A DNA stretch of 64,000 nucleotides from Acetobacter persici JCM 25330 (GTDB taxonomy: Bacteria > Pseudomonadota > Alphaproteobacteria > Acetobacterales > Acetobacteraceae), in NCBI RefSeq assembly GCF_000613905.1, contig NZ_BAJW01000010.1, positions 1 through 64,000 on the forward strand. The letters run 5' to 3'. A program made the position numbers and the translations under genes. The notes under the pieces were generated by a model, which saw nothing but the letters and a program-made list of their open reading frames with translations, had not been told where the DNA came from and did no database searches. Below, piece after piece: positions 1-64,000 of the stretch (position 1 is the first letter of the stretch; the number at the start of each line of letters is the position of its first letter).

Positions 1-836
1 CGCGCCTGTGGGCCGTAATAATCGCCATCCCGCGCGGCGGGTGAGAGTGCGGCATATAGCAGCGGTTCCGCGCCACGGGCGGCAGACTGCCCCATAACAC
101 GCAGGATCGCGGTGCCAAGCACGCGTTCGGCCTTGCCCACAGCATCCGGCAGGCTGGAGGCCGGGCCGTTGGCGATAATGGAGGTAGAAGACCAGCCCGG
201 ATGCGCTGCGCGGGAATGGATGTTCCAGCCATTCTCTCCGGCACGGCGGGCCAGTTCCCGTGCAAACAGCAGATTGGCCAGTTTGCTTTGCTGATACGCG
301 CCAAACGGGCTGTAGCGATGGCGGGACTGCAAATCATCAAACTGGATGGTGTTTTTGCAGGCAGCCAGACTGGCGACAGTCACAACCGTGCCGCCACCGG
401 AAGCGGCTTCCAGTAGTGCGCGCAGGCGGGTGGTCAGTGCAAAATGGCCCAGATGGTTGGTGCCAAACTGCATCTCAAACCCGTCTGCTGTTTCCTGCCT
501 GTGGGCAAGGGCCATGACGCCAGCATTATTCACCAGAAAATCCAGCGTGCGGGTGCGTGCGGCCACGTCCGCAGCACAGGCGGCAATGGAGTCGAGCGAG
601 GACAGGTCGAGCGTCAGCAGGTCCGCCTCAGCGCCGGGGCAGCGCGTCTGAAGGGCTGCCAGAGCGGCTTCGCCTTTCGCTTTACTGCGTACGGGCAGCA
701 GCAGGCGTGCGCCTCGTGTGGCCAGACCACAGGCAACTTCAAACCCAAGGCCGCTATTGCCGCCCGTCACCAGTGCCACGCGGCCTTTCAGGCCGGGCTG
801 GCGGTTGGTCACGGACCATTCGTGCTTACCGATCAT
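1..836 (-). CDS. Short-chain dehydrogenase/reductase, 3' end outside window
   Basis: Reading the minus strand from the ATG at 836 gives 278 codons with no stop before the window edge. The protein shows the classical SDR fold: a TGGNSGLG nucleotide-binding motif near residue 24, NNAGV near residue 102, and the catalytic YQQSK motif near residue 180. The sequence style (GTNHLGHFALT, then AHPGW after the active site) resembles the retinol/protochlorophyllide-reductase-like SDRs that use NADP(H). The substrate cannot be named. The start overlaps the stop of the upstream DedA gene as ATGA, so the two are probably translationally coupled. The C-terminus is missing. Confidence 0.9.
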   Translation of the reverse strand, partial: MIGKHEWSVTNRQPGLKGRVALVTGGNSGLGFEVACGLATRGARLLLPVRSKAKGEAALAALQTRCPGAEADLLTLDLSSLDSIAACAADVAARTRTLDFLVNNAGVMALAHRQETADGFEMQFGTNHLGHFALTTRLRALLEAASGGGTVVTVASLAACKNTIQFDDLQSRHRYSPFGAYQQSKLANLLFARELARRAGENGWNIHSRAAHPGWSSTSIIANGPASSLPDAVGKAERVLGTAILRVMGQSAARGAEPLLYAALSPAARDGDYYGPQA

Positions 837-1516
837 GAGGGCATAATCCGCAGGCGTTCATCTTTTTCTGCTGCCGCCAAGGCTTCCTCCGTCAGACGTT
901 TTTCATTGCGTTTCAGGAAAAGGAACGAGACGACGATGATGGTCGCGGCGCAAACCCCAAAGACAATTCCCAGTGGTCCGGAAAGCCGCAAAACCTCGTT
1001 CCCCAGCAAATAGGTGCAGATGGCATAGCCGCCTGCCCAGCAGATGCCGCCCAGCGCATTATGCCATAGGAACGTATGCCAGGGCATATGGTTCGCCCCG
1101 GCCAGCAGCGCGACAAACATCCGCAGCACGGCAATAAAACGGCCAAAAAAGACAACCGACCCACCATGTTTGAGGAATACATAGCGCCCCAGCAGCAGGC
1201 GGTTGGGGGTCAGACCAAATTTGGGACCATATTTCTGTAACAGCCGCAGGCCCAGCGCCCGGCCAATCAGATAGCCAAAATTATCCCCCATAATCGCGCC
1301 AATCACGGCGGCAATGACCACCCCACTGATATTGAGCTTATGGGTCGTCGCGCAGAACAGCGCGCCGGTGATGATCAGACTCTCGGCAGGCAGCGGAAAC
1401 CCCATGCTTTCAAGCATGACCACCACACCAATCACGGCATAGCCGTAATGGGAGAACAGGCTGTTCAGGTAATGCAGTGAAAAAATGGATTCGAGAGAGT
1501 GTAACAGGATAAACAA
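833..1516 (-). CDS. DedA-family inner-membrane protein
   Basis: 227 aa, typical for the DedA/VTT (SNARE-associated) family. Visible family marks are the early ESMGFPLPAES segment near residue 35, the GAIMGDNFGYLIGR segment near residue 72, and the FGRFIAVLRMFVALLAG segment near residue 125. Four to five hydrophobic stretches are present. DedA proteins are proposed undecaprenyl-phosphate or phospholipid transporters and matter for envelope integrity and membrane potential; the specific role here is unknown. It overlaps the downstream SDR gene by four bases (ATGA), forming a two-gene unit. It diverges from the S9 peptidase gene across a 251-bp spacer with no obvious regulatory repeat. Confidence 0.9.
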   Translation of the reverse strand: MFILLHSLESIFSLHYLNSLFSHYGYAVIGVVVMLESMGFPLPAESLIITGALFCATTHKLNISGVVIAAVIGAIMGDNFGYLIGRALGLRLLQKYGPKFGLTPNRLLLGRYVFLKHGGSVVFFGRFIAVLRMFVALLAGANHMPWHTFLWHNALGGICWAGGYAICTYLLGNEVLRLSGPLGIVFGVCAATIIVVSFLFLKRNEKRLTEEALAAAEKDERLRIMPS

Positions 1517-1767
1517 TCCACTTCAGGCTGGGCGTGTGACAAAGGGTGCAGCAGGAACAGTCTCCGTTGCAAGCTGTCAAGTGCTGCGGTGTTACAGGTT
1601 ACAGGCCAGCAGGAGCGGCGTGGCGGATACCCTTCTTCTACCCCGCATGTCTGCCGGGGCCGGTTTTTCCTGCCAGATGCCTGTCTCTGGCGTCCATATT
1701 ACGGTCTGATGGCATATAGATTACGGTTTGAGAGAACCGACAGCAGCAGCCTTGGAGAGCCTTTATT

Positions 1768-3729
1768 ATGTCTGATCTGACTTTTTCGTCCTCCACACGG
1801 CCGCAGGGCGCGCCGCCTATGCCCTGCGGCACATGGCCCTCGCGCGTTACGGCGGCTCTGGTGGCGGGGAAAACGCTCTCGCTGTCTGAAGTCAGTGCCA
1901 ATGGCAATGCCGTGTTCTGGCTTGAGCGTCGCCCGGCGGAAAAAGGCCGGTCTGTTCTGATGCGCTGGACCGAACGGGACGGCGTGACGGAAGCTCTGCC
2001 CGCCAGTTTTGATGTCGCGACCCGTGTGCATGAATATGGCGGGGGGGCTTATGCCGCACGCGCCGGGCGTCTTGCATTTTCGGACAAACAGACCGGCGCC
2101 GTCTGGCTGGTGCCGCAGGCGGGCGTGCAGCCTGTGCGCATCACGCAGGGGCAGGATCTACGCTATGCGGATCTGCGGTTTGACCGCCTCGCGACAACCG
2201 TTCTGGTAGTGCGGGAAGATCATCGCGCTTCCGGTGAGGCCAAGGCTGCTCTGGTGGCGCTGAAACTCCCGGCAGGCAACGCGCCGGCGGAAGAGGTTGT
2301 TCTGTATAGCGGCCCGGATTTTCTGTCGTCTCCGTCGGTCTCGCCAGACGGCGCGCGTATGGCGTGGGTTGAGTGGCAGCATCCGGACATGCCGTGGGAC
2401 GCCACACGCCTGTGTCTGGCCGATGTGGAGCGCGATGCGGAAGGCCGGATTACGGCTCTGCGTAACCGCCGTGTTCTGGCCGGGGCAGAGCAGCGCGAAT
2501 CCGTCCTTGAACCTCGCTGGACGGAAGACGGGCACCTGCTGAGCATCTCGGACCGTTCGGGCTGCTGGACGGTCTGGGCTGTTCAGCAGACCGAGGGCTC
2601 TTCTGCGCTGGTACGCTGCACCATGCCGGAGGGTGAAATTGGCCAGCCTGCGTGGGTGTTTGGTCAGCGCAGTTATCAGCCATTGCCAGAGGGAGGCTGT
2701 CTGGTGCTGGCGGTGCGCGATGGCCGGACGGCCTGCCTGCATCAGCCCGAGCATGGGCAGGCAACTGCCTTTATGGCCCATGCTGATCAGTGCCCGGTGC
2801 CGCTGGCGGATGGACGGTTTGCCTGGCTGGAGGTGTCGGGGGACGCCATGCCTGCTGTGGTGGTCGGGAGCGGAGCGCAGGGGGTGGAACAGGTTCTGCA
2901 ACGTGCCGCAGAGCTGGACCTTGCGCCTGCGGATATTGCACGAGCGGAAACCATTCGTTTCCCGGTGCCGGGGCAGGAGGGTGTTGCGGGCCACGCTCTG
3001 TTCTACCCGCCCGCCAACAGCCGGGCCTCCGTGCCGGAGGGCATGTTACCCCCCATGATTGTGCAGGTGCACGGCGGGCCGACAGCCCGTGCGCAGGAAG
3101 GGTTTTCCTTCAAGGTGCAGTGGTGGACGTCTCGCGGATTCGCGGTGCTGGATGTGAATTACGGCGGCTCCACCGGATTCGGCCGAGCATGGCGGGAACG
3201 GCTGAGCGGCGCATGGGGCGTGGTGGATGTGGCGGATTGTATCGCCGCTTGCCAGCATATGGTGGCCACGGGCCGCGTGGACCCGAAGCGTCTTGCTATT
3301 CGCGGTTCCAGCGCGGGCGGCATGACCGTCCTGGTAGCCCTTGCCGAATCGGACCTGTTTGCGGCCGGTGTCAGCCTCTATGGGGTGACAGATCTGCGGG
3401 CACTGGCGCAGGAGACACACAAGTTTGAGGCGCGGTATCTGGACGCGCTGATCGGCCCATGGCCGGAAGCCGAGGCCATCTATCTGGCGCGGTCACCGCT
3501 GTCTGTTGCGCATAAAATCAAGGCGGCCGTTCTGCTATTGCAGGGCTCTGATGATAAGGTTGTGCCACCGGGGCAGGCGCATGCCATGGCCAGAGCACTG
3601 GAAGAGGCAGGCTCTCCCTGCACTCTGCATGAATTCCCCGGTGAGGGGCATGGCTTCCGGCAGGAAGGGACAATTCGCAAAGCACTCGAAGAAGAATTGG
3701 CCTTTTATGGTCGCGTTTTCGGGTTTTAA
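1768..3729 (+). CDS. S9-family serine peptidase (acylaminoacyl/dipeptidyl peptidase type)
   Basis: 653 aa, intact. The N-terminal ~380 residues look like the beta-propeller of prolyl oligopeptidases (repeated SPDGARMAW- and RWTEDGHLLSISD-like blades). The C-terminal alpha/beta hydrolase domain carries the oxyanion motif VHGGP, the nucleophile elbow GSSAGG, the Asp loop LLLQGSDDKVVPP and the His loop GEGHGF, so the triad is complete. It probably cleaves short peptides or acyl-amino acids in the cytoplasm; no signal peptide is evident. It is transcribed alone and ends at a strong bidirectional terminator. Confidence 0.9.
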   Translation: MSDLTFSSSTRPQGAPPMPCGTWPSRVTAALVAGKTLSLSEVSANGNAVFWLERRPAEKGRSVLMRWTERDGVTEALPASFDVATRVHEYGGGAYAARAGRLAFSDKQTGAVWLVPQAGVQPVRITQGQDLRYADLRFDRLATTVLVVREDHRASGEAKAALVALKLPAGNAPAEEVVLYSGPDFLSSPSVSPDGARMAWVEWQHPDMPWDATRLCLADVERDAEGRITALRNRRVLAGAEQRESVLEPRWTEDGHLLSISDRSGCWTVWAVQQTEGSSALVRCTMPEGEIGQPAWVFGQRSYQPLPEGGCLVLAVRDGRTACLHQPEHGQATAFMAHADQCPVPLADGRFAWLEVSGDAMPAVVVGSGAQGVEQVLQRAAELDLAPADIARAETIRFPVPGQEGVAGHALFYPPANSRASVPEGMLPPMIVQVHGGPTARAQEGFSFKVQWWTSRGFAVLDVNYGGSTGFGRAWRERLSGAWGVVDVADCIAACQHMVATGRVDPKRLAIRGSSAGGMTVLVALAESDLFAAGVSLYGVTDLRALAQETHKFEARYLDALIGPWPEAEAIYLARSPLSVAHKIKAAVLLLQGSDDKVVPPGQAHAMARALEEAGSPCTLHEFPGEGHGFRQEGTIRKALEEELAFYGRVFGF

Positions 3730-3821
3730 CAGCCTGCGCAGGGGATACGTTTTTGTGATCAATAAAAACCTTCCGGCGCGGCGACGTTTTTTTATCTGCG
3801 GACGTTAAGACCCAAAAAAGG

Positions 3822-3860
3822 AAAAGGCCGAATCCTCCTCCCGGACGATTCGGCCTTTTT
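3822..3860. terminator. Bidirectional rho-independent terminator
   Basis: A 13-bp perfect inverted repeat (AAAAGGCCGAATC ... GATTCGGCCTTTT) flanked by A and T runs lies between the convergent S9 peptidase and malic enzyme genes, so it can serve both strands. Confidence 0.9.
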
Positions 3861-3887
3861 GCATGCGCTGGCGGGTTATCGCCGGGG

Positions 3888-5521
3888 TCAGTCCTTATAG
3901 CCCGGCGTATAGATCAGGCTTTCAATCCATTCCCGGATATCCTGCGGGCGTTCCACCGTGGCTGCGCCCTGATCAAAAATGAATTCGGCAATGCGGGTGG
4001 CGGAGGTGATGGAGACTTCCAGAATCTCGCTCTGCGGCGGGAACAGGCGGCCACGCTCCTGTGCGGCAGGATCAACCTGATCCGCCAGTGCCTTCGCGGC
4101 CTTGATCACCATATCATCGGTAATCAGGTCCGGGCATGTGGCGTAGACAGCCAGCCCCAGAGCCGGGAAAATATAGAAATTATTGGCCTGCCCCGGATAG
4201 AAGGTCTTCTCGTTCAGCGTGACTTCCGGATATTGCAGGCCAGCGGCAAACAGCGCCCGGCCATCGGACCAGCTATAAGCCTGTTCAGCCGTGCATTCTG
4301 CGTTTTTGGCAGGCAGAGAGAGCGCGAAAATAACGGGGCGCTCGTTCAGCGCCGCCATTTCTTCCACAACGGCCTGCGTAAAGGCCCCCCCACAGGTGGA
4401 AACACCAATCAGAACGGTCGGCTTTACAGCTTTGATCGTGGCTAGAAGGTCACTTGAGGGCGGCATGTGCTTCGCAAAACGGGCCTGTTGGGGGGAGAGG
4501 TCGGTGCGGGAGGTTTCCAGCAGACCGTCCACATCCATCAGCGTCATGCGGGAGACCGCATCGGCTTCTGACAGGCCTTCCTTCTGCATGGCCGTAACCA
4601 GCATAGTGGCAATGCCCAGACCAGAGGAACCAGCACCTAGGAACAGGACGCGCTGCTTCGTCAGAGGCTCGTTCTTGATGCGGAGCGCGGTAATCAGGCC
4701 CGCAAGAGTAACCGCCGCGGTGCCCTGAATGTCATCATTATAACAGCGGACACGTGGGAAATATTTTTCCAGATACCGGATGGCATCCGTGCCTTTCCAG
4801 TCTTCAAAATGCAGGCAGCAGCGGGGGAAGACGGTCTGCACGGCCTGCACAAACTCTTCCACAAACTCGTCCAGCACGTCCTGAGAGGGCGGTTCGCGCC
4901 GCAGGCCGAGATAAAGCGGGTCAGCCCGCAGCGCACTATTGGTCGTGCCGATATCAAGCTGGATGGGGAGCAGCACTTTTGGCGGCACCGCCCCGCAGGC
5001 CGTATAGAGGTTGAGCTTGCCGATGGGGATACCCATCCGTTTACGCCGATATCGCCCAGCCCCAGAATGCGGCCCCCCGTGGTCACGCAAATCACCCGGA
5101 CATCATCCACCGGCCAGTTGCGCAGCACCTCTTCAATCCGGCCTTTCATCTCCAGACTGATGTACATGCCACGGGGGCGGCGATAGATATGGCTGAACTG
5201 CTGGCAGACGGCAGCCAGCGTCGGCGCATAGATAATGGGCACAAACTTGGCCGGGTTGGACATCAGAACCCGGTAAAACAGGGTCTCGTTCTGGTCCCGC
5301 AGGCCGCTCAGATAAATATAGCGCTCAAGGTCACTGGGTTTGGCTTCCAGATGCCGGTGAATACGCTCAACCTGCCGGTCCAGACTTTCAACGTGGGTTG
5401 GCAAAAGCCCTTCCAGACCATACTGCCGCCGCTCCTCAGCCGTAAAAGCTGTACCCTTGTTCTGACTGGCGTCATTCAGGAGGGACATTCCCCGGGGGTG
5501 AGGTGTGGAGGCTGTTGGCAT
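3888..5521 (-). CDS. maeA: NAD-dependent malic enzyme (one frame break)
   Basis: Oxidative decarboxylation of malate to pyruvate with NAD+, cytoplasmic. Residues 1-160 include the AEERRQYGLEGLLP and IIYAPTLAAVCQQFSHIYRRPRG blocks; after the break come MGIPIGKLNLYTACG, FEDWKGTDAIRYLEKY, the CYNDDIQGTAAV metal/active-site motif and the NAD-binding GAGSSGLG. The frame is lost near 5036, where GTAAACGGATGGG lacks one base after GG. Restoring it gives 544 aa, close to the usual SfcA-type length. The ATG at 5521 is preferred because of GAAGGG six bases upstream. The break is probably a sequencing error. The gene lies downstream of nusG but after a terminator. Confidence 0.88.
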
Positions 5522-5539
5522 TATAAACCCTTCAAACAT

Positions 5540-5796
5540 GTGAGACCGGCAAACACATTTCCTAACGAAAAACGGCAGAAAAATGCGGTTCTTATTTTTA
5601 TGGCGTCGAAAGTAACAAAATTTTCAGTGCGGAAGTCTGAGAATTTCAAGAGGGAGCCATGTTCTGCGCAGAAAATAACAGGAGGCTGACTCCCGCTCTG
5701 CCACTGGAATTTTCCATACAAGGCTAGAGAGAGGGAGGTCTGCTTTGTACCCTCAGAACGCTGCATCGCGCAGACAGTTCAGGAACGCAGCGCATA
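5540..5796. other. Gene-free spacer upstream of malic enzyme
   Basis: No convincing ORF or RNA is visible. The part near 5590-5640 is AT-rich and probably holds the malic enzyme promoter on the minus strand; no clear operator repeat was found. Confidence 0.4.
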
Positions 5797-5831
5797 AAAA
5801 AAGAGGCGGCACAGGGCCACCTCTTTTTAAA
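5797..5831. terminator. nusG terminator
   Basis: A hairpin of AAAAAGAGG and CCTCTTTTT arms with an inner GGC/GCC pair and A/T flanks lies 30 bp past the nusG stop on the minus strand. Confidence 0.8.
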
Positions 5832-5859
5832 ATATCTCAGATCCGCAAACTGGACGGGC

Positions 5860-6390
5860 TCAGAGTTTTTCAACCTGACCATATTCCAGATCGACCGGGG
5901 TCGAACGACCGAAGATGGAAACGCTGACTTTCAGGCGTCCCTTTTCTTCATCAATTTCTTCAATCACCCCGTTGAAGGAGGTAAACGGCCCATCCGCCAC
6001 GCGGATCTGCTCGCCCACTTCGAACGTCACGGCAGAACGCGGATGCTGGATGCCTTCCTGCGCCTGCTTGATGATCCGTTCAGCCTCTGCTGCGGAAATG
6101 GGGGTCGGGCGGTTCTTGGTGCCAAGGAAGCCCGTAACTTTCGGGGTATCCTTGACCAGATGCCAGGACTCATCCGTCATTTCCATCTTCGCCAGCACAT
6201 AGCCGGGGAAGAATTTGCGTTCAGCATTCACTTTCTGGCCGCGACGCATCTCGATGACTTCTTCTGAGGGAACCAGAATTTCATCAATATGGTCAGCAAG
6301 GCCCTTCTGTTCTGCCTGCTCGCGAATATGCTGGGCGATTTTTTTCTCGAAGCCCGAATAGACGTGGACCACGTACCAACGTTTGGCCAT
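5860..6390 (-). CDS. nusG: Transcription termination/antitermination factor NusG
   Basis: 176 aa. The N-terminal NGN domain begins [15 protein letters not shown] and contains the [23 protein letters not shown] block; the C-terminal KOW domain contains [17 protein letters not shown] and ends in the typical LEYGQVEKL. NusG binds RNA polymerase, increases processivity, and couples transcription to Rho and to the ribosome. It follows secE with a 9-bp gap. In many alphaproteobacteria rplK follows nusG; here a terminator and malic enzyme come next, so the ribosomal-protein cluster must be elsewhere. Confidence 0.97.
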
Positions 6391-6399
6391 GTCGTTTCC

Positions 6400-6594
6400 T
6401 CAGCCTCCCAGCCCGAACAATTGACGCACGCCGAGACCAATCAGCTGGTCAACGACAAAAAAGAAAACAGATGCAAGGCCAGCCATGGCAAGAACAGCAC
6501 CTGTTGTGATGAAAGTTGCACGTCGGGACGGCCATGTGACCCGTTCGGCCTCGGCACGCACATCACGCAGAAACTTACCGGGACTGACCGACAC
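6400..6594 (-). CDS. secE: Preprotein translocase subunit SecE
   Basis: 64 aa, the usual short bacterial SecE with one C-terminal transmembrane helix. The amphipathic segment PGKFLRDVRAEAERVTWPSR carries the conserved VTWPSR motif, and the following hydrophobic stretch spans the membrane. It is the essential clamp subunit of SecYEG. It lies between tRNA-Trp and nusG, the conserved bacterial arrangement, and is presumably cotranscribed with nusG. Confidence 0.96.
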   Translation of the reverse strand: MSVSPGKFLRDVRAEAERVTWPSRRATFITTGAVLAMAGLASVFFFVVDQLIGLGVRQLFGLGG

Positions 6595-6708
6595 GCACTA
6601 TCCTCTCTCCGCTGCCCGGCCCGGTGTGATCCGGACAGACGGCGCAGCCAATATTCTCTCTGTCAGAAAACGCCGCAGGCTCTGCGGGGCTTTCCAGCCA
6701 GTGTTGTC

Positions 6709-6785
6709 TGGCAGGGGTGGAGGGTCTCGAACCCGCAACCTCCGGTTTTGGAGACCGGCGCTCTAGCCAATTGAGCTACACCCCT
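6709..6785 (-). tRNA. tRNA-Trp (anticodon CCA)
   Basis: The cloverleaf reads on the minus strand: acceptor AGGGGTG/CACCCCT, D-arm GCTC...GAGC, anticodon loop CTCCAAA giving CCA, and T-loop TTCGAGA. The 3' CCA is encoded (6709-6711). It sits just upstream of secE, the classic bacterial position. Confidence 0.97.
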
Positions 6786-7010
6786 GCAGTCCGACAAGCC
6801 GACGCGGAAAGCAGGTATAACGGAAATCCGTCAGCCTGACCACCCATAGCGGCCCGTGCAGGAGGCGGAAGAAAATATGTTGCGGCCCTAAAGTCAAGAG
6901 GCAGAAAACAATATCCTGCCAGAATGTGACAAGACGGTGAAAAAAGTCCCCGTGTCAGGGGCTTGCGAAAGGCGATGCTTTGGGGGTAAAGAGAAACCCA
7001 CAAACCGAGC

Positions 7011-7084
7011 GCGGGCGTAGCATAGTGGTAATGCAGTAGCCTTCCAAGCTTCTGAGGAGGGTTCGATTCCCTCCGTCCGCTCCA
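7011..7084 (+). tRNA. tRNA-Gly (anticodon TCC)
   Basis: Acceptor GCGGGCG/CGTCCGC, D-arm GCAT...ATGC, anticodon loop CTTCCAA giving TCC, T-arm GAGGG/CCCTC with loop TTCGATT, and an encoded CCA. The anticodon stem has one T-T mismatch at its second pair. Confidence 0.94.
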
Positions 7085-7579
7085 GTAAATTCCCAAAAAT
7101 AAAAAATTTTCGTCCCCCGTGGTGAGATCTGCTTTTGCGGTGTCCGGATGCCGTTGGCTGCTACCGGAGGCCAAATGATCATGGACCTAACGTACGCGGT
7201 GATATGGATTCGCACTTTTTTGGGTGCCCTCTCCATTACAGCCCTGCAAAATTTGCCCGGCCCCTTCTTTCCCGCGTCCCGTCGATTGAAGGTAACATTT
7301 CAGGAAAAGATTTTCGGTGTTGTTTTTCGGGGCGGCGGATACGGAAAAGTCGAGTGTGCCGTCGCTTCCTGAGATGTTTTTTTGCCGGAAAGGTCATTTT
7401 CCTGCCGGTGGAGGAATGAAAACCGGGGGTGCCCGCTCATTTTGGGCGAAGCTGCCGGTTGCGTGGCAGGTTTCAGCATGCTAGAGGCCGCGCCGACGCA
7501 TGCTTGTGGCTCCTATACAGCCAGAGGCGGAGTCATGTATGTGGAATGCCGGCGCGCACAGAAGGAAAGAGCCTAAAGA
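7085..7579. other. Leader region of the ATP synthase operon
   Basis: A 495-bp stretch without a supportable gene. The first 35 bases after tRNA-Gly are A/T-rich. The rest presumably holds the atp promoter and a long untranslated leader; no conserved riboswitch or clear terminator was recognised. Short ORFs here have no family features and no good ribosome binding sites. Confidence 0.4.
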
Positions 7580-8164
7580 GTGGTGGCCTCGGGCGTAACG
7601 ACAGCACAATCTGTTGCTTTTGCTTCCAACGGTCTTGAAGGCCGTTATGCAACTGCGCTTTATGAACTCGCAGCGGAACAGCAGCAGCTGGATGCAGTGC
7701 TTGATGAATGTGCGGCACTTGCCCGCCTGATTGATGAAAGTGCTCCGTTGCGCACTGTTCTGGATGATCGGCGGCTTGATATCCGTGTTTCCCGCAAGGC
7801 TGTTCTGGCCGTGCTGGACGCACAGGGTTTTTGCCAGACTCTTAAGAATTTCGTGGGTGTTGTTGCTGACAACCGCCGTCTGCCAAATCTGCGGCAGATC
7901 ATGGCGGCAGTCGATGCCCTCGCTTCAGCCCGCCGTGGGGAAGTGGTTGCGGATGTCACATCTGCTCAGCCGCTTACCACCACGCAGCGCGCCCAGCTTC
8001 AGGTCCGTCTGGCCGAAGCCGGTTATTCCCGCATTACTATCCGTGAGCGTGTCGATTCCTCCCTTCTCGGCGGCCTTGTCGTCCGTGTTGGGGCCAAGCT
8101 TTATGACGCCAGTCTTCAGACCCGCCTGTTTCGTTTGCATTACGCCATGAAGGGAGCCGCGTGA
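7580..8164 (+). CDS. atpH: F1 ATP synthase delta subunit
   Basis: 194 aa from a GTG start (a second GTG follows directly). The protein has the delta/OSCP pattern: [11 protein letters not shown] near residue 20, [17 protein letters not shown] near residue 88, and the C-terminal [25 protein letters not shown] signature. Delta joins F1 to the peripheral stalk. It is the first gene of atpHAGDC, and its TGA overlaps the atpA ATG by one base. F0 genes are absent from the window, as expected for Rhodospirillales, where F0 and F1 are separate operons. Confidence 0.95.
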
Positions 8165-9699
8165 TGGAAATCCGTCCCGCAGAGATTTCGGATATCCTCA
8201 AGCAGCAGATTGCTTCGTTCGACAAAGAATCTGATGTTGTCGAAACCGGCACTGTTCTGTCTGTCGGCGACGGCATTGCCCGTGTGTTCGGCCTGCAGCA
8301 TGTGATGGCAGGGGAGCTGGTTGAGTTCCCGGGCTCCGGCCAGAAAGGCATGGCGCTGAACCTTGAGAGCGATAACGTTGGTATCGTGATCTTCGGTGAT
8401 GACACCAACATCCGTGAAGGTGACACCGTCAGCCGTTCCGGTGTGGTGGTTGAAGTCCCGACAGGCAAAGGCCTGCTGGGGCGCGTTGTTGACGGTCTGG
8501 GCAACCCGATCGACGGCAAAGGCCCGCTGGCCGATGTTGAAATGCGCCGCGCTGAAGTGAAGGCCCCCGGCATCATGCCGCGTCAGTCCGTCAGCGAACC
8601 GATGCAGACCGGCATTAAAGCCATTGACGCCCTCGTGCCCGTTGGCCGTGGTCAGCGTGAGCTGGTGATTGGTGACCGTCAGACCGGCAAGACCACCATT
8701 CTGACCGATACGATCCTCGCGCAGAAAACCGTTAACGACGAAGGCGACGACAAAAAGTCCCTTTACTGCATTTACGTTGCAGTTGGTCAGAAGCGTTCCA
8801 CGGTTGCACAGCTCGTGCGTCTGCTGGAAGAAAAAGGCGCGATGAAATACTCCATCGTCGTCGCTGCAACCGCGTCCGATCCGGCTCCGCTCCAGTATCT
8901 GGCACCGTATGCTGCCTGCGCTATGGGTGAGTATTTCCGTGATAACGGCATGCACGCTCTGATCTGCTATGATGACCTGTCCAAGCAGGCTGTGGCGTAC
9001 CGCCAGATGTCCCTGCTGCTGCGTCGTCCGCCGGGCCGTGAAGCCTATCCGGGTGACGTGTTCTACCTGCACTCCCGTCTGCTCGAACGCGCTGCAAAAA
9101 TGTCTGACGCTAACGGCGCCGGCTCTCTGACGGCTCTGCCGGTCATTGAAACGCAGGCTGGTGACGTCTCTGCTTACATCCCGACGAACGTGATCTCCAT
9201 CACGGACGGCCAGATCTTCCTTGAGACCGATCTGTTCTACCGTGGTATCCGTCCGGCCGTGAACGTGGGTGGCTCCGTCTCCCGCGTTGGTTCTGCCGCG
9301 CAGATCAAGGCGATGAAGCAGGTTGCTGGCAAGATTAAGCTGGAACTGGCTCAGTATCGTGAAATGGCTGCGTTCTCGCAGTTCGCGTCCGATCTAGACC
9401 CGGCAACGCAGAAGCAGCTTGCCCGTGGTGCCCGTCTGGTTGAACTGCTCAAGCAGCCCCAGTCTTCTCCCCTGACGGTTGAAGAACAGGTGATTGTCCT
9501 TTTCGCAGGCACCCGCGGCTTCATTGACGGCATCGCTGTTGATAAGGTTGTGGCGTGGGAACACGCTCTGCTGGCTGATCTGCCGAACGGTGGCAAAGAT
9601 ATTCTGGTAACCATTGGTAAAGAGCGTCAGCTGTCCAAAGACACTGAAGCCCGCCTGACGGAATATCTGACAACCTTCAACCGCAACTTCGGCGGCTGA
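8164..9699 (+). CDS. atpA: F1 ATP synthase alpha subunit
   Basis: 511 aa from the ATG at 8164, which overlaps the atpH stop; a GTG one codon earlier is possible. It starts [16 protein letters not shown]. The P-loop is GDRQTGKT near residue 170; [31 protein letters not shown] is the typical alpha-subunit block, and the C-terminus ends in TFNRNFGG. It forms the non-catalytic nucleotide sites of F1. The frame is intact. Confidence 0.98.
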
Positions 9700-9716
9700 G
9701 GAGCAGGACCTAATCC

Positions 9717-10615
9717 ATGGCTTCCCTCAAGGAACTCCGCGCTCGTATCGGAAGTATCAAGTCGACACGGAAGATCACCAGCGCGATGAAAATGGTCGCG
9801 GCCGCAAAATTGCGCCGCGCCCAGGCCAGTGCTGAGGCGGCTCGTCCGTATGCAGCCGCCATGCGGCGGATGCTGGGTGAACTTGCTGCTGCCACGAAGG
9901 GGGAAGAAGGTGCACCGCGTCTTCTGGCCGGAACGGGGCAGGATAAGGTTCATCTGCTGATCCCGATCACGAGTGATCGCGGACTGTGCGGTGGCTTTAA
10001 CTCCAACGTGCATCGCCTGACGCTCCAGACCATTAAGAAACTTCAGGCTGAAGGCAAAACCGTCAAACTGCTGCCGGTTGGCCGTCGCGCCTGAACTTTT
10101 TTAACCGCGAACATGCAGACCTGATCGTTGACAAGGTCATCGGTTTTAGCGGCAAGGAAGTTCCGTTTTCTGTGGCGAGCGACCTCGGCGATAAAGTGAA
10201 TGCCTTGCTGGAGTCTGGTGAAATCGACGTTTGCACGCTTGTGTTCAACAAGTTCCAGAACGCGATGACGCAGACACCGGCCTGCCTGCAGCTTGTGCCG
10301 ATGGTGATGGATGATGCCCCGGCAAAAGCCGGTGCCGCCGCTGCCACGGCGGAAGATGCGGCACAGTATGAATTTGAACCGGATGAAGCAACGCTGCTGG
10401 CAATGCTGCTTCCGCGGAACCTGCAGGTTCAGATCTACGCTTCGCTGCTGGAAACAGCCGCAGGTGAGAACGGCGCCCGCATGACGGCCATGGATAACGC
10501 AACGCGCAATGCAGGCCGGACTATCGACAGTCTGAGCAAGGTCTATAACCGGACCCGTCAGACCAATATTACTAACGAACTGATCGAAATCATTTCGGGC
10601 GCACAGGCTGTCTGA
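9717..10615 (+). CDS. atpG: F1 ATP synthase gamma subunit (one frame break)
   Basis: The central rotor shaft of F1. The N-terminus [20 protein letters not shown] and the [15 protein letters not shown] motif are diagnostic, as is the C-terminal [16 protein letters not shown] helix. The frame breaks near 10088 in CGTCGCGCCTGAAC; one extra G would read [13 protein letters not shown] and join both halves into 299 aa. The gene is essential for respiration-linked ATP synthesis and the rest of the operon is in order, so a base-calling deletion is much more likely than a mutation. Confidence 0.95.
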
Positions 10616-10643
10616 GCCCGCTCGTTTGCCCCGCAGGAGCTGA

Positions 10644-12119
<1,476 letters not shown>

Positions 12120-12147
12120 CAGCCGGTTCCGGGAAGGAACAGCATTC

Positions 12148-12557
12148 ATGCCGATCCAGATCGAGATCATCAGCCTGAAAAGGTTCTGGTGTCGCGTGAA
12201 GTAGATATGGTTGTCATGCCGGGTGCGGAAGGCGATATCGCCGCCATGCCCGAGCGTGCGCCCATGATGCTTCTGCTGCGTGGTGGTGTTGTCTCTCTGT
12301 ACGAAAATGATACCGTGACGGATCGCTATTTCGTCGGTGGTGGCTTTGCGGACATGACGGCAACCCGTTGCACCATTCTGGCCGATAAAGCCGAGCCTGT
12401 AAGCGAAATCTCCATTGATAACGCAACGGCCGCGCTTGAAGCCCTGACGGAAGCCTGGGACAAAGCCGACAAGACCGATACCTCGCGTCTGGACGTGCTT
12501 CAGGATAAGATCCTGTCTGTCCGTGCGGAAATTGAGGCCGGTTCTTCCGCATCCTGA
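12148..12557 (+). CDS. atpC: F1 ATP synthase epsilon subunit (one frame break)
   Basis: From the ATG at 12148 the frame reads MPIQIEIIS, then fails. Adding one C at the CC of 12174-12175 gives MPIQIEIISPEKVLVSREVDMVV and continues through PGAEGDIAAMPERAPMM to the C-terminal helical pair, 136 aa in all. Epsilon closes the F1 operon and modulates ATPase activity. The upstream GGAAGGAACAG is a strong ribosome binding site for this start. The break is most likely a sequencing deletion. Confidence 0.93.
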
Positions 12558-12612
12558 CCTGAAGCCGGTTTTCCGGCACAGCACATCAGATGTGAAAAAA
12601 CTGACTAGTTAT

Positions 12613-12642
12613 AAAAAAGCCACCCTTGCGGTGGCTTTTTTA
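12613..12642 (+). terminator. atp operon terminator
   Basis: AAAAAAGCCACC, a five-base loop, then GGTGGCTTTTTT: a perfect stem with a T-run 55 bp after atpC. The symmetric A-run means it could also stop minus-strand queF transcripts. Confidence 0.95.
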
Positions 12643-12660
12643 TGTAGCGTTATCAGCCTC

Positions 12661-12708
12661 AAAGCCTCAAAGCCTCAAAGCCTCAAAGCCTCAAAGCCTC
12701 AAAGCCTC
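12661..12708. repeat. 8-bp tandem repeat, six perfect copies
   Basis: The unit AAAGCCTC repeats six times without error, with a degenerate copy (TCAGCCTC) on the left and AAACTC on the right. It lies between the atp terminator and the queF stop codon, ending five bases from that stop. Slipped-strand length variation is likely, but it lies outside reading frames. Confidence 0.95.
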
Positions 12709-12712
12709 AAAC

Positions 12713-13183
12713 TCAGCCACGGCCGCGATAAGTGGGGACGTCCTGTGAGGGAATCCAGACGTCGGCCGGGGGGGCACCGGTTTGCCAGAAGACATCAATC
12801 GGAATACCGCCGCGCGGATACCAGTACGCCCCGATACGCAGCCAGACCGGGTTCAGGCGTTCAACCAGAGTTGTTGCAATCTGCACAGAGCAGGCTTCAT
12901 GAAAAGCGCCGTGGTTACGGAAGCTTGTCAGAAACAGCTTGAGAGACTTGCTTTCCACAATCCACTGGTCTGGCACGTAATCAATGACGATATGCGCGAA
13001 ATCCGGCTGGCCGGTGACGGGGCAGAGGGACGTAAACTCAGGGGCAGTAAAGCGCACCAGGTAGTTCTTGCCGGGATAAGGGGCAGGCACACGTTCCAGA
13101 ACAGCCTCTTCCGGGCAGGTCGGGGCAGGCGTGGCGCGGCCAAGCTGGGTGAGCGCATCGCTGCCATCATCAGGGCGGGTCAT
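12713..13183 (-). CDS. queF: NADPH-dependent 7-cyano-7-deazaguanine reductase
   Basis: 156 aa from the ATG at 13183, chosen because GGAAAG lies seven bases upstream; an earlier in-frame ATG at 13219 would add 12 residues. It is the short (YkvM-like) QueF: the active-site Cys is in the [11 protein letters not shown] motif, followed by [18 protein letters not shown], which carries the QueF NADPH-binding signature, and HEACSVQI. It reduces preQ0 to preQ1 in queuosine biosynthesis. No preQ1 riboswitch was seen upstream. It is convergent with the atp operon. Confidence 0.95.
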
Positions 13184-13299
13184 GCTGTATCTTTCCGTTA
13201 GGGTCACTGTGCCTCTCATGTCGAAGCTGCGCAGGGTTTCGTCAAGCTTTTCAGAAAGTGCGGCGCTGCTGTCCGCTTCTTTTTCCTGTCAGGTGGTGT

Positions 13300-14499
13300 A
13301 TGAAGGCAGACATGGCCAGAGCTTCCTCCCCCGTATTTCCTGAACCCCGCCTCATTTCCACAACGGACGATCTGGCGACCACTCTTACCCGCCTGCGTGC
13401 AGAGCCGTATCTGACGATTGATACGGAATTCATGCGTGAGCGCACGTACTGGCCGGAACTGTGTCTGGTGCAGATTGGGGGTGCGCAGGAGGTGGTGCTA
13501 ATCGACACCATGGCGGAAGGGCTGGATCTTGCTCCGCTGGCGGAGCTGATGGCGGATACTTCTGTTCTGAAGGTTTTTCATGCCTCCCGGCAGGATCTGG
13601 AAATTTTCCTTCATCTGTTTGATGCCCTGCCCACGCCGCTGTTTGATACGCAGGTGGCGGCCATGGTTGCCGGCTATGGGGATCAGGTGGGGTATGACAG
13701 CCTTGTCGGGTCTATTACCGGCCATGCGATTGATAAGAGCCATCGGTTTACGGACTGGTCCGTGCGTCCCCTTTCTGCGGCACAGCTTACCTATGCTGCT
13801 GGAGACGTCACGTGGTTGCGTCTGGTGTATGAGCGTCTGGTGAAAAAGCTGGAGCAGGAAAAGCGGCTGGACTGGGTTGCTGCTGAAATGGCAGTGCTGA
13901 CAGACCCGGCCACCTTCCGGGCTGACCCGGAAAAACAGTGGGAGCGCCTGCGTGCCCGCACCAGCAACCGCCGTATGCTGGGCATTTTACGCGCTGTTGC
14001 GGCTCTGCGGGAGCGGGAGGCGCAGCGCGTGAATGTGCCGCGCCAGCGTTTGCTGAAAGATGAAAGCCTGCTGGAAATTGCAGCAACCGCGCCGACAACG
14101 CCGGATGCCTTGACGCGGGTCCGTGGTGTCTCTCGCGGGCTGGCCGAAGGGCGGACAGGGCAGGGGTTGCTGGATGCAGTCAAGCAGGCTCAGGCTTTGC
14201 CAGATGCAGAACTTCCGCGCCTGCCTAAAAACCGCAGCAAGGATGCGCCGCGCGCATCTGCCGCCCTGATGGCGCTGCTGAAAGTCCTGCTGACCAGTTG
14301 TTGTGAGGAGCATGATGTTGCTCCCAAACTGGTCGCTTCCATGGAGGATCTGGAAGCTCTGGCGCTTGACCCGTCAGCCCCGAATCCAGCCTTGTCCGGC
14401 TGGCGCAAAGCGGTGTTCGGGGATGCCGCTCTGGCGCTGTGCAATGGAGAAATTGCGCTTGCTGTTAAAGGCGGGAAAGTCGATATTCTGAACCGCTGA
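13300..14499 (+). CDS. rnd: Ribonuclease D
   Basis: About 399 aa; the ATG at 13300 or 13312 is likelier than the upstream ATG at 13258. DEDD-type 3'-5' exonuclease motifs: Exo I TIDTEFMRERTYW, Exo II VFHASRQDLEIF, and Exo III YAAGDVTWLRLVYERL. HRDC-like domains follow (RMLGILRAVAALREREAQRVNVPRQRLLKDESL). It trims tRNA 3' ends and structured RNAs. The gene is intact and convergent with the downstream kinase. Confidence 0.94.
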   Translation: MKADMARASSPVFPEPRLISTTDDLATTLTRLRAEPYLTIDTEFMRERTYWPELCLVQIGGAQEVVLIDTMAEGLDLAPLAELMADTSVLKVFHASRQDLEIFLHLFDALPTPLFDTQVAAMVAGYGDQVGYDSLVGSITGHAIDKSHRFTDWSVRPLSAAQLTYAAGDVTWLRLVYERLVKKLEQEKRLDWVAAEMAVLTDPATFRADPEKQWERLRARTSNRRMLGILRAVAALREREAQRVNVPRQRLLKDESLLEIAATAPTTPDALTRVRGVSRGLAEGRTGQGLLDAVKQAQALPDAELPRLPKNRSKDAPRASAALMALLKVLLTSCCEEHDVAPKLVASMEDLEALALDPSAPNPALSGWRKAVFGDAALALCNGEIALAVKGGKVDILNR

Positions 14500-14536
14500 G
14501 GTCTCTGCCTTCCCGAGTGAAAGGAAGACAGAGACC
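14500..14536. terminator. Candidate hairpin between convergent rnd and kinase genes
   Basis: Arms GGTCTCTG-C-CTTCC and GGAAG-A-CAGAGACC form a 13-bp stem with one mismatch immediately after the rnd stop. There is no strong T-run, so termination is plausible but not certain. Confidence 0.5.
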
Positions 14537-14565
14537 CGTTGCCGGATAAAAGGCTGGTAGGTGTT

Positions 14566-15563
14566 TTAGAAGCCCATTTCCTGCCAGAGGTTAGCCAGCG
14601 GGCGCGCGCGACGTGTGAAATGATTTCAGACGCCGCGACAGACGCCAGACGGCCACATTCCGGCAGGGTGCGGCCAGAGGTCAGACCCGCCAGAAAGCCT
14701 GCGGCATACGCATCGCCTGCGCCGGTTGTATCCACCACCTGCGTGGGCACGGGTGCAACGGGTGTCATCTGCCCATCATGAATCACCACGCTGCCCAGAC
14801 CGGAGCGCGTTAGGGCCGCAAAGGTGGTGTCCTGTAGCGTATGGCGTGCTGCGGTCTCAAAGTTTTCCGTTTCATAGAGCGCGCAGATTTCATCTTCATT
14901 AGCGAAGAGAATATCAACATGGCCTTTCACGAGGTCCAGAAATGCCTCGCGGTGGCGGCCAACGCAGAACGGGTCGGACAGGGAGAGCGCGACCTGACGG
15001 CCATTCTGGTGCGCAAGGGTTGCCGCGCGGCGGAAGGCTTCCTGCGCGTGCGGCGGGTCAAACAGATAGCCTTCCAGATACACGATTCTGGAGGCTGCAA
15101 GCATCTCCGGCAGCACATCTTCTGGCGTGAAATGCGTGCAGGCTCCCAGATACGTCGCCATGGTGCGCTGGCCGTCGGGTGTGACCATAACGACGCAGCG
15201 CGCCGTCGGCAGGTTTTCAGAAATATGCCCGTCCAGCGGCGTGGAGGGGAAGGTGATGCCGTTATCGCGCAGATCCTGCGCAAATTTCTGGCCTGCGGTG
15301 TCATGCGCAACCTTGCCCAGATACGCAACGCGTGCGCCAAACTGTGCGGCCACAACACAGGTATTTGCGGCAGAGCCCCCGCCCATAACCTGCTCCACTT
15401 TCAGGTTTTCGGTCAGGCTGTCCGCACGGGCGGCATCAATCAGCGTCATGCTGCCGGGGGTCAGATTCTGCTCAAGCAGAAACGCGGGTTCGACAGTGGC
15501 AAGAATGTCCGTAATTGCGTTGCCAATGCCGAGAATATCGTATTTTGCCTCAGAGCCAGTCAT
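14566..15563 (-). CDS. PfkB-family kinase, adenosine-kinase-like (one frame break)
   Basis: 332 aa after repair. The start ATG at 15563 opens MTGSEAKYDILGIGNAITDI. PfkB marks: GGGSAANT near residue 55, and the ATP/active-site motif DTTGAGDAYAAGFLAG near residue 285, whose Asp is the catalytic base. It is annotated as adenosine or sugar kinase in relatives; the substrate cannot be fixed from sequence. The frame fails near 14610 in a GCGCGCGC stretch; one missing G restores SHVGARPLANLWQEMGF and a stop at 14566. Without the repair the frame runs on antisense to rnd. Confidence 0.85.
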
Positions 15564-15757
15564 GACGATGTCTATTTTCCTGAAAAAATGAGCAGATCCG
15601 CTCTTTCGGTATCGCGCTGCCATAAAAAGGGCAACAGCAAGCGGTAAGGGATGCTTGCCGCGCAGTCTGTCCGCTGTATAACAAATTGGCTGCCGGCTTG
15701 ATGGATCGACGCGGGCAGGTACAGACGTATAACCGCTGTCGCACAACGGCAGCCAGC

Positions 15758-16471
15758 ATGGCGGGGGGATTCTTGTTTAAACGACGCAAGCCTGAAGATA
15801 ACCGACCGGCCGGGCAAAATGCCGGTCAGAGTACCAGTCAGCCGGGCGCTGCGCGTCCTGCTGGCTCATTTGGTACGCTTTTTCCTTCCTCTCCCGCGGG
15901 TTCGCCTCCGCCATCCGGCAGCGGAACGGCACCTGCTCCCCGTCCAGACGCAACAAAGGAGACCTCAATGGGTCGTGCGCCTCTTCCCCCCGGTTCCCCC
16001 CTCTCTCCTAACGCTGGCGTGCCCCCCATGCCGGGCGCTGCCGCACGTGGTGTCACACCGCAGCAGCCGAAAAAAGACGTCCCGGACCAGCGGACTCTTG
16101 TTGTCGGCCGTGGCATCAGCGTTCAGGGCACCGTGCAGGATGCCGAACGTCTGGTTGTGGAAGGCACTGTGGAATCCAGCATGATTTCCGCCAAGGAACT
16201 TGCTGTGATGCCGGGCGGCCTGTTCCGCGGTGGTGTGGAAGTTGAGAACGCAGAAATTGCCGGAACGGTTGATGGCTCCCTGACGGTGCGCGGTAGCCTG
16301 ACAGTACGCGCAACCGGCCGCCTGCTGGGCAAGGCCGCTTGCCGCCGCCTGAAGGTGGAAGATGGTGGGCAGATCACCGGTCAGCTTGAAATGCTGAGCG
16401 ATGACAACAGCGCACCCAAGCCTGCTGCCACAACACCTGCTGCCGATACGCCGGTTAAAGCCGAAGGCTGA
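15758..16471 (+). CDS. Bactofilin (polymer-forming cytoskeletal protein)
   Basis: About 237 aa from the ATG at 15758 (upstream ATG at 15686 possible). A Pro/Gly/Ser-rich disordered N-terminus of ~115 residues precedes the bactofilin beta-helix: LVVGRGISVQGTVQDAERLVVEGTVES, MPGGLFRGGVEVENAEIAGTVDGSLTVRGSLTV. A short Ala/Pro/Lys tail follows. Bactofilins form nucleotide-free filaments that scaffold cell-wall enzymes and shape. The gene stands alone and ends at a strong terminator shared with gcrA. Confidence 0.93.
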   Translation: MAGGFLFKRRKPEDNRPAGQNAGQSTSQPGAARPAGSFGTLFPSSPAGSPPPSGSGTAPAPRPDATKETSMGRAPLPPGSPLSPNAGVPPMPGAAARGVTPQQPKKDVPDQRTLVVGRGISVQGTVQDAERLVVEGTVESSMISAKELAVMPGGLFRGGVEVENAEIAGTVDGSLTVRGSLTVRATGRLLGKAACRRLKVEDGGQITGQLEMLSDDNSAPKPAATTPAADTPVKAEG

Positions 16472-16521
16472 TCCGGCTGTGATCAGACGGGGGTGAAAGC
16501 CTCCGTTTGTCCGCAGGAACA

Positions 16522-16562
16522 AAAAAGCGCGCCCCTTGCTGATGCAGGGAGGCGCGCTTTTT
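16522..16562. terminator. Bidirectional terminator between bactofilin and gcrA
   Basis: A 12-bp perfect stem (AAAAAGCGCGCC / GGCGCGCTTTTT) with A and T flanks lies between the two convergent genes. Confidence 0.93.
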
Positions 16563-16581
16563 ATGCCGACTATGGCGTGTG

Positions 16582-17182
16582 TCAGGCGACGTTATCGCGC
16601 CGGTCACGCAGTTTGACATACGCAATCTGCGCATGTTCCGCGCAATAGGGTTTGCCCGGCAGCGGAGTGGCCCCGCAGAAATGGAAACCCGGGGTGCCGG
16701 GGTCACCAATCGGCCAGCAGCAGGATGGGCCACGGCGTTTTTTGGGTTCCGGGTCGGAAATGCTGCGCAGAGAGGTTTTGGGTTTTGCCGGAGCGCGCGG
16801 AGCCGCCGGCGCTTTTTCGACTGGCGGGTTTGACTTCTGCTGCTTTGGGCTGCGGGGCTGCCGGTTTGCTGGCGGGGACATCCACGCTGGCAGCGGAGAC
16901 GGGAGCAGGCTGTGTGTCCGCGGCAGGGGCCACAGGCTGAGGTACTTTGTCTTTCACCGGGGCTGCTGCCACCGGAGCGGCTTTTACAGCACTTTCCGGG
17001 GGTGCTGCCTTGGATTTGTCACTCCGCCGGATAGGGGAGGGGCGTGGGGGCAGGCTCAGGCGATGCGCTTTGCCCACCACGGCGTTTTTGGTGATGGAGA
17101 GCCGACGGCCAATTTCTGCAGTTGAGAGGCCTTCCGCCCAGAGCTCTTTGAGCCGGGCGATCGTTTCATCGGTCCACTCCAT
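16582..17182 (-). CDS. gcrA: GcrA-family cell-cycle regulator (one frame break)
   Basis: 199 aa after repair. The N-terminus (MEWTDETIARLKELWAEGLSTAEIGRRL, then NAVVGKAHRLSL) is the GcrA DNA-binding domain. A ~90-residue Ala/Pro/Lys linker follows, and the C-terminus CCWPIGDPGTPGFHFCG...PYCAEHAQIAY is the sigma70-contacting domain. In Caulobacter GcrA works with sigma70 at promoters methylated at GANTC by CcrM. The frame slips in the A5 run (T5 on the plus strand, 16813-16817): dropping one A joins the halves. This is one of only three apparent insertions in the window. Confidence 0.9.
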
Positions 17183-17337
17183 GCACAGGCACCTTTTCGT
17201 ATTGTCACGCGTCAGTGAAGCCAGATGCTTCAGTGCCGGGCATATTAAGGCCAGAGCAGGGGTATCTCAAGGAGAAAGGCCAGAAATTCTTGAAATCATG
17301 CGGGTTTCAGGCGGTTTGCAGCACGCTTCCGGTCCTC

Positions 17338-17949
17338 TTAATGCGTCCCGGCCTCCATCATCAGCGGGTAGAGAGAGGCCACCAGCAAGGCGGCCATGGT
17401 CAGGTTGAAGCCCCGCAGAATGGAGGGCTGGCTTAGCCAGCGGCGCATAATGGCCCCAAAGCTGGTCCACAGGCTGACGCAGGGGAGGGTCATGATCCCG
17501 CAGATGATGCAGGCCAGAGCCAGTCCGAACAGAAAGTTTTCATGCGGCAGATAGGCCGACACAATGCCAATCGCGATAATCCACGCCTTGGGATTTACCC
17601 ACTGGAACCCCGCCGCCTGCATGAAGCTGATCGGCTGGCTTGCGCCGGAGTCTGCTGAGGCCGGGCTAGCTGTGGCAATTTTCCACGCCAGCCACAGCAG
17701 GTAGACCGCGCTCAGATATTTCAGCCAGACATACAGCAGAGGAAACCGCTCAAACACCACACCCAGCCCAAGCCCGACCAGCCCGACCATCAGCACAAAC
17801 CCGAGGGTCACACCCAGAATATGCGGAATAGACCGCCGAAAGCCGTGGTTCAGGCCGGATGCGGCCAGCATGGTGTTGTTCGGGCCGGGAGTGATGGAGG
17901 CCACCAGAGCGAAAGCGGTCAGGGGGCCAAAGCTGCTCCAGAAGGACAT
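17338..17949 (-). CDS. LysE/RhtB-family amino-acid exporter
   Basis: 203 aa from MSFWSSFGPLTAF; an upstream in-frame start at 17985 is less likely. The N-terminal ITPGPNNTMLAASGLNHGF motif is characteristic of RhtB exporters, and six hydrophobic stretches are visible. It would export a neutral amino acid or related metabolite across the inner membrane. It is divergent from a MocR/PdxR-type regulator with 114 bp between starts, which suggests the regulator controls it. Confidence 0.9.
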   Translation of the reverse strand: MSFWSSFGPLTAFALVASITPGPNNTMLAASGLNHGFRRSIPHILGVTLGFVLMVGLVGLGLGVVFERFPLLYVWLKYLSAVYLLWLAWKIATASPASADSGASQPISFMQAAGFQWVNPKAWIIAIGIVSAYLPHENFLFGLALACIICGIMTLPCVSLWTSFGAIMRRWLSQPSILRGFNLTMAALLVASLYPLMMEAGTH

Positions 17950-18063
17950 GATGCGCAAAACTCCGTTTGCAGAAAGCGGGAGCATGTCAGTATTCAGGAA
18001 AATGCCGGAACAGACCCGGTACAGTTTGCACGACAGTTTTCAGACTGTTCCGGAGGAAAGGCC

Positions 18064-19508
18064 ATGCCAGTTTCAAAACGCGGCACTGCGGCGTTGATCC
18101 CGCACTGGCGCCCGGTGCGGGGGAGCGAGACTACGCTGGTGGTGCAGCTTGAGCAGGAGCTGACAAGCCGGATTGCAGACCATTTGCTGCGGGCTGGCAG
18201 CAGGTTGCCGTCCGTGCGGCGCATGGCGGAGAGTGCGGGGTGAGCCGCTTTACCGTGCTGGAGGCGTATGACCGGCTGGTGAGCAAAGGTCTGATCGAAC
18301 CCCGGCAGGGTGCCGGATATTTTGTTAAAGCCGCTGTTCCACTCCCGCCACTGGCGGATGCGGCTGTGGCTCCTTCAGCCCTGCCCTCGCAGCTTGATGT
18401 GGCTTGGCTGCTTCGAGGCATGTTTCCGGAAGCCGCCCCTGTGGAAATTTCGGCTGCGGCGGGTCTGTTGCCTGAAGACTGGATGAATACCGGGATGGTG
18501 CACGCCGCCATCCGTGCGGCAGGCCGGGGGGCAGGTGCGGCCTGCCTTGGCTACGGGCACCCGCGCGGTTATGCGCCGTTACGGGAACAGCTTGCTGTCC
18601 AACTGCAAAGTCAGGGCATTGCGGCTCAGCGTGACCAGACGCTGATGCTGACAGCAGGCGTCACGCACGCGCTTGATCTGCTGTTCCGCCTCCTGCTCCA
18701 GCCCGGTGATACCGTGATGGTGGAAGACCCCGGCTGGTTTCTGATTTTCGGGCGTCTTGCCGCCTGTGGGGTGCGGATTGTCGGGGTGCCACGCGGGCCG
18801 GACGGCCCTGATCTGGATGTGATGGATCATCTGGCGGCAGCGCATAAGCCTAAACTGTTTCTGATTAACAGTGCTGTGCATAATCCAACTGGGCAGACCT
18901 TATCCGCTGCGGCTGCGCATGATGTTCTGAGGCTGGCAGAAAAACATGATTTTCTGATTATTGAAGATGATACCTATGCCGATTTTCATCCCGGTATTCC
19001 GGTCCGGCTGGCCTCACTGGACCGGCTGAAGCGGGTTATTCTGGTAGGGGGCTATGCCAAAACGCTGGCGGCGGGGTTGCGCGTGGGCTTTCTGGCGGCT
19101 GCGCCGGAGCTGATTTTGCGGCTGACGGATCTGAAGTTGCTGGCGGGCCTCACCACGTCTGTTCTGGGGGAATGTGTGGTGCACAGGCTTTTGCAGGAAG
19201 GGCAGTACAGACGGCAGGTGGTGCGGCTCCGGCAACGGGTTGATCAGGCGCGGGAACGCTGTATTGAGCGGATGATTGCCTGCGGCCTGACGGTGCCGCA
19301 TTTGCCCCATGCGGGCATTTTTGTCTGGGCGGATTGCGGGCGTAATTCCGAGGTTCTGGCGCGTCAGGCGGCGGAAATGGGTGTGCTGCTGGCGCCGGGT
19401 GTTCTGTTTTCACCCGTGCAGGCTCCCTCGTCCTGCATCAGGCTGACAGTCAGCATGGCGGACCATCCAAAGTTCTGGTCTGTTCTGCAAAAGCTGCTTT
19501 CCGCCTGA
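18064..19508 (+). CDS. MocR/PdxR-type GntR-aminotransferase regulator (one frame break)
   Basis: 481 aa after repair. Residues 25-90 form a GntR winged helix (LRAGSRLPSVRRMAESAG, then VSRFTVLEAYDRLVSKGLIEPRQGAGYFV). The rest is a fold-type-I aminotransferase domain with the PLP lysine in GGYAKTLAAGLRVGF, VEDPGWF near residue 220 and NPTGQTLS near residue 275. MocR regulators sense PLP or amino compounds. The frame breaks at the G4 run 18237-18240; a fifth G restores AESAGVSRF. It diverges from the LysE-type exporter, its likely target. Confidence 0.9.
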
Positions 19509-19688
19509 CGCTTAGACACCTCGTCTTGTTCTGATTGCGATACAGATGTGTCATGCTGGAAAAGCAGATGTGACCAGAGAACACAGGCCCGGCTGTAGCC
19601 CTAGGGTTCAGGCTGGGGTTATTCTGGCGGAAAGACCGGGCTGTCTGCCCGGCTCACGGGTCACACCATAGAAAGACAGGGGATAAGC

Positions 19689-20804
19689 ATGGACGTACGG
19701 GCCGCCGTAGCTTTTGAAGCGGGAAAACCGCTTGAAATTGAAACCGTGCAGTTGGAAGGCCCGCGTGAGGGTGAAGTTCTGGTGGAAATCAAGGCGACGG
19801 GCCTGTGCCACACGGATAAATATACGCTCTCCGGTGCGGACCCTGAGGGACTGTTTCCTGCTATTCTGGGCCATGAAGGGGCTGGGATTGTGGTTGAGGT
19901 CGGTCCCGGTGTGCGGCACCTGAAACCCGGTGATCACGTGATTCCGCTCTACACGCCGGAATGTCGGGAATGTAAATCCTGCCTCTCCCGCAAGACCAAC
20001 CTCTGCACTGCCATCCGTTCCACGCAGGGTAAGGGGATGATGCCGGATGGCACGTCCCGTTTTTCTTTTAAGGGCCAGCCCATCCATCATTATATGGGGT
20101 GCTCGACCTTTGCGAATTACACGGTGCTGCCGGAAATCGCTCTGGCGAAAATTCGGGAAGACGCCCCGTTTGATAAGGTCTGCTACATCGGCTGTGGTGT
20201 CACGACCGGCATTGGGGCCGTTCTGTTTACCGCTAAGGTTGAAGCAGGCTCGACCGTGGCCGTGTTCGGGCTGGGTGGCATTGGTCTGAATGTCATTCAG
20301 GGCGCCAAAATGGTCGGGGCGGACAGGATCATCGGTGTTGATATCAACCCTGAGCGTGAAGCGATTGCCCGCAAATTCGGGATGACGGATTTTGTAAACC
20401 CGAAAGATCTTGGCCCGAACGGTGATCTGGTTGCGTATCTGATTGAACTGACAGGCGGCGGTGCCGATTATACTTTTGAATGTGTGGGCAACCCGACCCT
20501 GATGCGTCAGGCGCTGGAATGTGCGCATCGTGGCTGGGGTGTTTCGACCGTTATCGGGGTGGCGGGAGCTGGGCAGGAAATCAGCACACGCCCGTTCCAG
20601 CTTGTCACGGGGCGGCGATGGATCGGTTCTGCCTTTGGTGGGGCGCGCGGTCGGACTGATGTGCCCAAAATTGTTGATTGGTACATGGAGCATAAGATCA
20701 ATATTGATGATCTTATTACCCACACGCTCCCGCTGGAAAAAATCAATGAAGGTTTTGATATGATGGCGCGGGGTGAAAGTATTCGCACCGTGGTTGAATA
20801 TTAA
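19689..20804 (+). CDS. frmA: S-(hydroxymethyl)glutathione dehydrogenase (class III alcohol dehydrogenase)
   Basis: 371 aa, intact. Catalytic zinc ligands lie in [19 protein letters not shown] and [13 protein letters not shown]; structural zinc in [15 protein letters not shown]. The NAD site is [12 protein letters not shown]. The class III signature [23 protein letters not shown] near residue 300 separates it from simple alcohol dehydrogenases. It oxidises the formaldehyde-glutathione adduct and can reduce S-nitrosoglutathione. It is transcribed alone with a 180-bp upstream spacer. Confidence 0.95.
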
Positions 20805-20814
20805 AAGGTTTTCT

Positions 20815-20845
20815 GGCCCCGGTGTTTTCATGCCGGGGCTTTTTT
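20815..20845. terminator. frmA terminator
   Basis: GCCCCGG, a loop, CCGGGGC, then T6, directly after frmA. It faces the convergent arsC-like gene. Confidence 0.9.
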
Positions 20846-20855
20846 CTGGTCTGCC

Positions 20856-21206
20856 TCAGGGCAGCAGGCGCAGCACTGTCTCCGCCGGGCGGCATGCAGC
20901 GGCCCCCTTATCTGTCACAACAATCGGGCGGTTGAGCAATGCCGGGTGTGCGGCAATGGCATCCAGAATCTGATCATCCGTTACGGATACGTCTTTCAGG
21001 CCCAGTTCTTCATACAGCGTACCTTTCTGGCGGAGCAGGTCACGCGCGGTCAGGTCTGTCTGCTCTACAAGCTCCGCCAGCTTTTCCCGGCTGAGGGGTG
21101 TTTTCAGATACAGGACGATCTCGGGCTCTATGCCAGCATCCTGAATAAGGCCGAGTACCGTGCGGGAGGTGCCGCAGGTAGGGTTGTGGTAAAGTGTAAC
21201 AGGCAT
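20856..21206 (-). CDS. ArsC-like (glutaredoxin-dependent) reductase
   Basis: 116 aa from the ATG at 21206 (a GTG precedes it). The N-terminal LYHNPTCGTSRTVLGLIQ contains the single catalytic Cys typical of ArsC/YffB thioredoxin-fold proteins, and NRPIVVTDKGAAACRPAETVLRLLP is the ArsC C-terminal block, with the substrate-binding Arg before the final helix. Members reduce arsenate with glutathione and glutaredoxin, or act on unknown substrates. No other ars gene is nearby. Confidence 0.87.
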   Translation of the reverse strand: MPVTLYHNPTCGTSRTVLGLIQDAGIEPEIVLYLKTPLSREKLAELVEQTDLTARDLLRQKGTLYEELGLKDVSVTDDQILDAIAAHPALLNRPIVVTDKGAAACRPAETVLRLLP

Positions 21207-21267
21207 CACAGCATCCTTGAGCCGGGGCTAGAAAAAGGAAAAGTCTCTCCTGAACAGGAGAAACGCC

Positions 21268-21727
21268 TCAGACAGGCAGAGGGCGGTTATCCGCAATCGC
21301 TTCCATCGCCATGTAGGAGGTCACAGTATCAATGTCGATTTTTTCTATCATTTTCCGATAAATAGCATCAAACGCATTCATATCCCGCGCGACGACTTTC
21401 AGCATGTAATCATACTCTCCGGCAATGCGGTAGAAATCGACAATGTTGGGAATGGAGAGGATGATCTGCCGGAAGTTTTTCAGCCAGTCCTGAGAATGAT
21501 GCCGCGTTTTGATCAGCACCAGCACGGTCAGGTCCAGTTCCACGGCGGCACGGTCCAGACGCAGCGTCTCTCCCTGCATGACGCCCGAGCTCGCAGGGCC
21601 TGTAACCGCCGCCAGCAGGCATTTTGAGACATTCCGACCCGCTCCGCCAGATCCGCTGGGATAAGGAGGCATCCTGCTGCAGGGCGCGTAAAATAGCGCG
21701 ATCAAAACTATCAAGTTTATGGGTCAT
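21268..21727 (-). CDS. Lrp/AsnC-family regulator (two frame breaks)
   Basis: 153 aa after repair, the normal Lrp length. The start MTHKLDSFDRAILRALQQDASLS is a typical Lrp N-terminus; a frame change gives the HTH (ADLAERVGMSQNACWRRLQAL), then SSGVMQGETLRLD and the RAM ligand-binding domain (YDYMLKVVARDMNAFDAIYRKM). The breaks near 21656 and 21594 each need one G. The gene is divergent from the class V aminotransferase, 115 bp between starts, which is a plausible target. Confidence 0.87.
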
Positions 21728-21842
21728 AACCGATCATATGATCGAGTATGGCAAGATTCAATCATGAAATAGAGAATCTTTTTTGGTCGGAGTTTTCTTA
21801 AGATTGCGGAACAGTGTTTCCCAGTGTTTGTGGTTCCGGACT

Positions 21843-23314
21843 ATGATGATCTCTTCTCCAGAAAACGTTTTTTCCCGTTTTGCCGAAAACTTGCAGGGCG
21901 GAGACGTTATTACCCGCCTGCGTGCAGACCTTATTGGCGATACGCTGACAATTCCCGGACCATTTGGCCCCAAAACGCTGGTCTACGCGGATTACGTTGC
22001 TTCTGGCCGGGCTCTGGGCCTTATTGAACAGACTGTGGCGACACAGGTTCTGCCTTACTATGCCAACAGCCATACGGAAGCATCCTTCTGCGGTCAGGTC
22101 ATGAACCGTATGCGGAATGAAGCCCGGAAGATTATTGCGCGCCTGTGTGGGGCGGAGCAGGGCTTTGCGACAATTTTTACCGGCAATGGCGCGACCGCAG
22201 GTCTCAACCGCCTTGTGCATCTGCTTGGGGTGCGGGATGCCGTACGCGCGGGGGCACGTCCCTTGTGCTGATTGGCCCGTATGAGCACCATTCCAACATT
22301 CTGCCCTGGCGGGAAAGTGGAGCGGAACTGATTGAAATTGCAGAAGCGCCGGAGGGTGGGCCGGATCTGGCACAACTGGAGGCGCATCTGGCCGCAGCCG
22401 CTCCGGACCGTTTGAAAATTGGCGCTTTTTCCAGTGCCTCCAATGTTACTGGCATTGTAACAGATACTGATTCTGTCACGCGGCTTCTTAAAAAATACGG
22501 TGCAAAATCTGTCTGGGATTATGCCGGAGGTGGGCCTTACCTGCCGATTGACATGAAAGCCGGGACAGATGCGGAAAAAGATGCCGTTGTTCTCTCCACG
22601 CATAAATTTATTGGCGGCCCCGGCGCGTCTGGCGTGCTGATTGTGCGGGAAGCGGCTGTGGCAACGCAGGAGCCAACGCTGCCCGGCGGTGGTACGGTGC
22701 GTTTTGTGTCCCCTTGGGGGCATGACTATTCAGCCAGCGTCATCGCACGGGAAGAAGCAGGCACGCCGGACGTTGTGGGGAATATCCGGGCGGCGCTGTG
22801 TTTTCTGGTCAAAGATGCGCTGGGTGCGGCATTTATGGCAGAGCGGAATCAGGCTTTGTATGAGCGGGCTTATGCGTGCTGGCATGCTAATCCGCATCTG
22901 GAACTTCTGGGGAATGCGCAGGCAAAACAGCATCTGCCGATCTTCTCATTCCGGGTGACAGATTCTGAGGGAAACAGGATTCATCATCAGCTTTTTACCC
23001 GGATGTTGTCAGACCTGTATGGTATTCAGGCGCGTGGCGGATGCGCCTGCGCCGGGCCGTATGCGCACCGGCTCCTTGCTCTGGGTGAGGCGGAATCCAT
23101 GCAGATGCATGAGGCCATCCGTGCGGGGCAGGAAGTAGAAAAGCCGGGTTGGGTACGGCTGAATTTCAGCGTGCTGATGGATGATAGCAAAGTTGATTAT
23201 ATTCTGAATGCGGTGAATGAACTCGCGGAAAATGCGGCATCTCTCGCACGGTCTTATGTGTGTGATGTTGCGACAGCCCGTTTCCGGTATCAGGAGCCGC
23301 TGGCTGCGGAATAA
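21843..23314 (+). CDS. Class V aminotransferase (cysteine-desulfurase-like), one frame break
   Basis: 490 aa after repair, PLP-dependent. The start is one of two adjacent ATGs at 21843/21846. Marks: LVYADYVASGRAL near residue 45, NSHTEASFCG, IFTGNGATAGLNRL, YEHHSNILPWRE (as in NifS/SufS relatives), and the PLP lysine in STHKFIGGPGASG. ARGGCACAGPYAHRL near residue 400 corresponds to the mobile cysteine loop. The G5 run at 22250-22254 needs a sixth G to join the halves. It resembles long desulfurase-like proteins rather than housekeeping SufS; substrate unknown. Confidence 0.87.
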
Positions 23315-23381
23315 GGTCTGAAAAGCGTCTCTATACAAGCAAAAGAGACACTGAATTTTCTGATATTGTTTGACGCAGTCC

Positions 23382-23422
23382 AAGCCACCCTGTTCCCATA
23401 TGGAAGCAGGGTGGCTTTTTTA
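23382..23422 (+). terminator. Terminator after the aminotransferase gene
   Basis: AAGCCACCCTG and CAGGGTGGCTT form an 11-bp perfect stem followed by a T-run, 70 bp past the stop. Confidence 0.93.
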
Positions 23423-23512
23423 ATGGAGAAGACCTGTTTTTTAAAAAGGTGACGCAGCCCCGGATTAACGGCAAAACGCCCTGAGCAATCAGAAGACTGT
23501 GGGGGTGGCAAG

Positions 23513-25188
23513 ATGCTGAAAAACCTGTTCAGAACATGGGGGCAGGGTGACCGGGCCAGTGCGGTGCGGGACACGCTGGCGGGGCTTTCTCTGGCCTGCA
23601 TGAATATCCCGCAGGTGCTGGGCTATGCCCGTATTGCAGGCATGCCTGCGGTTACCGGGCTGTATACGGTCCTGCTGCCACTGGTGGCGTTTGCAGGTTT
23701 CGGGTCCTCACGGCATCTGGTGGTGGCGGCAGATTCCGCAACCGCTGCTATTTTTTCCAGCGCGCTGGCGCGGATGGCTCCGCCCGGAAGCGCGCATTAC
23801 ATGGCGCTTGTCAGTATGGTTGCGTTACTCAGCGCCGGGTTCCTGCTGGTCGCGCGGCTGTTCAGGCTGGGTTTTCTGGCAGACTTTCTCTCCCGCACAG
23901 TGCTGGTCGGCTTTATGGCCGGGGTTGGCCTGCAGGTTGCCATTGCCATGACGTATGACATGCTGGGGCTGCACTCCACAGCGCATAATCCTTTTGTGCA
24001 ATGTCTCGATCTGCTGAAAAACTTACCGCATCTCGTTCCGTTAACGGCGGCCCTGTCCTGTGGCATGTGCCTGTTTTTATATGCGGGAGAAAAACTGGCA
24101 CCGCATAAGCCGCTGGCACTAGTGCTGGTTGTGGGGAGCATTTTTGCAAGCTGGGCACTGGGGCTGGAGGCGCGCGGGGTAGCGGTGGTTGGCCCGCTTT
24201 CTGGCGGTTTGCCGTCCCTGCATTTTCCGCAGGTCGGGTGGAATGATATTCTCAGTCTGCTGCCAGTCGCAACATCCTGCGTGTTTGTGATTATTGCGCA
24301 AAGTGCTGCAACATCCCGTATCTACGCTTATGAATTTCAGGAAAATACGGATGAAGATAAGGATATTCTGGGGCTGAGTGCCGCAAATGCCGTTGCCGCG
24401 CTCAGCGGTACCTTCACGGTTAATGGCAGCCCGACCCAGACCGCCATGGCCGTGCAGGCCGGGGCACGCAGCCAGAGAGCCCAACTGGTGTTTGCCTGTG
24501 TCACGCTGGGTGTTCTGCTGTTTCTCACAGCCCCGCTGCGCTATCTGCCGCGCTGCGTGCTGGGCGCTATTGTGTTCAATGTTGCCATGGGGATGATTGA
24601 TCTGCGTGCGCTATGGCGTATTCGGCAGGAAAGCCGGGGGAATTTGGACTGGCGCTGATTACGGCCGCCACAGTTGTCGGGATTGGGGTTGAGCAGGGGA
24701 TTCTGGTCGCTATCGCGCTCTCCCTGTTCCGGCATGTGCGGCATAGTTACGAGCCGCATACAATGGTTTTGCAGGAAGATGCGCATACAAAACTTCTGGA
24801 GGCCTCTCTTGTCAAAGCCGGGGTGGAGACGGAGCCGGGCCTGATTGTCTATCGCTTTTGTGCGGACCTGTTCTATGCAAACTGTAACCGCTTTGCGGAG
24901 GATCTCCGGCTTTTGATCAGTACAGCACCCATGCCTGTCCGGTGTGTGGTGGTGGATGCCAGCGCCATTACGGATATTGATTATTCTGCGGCCTGCCTGT
25001 TGCGCACGGTTTTGCAGGAATTACAGGCACGGTCAGTGCTGGTTGCGTTTGGGCGTGTTAATCCGTTTTTGCGGGCGGACATGGAACGCCACCGGATTAC
25101 TGAAGTTCTGGGTGAGGGAAATATCTACGCGCAGCTTCACACAGCAGTTGCTGCTGCCCGCTCTCATGCCGCGTGCGAAGCAGCATGA
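23513..25188 (+). CDS. SulP-family anion transporter with STAS domain (one frame break)
   Basis: 558 aa after repair. The membrane domain starts GQGDRASAVRDTLAGLSLACMNIPQVLGYARIAGMPAVTGLYT, the SulP N-terminal signature, and contains many helices plus NGSPTQTAMAVQAGARSQ. The C-terminal STAS domain includes VIYRF-like GLIVYRFCADLFYANC and VVVDASAITDIDYSA. Family members carry sulfate, bicarbonate or dicarboxylates; specificity is unknown. The G5 run at 24636-24640 needs a sixth G. The gene is convergent with the cyd operon. Confidence 0.9.
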
Positions 25189-25369
25189 GAGCAGAAGCTT
25201 GTGAGGCTTTTTGTCAGAACAGGCCAGAAGCTGAAGCGTGCGCTCCGCTGGTAAGCCATGTGTATAAAATACCATAAAAACACAACAGGAAAACAAATTT
25301 ATTTATAAAAATATTATAAATAAAAAAGAGATTTTAAAATTATTTTTTTGGAATTAGGTGGGAACCTGC

Positions 25370-25402
25370 AAAAAACCCCACGCCAGAAAACCGGCGTGAG
25401 GT
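25370..25402 (-). terminator. Terminator of the cyd operon
   Basis: On the minus strand CCTCACGCC, a short loop and GGCGTGGGG are followed by TTTTTT, 28 bp past the last small gene. An AT-rich gene-free stretch (25255-25365) lies beyond. Confidence 0.9.
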
Positions 25403-25430
25403 CACATCGTTTGCTTTATTCTGAAGAGAG

Positions 25431-25529
25431 TTACGGGAAGAACTTACGCACGACCCGATAGGCAATAAGATAAAGCAGAAGGTAGAATGCAGGAATAAAC
25501 AGAATAATCCCTTCAAGATCCCCTAACAT
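25431..25529 (-). CDS. 32-aa single-helix membrane protein at the end of the cyd operon
   Basis: MLGDLEGIILFIPAFYLLLY is followed by LIAYRVVRKFFP and a TAA. One hydrophobic helix (about residues 7-24) ends in a basic tail (R25, R28, K29), so the N-terminus probably faces the periplasm. The ribosome binding site AGGAGG lies eight bases before the ATG, inside the last codons of the CydX-like gene, and the start follows that gene's stop by three bases. This tight coupling argues for a real gene. Position suggests an accessory cytochrome bd subunit comparable to the small CydH/CydY of E. coli, but there is no recognisable homology. Confidence 0.75.
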   Translation of the reverse strand: MLGDLEGIILFIPAFYLLLYLIAYRVVRKFFP

Positions 25530-25532
25530 AGC

Positions 25533-25736
25533 TCACACCTCCTGATCGGAAGAAGAATTGATCGTGCCATCCTGCTGGGCATCCAGCAGAATGGCTCCGG
25601 CACCCGAGATCAGAATGATCATGATGGTGCCAATCACCCAGGCAAAGTACCAGGGGCCCTGATCCCCCACAAAAACGGCAAACAGCAGGGAGACGACCAG
25701 AACAGCGGCCAGACCGGCCAAACGTAGAAGTTGCAT
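25533..25736 (-). CDS. CydX-like cytochrome bd small subunit with an extra N-terminal helix
   Basis: 67 aa. Residues 28-41 (PWYFAWVIGTIMII) match the defining start of E. coli CydX (MWYFAWILGTLL), followed by a polar C-terminal tail (LLDAQQDGTINSSSDQEV). Unlike classical CydX, which begins at that Trp, this protein has an additional hydrophobic helix (residues 4-23). CydX stabilises the haem centres of CydAB. It sits 14 bp after cydB with GAGGG upstream of its ATG. The CydX assignment rests on the short motif and the operon position. Confidence 0.82.
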   Translation of the reverse strand: MQLLRLAGLAAVLVVSLLFAVFVGDQGPWYFAWVIGTIMIILISGAGAILLDAQQDGTINSSSDQEV

Positions 25737-25750
25737 GGTAAAATTCCCTC

Positions 25751-26888
25751 TCAGTAGCTGTGACTATCGTTAACGATGTCTGCCGTATGCACCTTGCCGC
25801 GCATGACATAATAGCACCATGAGGTGTAGCAGAGGATGATGGGCACAAAGATGAGTGCCACCACCAGCATACAAGTCAGGCCATAGGCGCTGGCAGAGCT
25901 GTTCCAGACTGTCAGGCTCTGGTCCGGCGTTGTGGTGGAGGGCATGAAGAACGGGAACATGGCAGCGGCAACAGTGCCGATGGTGCCAATCCATGAGCCA
26001 AGCCCGGTCCACCATGCCAGAATGGCTTTATGCATACGGACAGCCAGCGTTCCGCCAATCATGCCTGCCAGACCCAGCAGTGCAGAAGCCACAGAACCGG
26101 ATGGGCTGCAAAATTATGCAGCCAGCCACCTGCAACCATAGCGACGTGCTGGCCATGCAGAGGGGATGCTGGCATGGCCGGGTTGACCGGCGCGGTAAAG
26201 ACAAACCCCTGCATGCGGGAGATAAAGACACCGCCGATCAGGAACAGCGCTGCTGCGGCCAGACCGCCGCGCAGGGCGTAGCGGCGGGCGCGGTCATAAA
26301 TCGGGTTTTCTGCCCGCAGCATCAGCATGACACCCCCCTGATACACGCTGAGGGCTACAGACATCAGGCCACAGACAATGGCAAAGGGGTTGAGCAGGTA
26401 AGAGAAAAAGGAACTGTCCTGATAATACTGCCCGGTCCAGCCAAAGTGGAAACCAACGCCGTGGAGGATGTTCCCAAAGGCTGCTCCGTAGATAAACATG
26501 GGTAGAAAGCCGGAAATCAGAAAAACCCAGTCCCAGCTTGCGCGCCACAGATGGAGTCCGCCTTTGAGCGATATTCAAAAGCTACGGGCCGCAGGATCAT
26601 GCTGAACAGCAGCAGGATCATCACCACGTAAAATACGGAAAAGGATGTGGCATACAGGGTCGGGAAAGCCGCAAAAATCGCTCCGCCACCCAGAATGAAC
26701 CATACCTGATTTCCGTCCCAGTGCGGGCCGATAATGTTGAGCGCGGTGCGGCGCTCCCCATCATTGCGGCCCACAAAGCGCAGCAGGGTGCCTACACCCA
26801 TATCCATGCCGACCATCAGGCCAAGGCCGATCAGCAGCACGCACAGCAGAGCCGCCCAGACCAGTTTAAGAAGTGCATAAAGTTCCAT
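25751..26888 (-). CDS. cydB: Cytochrome bd ubiquinol oxidase subunit II (two frame breaks)
   Basis: 379 aa after repair. It starts MELYALLKLVWAALLCVLLIGLGLMVGMDMGVGTL and contains IGPHWDGNQVWFILGGGAIFAAFP, a CydB hallmark, then FEYRSK and a series of membrane helices. Frames change near 26555 (one C missing after CTCC) and near 26100 (one base missing in CATCCGG). All three pieces follow the CydB order without overlap. Partner of CydA, 27 bp downstream of it. Confidence 0.93.
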
Positions 26889-26915
26889 GTCAGGACCTTT
26901 CTTTTAACAGAAGCA

Positions 26916-28532
26916 TCAGTGGCCAGACACGTGGGCTGTGCCAGTGCCTGCATAGTGTGGCGCATAAGAGTCCGCACCATGTGGGGCGTCATGAGCCTCA
27001 GGGCCAAGTCGGGCGAATTTGAACATCAGATACAGTTCCGCCGCGATGAAGATGCTGTAGAGCAGCGCAAAGCCAGCCAGAGAAAAGACCATGTAGGAGG
27101 TGCTGTGCGTGGAGGCGGACAGGAAGGTCGGCAGCGTATTGAACACGGTCCAGGGCTGACGGCCTGCTTCAGCGGTAATCCACCCGAATTCCGTTGCCAG
27201 AATGGGGAGCGGAATGGACCACATGCAGGCTTTAAGAATGAGTTTATTACGCTCCAGCCTGTTCTTGAGGCTGAGGTAAGCGGAAATGGCGAACAGCGCG
27301 AAGAAATAGAGCGCAAGAAACACCATGATACGGAAAGACCAGAAGGTTACAAACACATTCGGGAGAATGTCAGGTTTTGTCTCGGTAATAACATTCTGGA
27401 GGGCGTCCGCCGGGATAGCGGTTACGTCCTGATTGGGGGCGTGGCGTGTTGCCAGAAAGCCAAAGCCGAGGTCGGCTTCATGCGCTTTAAACTGGTCCAG
27501 ATCAGCCTGCTGGTGCGTTTCCTGATACCGGTGCAGAGCCGCCACGGCGGTAATGCCGGATTCAATGCGCGGAGCCGCGGCGTCTTCCAGTTCATGCATG
27601 CCCATAATGGGTGTATTGAAATCATGCGTGATAAGGGGTGTCAGAACAAACGGAACACCGATTTCAAAGTGGTTTTCCTGTCTGGCATCGTCAGGTAGGG
27701 CCGTCAGAATCCAGGGTTCATAGGGTGGTTTGCTGGTGTGCCACAGGCCTTCAATCGCAGCGATCTTGGTGGGCTGTTCCATATAGTCTTCCCGGCCCAG
27801 AACATCGCCCAGCGTAATGACGGCAACCGTGGAGATGATGCCAAACAGGGCGGCCATGCGGAAGGACCGGGCCGCAAACTGACGGTGCTGGCCACGCAGC
27901 AGATAAAATGCGCTGACACCCATTACGAGGAGTGCCGCGGAAATATAGCCTGCAACCGAGGTATGGACGAACTTGGCCTGTGCATCCGGACTGAAAATCA
28001 GCTTAACAAAGCTGTCAAATTCCAGACGCATCGTATCCGGGTCAAAATGTGCGCCGTGCGGGACGTTCATCCCGGCATTGGCAATCAGAATCCACAGGGC
28101 CGACAGGTTGGAGCCCAGCGCTACAAGATAGGTAACAGCCAGATGCGCCTGTTTGCTCAGGCGGTCCCAGCCAAAAAACATAAGCCCAACAAAGGTCGAT
28201 TCCATAAAAAAGGCCATCAGACCTTCAATGGCCAGCGGCGTGCCGAACATATCCCCAAAAAAGCGGGAATACATGGACCAGTTGGTGCCGAACTCAAATT
28301 CCATGGTGATGCCGGTCGCAACACCAAGGGCAAAGTTGATGCCAAAGAGCTTGCCCCAGAACATGGCCATGTCTTTGTAAATTTTTCTGCCGGTGACGAC
28401 ATACACCGTCTCCATGGCAGCCAGCATGAATGTCAGACCCAGCGTGAGGGGCACAAACATGAAGTGGTAGAGGGCTGTCAGCGCGAACTGAAAGCGTGAG
28501 AGATCAACAACGGTCGGGTTGATCATATCCAT
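26916..28532 (-). CDS. cydA: Cytochrome bd ubiquinol oxidase subunit I
   Basis: 538 aa, intact. Haem ligands are recognisable: the N-terminal His in ALYHFMFVPLTLG, the His in KFVHTSVAGY, and the Met in WSFRIMVF. GRQPW lies in the quinol/haem d region near residue 450. The periplasmic Q-loop is long (about 120 residues, ending ATRHAPNQDV before the Met helix), as in E. coli bd-I and unlike the short-loop cyanide-insensitive oxidases common in acetic acid bacteria. Such bd oxidases are known to keep working in sulfide and nitric oxide. It lies downstream of cydDC. Confidence 0.95.
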   Translation of the reverse strand: MDMINPTVVDLSRFQFALTALYHFMFVPLTLGLTFMLAAMETVYVVTGRKIYKDMAMFWGKLFGINFALGVATGITMEFEFGTNWSMYSRFFGDMFGTPLAIEGLMAFFMESTFVGLMFFGWDRLSKQAHLAVTYLVALGSNLSALWILIANAGMNVPHGAHFDPDTMRLEFDSFVKLIFSPDAQAKFVHTSVAGYISAALLVMGVSAFYLLRGQHRQFAARSFRMAALFGIISTVAVITLGDVLGREDYMEQPTKIAAIEGLWHTSKPPYEPWILTALPDDARQENHFEIGVPFVLTPLITHDFNTPIMGMHELEDAAAPRIESGITAVAALHRYQETHQQADLDQFKAHEADLGFGFLATRHAPNQDVTAIPADALQNVITETKPDILPNVFVTFWSFRIMVFLALYFFALFAISAYLSLKNRLERNKLILKACMWSIPLPILATEFGWITAEAGRQPWTVFNTLPTFLSASTHSTSYMVFSLAGFALLYSIFIAAELYLMFKFARLGPEAHDAPHGADSYAPHYAGTGTAHVSGH

Positions 28533-28588
28533 TTTAAAAATCCTTTATCATAGGCACTCTTAAGCGGGGGATTTTCAGGATTATCGTC

Positions 28589-30278
28589 TCATGGCACCTC
28601 CTCCGCCGGGCAGATCTGGCCGCCTGCCAGCGTGAGTGTCCGGTCCATAAACGGGATCAGGCTACGCCGATGCGTGATGCACAGAATCGTGGCATCTGGC
28701 CTTGCGGAAATAAGGCTCTGCATCAGGCTGTATTCGGTTTTCTGGTCCAGCCCTTCAGTGGGCTCATCCAGAATGAGCCAGGGGGTGTTGCGCAGTAGCG
28801 CCTGTGCCAGCACAAGCCGTCTGGCCTGCCCGCCGGAAAGGGCAAGCCCTTCATCCCCGATCAGTGTGTCCAGCCGTTGGGGGCGTGCTGCACAAAGGCG
28901 TCCAGTTGCACAATGCGCAGGGCGTCATGGAGGCGTGTATCATCGGCCATCGGGGCCGCCAGCAGAAGTGTGTCCCGAATGGTGCCGTTGAACAGATGGA
29001 AGTCTTGCTGTGCAACACTTATAGTTTTTGCAAGATCTTCCGTGGAGAATGCCCGCAGATCCTGCCCGCCGAGCGTAATGTCCCCCTCCTGATATGGGTA
29101 AAACCGGCTCAGGAGCTGATCAGGCTGCTTTTTCCAACCCCGGAAGCGCCGATAAGCGCCACCCGTTCTCCTTGCCGGATGCGCAGGCTGGCATGATGCA
29201 GAACCGGGTTCGGGCTATCCGGATACCGGAAGGAGACATCATGCAGACTCAGGTCCAGCGGCGCATGCAGCGCAGGGGGCGGCGTGACGGGAGCAGGCAC
29301 ACAAGGCGGTGCATGACATGCGGCTTGCAGGCGTTCCGCAGCTATCCGGGCGCGGGTGTAAGCCTGACATGCGGCAGGTAAGGGCTGGGCGACATCAAAA
29401 GCAGCCAGACATCCCAGAGCGAGCATCGGGATTTCCGGTGCGGAGAGGATGTTCTGATGGAATGCCTGCATAGCCAGAAAAACGACGCAGAGTGTGGTGA
29501 GCAAGCCAATAAGCGTGATCAGGCTGCGCGCACCACTTTCCAGTGTTGCAAGAGAGCGTTCTGTCTGCTGGAGGCTTTTCTGCTGTGTCTCCAGCGCCAG
29601 AAGGCGGGACCCGCTGGCACCGAGAGTCAGATATTCCCCTAACCCCGTCAGCGTGTCTGCCAGATCGGCCTGAAAAGCGCCGCGTTGTGTTGCGAGCGTA
29701 CGCAGGTAGGGGGCAGATAACAGACCAACGCTTACAGGCAGCAGTAGGCAGCAAACCAGCATACCCAGAGCCAGAACGTAACCTGCCTCTTTGAGAAAAA
29801 TTCCGAAAATGAAAGCAAAAACCAGCCCGCACAGGAGCGCCCGCGCAAACGGAATAAATGTGTCTGTATAGGACTGGCCGACGCGATCTGTATCCGACAC
29901 AAAGCGGGAGAGCAGATCGCCCCCGCGTTTATCGGTCAGTCCAGCAGGAGCCTGCGGTGCGAGCTTTGTATAGGTCCAGACCCGCAGGCGGCCTGTCAGG
30001 CGCAGGCTGGCGTCATGTGTAACCAGCCGTTCGAGATAGCGTGTGATAATTCGGAGCGTCGCAAAGAAGCGCACACCTGTTGCAGGCAGCATCATGTTGA
30101 AGGCCTGCTGTGCGGCCAGCCCCGCGGCTCCCGCGCAGGCAGCTCCGGCCAGAAGCCAGCCGGACAGGAACAGCAGCCCGAAATTGGCCAGAGCAGCCAC
30201 GCAGGCCAGCGCCAGACCAAGCAGGACAGGCCCACGCAGAGCGCGTGTGAAAAGGCCTGAGAAGGTCAGCATGGTCAT
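28589..30278 (-). CDS. cydC: Cysteine/glutathione ABC exporter subunit CydC (two frame breaks)
   Basis: 563 aa after repair. It has an N-terminal six-helix membrane domain, Walker A GASGVGKSS, signature ALSGGQARRLVLAQALLRN and Walker B WLILDEPTEGLD. With CydD it exports glutathione or cysteine to the periplasm and is required for cytochrome bd assembly. Frame breaks: near 29115 (AGCTCC, one C missing, restoring SLISLLSRFYPYQEGD) and in the run at 28879-28883 (one C missing, restoring APQRLDTLIGDEG). The ATG overlaps the cydD stop by four bases. Confidence 0.92.
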
Positions 30279-31972
30279 GCGCAGGCCCTCTGATATGTAA
30301 AGAGACTTTCTCCATGATTCTGGCTGAGATTCAGGCGCTGGTCAGCCAGTGCCGTCATGGCGGCATGATGGGTGGCAACAAGAACAATCCGGTCGGCGGC
30401 GCAACGACGGATGGCCTGTGCCACACGCAAGGCGCTTTCCGGGTCCAGATCGGATGTGGGCTCATCCAGACACAAAATATCCGGATTGCGCAGCAGGGCG
30501 CGGGCCAGAGCCAGCCGTTTGATCTGGCCGCCGGAGAGGCATGCGCCTCTTTCCCCTACAGATGTTTCAAAACCCTCTGGTAGAGCCAGAATAAAATCTA
30601 GAGCGTCGGCCTGCTGCGCCGCAGCGCGGAGTTCGGCTTCTGTTGCGTCTGGTTTTGCAAGGCGCAGAGTGTCCGCAATGCTGCCCAGTGCCATAACCGG
30701 ACGCTGAGGAACCCAGGCGATGTGGTTTTGCCAGCCTTCAACAGACGCGCCTGTTGCATCATATGCGCGGATCTCACCGGACATCGGCTGTAAAAAACCG
30801 AGAACAAGACGCAGAAAGGTTGTTTTTCCCGCGCCACTTTCTCCGGTTATGGCGGTGAGTGTGCCACGGTTTAACGTGCAGGAGAGATCCTGCAACGCCG
30901 GGGGCGTCCCATCATACCCCGCGCTCAGCCCGGAACAGACTATTTGCTCTATGTGGCGTGTAGTGTTGGTGTTCGGCTGGTCTGCTCTGTTGGCTATAGC
31001 CATTTCCGGTAAAGCAAATACATCAGCCAGTCGGGTTGCGGCGGCTGTTGCGTTCTGGCGGGCATGATAGCTGGCGGAAAAAGCCCGAAGCGGCATGAAA
31101 TATTCCGGTGCCAGCAGCAGAACGAGAAAGGCTGAGCGGAAGTCGGCCGTGCCGGAGAGCAGTCTGGCCCCGAACACTACGGCCACGAGGGCAATGGACA
31201 GGCTGGAGAAAAATTCCAGAACGGCAGACGTCAGGAAAGCAACTTTCATGACAGACAGGGTGCTGGCCCGGTGTGCTTCCGTGGCGGCTGCCATCCGGGC
31301 GATGCTGGCCTGCGTCTGTCCCAGCAGGCGCAGAGTGGGCAGGCCGCGCAGGGAATCCAGAAAGCTGGAGCCGAGCACAACAAGCTGCATCCATTGCCGG
31401 TCCATGATGTTCTGGGCGCTGTACCCGACCAGCGCCATAAAAACCGGGATCAGCGGGCCTGTGCAGACCAGAATTACAAAACTCCAGCCATCCAGATGAA
31501 ACACTACGCCAAGAATGAGCACCGGCAGCACGACCATCATGGCTGCGCGGGGAATATACTGGGCAAAATAGGGTTCCAGCGCATCCACCCCTTCCGTCAG
31601 GGTGGTGAGAATGCGGCCAGCGGGGAGCGCTGTAGCCCCGACCGGCCCAGCCCGGAACAGATGGCGCAGGGCGTCCTGCCGCACCTGTGCTGCAATCCGT
31701 AATCCTGCTTCAAGCCCGGCTCTGTCCGCCAGTCCTTGCAGAATCAGGCTGCTGCTCAGCGCGGCGATGAGCAGGAAGAGCGTGTGCTGCTCTGTGGCAA
31801 AGGACGCGCCGTGGAAGGTCAGAGCATCAATCAGGCCCGCCAGCAGCGTGAGGTGGAGCACAAACAGGACCGCCGCCATACCGCCCAGCATCACGCTGCC
31901 AGCCAGCCAGCCTTTGGCCCGCCGGGCCATGCCAGCGGTCTGCCAGTCGTTGTTGGAAGAGTGAGCGTGCAT
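30275..31972 (-). CDS. cydD: Cysteine/glutathione ABC exporter subunit CydD
   Basis: 565 aa, intact and the first gene of cydDCAB. It has membrane helices over residues 25-300, Walker A TGESGAGKTT near residue 385, signature ACLSGGQIKRLALARALLRN, and Walker B ILCLDEPTSDLDP. The CydD-type GRILTTLTEGVDALEPYFAQYIP block near residue 115 distinguishes it from general lipid exporters. The stop overlaps the cydC start (ATGA). Confidence 0.94.
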   Translation of the reverse strand: MHAHSSNNDWQTAGMARRAKGWLAGSVMLGGMAAVLFVLHLTLLAGLIDALTFHGASFATEQHTLFLLIAALSSSLILQGLADRAGLEAGLRIAAQVRQDALRHLFRAGPVGATALPAGRILTTLTEGVDALEPYFAQYIPRAAMMVVLPVLILGVVFHLDGWSFVILVCTGPLIPVFMALVGYSAQNIMDRQWMQLVVLGSSFLDSLRGLPTLRLLGQTQASIARMAAATEAHRASTLSVMKVAFLTSAVLEFFSSLSIALVAVVFGARLLSGTADFRSAFLVLLLAPEYFMPLRAFSASYHARQNATAAATRLADVFALPEMAIANRADQPNTNTTRHIEQIVCSGLSAGYDGTPPALQDLSCTLNRGTLTAITGESGAGKTTFLRLVLGFLQPMSGEIRAYDATGASVEGWQNHIAWVPQRPVMALGSIADTLRLAKPDATEAELRAAAQQADALDFILALPEGFETSVGERGACLSGGQIKRLALARALLRNPDILCLDEPTSDLDPESALRVAQAIRRCAADRIVLVATHHAAMTALADQRLNLSQNHGESLFTYQRACA

Positions 31973-32014
31973 GAAGGGGTGCCTGCCTGCGGAGGAGCGT
32001 CATGAAGAAATACA

Positions 32015-32033
32015 CTTTCATAATTAATGAAAG
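32015..32033. promoter_or_regulatory. Palindromic operator upstream of cydD
   Basis: CTTTCAT-N5-ATGAAAG is a perfect 7-bp inverted repeat just downstream of the predicted cydD -10 box, so a bound protein would block initiation. The same TTTCAT-N5 design, with one mismatch, occurs in the blh/peroxiredoxin promoter at 34004-34020. A further ATGAAA half-site lies at 32050-32055. Confidence 0.7.
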
Positions 32034-32040
32034 CAATATT

Positions 32041-32069
32041 AAAATATTTATGAAACTATTTTCCGTCAA
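32041..32069 (-). promoter_or_regulatory. Predicted sigma70 promoter of cydDCAB
   Basis: On the minus strand TTGACG (32064-32069), a 17-bp spacer and TATTTT (32041-32046). The stretch CTTGACG-N-AA-N-AT-N-GTTTC is almost the same as in the blh promoter, with the half-site 8 bases from the -35 in both. Confidence 0.65.
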
Positions 32070-32104
32070 GGGTACGGCGGTGCGCGCGCAGTGCAGGGCT
32101 GCCG

Positions 32105-32138
32105 CGAAAAAACAAAAACGGGGCCGTTAAGGCCCCGT
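32105..32138 (-). terminator. Terminator of blh-tauE
   Basis: On the minus strand ACGGGGCC, loop, GGCCCCGT followed by TTTTGTTTTTT. It separates tauE from the cyd promoter. Confidence 0.88.
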
Positions 32139-32191
32139 CCCAGTCTTCAGCAGGAAGACGATATTTAATTTATTGGGTTAAGTATCCGCCG

Positions 32192-32974
32192 TTATCGGCC
32201 GGACAGGCATTGCCAGATCATGTAAGTCGCCACGCAGAAAATCACGCAGGCGAAAAAAATGGTCAGCGCGCCTTTGGATTGCGCCATGGAACGGGCCACC
32301 CGAGTCCCGAGCAGGCTGCCCAGTGCGCCACCCAGAATGAACAGTCCGGCCAGCGACCAGTCCACATAGCCGGAGATCATGTAACTGGCGGCGGTGCTGA
32401 GCCCGAAGGCGGAGACAGCGACCAGCGAGGTGCCGACGGCGTTCAGAATAGGCATGCCGGTGGAGGCAATCAGGCCGGGTACGATCAGAAAGCCGCCGCC
32501 AATCCCGAAAAAGCCGGAAAGCAGCCCGGTGCCTGCGCCATAGCCGGCCACTTTTGCGGCGTTATCCCGGTTGCAGCTTGCGCCGGGGCAGCCTTCATTC
32601 CTGCGGCCCCGCAGCATGAGAATCCCGACGCCAATCATGAGAATGGCAAAGCACAGAAGCAGTTTTTTACCATCAACAGCTTTACCAAGAGCCGCGCCGA
32701 TAAAAGCGCCCAGCACACCGCAGGAGGCAAAAATGGCGGCGCATCGCCATTTGACGGTATGGGCGCGGGCATGTTGCGCCAGCCCGACCAGCGCGTTGAT
32801 GGCAACGGCCAGTGCACTGGTGCCAATGGCGACATGCGGGTTGGCAACACCCACCAGATACACCATGAGCGGCACTGCCAGAATGGACCCCCCGCCTCCG
32901 ATAAGCCCGAGCGTAAAGCCGACCAGAGAGCCGGAAAAAATTTCCAGCCCGGTCTGTAGGAGGGGATCTGACAT
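32192..32974 (-). CDS. TauE/SafE-family sulfite exporter
   Basis: 260 aa with about eight hydrophobic stretches. The N-terminal SLVGFTLGLIGGGGSILAVPLMVYL and the repeat GLLSGFFGIGGGFLIVPGLI are the paired glycine-rich signatures of TauE/SafE (DUF81). Members export sulfite, thiosulfate or sulfonates. It lies 53 bp downstream of the persulfide dioxygenase gene, so it plausibly removes the sulfite that enzyme makes. This pairing is known from BigR-controlled operons of plant-associated bacteria. Confidence 0.9.
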   Translation of the reverse strand: MSDPLLQTGLEIFSGSLVGFTLGLIGGGGSILAVPLMVYLVGVANPHVAIGTSALAVAINALVGLAQHARAHTVKWRCAAIFASCGVLGAFIGAALGKAVDGKKLLLCFAILMIGVGILMLRGRRNEGCPGASCNRDNAAKVAGYGAGTGLLSGFFGIGGGFLIVPGLIASTGMPILNAVGTSLVAVSAFGLSTAASYMISGYVDWSLAGLFILGGALGSLLGTRVARSMAQSKGALTIFFACVIFCVATYMIWQCLSGR

Positions 32975-33027
32975 TGTCTGCTGTGTGCCTCAGGTCGGAA
33001 AGAATGGGGTGTGTGCTCGTGCGGGGT

Positions 33028-33954
33028 TCAGAGCTTGTTGATGGGGATTTTGATGTAGCTGACTCCGTTTTCTTCCGGCTCCGGCATATGGCCGCCCCGT
33101 ATGTTGATCTGCACGGAGGGCATGATGAGGTTGGGCAGGGAGAGTGTGGAGTCGCGTTTGGTGCGCATGGTCACAAAGTCTTCTTCCGGCACGCCGTCAT
33201 GCACATGGATATTATGGGCCCGTTCCGCGCCGACTGTTGTTTCCCACGCAAATTCCGTGCGGCCCGGTGCCTTGTAGTCATGGCAGAGGAAGAGGCGCGT
33301 CTGGTCCGGCAGTGTGAGCAGGCGGCGGATGGAGTGGAACAGCATCCGGGCGTCCCCGCCGGGGAAGTCCGCACGGGCGGTGCCGTAATCAGGCATGAAC
33401 AATGTGTCACCAATAAAGGCGGCATCCCCGACAACAAATGCCATGTCAGCCGGGGTGTGACCGGGGACATGCAGGGCTGTGGCCTTCAGGGAGCCAATCT
33501 GAAACTGGTCCCCATCATGAAAGAGGTGGTCAAACTGGGAGCCATCCCGTGCGAAGCGGGTGCCTGCGTTGAAGATTTTTCCAAAAACTTCCTGAACCCG
33601 CACAATATCAGCGCCGATGCCCAGCTTGCCGCCTACCTGCTCCTGCAACCAAGGGGCCGCGGAAAGATGGTCGGCATGCGCATGGGTTTCCAGTTGCCAT
33701 TCAACCTTCAGCCCCTCTGCGCGCACGTAATCAACAATCTTCCGCGCGGAGTCATACCGGGTGCGGCCGGATGCGGCGTCATAATCCAGAATGCTGTCCA
33801 CCACTGCGGCGGCTTTGGTTTCCGGGTCATGCACCACATGGCTTGCGGTGAAGGTTGCTTCATCAAAAAACGTTTTGACGATGGGCTTGTGTCCGGGTGT
33901 GCGCTCAGCGTGCAGAATCTGGGCTGTGGCAGCGGCAATAGGGGCATCCGTCAT
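33028..33954 (-). CDS. blh: Blh/ETHE1-like persulfide dioxygenase
   Basis: 308 aa, metallo-beta-lactamase fold. Metal ligands are present: LETHAHADHLSAAPWLQ near residue 95, HVPGHTPADMAF near residue 160, GDTLFMPDYGTARADFPGG near residue 180 and FLCHDYKAPGR near residue 225. DYGTARADFPGG is the ETHE1/Blh-specific variant. It would oxidise glutathione persulfide to sulfite. No rhodanese domain is fused. It is the first gene of blh-tauE and divergent from peroxiredoxin-arsR over a 108-bp region with a shared operator. Confidence 0.92.
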   Translation of the reverse strand: MTDAPIAAATAQILHAERTPGHKPIVKTFFDEATFTASHVVHDPETKAAAVVDSILDYDAASGRTRYDSARKIVDYVRAEGLKVEWQLETHAHADHLSAAPWLQEQVGGKLGIGADIVRVQEVFGKIFNAGTRFARDGSQFDHLFHDGDQFQIGSLKATALHVPGHTPADMAFVVGDAAFIGDTLFMPDYGTARADFPGGDARMLFHSIRRLLTLPDQTRLFLCHDYKAPGRTEFAWETTVGAERAHNIHVHDGVPEEDFVTMRTKRDSTLSLPNLIMPSVQINIRGGHMPEPEENGVSYIKIPINKL

Positions 33955-34003
33955 AAGGAGCGTCCTTGTTAGTTTCTAATTTAATTTAAACCTGTATCTT
34001 CAT

Positions 34004-34034
34004 TTTCATTAAATACGAAACCATCTTGCGTCAA
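34004..34034. promoter_or_regulatory. Operator and promoter in the blh/peroxiredoxin divergent region
   Basis: TTTCAT (34004-34009), five bases, ACGAAA (34015-34020): an inverted repeat with one mismatch and the same half-site and spacing as the cydD operator. On the minus strand TTGACG (34029-34034) is a -35 box; a 17-bp spacer puts a weak TAATGA -10 inside the operator. A plus-strand promoter for peroxiredoxin was not resolved. Confidence 0.62.
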
Positions 34035-34062
34035 GGATAGTAATCCGCGTAAGTAACGCAGC

Positions 34063-34721
34063 ATGAGCGATCCTACGTTTGAAGCATGTCCTCTTTTTCA
34101 GGCTCCCGCACCTCTCAAGATTGGTGATGCGGCCCCGGATTTTGTAGCGCGGACCACACAGGGGGACCTGACTTTAAGCAATCTGCGCGGGCACTGGGTG
34201 ATCCTGTTCTCCCATCCGGCGGATTTTACGCCCGTATGCACCAGTGAGTTTATTGCTTTTGCCAAGGCGGAACCGCAGTTCCGGGCCATGAACTGCGCGC
34301 TGGTCGGGCTGTCGATTGATAGTCTGCCCTCGCATCTGGCGTGGGTGGATGCCATCCGGGCGCAGTTTGGCGTGGTGGTTCCGTTCCCGGTGGTGGAAGA
34401 CCCATCCATGGTTATTGGCCGGGCCTATGGCATGCTGGATGTTACAGCCCAGAGCAGTGCGACGGTCCGGGCTGTCTACGTTATTGATCCGGACGGCATT
34501 GTGCGGGCCATTACATGGTACCCCATGACCGTCGGGCGTTCCGTCATGGACTGATGCGTTTGCTGGCGGCCCTGCAACGGGTGGCGGAAGGCGATGTGCT
34601 GACGCCGGAAGGCTGGATGCCGGGGGATGATGTTGTAAGCCCCGCAGCCCAGACGCAGGATGCGGTGGCTGAGGCCGGGCCTGCGTGGTTCATGGCGCTC
34701 CAGCAGGACGCAAAGGCGTGA
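34063..34721 (+). CDS. Peroxiredoxin, AhpC/TSA Prx6-like (one frame break)
   Basis: 219 aa after repair. It has the peroxidatic Cys in HPADFTPVCTSEF (near residue 59), VGLSIDSLPSHLAW, and the Prx6-type C-terminal domain (ITWYPMTVGRSVDGLMRLL ... TPEGWMPGDDVV). It reduces H2O2, organic peroxides or possibly persulfides using thiols. The frame breaks near 34545, where CCGTCATGG needs a G (GTCGATGG). The stop overlaps the GTG of the arsR-type gene (GTGA), so the two are translationally coupled. Confidence 0.9.
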
Positions 34722-35140
34722 GTGGGCTTTCGTTCGATATGGCGAAGCAGCTTGTGGAGCGGCTGAAGCTGTTTGCACAACCGCAGCGCCTGATGATTCT
34801 GGATGCGTTACTGGGTGGCGCTCTGGCTGTGAGCGAACTGGAAAGCCGGACCGGTATTGGCCAGCCGACTCTCAGCCAGCAACTGGGCACCTTGCGGCGT
34901 GCCGCCATTATTGTGCCGCGCCGAGAGTCCCGCACCATTTACTACAGTCTGGCCAATGATGATGAAGTGCTGCGGGCGCGGGCCTTGATTGCCCTGCTGC
35001 GGGAAGACCGTATGGCGTTGCCGCTGTTGCAGGAAGTTTCTGAACGGCGCGGCACGCCGCCAGCCCGGATAAAACCGCCAGAAGAAGGGGGCGCGCAGTT
35101 TGCGTTTATCCGCCCCGGTCTTTCTGCAATCTCTGGTTGA
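34718..35140 (+). CDS. ArsR-family repressor, BigR/SqrR-like but cysteine-free
   Basis: 140 aa from the GTG overlapping the peroxiredoxin stop; an ATG at 34739 is the alternative. The winged helix matches BigR: LKLFAQPQRLMILDALL, then GIGQPTLSQQLGTLRRAAII, wing RRESRTIYYSL. BigR and SqrR sense persulfide through two cysteines (about positions 42 and 108); here the first is Asp (RLMILDALL), the second region is ALIALLRED, and the whole protein has no Cys. A ~40-residue Pro/Arg/Gly-rich C-terminal extension is added. The targets are probably the TTTCAT-N5-ATGAAA sites. Confidence 0.88.
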   Translation: MSGLSFDMAKQLVERLKLFAQPQRLMILDALLGGALAVSELESRTGIGQPTLSQQLGTLRRAAIIVPRRESRTIYYSLANDDEVLRARALIALLREDRMALPLLQEVSERRGTPPARIKPPEEGGAQFAFIRPGLSAISG

Positions 35141-35162
35141 ATTTGCGCTTTTAGAAATCACT

Positions 35163-35219
35163 CCGGACGTAAGTGTCCGGAAAAAAAGGGGCACACCCCG
35201 GAATACAAGATGTGTCCCT
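35163..35219. terminator. Hairpins between convergent arsR and antiporter genes
   Basis: CCGGAC/GTCCGG (35163-35180) is followed by A7 and a second hairpin with arms GGGGCACA and TGTGTCCC (to 35219). On the minus strand the second hairpin precedes T7 and probably ends the antiporter transcript. Confidence 0.55.
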
Positions 35220-35234
35220 CCTCACTGAATGCCC

Positions 35235-36454
35235 TCAGCGTGTGGTGGCCTCGGGTGCTTTCGGGGCAACCAGCCGGAAGAGCGGGCCAGTCAGCACCGT
35301 AGAAATCACCGCCAGCACCATCAGGGATGCAAAGGCAAATTCGGAAATCATCCCCTGCTGATGCAGAATGGTGGCGGCTACAATTTCCATCAGGCCCTTG
35401 CACTGTAACAGCGCCCCGATACTAAGCCGGAGCCTGCTGTTAAGGCCTGCGGCGGGCGGAAACAGAAAGACCGCGCCAATCTTGGTGATAACCGAGAGAA
35501 CAACGAGCATCAGTGAGGCAATGACGGATGGCCACGTCAGGGCGTCTCCATCAATATGCAGCCCGCTATGGCCGAAGAACATGGGCGCAAGCCAGATTAG
35601 TGAGAAGGTACCAACCTGTTCCACTGGCAGGCGGCGCACCCAGCTTGGCGGCATGATAGCCCCGGCAAAATACGCCCCGATCAGCTCATGCAGCCCAAGC
35701 TGCATACTGGCCCATGATCCGCCGCCAGATAAATGGGGACAGCCAGCCAGATAACCCAGAGCGGAGGGTGTTTGAGGTTACGGGTGGCCCAGCTTCCCGC
35801 AAGCGCCAGCCCGGCCAGCAGGGCAATGGCGACAAACTCCAGCCCGGTCCAGCCCTTCAGGCTTGCAGAGCCTTTCGCGACAAATTGCAGCGCGGCGAGG
35901 CCAATCCACAGGGCGGCATCATCCACGACGGCCAGTTTGAGGGCCAGATGGCCGATGGGCCGGTGGCTCGGTGACAGCTCACGCACCACGCCAATCAGCA
36001 CTGGCAGGGCGCTGACGGCCATGCACAGCCCGACCGATAGGGCGCCAATAAGCGGGGTTGTATGCGGCGGTGTCCAGCCACGCAGGGGCAGGAAGAAATA
36101 ATAGACCAGTACGGAGCCGATCAGGAACGGACCTGCAAGTGCTACCAGCGCGCCGCCCAGCAAACGGCCCAGCGAGGGCGTGGGCAGAGGGTCATCCTGC
36201 TCTTTTCCGGGGGTCTGCCACATTTCCAGCCCGGCCGTGAAGGCAAGGATCAGCACAGCCACCCAGCCTATGGAGGTGCCATACAGAGAGGGGATGCCGA
36301 GGTTTTGCACAGGGGCATGCGTGACGGCTAAAAGAATGCCGACAAGAATCGGGATTACGGCAATAGGAATAGTTTTATTAATCAGGCGCCAGAACCCCCA
36401 TGGCACCAGAACAAATATGATCACATCAGCAAAAAGTGCTAAAATTTTCGGCAT
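35235..36454 (-). CDS. CPA2-family cation/proton antiporter (one frame break)
   Basis: 406 aa after repair, with about 11-12 hydrophobic segments and no TrkA-N domain. HLALKLAVVDDAALWIGL near residue 175 carries the paired aspartates of Na+/H+-type CPA antiporters, and LGLHELIGAYFAGAIMP matches the family's later helix motif. The frame breaks near 35709; one base after GGGCC restores DHGPSMQLGLHEL. It probably exchanges Na+ or K+ for H+, relevant to an acid-producing cell. Its leader contains ATGAAAATGAAGA, also seen in the blh leader. Confidence 0.86.
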
Positions 36455-36826
36455 ACGCTGATCCTGCCTTTCTTCTTCATTTTCATCTTTATTATATGAG
36501 AAGACGCAGAAAGTGAAACAATATTGAAAAAAGTTAATAATTTTGGGTTTATGAGTGTTAATGCTGAGAAGGCTTTTGGTTCTGTGATTGATTTCTTTAA
36601 AATATCGTTCCGATACTGAATTTTATTTAAGAGTCTGACTTTTATTGCTGAACAGCGTGAAGACTGGCAGCGCATGACTGGTGTAAAAGCCATGCAGAGA
36701 GTGATGGGGGGCGTGGACCGGGAAGGATTGGAAACAGACAGACTGCGCTGCTATCCTGCTCTTTCACGCCAGTCTTCTCCAGAGTGTGACCAATTTTTGA
36801 GACGTGCTGTACAGGGTTGATCTGTT
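36455..36826. other. Gene-free spacer
   Basis: 372 bp. The minus-strand side holds an AT-rich antiporter leader with a TATAAT-like element near 36495-36500 and an imperfect TTCTCAT ... ATGAAAA repeat. The rest is AT-rich near 36520-36620 with no supportable gene. Confidence 0.4.
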
Positions 36827-37387
36827 GTGCCAGACAAAAATGCTGAAAAAACCAGTGGAACGCCAGAGGCTCTTCTGACGTATGAAACACCTCTGTTGCT
36901 CGCGGAGCAGAAACCCACAAAACTGGGTAAGCTGAAAGCCGGAGCAAAAGCGGCTGGCCAGAAAGCAGATGCGCTCCGCAGAAAAGTGGTGGAGACATAC
37001 CGGCCCAAAGCCGAGCTTTCCAGACGGGTCCTGAAAAAATACAGGCCTTATATTGATAAGGCGGTTTTAATGGTCGCTGTTGTTGCGGCCAGTGAAGTGC
37101 TGAATGACCGTGAAAAAATGGAAGCGGTTTATCGGTGGGTGCTCAAACTGGTGCCCTCTTCCATCCGGTTGTTTCTGCCGGAAAAAATTCTGTTCAACAC
37201 GCTCTGGTTTGTAAAAGATGATCTGATTAAGAGATTTTACGAGTACAGAGAAAAGCTTGCTTCATCTGGTGAGAGTAAAGAAGAAATACAGCGCCTGACG
37301 CATGAAGCGGATCAGTCCATTCAGAAGAGAGAGCAGGCAGAGGAGGCTTCAGGCGAAGAACTGCCGGCGGCAACTCTCAAAGACTGA
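36827..37387 (+). CDS. Hypothetical protein with basic N-terminal half
   Basis: 186 aa from a GTG; upstream of it the frame is closed by TGA. I do not recognise a family. Residues 28-75 are rich in Lys/Arg/Ala (KLGKLKAGAKAAGQKADALRR), followed by a weakly hydrophobic AVLMVAVVAASEVL near residue 80, a Trp/Phe-containing middle (VYRWVLKLVPSSIRLFLPEKIL), and a Glu/Lys-rich probable coiled-coil C-terminus. It could be a membrane-associated or nucleoid-associated protein. Codon use looks like the neighbours, which supports a real gene. It stands alone next to the intron-containing tRNA. Confidence 0.7.
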   Translation: MPDKNAEKTSGTPEALLTYETPLLLAEQKPTKLGKLKAGAKAAGQKADALRRKVVETYRPKAELSRRVLKKYRPYIDKAVLMVAVVAASEVLNDREKMEAVYRWVLKLVPSSIRLFLPEKILFNTLWFVKDDLIKRFYEYREKLASSGESKEEIQRLTHEADQSIQKREQAEEASGEELPAATLKD

Positions 37388-37416
37388 CATAACATGCTGA
37401 GGCCGAAGCCGGTGTC

Positions 37417-37746
37417 TGGTGTCCGCGACGGGATTCGAACCCATGGCCCCAGGATTCATCCCACTTCGGTTTTCACCGCCCCCCGGCTTTGCTCCCTTTA
37501 AAAGGGGCCGGGTGTTCGTGGTCTGGACTGTCCCTTTGCCGTAAGCCGTTTCCGGCTCGTAGGCACCGCCCGTCCAGTCTCTACACCTTCCGGCTCTGTT
37601 GCCAGAGCACAGCTTGGCTCGGGATCGGCACGGCAAAAGCTTGCCAGAGCGTTCCCCGAATTTGAGCGGATACACCATGAAGTTTCCCGTCATGGCGCCC
37701 AATTACCTTAGGAATCCTGTGCTCTATCCTGCTGAGCTACGCGGAC
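37417..37746 (-). tRNA. tRNA-Arg (anticodon CCT) interrupted by a group I intron
   Basis: Exon 1 (37710-37746) gives acceptor GTCCGCG, D-arm GCTC...GAGC and CAGGATTCCT. Exon 2 (37417-37456) gives AATCCTG, T-arm ATGGG-TTCGAAT-CCCGT, acceptor CGCGGAC, discriminator A and encoded CCA. Joined, the anticodon arm is CAGGA-TTCCTAA-TCCTG with anticodon CCT, and the tRNA is 77 nt. The intron sits directly after the third anticodon base. Confidence 0.95.
37457..37709 (-). ncRNA. Self-splicing group I intron (IC3-like) in tRNA-Arg(CCU)
   Basis: 253 nt, no ORF. Conserved core elements are visible in order on the minus strand: P-like AAATTCGGGGAACGC, Q-like GATCCCGAGCCAAGC, R-like GGAAGGTGTAGAGACTGGAC, and S-like GGGACAGTCCAGACC. 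These closely resemble the cores of cyanobacterial tRNA-Leu and proteobacterial tRNA introns. The exon before it ends in U and the intron ends in G, as required. Group I introns at tRNA-Arg(CCU) are known from Agrobacterium. I could not fix the internal guide sequence pairing by eye. Confidence 0.92.
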
Positions 37747-37798
37747 ACACCCCTCTGTCTATACTGAAAGCCCCCGGCCGGAGCAAGGGCAAGAGCCT

Positions 37799-38813
37799 CT
37801 AGCGCCGGGCGGCCAACACCGCGCGGGCCGCAAGTCCGGCCACATAGCGTTTGCACAGCAGGGCATCCGGCGCGCCGGTCTGTTTGCAGGACAGTTCCAG
37901 CGCCTGTGTTTCCTGCACCGCTTTGGTCAGGGCGGCCAGCGGCCACAGATCCACCGCGCGGTTAAAGCTGTTGGTGCGCTTAAAAAAGACCGGGGGTCTC
38001 AGGGCTTTGATGGCATCGCTCCGACCTGCCCCGTCCGCCATGGCCCGCCCGCACCCGCCGCAGGCGGTGCAGGTGAGAGAGAAAGGTGCGGGCTATGGCA
38101 ATCGGGCTGATGCCTTCCGCCAGTGCGCGTTCAATGGCCAGATCAGCCTCTGTCCGGCGGCCTTCCGTCGCGGCAAAAGCGGCATCCTCCACAGAGACAC
38201 TTCCCGCATCCCCAATGCAGGCATGCACATCTTCCAGAGAAAGTGTGCCGCTGTCACCCGCATACAGGGCCAGCTTTTCTACCTCGCTGCGGGCTGCGCT
38301 CCGGTCAGCCCCCAGCCTGCCTGTCAGCCAGTGGAGTGCATCCGGGTCAATCCGTACAGTGTGGCTGGCCAGCATCTGGGTGATGGTCGCTTCCAGTGTG
38401 CGGCCTTCCTCCGGGTAGCAGCCAACACTGGCGCAGTCTTCACGCTTTTCCAGCAGGGCGCGCAGTTTGGAGCGGGAGGGCAGGCCGGGTGCTTCCAGCA
38501 CCACCAGGGTATCGGTCTTCTGCTCCAGCACATGCGTCACGGCTTTGAGCAGGGTATCTCCAGCATCGCGTACCCGCACGGCCCGGCGTCCGCCCATCAG
38601 GGAAAAGGCGGTTGCTTCCTCTTCCAGCCGGTCATGCGTTTCCTTGTCCAGAACCGCGACGCGGAACGGATCATCCACAGACCCGACAATCTGCCTGACA
38701 GCATCCTGCGCCCGCTCCCGGATCAGCCCCGTATCCTCACCATGCAGCAGAATAATCCGCCAGGCACCGGGGTCCCGGGTTACACGGGGCAGGCTGCGGG
38801 CATCAATCTTCAT
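37799..38813 (-). CDS. holA: DNA polymerase III delta subunit (one frame break)
   Basis: 337 aa after repair. The N-terminus MKIDARSLPRVTRDPGAWRIILLHGEDTGLIRERA is typical HolA, followed by FSLMGGRRAVRVRDAGD and LTGRLGADRSAARSEVEKLALY, the delta-family domain II/III block. It opens the sliding clamp in the clamp loader. At 38043-38045 (GGCC) one extra C shifts the frame; removing it joins RRVRAG to MADGAGRSDAIKALRPPVFF. It is the third gene of leuS-lptE-holA, an arrangement common in alphaproteobacteria, 27 bp after lptE. Confidence 0.92.
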
Positions 38814-38840
38814 GGCGCAGCACCCTGCCTGCGGCCGCCG

Positions 38841-39536
38841 TTACAGGCCACCGGTCTGGCTTGGGGCCCCACGGCCTGTGGCCATATCCGGGATGGCATC
38901 ATCCCCTTCCTGCTCCATTGGCGCATCCTTTTCAGAATTCGGGATGGCATTGGGCATGGGGTAGAAGGCCTTGCCCTGCGTGCGTTTTTGCGCCGGAGTG
39001 GCCTGTGTGCGGAACCACGTTGCCACCTGCTGCGTGACCTGATCCGCCAGCGTTTTGGCAACGCGGCCTGTCGTGGTCTCGTTATTCAGGGTCTGGGCAA
39101 AATACTGTTCGTAGGTGGAGGTATAGCCATCCAGCGCTGAGGCATCCCCCTGCGCCAGCATCCTTGGATATTGTTCAACAGTATACAGCGTCCAGTGGGC
39201 GTGCCCGTTCATCCGCACGCGGCCGGAGGTGTTGTCCGAGTGGATGTCCAGAGATTCATAGCTGATGGAAGGCTGGACAACCAGTTTATAGCCTTCCGGA
39301 TCTTCCGGCCCGTCTCCCGCCATGTTCTGTTGCAGCGCCAGACGGACCTGCTGGCCCATACGTTCAGGAATATTGGCGACGTAGACGCGCTTGAGTTCCG
39401 CGTTGATCTGCGGCGCATCCTCGCGCTCACCATAGAGTGGCTGAAAGCCGCACCCGCCCAGCGCAAGAGGAGCCCCCAGCAGCAGAACTGCCAGAGAACT
39501 ACTGAACAGAGTTTGCGTGAAGCGGGATCTGGACAT
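38841..39536 (-). CDS. lptE: LPS-assembly lipoprotein LptE
   Basis: 231 aa. A signal peptide ends in the lipobox LALGGC (Cys near residue 29), then GFQPLYGERED, the LptE opening. It plugs and assists LptD in placing LPS in the outer membrane. The Gln/Pro/Glu-rich C-terminal ~50 residues are likely disordered. The ATG overlaps the leuS stop by one base (TGATG), indicating coupling. Confidence 0.93.
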   Translation of the reverse strand: MSRSRFTQTLFSSSLAVLLLGAPLALGGCGFQPLYGEREDAPQINAELKRVYVANIPERMGQQVRLALQQNMAGDGPEDPEGYKLVVQPSISYESLDIHSDNTSGRVRMNGHAHWTLYTVEQYPRMLAQGDASALDGYTSTYEQYFAQTLNNETTTGRVAKTLADQVTQQVATWFRTQATPAQKRTQGKAFYPMPNAIPNSEKDAPMEQEGDDAIPDMATGRGAPSQTGGL

Positions 39537-42194
39537 CAGCCTGCCGTTACAAAATTGACGATACGATTAGGCACATGGATGCGTTTGACAATCCGCTTGC
39601 CTTCCAGCAGCCGCGCCACGTTGGGTTCGGCTTCCGCACGGGCAATAACGGTAGCGCTGTCTTCATCCGGTGCAGCGTCAATCTTGCCACGCAGTTTGCC
39701 CATAATCTGCACAGCCAGCGTCACCTGCGTGGCGGCCAGCAGCTCAGGTTCGGCGTCCGGCCAGGGAAGGTCCACGACCATGGTCTTGCCCGGTTCCAGC
39801 AGTGCGAACATTTCTTCCGCCAGATGCGGCATCATGGGGGCGCAGAGCTGGCACAGGGAGCGGGCGGCCTCCCGGCGGGCAAACGCCATACCGGCCAGAT
39901 CCGGCGTTTTCTCCGCATCCGCCAGAGCCGATGTCAGCTCATGGATACGGCTACCGCCACGTTGATGGTGAAGGTTTCCAGAGCTTCCGTCACGGCGGCA
40001 ATGGTGCGGTGAGTGGCGCGGCGCAGCGCATCCGCCTGCGGAGCGATTTCTGCCGGACAGGTGTCCTGAGCGGGCACGGTTTCCGCCACAGTGCGCACCA
40101 GACGGAACAGGCGCTGGGCAAAACGGGCCGCACCGGACACACCGGCCTCCGTCCATTCCATATCGCGTTCCGGAGGGCTGTCAGACAGCACAAACCAGCG
40201 GGCCGTATCCGAGCCAAACCGTTCGATAATAGCTTCAGGAGAGACCGTGTTGCGCTTGGACTTGGACATTTTTTCCACGCGGCCAACCGTCACGGCTTCT
40301 CCGGTGTCACGCTTGACAGCGCCTTCCGGCCGCAAGTCCACCTCTTCCGGATACAGCCAGTTTCCGGCGGCGTCCTTGTAGCTTTCATGGCTGACCATGC
40401 CTTGTGTGAACAGCCCCGCAAACGGTTCGCTCAGGTCCAGATGGCCGGTCTTGCGCATGGCGCGGGTAAAGAAGCGCGCATAGAGCAGGTGCAGAATGGC
40501 GTGCTCAATCCCGCCAATATACTGGTCTACTGCCAGCCAGCCATCGGCAGCGCTGCGCACCGTCGGTGTTTCGGCATGCGGGGCGGTGAAGCGCGCAAAA
40601 TACCAGGAGCTGTCAACAAACGTGTCAAACGTGTCGGTCTCACGCACCGCGGGCTTGCCACATTTGGGGCAGTCCACATGTTTCCATGTCGGGTGGTGGT
40701 CCAGCGGGTTGCCGGGTTTATCGAACGTGACATCTTCCGGCAGCTTGACCGGTAGCTGGGCATCCGGCACCGCGACAGGGCCGCAATGTTCGCAATGGAT
40801 CACCGGGATGGGGCAGCCCCAGTAGCGCTGGCGGGACACACCCCAGTCGCGCAGACGCCAGTTGGTGACGCCTTTGCCAACGCCCAGTTCTTCCAGCCGG
40901 GAAATGGCTTCTTTCCGGGCGTCTTCCGTGGTCAGAGCATCCAGAAAGCCGGAGTTGATCATCGTGCCATCGCCCGTAAAGGCATTTTTGGTAATGGCGA
41001 AGTCGGCCTGATCCTTGCCCTGCGGCAGAACAACCGGCGTGACAGGCAGATTATATTTGTGCGCGAAGTCCAGATCGCGCTGGTCACCAGACGGGCAGCC
41101 GAACAGCGCGCCGGTGCCGTAATCCATCAGCACAAAATTGGCGATCCAGATCGGAAAGCTTTTGTCCATGAAAGGATGGTTGACGCGCAGGCCGGTGTCA
41201 AAACCACGCTTTTCAGCCGTTTCGACAGCCTCGACCGAGGTGCCAAGGCGGCGACAGTCCGCAATGAATTCGGCGGCCTCCGGGTTGCTGCGGGCCACAA
41301 AAGCCGCCAGCGGATGGTCAGGGGCAATGGCCAGAAAGGACATGCCAAACAGCGTATCCGGGCGCGTGGTGAAGACCTCAACCGCGTTCAGATTGCTGTC
41401 CAGTCCCTGATTGTTCAGGTCATGGGGCGGCTGGTGCAGGGAGAAGGTGATGTGCGCCCCTTCCGAGCGGCCAATCCAGCGTTCCTGCATGACACGCACA
41501 CGGTCCGGCCAGCGGTCCAGTGTTTTCAGGCCATCCAGAAGGTCTTCTGCAAAATCGGTGATTTTCAGAAACCACTGTGAGAGTTTCTTTTTCTCGATCA
41601 GCGCGCCGGAGCGCCAGCCGCGGCCATCCACAACCTGCTCATTAGCCAGCACGGTCTCGTCAATCGGGTCCCAGTTCACCCAGCTTTCCCGGCGTTCCAC
41701 CAGACCAGCTTCAAGGAAGTCCAGAAACAGCTTCTGCTGTTTGCCGTAATAGTCCGGCAGGCAGGTCGCAATTTCACGGTCCCAGTTGAGGGAGAAGCCG
41801 AGGCGCTGAAGGGTTGCGCGCATGGCGGCAATGTTTTTCAGCGTCCAGTCCTGCGGGTGCACGCCGCGTTCCCGCGCTGCGTTTTCCGCTGGCAGGCCGA
41901 AGGCGTCCCACCCCATCGGGTGCAGCACGGCGTAGCCACGGGCGCGCTTATAGCGGGCGACAACATCCCCCAGCGCGTAGTTGCGCACATGGCCCATATG
42001 GAGCTGGCCGGAGGGGTAGGGGAACATTTCCAGCACGTAGTATTTGGGTTTATCGGCCGGGGGGACATCCGGCACGGTAAACACTCCGGCCTCGTTCCAC
42101 GCTTTCTGCCACCGGGGCTCAACGGTCTGAAAATCGAAGGACGCCCCTGTGGAGGCTGCGCCGGGGCGGTGGACGTGTTGGCAGGCTGTGTCAT
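39536..42194 (-). CDS. leuS: Leucyl-tRNA synthetase (two frame breaks)
   Basis: 886 aa after repair. It carries the HIGH-type motif [16 protein letters not shown], a CP1 editing domain with [21 protein letters not shown], a zinc-like [15 protein letters not shown] motif, and [13 protein letters not shown]. Translation starts at 42194 ([15 protein letters not shown]). Breaks: the C4 run 42144-42147 (one G missing on the coding strand, restoring [16 protein letters not shown]) and near 39950 (one C missing, restoring [18 protein letters not shown]). An essential gene cannot tolerate these, so they are almost certainly sequence errors. Confidence 0.95.
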
Positions 42195-42228
42195 GGAACT
42201 CGCGCGGGTGAATTTTTCAAAATCAGGG

Positions 42229-42251
42229 AAAACCGGCCCACGGGGGGCCGG
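42229..42251 (-). terminator. Terminator of the DUF3576 gene
   Basis: On the minus strand CCGGCCC, loop, GGGCCGG then TTTT, between the DUF3576 gene and leuS. Confidence 0.6.
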
Positions 42252-42271
42252 GGCGGCACAAAGCCGGGACG

Positions 42272-42811
42272 TCAGTCGTCCCGGTTGCCGTTATCCGCAC
42301 GCAGCTTGCGCGCGCGGGAGAGGATACGGGCTGCAATGTCAGACGCCGTATTGCCAGCGGGCGGGGTATCCACCCATTCGTTCCCCTGCTGAACCTGACG
42401 GAACACGGTCAGGCGCAGCGCATCGGAGCGCAGGCGGCGGTCCAGAATGAACGCGGTCATTTTAAAGCGTTCGCCGTGGGCTGCGGGCGGGGTGTACCAG
42501 TCCGTCAGGATAATCCCGCCTTCCGCATCCGCCGTGGCGACGGGCATGAAGGAGAGCGTATCCAGCGTGGCGCGCCACAGATAGGCGTTCACGCCGCCTT
42601 TCAGCACATCCTCACCCCCGGACGCGCCCCGGTCTTCATGCAGAAGATGGTTGCGCGGGGCCGTCAGATCATTGCTGCTGCGGGGGCCACTGGAGCAGCC
42701 CGGCAGCAGGAGGAGGCCGGAAAGGGCAACGCCGGCCAGCCAGAAAGCAGGCCGTGAGCCGCTGGAGGCAGAACCGGAAGCGGGAGGGCAGGGCATGGGA
42801 CGACGTGGCAT
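42272..42811 (-). CDS. DUF3576-domain lipoprotein
   Basis: 179 aa. A hydrophobic signal segment (AFWLAGVALSGLLLLPGC) ends in a lipobox LLPGC at residue 39. The DUF3576 core is GGVNAYLWRATLDTLSFMPVATADAEGGIILTDWY, followed by DRRLRSDALRLTVFRQV. The function of the family is unknown; it is an outer-membrane-associated lipoprotein usually placed upstream of leuS-lptE-holA in alphaproteobacteria, which hints at an envelope role. Confidence 0.9.
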   Translation of the reverse strand: MPRRPMPCPPASGSASSGSRPAFWLAGVALSGLLLLPGCSSGPRSSNDLTAPRNHLLHEDRGASGGEDVLKGGVNAYLWRATLDTLSFMPVATADAEGGIILTDWYTPPAAHGERFKMTAFILDRRLRSDALRLTVFRQVQQGNEWVDTPPAGNTASDIAARILSRARKLRADNGNRDD

Positions 42812-42974
42812 AATGTCGATACGGCTCCTTCGGCGGTGGGGCGCCGATGTTCCCCGGCCTGCCCGACGCGCAGGGTCAGGTCCGGTTCATGGTCATGGGT
42901 CTTGGCTCTCTTCATATCCTGTCGGGGCAATCCCGCCAAGCGTCTGCTTGCGCTCTGCGCGGATACGGCGCTGT

Positions 42975-44117
42975 TTACTGATCAACAACCAGAATACAGG
43001 ACAAGCCCTGCTGACGAAGCTGCGAGCAGATGGAGCCTGTCTGGGTGCTGGACAGCCCCGCCAGCCGTGTCCGCCAGATCTGGCGGCCATTGGATGCGGG
43101 GATCGGCTCAATCCGGTTTACAGCACTGGCCAGCCCGCTGGAGGAGTGTCTGGCCAGTGCGGCGGCCTGCACCGCGCGCTCCTGCGTGGAGAACGCTCCG
43201 ATCTGAATCATGGCGTTCCCTCCCGTATCCTGTTGCCAGACGGTGGCGGCTGCCGGGGCGCTATAGGAGGCGGATGTCACGGCCGGAGCAGTTAAGGCCT
43301 GCCCCGCGGCCTCTGTTCCTGTTGCGGGAGAGACAACAATATCGCCATCCGACGCATACGGGGCCGGAGGGGCGACCTCATCAGACTCAAGAGGCGGTGC
43401 CGTGCCGGTTCCGGCTGCACTGGCAACAGCCACAGCGGCTGGCGGAGAGGTTGCCACAACCCGATAGGCCGGCGGGGTGGCGGGCGTTATCACCTGCCGG
43501 GAGACGGTCTGTGTCGGGGCTGTGGCATACGCCATCTCTGTCGGGGTGGTTATGGCCGGAACCGGGTCATTCAGGTGTGGTTTGACCGCCGCCAGATAGG
43601 TCCGGGCATAGGAGGGCAGACTTGCACCCCGGCTGCGGTGGTTTTCCGCGCATTGCGGGCCGCAATTATAGGCGGCCACAAAGTCCGGAGAGCCAAAGCG
43701 GTCATACAGTTCCCGGATATAGCCGCTGCCCGCCATGATGTTGTCATGCGGGTTATACGGATCGGACCCCAGATGGTAGCGTCTGGCCAGTTCCCGGTAC
43801 GTGTCCGGCTTGATCTGCATCAGGCCGACGGCCCCATGCACAGAGCGTGTCAACCTGCCGTGCAGATACTGATGCCCGCCCGATTCCTGCTGCATGATGG
43901 CCCGAATCCAGGCCTGCGGGATGGAAAAGCGGGTAGAGGCTTCCTGAATATACGGCCCCCATGCGTCTACTGCGGGACCGGGTGCGCGGTATGTGGAGCG
44001 TGTTGGCCCGGCACAGGCAGAAAGAGCTGCCAGCCCGCCAAGAAACAGCGAGCAGAGCGTGCGTTTCCTCGCCTGGGCTGTTCCGGGAAGAAGAGAAGTC
44101 CGAACCATGGCGGCCAT
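42975..44117 (-). CDS. Lytic transglycosylase lipoprotein with SPOR domain
   Basis: 380 aa from the ATG at 44117, chosen for AGGAGAGG upstream. The lipobox LSAC follows a signal peptide. The SLT domain includes the catalytic Glu in AIMQQESGGHQYL, GAVGLMQIKPDTYRELA, and ILRELYDRFG-like GYIRELYDRFGSPDFVAAYNCGP. A long Ala/Pro/Thr-rich linker leads to a C-terminal SPOR domain (AMIQIGAFSTQERAVQAAALA ... WRTRLAGLSSTQ) that binds denuded septal peptidoglycan. It probably trims murein during division. Confidence 0.92.
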   Translation of the reverse strand: MAAMVRTSLLPGTAQARKRTLCSLFLGGLAALSACAGPTRSTYRAPGPAVDAWGPYIQEASTRFSIPQAWIRAIMQQESGGHQYLHGRLTRSVHGAVGLMQIKPDTYRELARRYHLGSDPYNPHDNIMAGSGYIRELYDRFGSPDFVAAYNCGPQCAENHRSRGASLPSYARTYLAAVKPHLNDPVPAITTPTEMAYATAPTQTVSRQVITPATPPAYRVVATSPPAAVAVASAAGTGTAPPLESDEVAPPAPYASDGDIVVSPATGTEAAGQALTAPAVTSASYSAPAAATVWQQDTGGNAMIQIGAFSTQERAVQAAALARHSSSGLASAVNRIEPIPASNGRQIWRTRLAGLSSTQTGSICSQLRQQGLSCILVVDQ

Positions 44118-44246
44118 GCTGCCTCTCCTGAAAGCCGGATGCAATCACAACCTCAGAAGGCAGGTGCATTGCCGTGCCGGAAAGAATGCAGAGCTGGAGG
44201 GGTTGGGCAATGTGCCCTCTGGAATTTACCGGCCGTTCCGGCGCCC

Positions 44247-44276
44247 AAAAAAATCCCCACCGAAGTGGGGATTTTC
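44247..44276. terminator. Terminator of glucose dehydrogenase
   Basis: AAAATCCCCAC, CGAA loop, GTGGGGATTTT with a long A-run on the plus strand (T-run on the minus strand), 30 bp past the gcd stop. Confidence 0.93.
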
Positions 44277-44305
44277 CTGTGTTCCGAAACCAGACTGTCC
44301 GCCGC

Positions 44306-46746
44306 TTATTTGGCAGTGGCATCATCCGGCAGGGTGTAGGCAATAATATAGTCGCCCACATCCGGGGAATGGCTCATGCCACCGGCAGAGATCACCACAT
44401 ATTCCTTACCCGTTTTGGGGGAGCGGAAAATGAGCGGTGCGGCAACAGCGCCAACCGGCAGGCGTTCACGCCACACTTCCTTACCCGTGCCGGAATCCAG
44501 CGCACGCAGATAATAGTCCTGCGTTCCGGCAAAGAAGACCAGTCCGGATGCGGTGGAGGTCGGGCCACCCAGAGTCGGCATGCCCATGGGCACCGGCAGG
44601 TGGGTTTTAATGCCCATCGGGCCCAGATCCTGCGTTGTGCCCATCGGCACCTGCCACAGCATCTTTTTGGTGTGCAGATCAATCGCGCTCATGGTGCCAA
44701 ACGGAGGCGTATTGCACGGCACCTGCAGCGGAGATTGCAGGATATCAATGCGCACACCGGCATACGGTCCGGCAACCTGCGGACGGATGGTGCCCATAAA
44801 GCCCGGCACTTCGTCCGTGGAGACTTTATACTTCTTGGCTTCTTCAAGATTGACCAGCGTCATACGCAGGGGCATGCGCATGTCGTTCACAAACATGATG
44901 CCACGGGCTTCATCAATAGAGATACCACCCCAGTTCATGCCACCCAGCAGGCTGGGCCATTCAATGTAGGGTTTTTCACCCGGCGGTGTGAACGGGCCTT
45001 CATAAACCGAATCCTTGAACATGATGCGGCAATAAAGCTGGTCAAACGTGCTGACGCCCCACATCGAGCTTTCCGTCAGCGGGTCCGCACCAATGGTGGG
45101 CATCCCGACGGAGAAGGGCTGGGTGGGGGAGAGGTGTTCACCCTGCGCCGCTGGTGTTGTAGCCACTTTGCGTTCCTGAACCTCGGTCACCGGCTGGCCG
45201 GTGCGACGGTCGAGAACAAAGATATGGCCTGTTTTGGTGGTCTGGATCAGGGCCGGAACTTTTTCACCCTGTGCGTTGGTCACATCATACAGCACAGGCT
45301 GGGACGGCAGGTCATAATCCCACACGTCATGATGCACCGTCTGGAAAACCCATTTGGTTTTGCCGGTTGTTGCTTCTACCGCAACAATAGCGGCACCGAA
45401 TTTTTCCTTAACCGCGTTGCGGTCTCCGCCCCAGTAGTCAGGCGGGCCGTTGCCTGTGGGCAGGTAGACGAGGTTCAGGTCTTTATCATAGGTCGGGATG
45501 GTCCACACATTGGGGGTTTCCAGCGTGTAGGTCTGTCCGTCCTGCGGTGCATTGGTGTTTTCCGGGTCACCCACATCCCATGCCCAGGCCAGAGCGCCCG
45601 TTCGCACATCATAGGCGCGTACAACGCCGGAGGGTTCACCGTGGACAATATCACGCACCCAGCCACCAATAACGGCAACATGGCCCATCATAACCGGAAT
45701 GGAAGTCGGGTGGTAGCGTTTGCCCCCTTCAACCGGACCCATCTGCTTTTTGAGGTCAACAGAGCCATTTTCACCAAAACCGGAGCACAGGGCACCGGTA
45801 TGCGCATCCAGCGCGATGAAGCGGGCATCCACGGTTGAGACCAGAATACGCTGGTGGCACATCGGAGCGGCGTCGTCCGCAGCTTTGTCCTCAGCGGTCA
45901 GGCTCGCGTCTTTCGTGGCATCGTAATAGCCAACACCACGGCAGGACACGTGCTCAGCCGTATGGGCCTTGGGGTCAAACTTCCAGATTTCTTTCCCGGT
46001 ATCCGCTTCCAGAGCCGTAATCAGGTTTTCCGGCGTGCAGGAATAGAGCACATTGCCAATCTGCTGCGGCGTGTTTTCATCCACCCCGGCGCCCGGCCCA
46101 TGTGTTCGTCTGCCTGTGTGGTAAACCCACGCGACTTTCAGCTTGCTGACATTGTCAGGCGTAATCTGGGTATAGGGCGCGTAGCGCGTACCCTGAGCAT
46201 TCCGCCCGAAAAATTCCCAGTCGTCCGGTGCATCCGGTTTGCCTGCCTGTGCAACCTGCTGCGGTGCGGGGGCTGCGTTGGGGTTGCTGATCTGCCCGTG
46301 AGGGAAAAAGGCTTCCACCAGCGTGACCAGCAGACAGCCCACAATCCCGAGGCCACCATAGACGCTGCCACGGCGGATGGAGGCAGGCGTTGCAGGGAAG
46401 GTTGCAACGGCCCACACATTCAGCGTGAACAGAATGGCCGGGACAACCAGACGCGGCAGAAGAGCCAGTAGCCAATTTCCGACGTGTCACACAGGGCCCA
46501 GACAAACGTGGCGGCAAAAACAGCCACAGCCGCCAGCAGCGTTGCGCGATGCTTCAGAAAAACCAGAACAGCCAGCGCACAGTAGGCGAGCCCGGCCAGA
46601 AGGTAATAGGCCGAGCCACCCAGCATCAGCAGCTTCAGGCCGCCATATGCAAGAGCCAGACCGACAGCAAGGCTGATGATGGAAAAGATGGCGCGATAGA
46701 CGCCACCGAGCGGAGAATGGTGATCTGCGGGTTGAGCGCCACCCAT
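44306..46746 (-). CDS. gcd: Membrane-bound PQQ-dependent glucose dehydrogenase (one frame break)
   Basis: 813 aa after repair. The N-terminal ~150 residues form about five membrane helices. The periplasmic PQQ domain starts DDWEFFGRNAQGTRYAPYTQITPDNV and has propeller repeats, GGWVRDI, HHDVWDYDLPSQPVLYD and TGNGPPDYWGG, typical of quinoprotein GDH. It oxidises glucose to glucono-lactone and passes electrons to ubiquinone, hence to terminal oxidases such as bd. The break near 46460 needs one base (GGCTCTTTCTGCCG) to restore WLFLPRLVVPAIL. The start ATG at 46746 follows TGGAG. Confidence 0.93.
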
Positions 46747-47837
46747 GCTATCACTCCAGTATTGAAATCGTCCTGACAGCAAGGTGTCGGGCCGGGGTTA
46801 CGACTAAATCCTGATACGCTGGTGTCTGATAAGAGAGTTTTCCCGCAGGCACGGCCTGTGAGGGGTCTTTATCAGTGTTTCCAGAGGAGCGGAACTTGCT
46901 CTGTGTCCAATATAGTCGGGCCTGTCAAGAAGATCCTGAAGCAAAATCTCATAAAAAGTCTGATTTTTTATAAAAGTTTCCGAGACTTCGTAAGGAGTCG
47001 ACCTGAGCGCGTATGTTTTTGAAATGGCTTGGTCTTCCGGAAGGGGCGGAGTGCCAGATCAGGAGGAGCCGTTCTGGCTCCGTCAGGGGGGTGAAAACAG
47101 CCTTCTCGGGCGGCTTTTAATGGTAACGTTCCGGTGAGAGTGCCCATAATCTGGCGTGAAACGCATGTCAGGCTATGGGGTTCACTTGATGGGATATATA
47201 ATTCTAAGATTATGATTTATATAGGTTTTATTTCTGAAAACCACACAATTTACGCATCAGTTCGGCAGCCGACCTATATGAAATAAGTATGTATAACACT
47301 TCTTTCATATATTGGACAATGGAGGGGTTTTCAGCGCCTTAAGATCGGTATGACAAGCTGCAACGCAGCGGCGCTATCGGTTTGGCAGTTAAGGGGAGTT
47401 TAAAGGAAAAGAACGAGATTGTTGCTTATAAAATATTATAGTTTTTCTTTTTTTTGGCGTGGGAGACGTGTGTTCAGATTTTCTGATCGGCATCATCTCT
47501 GCCTGAGCGCGAATAGTGGTATAACGATTGCAGTAAAAAGTTGATTTATTGGAAATATTTTTCTGTTTTTATAATAATCCAAATTTTTAATCTCATTATT
47601 TTCAGATTTTTTGAAAAATATAGCGTCGCGGATCGTCTTCTTCTGTGTGTAGCAGAAAAAGATAGGCAAGCAGTCTCCTGACTTTGGAGCCTGTTTAAGA
47701 TTTTTGCTGAATTTTTGCAGGTATGACCTGATTCTGAAGGCGTTCAACCCGGAATGCTTTTCTTGTCGTGCCTTCACCGTTCCATGACTTTAACCGGGCA
47801 CTTTCTGGCCGGAGTTCTGAAACTTTTTCGTGGTCAG
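46747..47837. other. 1.1-kb AT-rich gap between divergent gcd and porin genes
   Basis: No convincing gene. The gcd promoter side (46750-47100) has a GAGCC/GGCTC hairpin near 47067-47083. From 47190 on the DNA is clearly AT-richer than its surroundings and contains a 9-bp inverted repeat (47275-47311). A 94-codon minus-strand ORF at 47493-47777 is Lys/Phe/Ile-rich simply because of the base composition. Promoters for both flanking genes must lie here. Confidence 0.5.
47275..47311. repeat. 9-bp perfect inverted repeat, 19-bp spacing
   Basis: TATATGAAA (47275-47283) and TTTCATATA (47303-47311) lie in the gap between gcd and the porin. The arms contain the same ATGAAA/TTTCAT hexamers as the cydD operator but in the opposite order and further apart, so it may be a different regulator's site. 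Confidence 0.6.
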
Positions 47838-49522
47838 ATGATGTATCGTAAACGCTTCAACAGATTTTCTGTGTCTAAATCGTCCGCTGCTTTGGGGTAT
47901 GCCACCGTTGCAGGGAGTCTGATAACCACTCTGTGTTTTGGGGTGGCCTATGCGGATGAACCCGCTGTATCCTCAGCGCCGGATAAAAAACCTGTTTATG
48001 TGAATGTTATTTCCGGAAAGCCGCAGCCGCAGGATGATCCCTCTTTGCCAGAAGCCGGGGTGCTTGTGCGGCCTAAAAACTCTCCCCTCCCGGCAAGTGG
48101 TGTCCCGGTAGCGCCATGGCCCGGTCTGGCCACCATGGACGTGCCCAGTGTCGATGAATATCAGAGTGCGAAAACATTCCATAAAATGGAGCTGGATGAT
48201 CTGACGGGAAAAGAAGGGCTGTCATGGCTCCTGCCCTCAGAGCTGGATGCGCAGCGCCGGACGGATATGGATGATCCTATTACGTGCCCACGGCAGGTAG
48301 CGGCCATCTGGTTCCGCAAATCATGCCGTTCAGAGAAAGACTTCAGAAAAAAGGTTTCGTTTTTTCCTTTGCGTACAAAGGCGAGGCGATGGCCAATATT
48401 CATGGCGGCATGCAGCGCGGCATGGATTATGTGCATGAGCTGACCCTGCAGATGAACTTTGATCTGGGGAAGCTGGCAGGCCTGAACGGATGGTCCATTC
48501 ACACCCTGCTCATGAACCGCGCAGGTCGTGAAGTCTCTCATGACCGTGTGGGCGAGTATTATGTAAACCTGATGGAAGTCTATGGACTTTCCGGACATGT
48601 TGTGGCGCATCTTGTTGATTTTTATGCGGAAAAGAAATTCATGCAGAACCGCATGGATGTCACGTTTGGCCGGATGTCCCTGACGCATGTTTTTGCCACA
48701 TCACCGCTGATCTGTTCTTTTATGGTAACGTGCTCTGCCCCAGTAGCGCTCAAGGTTGATCCGGGTTTTGCCGTTTACCCCAAGGCAACATGGGGCAGCC
48801 GTCTGCGCTTTCGGCCCACGCGGGATACATTGTTGCAGGTGGGGGCGTATCAGGTCAGCCCTCTCTCCACCAATCCCAGTGGCTGGGCGTGGGGGAGTGA
48901 GAATACAACAGGCCTGATGCTGCCCATAGAATTTACATGGCAACCTTTCCTGACGCGAAACCGCCTGCCGGGGCATTATGTTTTTGGATATGCGCATGAT
49001 ACATCGCGGTATCCCGATGTTCTGGGGGCGGCGCCTGCCAACAAGGTCATTGCCACCGGGCGCCTGCACAGCGCGCCGATGGATATGTTCTGGTTTGAGG
49101 GTGACCAGATGATTTACCGTAAAGGGGGCCGAAACCAGATGGCGGGTGGTTACCTCATGGCCGGGTATATCCATAACACGCCACATGTTTCCTCCATTTC
49201 GGATGAGGCCTATGGAGGCCTCTCGTTCAACGGGGTTATTTCCTCCCGTGTGACGGACCGTCTGGGGATTTTATATTCCTGGTATCACGTCAGCCACCGT
49301 AAAGAGCTTGGGCAGATGTACGCGCAGGACGCCGGTCTTTCTCTGGGCGCACAGGTGCTGGCTCCGCAGACGGATTCTCATGTGATCGAGGCATATTACG
49401 CGATTGATGCCGTGCCCGGCGTGCTGGTGCAGCCGGAATTCCAGTACATGATCCGCCCCGGTGAGACCTCCCGCAGGCCAGATGCCGCTCTGGTCGGGCT
49501 GAAAGTCATTGCCAATCTCTGA
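47838..49522 (+). CDS. OprB-family carbohydrate-selective porin (one frame break)
   Basis: 561 aa after repair. The ATG at 47838 or 47841 starts a signal peptide (SLITTLCFGVAYA, cleavage before DEP). A Pro-rich segment is followed by IMPFRERLQKKGFVFSFAYKGEAMANIHGGMQRGMDYVHE, the OprB signature, and a beta-barrel ending in VGLKVIANL. OprB porins admit glucose and other sugars. The break near 48284 needs one base (restoring PTAGSGHLVPQIM). It is divergent from glucose dehydrogenase, suggesting linked roles in sugar oxidation. Confidence 0.9.
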
Positions 49523-49565
49523 CTGTGTCTGTCTGAGTAGAAAATTTCTGAAATATGCAGGATTT

Positions 49566-50086
49566 TTAGCGTCTGTGCGTATCCTGAACAATATGCGCGC
49601 CCAGAGATTCCAGAGCCTCTTTAAGGGGGCTGTCTTCCATATCAGGCAGAGGGCAGGGGCGCAGGGCGGTTCTGGGCTTCCGGCGTGCGTGATGCGCTGC
49701 CCGGCAGCCGGGTCCTGCACAAACCGCAGGCGCGCCACAAGCGCCTGCCCGCACCATGTATTGATCCGGGCGATCAGCGCGTCGCTCAGATGCTGAAGCT
49801 CCATGGCCACAGGTCCGGCGCAGGCAATGCTCAGTGTGCCTGCTGAAAGTTTGCGCGGGGTTGTCACCGCCGCATGGGCAGGCCCCACAATATCCCCCCA
49901 GTCCGTAAAAAGCTGCACGCCAGCGGGGGAGCGTTTTTTAAAAGCTGGAGCGGTGACGTTGGGCAGGAGGGCGGCCAGACTGCGGGCCGTCATGGCCCGG
50001 CGCGGGGGTTCCGGCGGGGTCTCTGCTTTTCTGGGGGTGGCAGTTTTGCGCCCTGTTGTCTTGCCGGGGGGACTCTCCTTCGTCAT
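49566..50086 (-). CDS. DciA-like DUF721 protein (one frame break)
   Basis: 173 aa after repair. A basic, Pro-rich N-terminus precedes the DUF721 domain: SLAALLPNVTAPAFKKRSPAGVQLFTDWGDIVGP, then TLSIACAGPVAMELQHLSDALIARIN. DciA helps load the replicative helicase in bacteria lacking DnaC. The break near 49681 (GGAAGCCC) needs one base so that THAG joins KPRTALRPCPLPDMEDSPLKEALESLG. It is divergent from mutY with only 10 bp between starts, an arrangement common in alphaproteobacteria. Confidence 0.85.
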
Positions 50087-50096
50087 AACTCACTCC

Positions 50097-51155
50097 GTGA
50101 AAAAGCCATCCGCCCAATCCCTGCTTGACTGGTATGACAGACATCGGCGCACTCTGCCATGGCGTGCCGAGGCAGGCCAGCATGCCGACCCTTATGCTGT
50201 CTGGCTGAGCGAGATCATGCTTCAGCAGACAACCGTCAAGGCTGTCGGTCCTTATTATCATCGTTTTCTGGAGAAATTCCCAACCGTGCAGGCGCTGGCC
50301 GCGGCGGACCGGGATGAGGTCCTCTCCGCATGGGCTGGGCTGGGCTACTACTCACGTGCCAGAAACCTGCATGCCTGCGCGCAGCAGGTGGTGGCTCTTG
50401 GTGGCTTTCCGAAGGATGTTGCCGGTCTGCGTGCTTTGCCGGGGGTAGGGGCTTATACGGCGGCGGCGGTCGCGGCCATTGCGTTTGGGGTGCCTGTGGT
50501 GCCGGTGGACGGCAATGTGGAGCGTATTACGGCCCGCCTGTTTGCGGTGGAAGAACCGCTTCCGGCTGCCAGAAAAACACTGGCGGCGCTGGCGGAAGGG
50601 CTGAACACGGACAAGGCAGCACAGGCGCGCCCTTCCGATTTTGCGCAGGCGTTGTTTGATCTGGGGGCGTCTTTATGTTCGCCGCGTTCTCCCGCCTGTG
50701 GTCTGTGCCCCTGGCGGGAGAGCTGTGCCGCGCAAAAAGCCGGGATTGCCGCTACCCTGCCGCGCAAGGCCCCCAAAGTCGCGCGGCCTGTGCGGTATGG
50801 CGCGCATTTTCTGGTGATGGATGCAGCGGAGCAGATTCTGTTGCGCAAAAGACCGGAGACAGGACTGCTGGCTGCTATGACGGAACTCCCCGGCACGGAC
50901 TGGCGTTCGGAACGCTGGTCAGAGGCCGGGGCTCTGGCGCAGGCTCCCTGCACGGCATCCTGGCAGGCCTGTGGTGTGGTCCGGCATGTTTTTACGCATT
51001 TTACGCTTGAGGTTACTGTTTACGCTGCGCGTGTGCAGCATTTTTCCAATCACGTCGCGCAGACCGGCTTTCTTGCGCCGGCAGAGCGTGTGGCGGGGCT
51101 TTCATTGCCCTCTGTCATGCTCAAGTGCATAAAACTGGGGCTTAAAGCTCTGTAA
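50097..51155 (+). CDS. mutY: A/G-specific adenine glycosylase
   Basis: About 352 aa from the GTG at 50097; the exact start is uncertain since the frame stays open upstream and there is no clear ribosome binding site. LSEIMLQQTTVKAVGPYYHRF near residue 40, helix-hairpin-helix LPGVGAYTAAAVAAIAFG with the catalytic Asp in PVDGNVERI, the 4Fe-4S cysteines CSPRSPACGLCPWRESC, and a C-terminal NUDIX-like 8-oxoG recognition domain. It removes adenine opposite 8-oxoguanine. hemH follows after 8 bp. Confidence 0.93.
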   Translation: MKKPSAQSLLDWYDRHRRTLPWRAEAGQHADPYAVWLSEIMLQQTTVKAVGPYYHRFLEKFPTVQALAAADRDEVLSAWAGLGYYSRARNLHACAQQVVALGGFPKDVAGLRALPGVGAYTAAAVAAIAFGVPVVPVDGNVERITARLFAVEEPLPAARKTLAALAEGLNTDKAAQARPSDFAQALFDLGASLCSPRSPACGLCPWRESCAAQKAGIAATLPRKAPKVARPVRYGAHFLVMDAAEQILLRKRPETGLLAAMTELPGTDWRSERWSEAGALAQAPCTASWQACGVVRHVFTHFTLEVTVYAARVQHFSNHVAQTGFLAPAERVAGLSLPSVMLKCIKLGLKAL

Positions 51156-51163
51156 GAGGTTTC

Positions 51164-52201
51164 ATGGTCTTCCAGCATATTCCCCCTCGTAAACATCCCG
51201 ATGGCGCCGCGCGGCATGAAGGTCGTCCCGGTATTCTGTTGCTGAATCTGGGAACACCGGAGGATACGGGCTACCGGGCCGTGCGGCGCTATCTGTCCGA
51301 ATTCCTTTCAGACCGGCGGGTTATTGAAGGCTCTCCCGTGCTCTGGCAGCCTATCCTGCAAGGTGTTGTGCTGACGGTCCGCCCCGGCAAAAGCGGCAAG
51401 GCGTATGAACGCATCTGGGATAAAGAGAAGAATGAAAGCCCTCTGCGCGGCTATACCCGTGGGCAGGCGGACAGGCTGAGGGCGCGGTTTGAGGCGGATC
51501 ACGTGCCCGTCGTCTGGGCCATGCGCTATGGCACGCCCTCTGTTGAGGCCGGGGTGCGCGCTCTGCTGGAACAGGGGTGTGACCGTATTCTGGCCATGCC
51601 GCTTTACCCGCAATACAGCGCCACCACGACGGCCACCGCCAATGACCAGCTTTTCCGGACATTGATGACGTTGCGGAACCAGCCTGCCATCCGCACTCTT
51701 CCGGCCTTTCCGGATGAAGCGACTTATATTGAGGCTCTGGCAGGTTCCGTCCGTAAGACTATGGCGACGTTAGCCACCCCCCCGCAGATGCTGGTGGCCT
51801 CCTTCCACGGTTTGCCAAAAGAGTATGTGGATAAAGGGGATTCCTATCTTGCGGACTGCCAGAAGACCGTAACGGCCCTGCGCGAGGCACTGGGAATGGA
51901 TGAGGCAACGCTGCCGCTCACCTTCCAGTCCCGCTTTGGCCCGACCAGATGGCTGGAACCCTATACCGCGCCGTTTATTGCGGGCCTGCCGGAAAAGGAT
52001 GTGAAGCGCATTGCAGTTATCACGCCCGGCTTCATGACGGACTGTATTGAAACGCTGGATGAAATTGGAAATGAGGTCTGTGAAGACTTCCTCAAGGCCG
52101 GTGGAGAAGAATTCACACTGATCCCGTGCCTGAATGACAGCGTGGAAGCCATTGACGTGCTGGAACGGCTGGCCCGGCAGGAACTGGCAGGCTGGCTGTA
52201 A
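51164..52201 (+). CDS. hemH: Ferrochelatase
   Basis: 345 aa, intact. GILLLNLGTPEDTGYRAVRRYLSEFLSDRRV near residue 22 and the catalytic MLVASFHGLPKEYVDKGD (His in SFHGLP) with LPLTFQSRFGPTRWLEPYT and TPGFMTDCIETLDEIGNE (active-site Glu) are hallmarks. It inserts Fe2+ into protoporphyrin IX, supplying haem for the cytochromes. It follows mutY closely and is probably cotranscribed. Confidence 0.96.
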   Translation: MVFQHIPPRKHPDGAARHEGRPGILLLNLGTPEDTGYRAVRRYLSEFLSDRRVIEGSPVLWQPILQGVVLTVRPGKSGKAYERIWDKEKNESPLRGYTRGQADRLRARFEADHVPVVWAMRYGTPSVEAGVRALLEQGCDRILAMPLYPQYSATTTATANDQLFRTLMTLRNQPAIRTLPAFPDEATYIEALAGSVRKTMATLATPPQMLVASFHGLPKEYVDKGDSYLADCQKTVTALREALGMDEATLPLTFQSRFGPTRWLEPYTAPFIAGLPEKDVKRIAVITPGFMTDCIETLDEIGNEVCEDFLKAGGEEFTLIPCLNDSVEAIDVLERLARQELAGWL

Positions 52202-52254
52202 CTGCGGATATGCCTCTGATACGTTCTGAATAAGCTCTCACGTGGCCTGTCTGA

Positions 52255-53069
52255 TTACAGGGTCTGCCGGGGCGGTTTGATAACGGGCCGGTCTGTTTTG
52301 ACCGGATACAGGCAGGGCGTGCTGGCCGCGCACCGCCAACATTCCGGCTTGCGGGCCTTGCACACGTAGCGGCCTTGCAGGATCAGCCAGTGGTGGGAAT
52401 CGCGGATCATCTCTTTCGGGATGCGGCGTTCAAGCGCGGTCTCCACGGCTTCCACCGTCTTGCCGCGCCCCAGCCCCGTGCGGTTGGCCAGCCGGAACAC
52501 ATGCGTATCGACCGGCACGGTGGCTGATGGAACGCAACATTCAGCACCACATTGGCCGTCTTGCGTCCTACACCGGCCAGCGCTTCCAGCGCTTCCCGCG
52601 TGCCGGGCACCTCGCCGTTATGGTGTGCCAGGAGCTGGCGGGAGAGTTCGACCACGTTTTTGGCCTTGTTGCGCCACAGGCCAATGGTGCGGATCAGTTC
52701 CCCAACGCCGTCTTCCCCCAGCGCGACCATGGCGGCAGGGTCGGGGGCGGCGGCAAATAACGCCGGGGTGACACGGTTGACAGAGGCATCCGTTGCCTGA
52801 GCGGAGAGCACAACGGCAATCAGCAGCGTAAAAGGCGTGCTGTAATGCAGCTCCGTTTCCGCATCCGGCCACGCGCGTTCAAGGTCTGTCAGGAACTGCA
52901 CAATTTCAGGCCGCGTCATGTCACGCGGGGCTGTTGCCTTCTGATCTGCTGAGGCAGCGCCGTCAGATGCATTCGCATTCGCATTCGCTTTCGCTGCCGT
53001 GCGTCGGGCGGAGGCGGGTTTTGCGGGTGGAGTGTCTGCCTTGGCAGGGGAGCGTGTCGGTCTGGCCAT
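52255..53069 (-). CDS. nth: Endonuclease III (one frame break)
   Basis: 271 aa after repair; the ATG at 53069 is preferred over 53117. A ~60-residue Lys/Ala/Pro-rich N-terminal extension, with an Ala-Asn repeat encoded by hexamers, is longer than in E. coli Nth. The core has LLIAVVLSAQATDASVNRVTPALF, LAGVGRKTANVVLN (helix-hairpin-helix), VDTHVFRLANRTGL with the catalytic Asp, and 4Fe-4S cysteines CKARKPECWRCAASTPC. It repairs oxidised pyrimidines. The break at ~52522 needs one C (restoring FHQPTVPVDTHV). Confidence 0.92.
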
Positions 53070-53260
53070 AGGGCGGACTCTACTCCGCTCAGTGTGGCCG
53101 CGTCTATCGTCCGGCATCTAGTCTTGCAGCTTTCGGGTGGGTGATACGGAACCAGATTTAACAGTCAGATGGTTTGCCAAATACAGGGCAGCAGGATACA
53201 GACAAACAACCAGACCTCAGCCGGGGTCCGCTATTTTCTCCCTTTTTTCGGATTGTTCTG

Positions 53261-55066
53261 ATGAGTACCTCCTCTTCCGATACGGGTCGTGCCGTACGGG
53301 GGCCAAATCTGTTTGTCGATGTTCTGAAGTTTGTTATGCGGCGCTGGCTGGAGTTTCCACGGCCGCTGGCAGCAACAGTCGGCGGCGTTATGCTTGCGAC
53401 TCTGCTGGATGTGCTGATGCCGGTTCTGGCAGGCCGTCTGGTGTCAGACGTGGCGCAGCCTGCGGGCCAGTCTGCCGCTCAGTCCGGCCTGATCCGGGAT
53501 GCGTTGTGGATGCTGGCTGGCATGGCCGCCTGCGGCGTGGGCAACGTGCTGGGCAAACGGGCGGCCTATCTGGGTATTACGCATCTCAGCACGAAGGTTA
53601 TGCAGAAAATTATCGGGCAGGCTTTTGCGCATGTGCAGAAGCTCTCAACCGACTGGCATGCCAACACCTTTGCAGGCTCCACCGTGCGGCGGCTGACGCG
53701 CGGCATGTGGGCTGTGGATATGCTGGATGATACCCTGCTGCTGATGCTCATCCCGGAAGCCAGTCTGCTGGTGCTCACTACTCTGGTTCTGGCATGGCAC
53801 TGGCTGATGATGGGTGTGCTGCTTGGTGTGCTCTCTGTGGCGTTTATTACCTGTTCCTGTCTGCTCACGCTGCGCTATGTGGCCCCCTCGGCCCGGCAGG
53901 CTAACCAGTGGGACAGCAAGATGGGGGCTGCGCTGGCGGATTCCATTACCTGCAACGCCGTGGTGAAAGCCTTTGGCGCGGAAGAGCGGGAAGAAGCCCG
54001 TCTGATGCAGGTTGTGTCTGAATGGAAGAAGCAGACCTGCCACACATGGACGCGCGGCACCAACAGCGCCAGCATCCAGAACCTGATGGTCACGGCGATG
54101 CGTGTCATTCTGTCCGGTGCGGCGGTATGGCTGTGGCTGAAGGGCAAAGCCGGGCCGGGGGATCTGGCCTATGTGCTGACCATGACATTTCTGGTGCAGG
54201 GCTACCTGCGGGATATTGGGCAGCAGGTCTCCGTCGTGCAGCGGTCCGTGAATGAAATGGAAGAGCTGATTGAACTGTGGCGCACGGAACCCGGCGTGAA
54301 GGACCTGCCCGTGGTGCAGCCTTTTGCAATCCGGGACGGGGAAATCCGGTTCGAGCATGTCTCCTTCCAGTATCCCGGCCAGACACGCCCCATTTTTACA
54401 GACCTGAACCTGACGATTGCACCGGGCAGCCGGGTGGGGCTGGTGGGGCCGTCGGGGTCCGGGAAATCGACCTTCACCAAACTGTTGCAGCGGCTTTACC
54501 CGCTCAGCGGGGGGCGGATCCTGATTGATGGCGTGGATATCGCGACTGTCAGCCAGTCCCGCCTGCGCTCGGAAATTGCCATTGTGCAGCAGGAGCCGAC
54601 CCTCTTCCATCGCAGTCTGGCGGACAATATCGCCTATGGCCGCCCGGATGCGACACAGGTGGAAATTGAAGAGGCCGCCCGTCTGGCCAATGCGTCGGAC
54701 TTTATCGCCCGCCTGCCGGATGGCTACCGGACTCTGGTGGGGGAACGGGGGGTGAAGCTTTCTGGCGGTGAGCGCCAGCGTGTGGCCATTGCCCGTGCTT
54801 TTCTGGCGAACAACCCGATTCTGGTGCTGGATGAAGCAACGGCCAGCCTTGATTCAGAATCCGAATCTCTGGTGCAGGACGCCATGCAACGGCTGATGGA
54901 AGGCCGCACGGTGATTGTTATTGCGCATCGTCTGGCGACGGTGGTGGATCTGGACCGTATTCTGGTTTTCGAGCGCGGGCAGGTGGTGGAAGATGCCCCG
55001 CATGCGGAACTGGTGCAGAAGCCGGACGGCCTGTATCGCAGGCTTTATAATCTTCAGTCCCTCTGA
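53261..55066 (+). CDS. ABC exporter, fused permease-ATPase
   Basis: 601 aa from MSTSSSDTG. Six membrane helices occupy about residues 35-310. The nucleotide-binding domain has Walker A GPSGSGKST near residue 400, Q-loop IVQQEPTLF, signature KLSGGERQRVAIARAF, Walker B ILVLDEATASLDSE and H-loop IAHRLATV. It is similar to MsbA/multidrug half-transporters; likely substrates are lipids, peptides or drugs, but specificity cannot be told. It stands alone, divergent from nth. Confidence 0.92.
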   Translation: MSTSSSDTGRAVRGPNLFVDVLKFVMRRWLEFPRPLAATVGGVMLATLLDVLMPVLAGRLVSDVAQPAGQSAAQSGLIRDALWMLAGMAACGVGNVLGKRAAYLGITHLSTKVMQKIIGQAFAHVQKLSTDWHANTFAGSTVRRLTRGMWAVDMLDDTLLLMLIPEASLLVLTTLVLAWHWLMMGVLLGVLSVAFITCSCLLTLRYVAPSARQANQWDSKMGAALADSITCNAVVKAFGAEEREEARLMQVVSEWKKQTCHTWTRGTNSASIQNLMVTAMRVILSGAAVWLWLKGKAGPGDLAYVLTMTFLVQGYLRDIGQQVSVVQRSVNEMEELIELWRTEPGVKDLPVVQPFAIRDGEIRFEHVSFQYPGQTRPIFTDLNLTIAPGSRVGLVGPSGSGKSTFTKLLQRLYPLSGGRILIDGVDIATVSQSRLRSEIAIVQQEPTLFHRSLADNIAYGRPDATQVEIEEAARLANASDFIARLPDGYRTLVGERGVKLSGGERQRVAIARAFLANNPILVLDEATASLDSESESLVQDAMQRLMEGRTVIVIAHRLATVVDLDRILVFERGQVVEDAPHAELVQKPDGLYRRLYNLQSL

Positions 55067-55272
55067 CGGGATCTTTTCAGGGTGAGGGGCGTTGTCCCCT
55101 TGCTCTGGCTTGCCTGAACTCTGCGGCTTTTGTGGCATATCCTGTTGCAGGATCATCACACCTCTGCACAATACGGGGAAACCTACACCTCTCCTAATTG
55201 CGCATTTTTATGAGTGTTATAAATAAACGCTCAGAAAAGTTTGTTTATTGAGTGTGTTTGGGAGCGTCCGCC

Positions 55273-57942
55273 GTGCGCAAAGGTTTTTCTTCAGAAACTG
55301 TTATTCGGGTTCGTTTTGCACAGGCGCGCGGACCGGTGTGCGGACGTGGCTTTTCTTCTGCTTTGCTGGCCGCGACCCTGCTTTCCGGTTTTGCCGGAGG
55401 GGAAGCACTGGCCGCTGAAGGCACACAGTCCGGCAAAGCTGTAAAACATGCGGCCAGGCCTGCTGCCCAAACAGGTGCGACCCGCCATGCCGGCACAGGG
55501 TCGTCTGCGCTGCCTGCCGCCGAGCGCCCGGCCTCCACTGCGCTTCCGGCATCAGCATCTGCGGCTGGGCCTGCTGCATCGTCCCCCCGGCAGGTGCGCG
55601 CTCTGCGCGACGCTGTCGCGGCCCCCGCTCCGGTGGCTGCTGAGGGTGAAGAATCCGTAATTGTCACGGGCACGCGTGAGACGGGCGGGCGCAAGGCGCG
55701 GGAGAGCCTTTCCCCCATTGATGTCGTCTCGGCCAAACAGATCAGCCAGACCGGACAGCCCAACCTGCGGGAAGCACTGGCGCAGCTTCTGCCCTCGCTC
55801 ACCATGCCCACGGGCGGGTTTGATAGTGGCGCGCTGACGGATTCCATCAGTTTGCGTGGCCTCAACCCGAATGAAACACTGGTGCTGGTGGACGGAAAAC
55901 GCCGCCACACCACCGCGAACATCTATGCCGACCCCGGCCCGCAGCAGGGGTCCACGGCTGTTGATATTGACATGATCCCGATGGCCGCCATTGACCATGT
56001 GGAAGTGCTGCGGGATGGCGCATCGGCCCAGTACGGGTCAGACGCCGTGGCCGGGGTGGTGAATATCATTCTCAAAAAGCAGGATCATGGATTCCACGCG
56101 GAATCTATCTCCGGCATTACCGCCGCCAAGGATGGCTTCCAGCAGGGCGTGTATCTGGATGGCGGCGCAAAGCTCGGCAACCGTGGCTTTGTGCATGTGA
56201 GTGGCGATTTTTATCATACGGACCACACCTTCCGCAGTGCACCCGATGCCCGGACCGGCCAGAAAAACAACTATGTGCTGGGCCAGCCGGAACAGACGCG
56301 TGAGAGCGTTGCCATCAAGGCGGGGTATGACCTGACGGACAATATCCAGCTCTACGGCACCGGCACCTATGCCCACCGGCATGCGGAATCTTACCAGAAC
56401 TATCGTCTGGCGAGTTCTCTGGCCAAATATCCCGGTTATGCCGCTATTTATCCGTGGGGCTATTCCCCGCTGGAAACGCTGGATGAAGATGATTTTGAGC
56501 TGACGGCGGGTGTTAAAGGAAAAGTCTGGGGCTGGAACTGGGATCTTTCCACAGTCTATGGCCGGGATTTTGATGATATCGGGGTCATCAACTCCGCAAA
56601 CCTTGCCCTTGAGAAAGATACTGGCCGCACACCGACCCGTTTTGACGTGCAGGGTTTTAACAACTCCCAGTGGAGCAATAATTTCGATCTGTCCCGCAAG
56701 TTTAAATTCTCCGGCTGGCCTCATGAAATCAATGTGGCGGGCGGGGCATCCTATCGGTATGAAAGCTACTCTATTGGCACCGGGAGTGACGATTCACTCT
56801 ATGGCAGCGGGTCTGACGCCATGGCGGGCACTAATGCCGGGAATGCGGGCAACTTCAACCGGGATGTTGTGGCCGGGTATGTGGATGTCTCCACGCATCT
56901 GACACGCCACTGGCAACTGGATCTGGCTGGCCGTTACGAGCATTATACCGATGTGGGGGATACGGAAACCGGCAAGGTGTCCACCCGCTATGAGGTTTCT
57001 CCCCGCCTTGCGTTCCGTGCCACGATTTCCAATGGTTTTCATGCACCGACACTGGCGCAGGAATATTACAGCGCACTGGCGATTTCCCCCACCGCAGCGC
57101 GTGGCCTGATTGGCGTGAATTCTCCGGGCGCACTGGCCAACGGGGCATCCCCGCTCAAGCCGGAACGCTCAACCAACGTCAGCGGTGGGATTGTCATGGA
57201 GCCCTTCCGCAAACTGCATGTGACAGTCGATGTCTATCAGATCAACCTGCGGGATCAGATCATGCCCGGCGGGCAGGTTTACGGGGAGCAGGCAAAAAAA
57301 GCTCTGCAAATGAATGGCTTTGGCCTGCCGGGTGATGTGGATACATGGTCCGCGTCTTCCCTGTCCACGCACTGGTTTGCCAATGTTGCCAGTACCGCAC
57401 GCAGGGGCTGGACCTGACGGCAACCTACCCGACCCAGCTTGGGGATATCGGGCGTATTGACTGGGATGTGGCGATCAACCTGAACCGCACCCGTCTGTCC
57501 CATCAGGGGACTGATGCGGACGGAAACCCGCTGCTGAATGCGCAGAGCGTTGCGTATCTCACCACAGCCTACCCGCGCAGCAAGATGATTTTTGGCGGAC
57601 GCTTTACCAGCGGCAAATGGACCGTGGGTGTGCATGAAATCCGTTACGGGCAGACCACATCTCAGCTCACCTATTACGGGGGTGCGGGCAACACCAGCTC
57701 CCTGTCCAGCACACAGTTCAGAGAGTTCCATAACACACCGAAGTTTATTACAAATCTGGAAGTTACCTATCGCGTGCATCCCCGGCTCGCGCTTACACTG
57801 GGAGGGAATAACCTGTTTGATGCCCGCCCAAGCCGCGTGCCGGATAACAACCGTTATCTGGGGCCCGCAATATTACATGAGCACGTCTCAGCTCGGCATG
57901 AATGGCGGGTTCTATTATCTGCGCGGGGATATCAATTTCTGA
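55273..57942 (+). CDS. TonB-dependent outer-membrane receptor (two frame breaks)
   Basis: 889 aa after repair, from a GTG with GGAGCG seven bases upstream. The signal region (ALLAATLLSGFAGGEALAAEG) is followed by a low-complexity Ala-rich segment. The TonB box/plug region is EESVIVTGTRETGG ... LREALAQLLPSLTM, SISLRGLNPNETLVLVDGKRRH, VEVLRDGASAQYGSDAVAGVVNIIL. The barrel ends GGFYYLRGDINF. Breaks: near 57390 (one C missing, restoring VAQYRTQGLDLTATY) and 57864-57866 (one extra C). The ligand is unknown; it might be a siderophore, vitamin or carbohydrate. Confidence 0.9.
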
Positions 57943-58068
57943 TTGTCTGAGAGGATAACAGGACAAAAGCTCTGATCAGATCAGGGATCAGTCCGGAGTT
58001 GCCCTGCTGATCCATCGGGTGGCTCCGGGCGGGATGGTCTGAAAAAGCCTGATTTTATGCCGGTTAAT

Positions 58069-58116
58069 AAAAAACGTCTGTGTGCGGAGGGAGAGCCCCC
58101 CTGCACACAGGCGTTT
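58069..58116. terminator. Bidirectional terminator between receptor and DHA kinase genes
   Basis: Arms AAAACG-T-CTGTGTGC and GCACACAG-G-CGTTTT (one mismatch) with a 17-base loop lie between the two convergent genes. Confidence 0.8.
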
Positions 58117-58138
58117 TATGGTCTGGCCGGAAGTCTGC

Positions 58139-59784
58139 TCAGTTTTTGCTGGCCAGTGCTTCAAACATCCGGGCAATCGCTTCCGCGCCGGGGTCGGGCA
58201 CGTTGGCCAGTTTTGCATCTGGTACGTAGGAGGCGCGGCCGGCATTGGCGTGCGTCATGAGTCTGGTGGCATCTGCTCCCGCCCGCGCGGCCTGTGCGGC
58301 CTCCGCCAGCGTGCCGCCTGCGGCCAGAGCCGTAAAGGCAGGATGCAGGGCATCAATCATGGTGCGGTCCCCCGGCTTGGCGCCCCCATGCTGCTGCATG
58401 GCGGTCAGGCCTTCCGCCAGAGCGCTGGCCCATGGGGCGGAACTGCGTCCGGCGGCAGAGAACATGATGGAGAGCAGAACGCCACTGGACCCACCGGCGT
58501 GCCGGGCGAGAATGGCCCCAAAAGTGGCAAACAGCGCCTGCGGGTTTTCCAGAGGCAGGCGGTCAACCGTTTTCAGGATTTCCTGCGCCCCTTCCGCAAA
58601 GGTGGACCCGGCATCGCCATCCCCGATCTGCGCATCCAGCGCGTTCAGGGCTTCCGCATTGCTGATCAGGGTTTCCGCCGCATGCCGGATCAAAGCATCC
58701 ACCACCGGGTTGGAGGATGCCGGGAAACGGAATGTTTCCGGCAACGCGGGCAGCGGGCGCACTACCGGCGGTGCAAATGGCGTGGCACCCGGCCATGCCC
58801 AGGGCTCCACTGGAGCTCTCAGGGCTTCCACAATCTCAGGGGACAGAGGGACAGCCGTCAGGGAGAAGCCGTTCATGTCCAGCGCCGTCATCATGGGGGC
58901 CGGACCAATAATCAGATCCGTTTTTCCGGCCAGATCGGTTTTGGCAAATGCGTTGAGCAGAAGCGTCATTTCAAGCGGGGGAACGCTGCCGAGCATATTC
59001 AGCAGAATGCCGTAGCGTTCCTGTGTGCCGGAGGCATTTTTGGCGGGCAGGGCTTTTGCGAGTGTGTCCGCTGCCTGCGCCATCAGGGTATCAGCCTGCG
59101 CCAGCGCAATCTGCTGCGCCCCCGGCTCCCCGTGGATGCCTAAACCCAGTTCCGCCTGCTCTGCTGTCAGGCGCGTTGTGTGGGCCGGGTCATACGCATT
59201 ACAATCAGTCAGGGAGAGGCCGATGGAGGAGATCTGCGCTGCGGCGGCACGCGCGCGTTCGGCCACACGGGCCAGAGATTCGCCCTGACTGGCTGCATAG
59301 CCTGCAATTTTATGCACCAGAACGGTGCCCGCCAGACCACGGGCAAAGCGGTTGTTCGGCAGGGCGATATCATCCCCCACCACAACGGTTTCCACCTGAT
59401 AACCCATGCTGCGCGCCTGCTCGGCAGCCAGCGCAAAATTCAGGCGGTCCCCGGTATAGCTTTTAATCACCAGCAGGCAGCCCGCCTTGCCGGTAACGGC
59501 AGAATCCCCGCCAGAATAGCGTCCACACTGGGGGAGGCAAAAAGCGAGCCGCAGACAGCCGCATCCAGCATGCCAGCGCCCACAAACCCGGCATGGGTTG
59601 GTTCATGCCCGGCCCCACCGCCGGAAATGACAGCAACATGGTCAGGATTGCGGTCTTTTCTCAGCACAACGCGAATATCAGGATATCCGTCCAGCCGGCA
59701 CAGATGCTGCCCCATGGAGGAGCGCAACAGGCCATCCAGAGAGTCCGTTACAAGAGTTTCGCGGGAGTTGAAAAAACGCTTCAT
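58139..59784 (-). CDS. ATP-dependent dihydroxyacetone kinase, DhaK-DhaL fusion (one frame break)
   Basis: 548 aa after repair. The DhaK part has LVISGGGAGHEPTHAGFVG-type GGGAGHEPTHAGFVGAGMLDAAVCG, and the covalent substrate His in LGLGIHGEPGAQ. The DhaL part has NALDAQIGDGDAGSTFAEGA, whose aspartates bind Mg-ATP, and GGSSGVLLSIMFSAA. It phosphorylates dihydroxyacetone, a product of glycerol oxidation by acetic acid bacteria. The break near 59500 needs one G (CTGGCC), restoring AGILAVTGKAGCLLVIKSYTGDR. The fused form uses ATP, not the PEP-dependent DhaM. Confidence 0.92.
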
Positions 59785-59911
59785 AAACACTCTGGTCCTG
59801 TTGTTGCGCTGTATAGCGAGAACCGAAAGTGTAACCCCTCAGGGATTTTTGGAAAGGTCAGGGGCACGGGCTCCCTCGGCATCTTCTGCAAAGGGAGCCC
59901 GCGGATCATCC

Positions 59912-62012
<2,101 letters not shown>

Positions 62013-62253
62013 CTATGTTCTGGAGCAGATAGCGTTCAGGGCCGCTCTGTCAAGAAAAAACAGGTGGGAAAAACTGGGTGTGATAACGCGTTTTGCCGGG
62101 CACGAACGGCCGCATGCCGCGTTGAAGGCGGGTGCTGTCAGAAGCTGGAAATTTCCCTGTCTGAAAGGGGCGTCAAAAGACCTGATTTGCCGCAAAAGAA
62201 TAAAAAAATGTCATTTTCATGCAACCGTTGCAAAAGTGTGGTATTAAGAAGGC

Positions 62254-63744
62254 ATGCAAGCAGAAAGAACCAAAGCTCAGGAAGCAATCGCGAACGTCGA
62301 AATCTCCCCTCATGCCCACCGTGTCTTGTGGATAGCTGCACTTGTTGCTGCCATATGTGGCGGTCTTTACGGGTATGATACGGGTATTATTTCCGGCGCT
62401 CTTCTTCTTATTACAAAAGATTTTCACTTAACTTCCGGTCAGGAAGAACTGGTGACCTCCGCCATTCTGGTCGGCGCGGTTGTAGGGGCGTTGTGCGTCT
62501 CATGGCTGTCGGAACGGTTTGGACGGCGTAATTCGGTGATGATTGTCACAGGTGTGTTTGTGCTTGGTGCAGTCGCCTGTTCCCGCGCGCCGGATGTCAC
62601 CTCTCTGATTATTGCCCGTGTTTTTCTGGGGCTTGCCGTAGGCGGTGCCACGCAGGTGGTGCCAACCTACATCTCGGAACTGGCTCCTGCCAGCAAGCGC
62701 GGCAATCTGGTCACCATGTTTAACGTCGCCATTGGTGTCGGTATTTTCCTTGCAAACCTCGTCGGGTTCACCATGCGGGAAGCCTGGGGCTGGCGCCCGA
62801 TGATTTCCGTTGCAGCTCTGCCTGCGGCATTTGTCTTTGTGTGCATGTTCTTCCTGCCCAAAAGCCCGCGCTGGGCCGCGGAAAATGAAGGGCTGGAATC
62901 CGCTGTTGAGCATCTCAGCCGCGTACGCAGTTCCCGCAAGGCCATCCGTCGGGAAATCCGGGAAATTCATGAAAATGCCTCGGATATTGATGAGGACGAG
63001 CGCGGCTGGAAAGGCCTGATGCTGCCATGGGCCCGTCCGGCGGTGATCGCGGCTCTGGGCATTGCCTTCTTCACGCAGGCCGGTGGTCTGGAGATGATGA
63101 TTTACTACGCACCGACCTTCCTGTCGGATGCCGGATTTGGCAATTCCGCAGCGCTGCTGGCCAGTCTTGGGATTTCCATTGTCTATCTGGTCATGACCCT
63201 GCTGGGCTGCATTTTTGTGGACCGTATTGGCCGCCGCCGTCTGGTGCTGATCATGGGGCCGGGGTCCGTCCTCAGCCTGATCGGGCTGGGCATTATGTTT
63301 GCCATCCATCCGGACAAAGGCAGCGTCGGGAGTTGGGCGATTATCGCGTTCCTGCTGCTGTTCATGATGTTTAATGCTGGTGGTATTCAGGTTGTGGGCT
63401 GGCTGCTGGGGGCTGAGCTGTTCCCGCTGCCCATGCGCGCCGCCGCAACCAGCGTGCATGCCGCTGTGCTGTGGGGGGCCGATCTGCTGGTGACCTCAAC
63501 GGCGCTGACACTGGTGCAGATTGTCACGCTGGGCGGCACGATGTGGATTTATGCCGGGGTCAATCTGGCCTCTGTGCTGTTTGTCTACTTCCTTGTGCCG
63601 GAAACGGCGGGGGCAACGCTGGAGGATATCGAGACCGCTCTGCGCCGTGGCGAATTCAGGCCGCGTGTGGGGCAGAACCCGCGCATCCGCTCCTACGATG
63701 AAGAAGAGAATGAAGACGCTGTTCAGGCGACGTCTGCTGCCTGA
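62254..63744 (+). CDS. Sugar-porter MFS transporter
   Basis: 496 aa, 12 predicted membrane helices. Sugar porter marks are GLYGYDTGIISGALLLI in helix 1, SERFGRRNSV, PTYISELAPASKRGNLVT near residue 140, FFLPKSPRWA after helix 6, DRIGRRRLV and the C-terminal VPETAGATLEDIE. It resembles galactose/glucose-proton symporters (GalP type). The acidic C-terminus (YDEEENEDAV) is cytoplasmic. Transcribed alone; the 5' spacer to the thiC riboswitch is about 240 bp and AT-rich near the start. Confidence 0.93.
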   Translation: MQAERTKAQEAIANVEISPHAHRVLWIAALVAAICGGLYGYDTGIISGALLLITKDFHLTSGQEELVTSAILVGAVVGALCVSWLSERFGRRNSVMIVTGVFVLGAVACSRAPDVTSLIIARVFLGLAVGGATQVVPTYISELAPASKRGNLVTMFNVAIGVGIFLANLVGFTMREAWGWRPMISVAALPAAFVFVCMFFLPKSPRWAAENEGLESAVEHLSRVRSSRKAIRREIREIHENASDIDEDERGWKGLMLPWARPAVIAALGIAFFTQAGGLEMMIYYAPTFLSDAGFGNSAALLASLGISIVYLVMTLLGCIFVDRIGRRRLVLIMGPGSVLSLIGLGIMFAIHPDKGSVGSWAIIAFLLLFMMFNAGGIQVVGWLLGAELFPLPMRAAATSVHAAVLWGADLLVTSTALTLVQIVTLGGTMWIYAGVNLASVLFVYFLVPETAGATLEDIETALRRGEFRPRVGQNPRIRSYDEEENEDAVQATSAA

Positions 63745-63770
63745 AGCGTAGTGGTCTGAGTAAAAAACGG

Positions 63771-63801
63771 AAGAAAGGCTCCTGCGGGGGCCTTTCTTTT
63801 T
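63771..63801 (+). terminator. Terminator of the sugar transporter
   Basis: AAGAAAGGCTCC, TGCG loop, GGGGCCTTTCTT (one mismatch) and a T-run, 27 bp after the stop. Confidence 0.88.
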
Positions 63802-63837
63802 GCCCGGTTCTTGTTCTAGTTGGGCGAGAGTGGCCTC

Positions 63838-64000
63838 TCAGCGGAAAACCAGCCCGCCATCGATCATGACGGACTGACCCGTCATGTAATCCGCATCAAT
63901 ACTTGCAAGGTAGGACACAAACCCTGCCACATCGTCCGGTGTTTCAACCCGGCCCAGCGCAATGCCCTCCACATATTTTTTGTAGGTTGCCCCAATTTCG
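63838..64000 (-). CDS. Short-chain dehydrogenase, C-terminal part, 5' end outside window
   Basis: The last 53 residues: EIGATYKKYVEGIALGR, then ETPDDVAGFVSYLASIDADYMTGQSVMIDGGLVFR and TGA. This C-terminus (YMTGQSVMIDGG) closely resembles meso-2,3-butanediol dehydrogenase/diacetyl reductases (BudC type) among SDRs. The catalytic part lies beyond the window, so the substrate is a guess. Confidence 0.85.
   Translation of the reverse strand, partial: EIGATYKKYVEGIALGRVETPDDVAGFVSYLASIDADYMTGQSVMIDGGLVFR

Follow-up and report, generated by a model that had tools for sequence, protein, structure and literature searches.

How does a gene for tRNA-Arg(CCU) that is broken open directly behind its anticodon yield a tRNA, and how did the interrupting sequence come to be there? 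This question is raised by a locus of Acetobacter persici JCM 25330, which lies in a window of 64,000 nt (the whole stretch of DNA analysed here, taken from contig NZ_BAJW01000010.1). We are almost certain that the interrupting sequence is a self-splicing group I intron, probably of subgroup IC3, in the anticodon loop of the sole tRNA-Arg(CCU) gene detected in this genome.

With introns allowed, ARAGORN reports a complete tRNA-Arg(cct) on the minus strand, which has 77 bases without a 253-nt intron (Table 1). The insertion point lies directly after U36, the third anticodon base (junction ttcct-intron-aatcc), and excision of the intron restores the tRNA. The initial annotation had given the same length, strand, insertion point and anticodon. 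It had also warned that tRNA finders often fail on such genes, and this is what we observed: default ARAGORN misses the split tRNA, returning only tRNA-Trp and tRNA-Gly for the window, and the intron is absent from the Rfam output for the window at the gathering score. RF00028 at the Rfam cut-off detects zero introns across the whole genome. A permissive RF00028 search of 501 bases matches 37556-37722 of the minus strand with 25 bits (E 2.5e-4), the gathering score being 50. That score is a curated detection threshold and no biological criterion; the Rfam and default ARAGORN blanks were not counted as absence. For annotation, the consequence is that tRNA-Arg(CCU) would look missing from this genome under default tool settings.

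Table 1. Parts of the split tRNA-Arg(CCU) gene and of its intron (positions in the window)
Feature	Position	Strand	Source
tRNA-Arg(CCU) gene including intron, 330 nt (77 nt without)	37417..37746	-	ARAGORN, introns allowed
5' exon, 37 nt; last bases are the anticodon CCU (37710-37712)	37710..37746	-	ARAGORN
Group I intron, 253 nt; omega-G is the last base, 37457	37457..37709	-	ARAGORN and R2 match
3' exon, 40 nt, CCA end included	37417..37456	-	ARAGORN
Internal guide GGG, pairs with anticodon CCU (P1, U.G at 5' splice site)	37698..37700	-	Sequence reading
P3 5' strand, partner 37566-37571	37664..37669	-	25-sequence alignment
P4 5' strand, partner 37618-37623	37655..37660	-	25-sequence alignment
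P4 3' strand (Q element)	37618..37623	-	25-sequence alignment
P7 5' strand (R element, guanosine-binding helix)	37575..37579	-	25-sequence alignment
P3 3' strand	37566..37571	-	25-sequence alignment
P8 5' strand, partner 37537-37540	37562..37565	-	25-sequence alignment
P7 3' strand (S element)	37526..37530	-	25-sequence alignment

No obvious endonuclease gene is found in the intron; the longest stop-to-stop reading frame that overlaps it has 117 codons and extends beyond the 3' end of the tRNA. The tRNA was also considered as an integration site, and this reading was dropped: neither its last 26 nor its last 18 bases have a second exact copy in the window.

The group I assignment was examined with a covariance model, R2, which was trained on 20 introns with a computed structure, none of them from Acetobacteraceae (10 from Bartonella and 10 from other Alphaproteobacteria). 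The boundaries of these introns came from matches of another model, R1, whose own training included the window intron, and E-values of the models are rough. In a search of both strands of the window, R2 yields a single match, 37454-37711 on the minus strand, with 193 bits (E 1.1e-54). The intron falls short of the RF00028 gathering score (25 bits vs 50) and is detected at 193 bits by the model of the known family; it is no chance finding. The initial annotation had placed the element in group I and named the failure of a covariance model to find the core as a reason to abandon that class; R2 does find the core. Folding alone gives a minimum free energy of -137.4 kcal/mol (z -3.06), and none of 100 shuffled sequences reached a value as low.

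Support for the fold is provided by covariation. We wrote by hand a structure with 91 pairs, covering both the group I fold and the cloverleaf, and evaluated it on 25 homologues, including the window. In this alignment, 93.6% of cells are paired, compared with a mean of 86.7 after shuffling (0 of 500 as high). When the partners were slid by 1-3 columns, 34-44% of cells were paired, in a control that favours the structure because the window sequence itself had served to draw it up. Two-sided changes occur in 41 of the 91 pairs vs a shuffled mean of 26.3 (again 0 of 500 as high), and they are present in P2, P3, P5, P6a, P7, P8, P9.1 and P9.2. The helices P3-P8 of the group I core, with P3 and P7 crossing, are all found. 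All cells are paired in P3 (6 pairs, of which 2 have two-sided changes, one of them seen in 2 and the other in 8 of the 25 sequences), in P8 (4 pairs, 2 with two-sided changes) and in P7 (5 pairs, 4 of them invariant and 1 changed on both sides in a single sequence of the 25); the change in P5 is likewise carried by one sequence. In P4, 90% of cells are paired, five of the six pairs being invariant and the sixth lost in 15 of 25 sequences, and P6a, a helix that either varies or aligns badly, is paired in 68.9% of cells. No two-sided change occurs among the 25 sequences in P4, in P6 or at the base of P9, which are therefore little informative.

The splice sites are uniform as well. The P1 pairs C-G, C-G and U.G are found in 25 of 25 sequences, so that each has the U.G pair at its 5' splice site; 11 of them lack pairing at the outermost position of P1. 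Introns of 218-265 nt are flanked by TTCCT and AATCC and end in G at all 25 aligned loci, whose boundaries had been located by searching for that TTCCT/AATCC motif.

By the established chemistry of group I introns, the reaction at this locus would proceed as follows. The intron would fold around P3-P8, and the anticodon CCU would dock on the guide GGG. A guanosine bound by P7 would attack after U36; the freed U36 would in turn attack after the last G of the intron, which would join CCU to AAUCC and restore the tRNA. We infer that the window intron can very probably cut itself out, because the tested member from Bartonella bacilliformis splices. A folded intron might instead splice only with a host protein, e.g., a synthetase or an RNA chaperone, and helpers in vivo are indeed often presumed for group I introns, as noted in a paper on that Bartonella member (PMC7717549). 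The same paper describes splicing of this intron in vitro from a transcript (PMC7717549), and the core is conserved in the window intron according to both the alignment and R2; we therefore consider strict dependence on a protein unlikely, if worth keeping in mind.

If the insertion were instead a decayed one that no longer splices, the tRNA gene would be dead and tRNA-Arg(UCU) would have taken over its job. Among 41 Rfam tRNA matches in the genome, ARAGORN finds the Arg anticodons TCT, CCG and ACG and does not find CCT. Thus, tRNA-Arg(UCU) is present, and it could read AGG by wobble. In addition, a congener with a genome of 1.5 Mb (G015) has tRNA-Thr(CGT), Gly(GCC), His(GTG) and Arg(TCT) as its top four matches to the spliced tRNA, with no Arg(CCU) among them, suggesting that the gene may be dispensable; this reduced genome has possibly lost it. 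However, cloverleaf and intron core are retained, with two-sided changes, in 24 genomes of the genus (window included), and a dead gene is hard to believe in. A second intact tRNA-Arg(CCU), which the initial annotation had named as a sign that this copy is decayed, was not found: a permissive search of the 3.70-Mb assembly (91.45% complete) returned no second copy of the stretch. The overall interpretation offered at the outset is supported, and the intron, very probably self-splicing, adds a new member to the group I family known from tRNA-Arg(CCU) genes of Alphaproteobacteria, inserted, as in this family, directly after U36.

We then asked how the intron is distributed. The searched set comprised 41 genomes, i.e., its own and 40 relatives, of which 24 belong to the same genus and 16 to other families of the class. 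Near-full-length copies are present in its own genome, in one genome from the other families (G031, 66% identity) and in 23 of the 24 sampled congeners, where the intron site is thus occupied; two more of these 16, G033 and G035, carry introns in tRNAs other than this one. Model R1, built from 18 introns with the window included, matches 140 of 299 Acetobacteraceae genomes (54 of 102 genera) and 49 of 385 genomes of the class, five of the latter being from the window's family; some of the matches lie in other tRNAs. Such introns are therefore common in the family. The spliced tRNA as a query matches 295 of the 299 family genomes at E <= 0.001, some of these matches being partial or to other tRNAs, and of 20 uninterrupted matches fetched from the family, all 20 proved to be tRNA-Arg(CCT). 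A pattern scan of named genomes gave at least 119 stretches, with at least 80 loci listed, and R1 matches all 58 that were tested out of the 80 listed. Genera among the matches listed include Bartonella, Phyllobacterium, Mesorhizobium, Rhodobacter, Azospirillum, Magnetospirillum, Gluconobacter, Komagataeibacter, Gluconacetobacter, Commensalibacter and Bombella, as well as others.

Several observations bear on how the intron was passed on. Of the 23 congeners, 14 resemble the window in having leuS at 2.2-2.4 kb from the split tRNA, and leuS is distant or on another contig in the remaining 9. When congeners are compared with the window, the identities of split tRNA and LeuS correlate (Spearman 0.58, p 0.003, n=23), those of the split tRNA being fairly flat (72-80%) with the exception of the four nearest relatives. 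A tree was computed from 92 introns (89 different, with three pairs of identical rows); its bootstrap had yet to converge. One side of a branch holds 72 of the 73 Arg(CCU) rows, i.e., the window and 71 others including Bartonella, which points to shared descent of these introns; support for the branch, 92/99, is slightly under the program's star level. The single Arg(CCU) intron outside this group is L126. The window intron groups with Acetobacter and Commensalibacter rows (90/95). Introns of Thr and Lys tRNAs form long branches that meet in the tree. A script filed some rows of the window's family (e.g., L104 and L112) under other Alphaproteobacteria, a label that enters none of the counts reported here.

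A recent horizontal arrival in the species, as opposed to old residence in the genus, would account for the patchiness of the R1 matches in both class and family, and for parts of the tree: Arg(CCU) introns from Azospirillum, from Rhodobacterales and from Acetobacteraceae meet at open forks, and the Acetobacter rows do not form one group. It would not account for the occupancy in nearly all congeners, for a similarity that drops along with that of LeuS, or for the nearest rows to the window intron in the tree, which are from Acetobacter and then from Commensalibacter, and we judge it quite improbable. Taken together, leuS linkage, identity correlation and tree fit an intron that has long resided in the genus, while older events of transfer or loss would have occurred within the class. 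The intron seems to have been inherited mostly with the host chromosome.

The neighbouring genes are as follows. One side of the split tRNA has a 186-codon frame without a Pfam match. The other side has, on the minus strand, a frame with a borderline match to DNA_pol3_delta (20.7 bits for a cut-off of 21), another of 231 codons that has no match, and leuS. The latter (39536-42084, minus strand) is apparently in two frames, with 716 codons compared with a single frame of about 870-960 in most congeners; its second piece, 39536-40156, was recognised only by eye. A sodium/hydrogen exchanger gene (35235-36454, minus strand) also appears to be split, with a Pfam match on one of its two frames. Both splits are likely errors of sequencing or of the draft assembly.

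Related introns interrupt other tRNAs in Alphaproteobacteria. We tallied the host tRNAs of 118 loci, the window included, a non-random set made up of best-scoring matches, the remaining matches from the class and low-scoring matches from the family. The script resolved 85 loci and left 2 ambiguous and 31 unresolved. The 85 hosts are Arg(CCU) (39), Leu(UAA) (28), Thr(GGU) (5), Leu(CAA) (4), Lys(CUU) (4), Lys(UUU) (3) and Thr(CGU) (2), in a tally that requires a U before the intron and a G at its end and thus cannot test that rule. At several loci the ARAGORN labels tRNA-His(atg) and tRNA-SeC(tca) were rejected, as the exons, once their shifted boundaries are put right, are those of Arg(CCU) and Lys(UUU). 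Three congeners (G010, G002 and G006) have, in another tRNA, a second intron that is a distant relative, namely in tRNA-Lys(UUU) at L031 and L032 and in tRNA-Thr(UGU) at L033. In tRNA-Leu(CAA) at four loci (L268, L276, L283 and L284), related introns with lengths of 274-431 nt sit between U33 and the anticodon.

Such introns were also seen on plasmids. Plasmid pCTX-M3 (L349:1427-1725) and two further records (L350 and L351) carry a tRNA-Leu(UAA) that contains a complete group I intron, near aac(3)-IId and, in L349 and L350, with an AAA ATPase gene in between. ARAGORN labels this tRNA Stop(tta), which we rejected because the exons read Leu(UAA). With its intron, it is covered at >=80% in 1257 of 72,556 plasmid records, and 1280 records match it to any extent, 1273 of them with an identity of >=99%. 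The three plasmid introns tested score 33-36.8 bits with RF00028, below the gathering score of 50, and default Rfam annotation therefore misses them as it misses the window intron.

As for phages, a 2014 review states that all phage introns observed to date lie in protein-coding genes (PMC3984707). A first scan of viral contigs with a weak pattern produced chance hits, as none of 80 loci matched R1 at E 0.01. A scan for the conserved core gave at least 80 loci; R1 matches all 80 of those listed, as the pattern would predict. ARAGORN finds an intron-split tRNA in 60 of the 80 listed viral contigs, with 29 labelled Leu(taa) and 6 Arg(tct), some labels being shifted or doubtful. The listed contigs are L473-L551 and L463, and the split tRNA genes on them are apparently phage-borne, with group I introns of this core type; the Gordonia phage Daredevil (L352:1420-1731) has one in tRNA-Lys(ttt). 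In the three viral contigs whose neighbouring genes were tested, we found tail and baseplate families (L480), rIIA/rIIB families (L481) and a weaker tape-measure match (L520). Some of the viral contigs may be host DNA, and L463 carries an Arg(CCU) intron. It is conceivable, though we would not expect it, that the window intron belongs, as a settled branch, to a larger and still mobile population of group I introns in tRNAs, which move among chromosomes, phages and plasmids as part of whole tRNA genes, the tRNAs of phages and plasmids being the carriers. Introns in phage and plasmid tRNAs would make an old question, the spread of small tRNA introns that lack an endonuclease gene, open to testing.

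How does the window intron compare with known systems? Introns of this kind have already been noticed in acetic-acid bacteria: a table footnote on Asaia bogorensis, likewise an acetic-acid bacterium, records that one tRNA(Arg) is interrupted by a group I intron homologue, and gives neither anticodon nor structure (PMC4596401). This was the only paper found in a literature search on group I introns, tRNA and Acetobacter. A close counterpart is BbgpI of Bartonella bacilliformis, which interrupts the same host tRNA at its CCU anticodon and is described as self-splicing, with splicing reported in vivo and in vitro (PMC7717549). The same source, citing Paquin et al. 1999, refers to a conserved alphaproteobacterial tRNA-Arg(CCU) family that was first found in Agrobacterium tumefaciens (PMC7717549). 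Ten introns from other Bartonella species, which make up half of the R2 training set, have their exon pattern and tree group in common with the window intron and are 64.8-70.3% identical to it over aligned columns, in an alignment that does not include BbgpI itself. Unlike these members, the intron described here has Acetobacter as its host. The IC3 intron of Azoarcus tRNA-Ile(CAU) seems to be alike in its 3-bp P1 with the anticodon, its GAAA loops on P2 and P9, and a similar P4-P6 and P7, although its tRNA and anticodon are different. Crystal structures of that Azoarcus intron are mentioned in a review (PMC3984707). Overall, the window intron is of a long-known kind and ordinary by itself; what is new is this member of the family.
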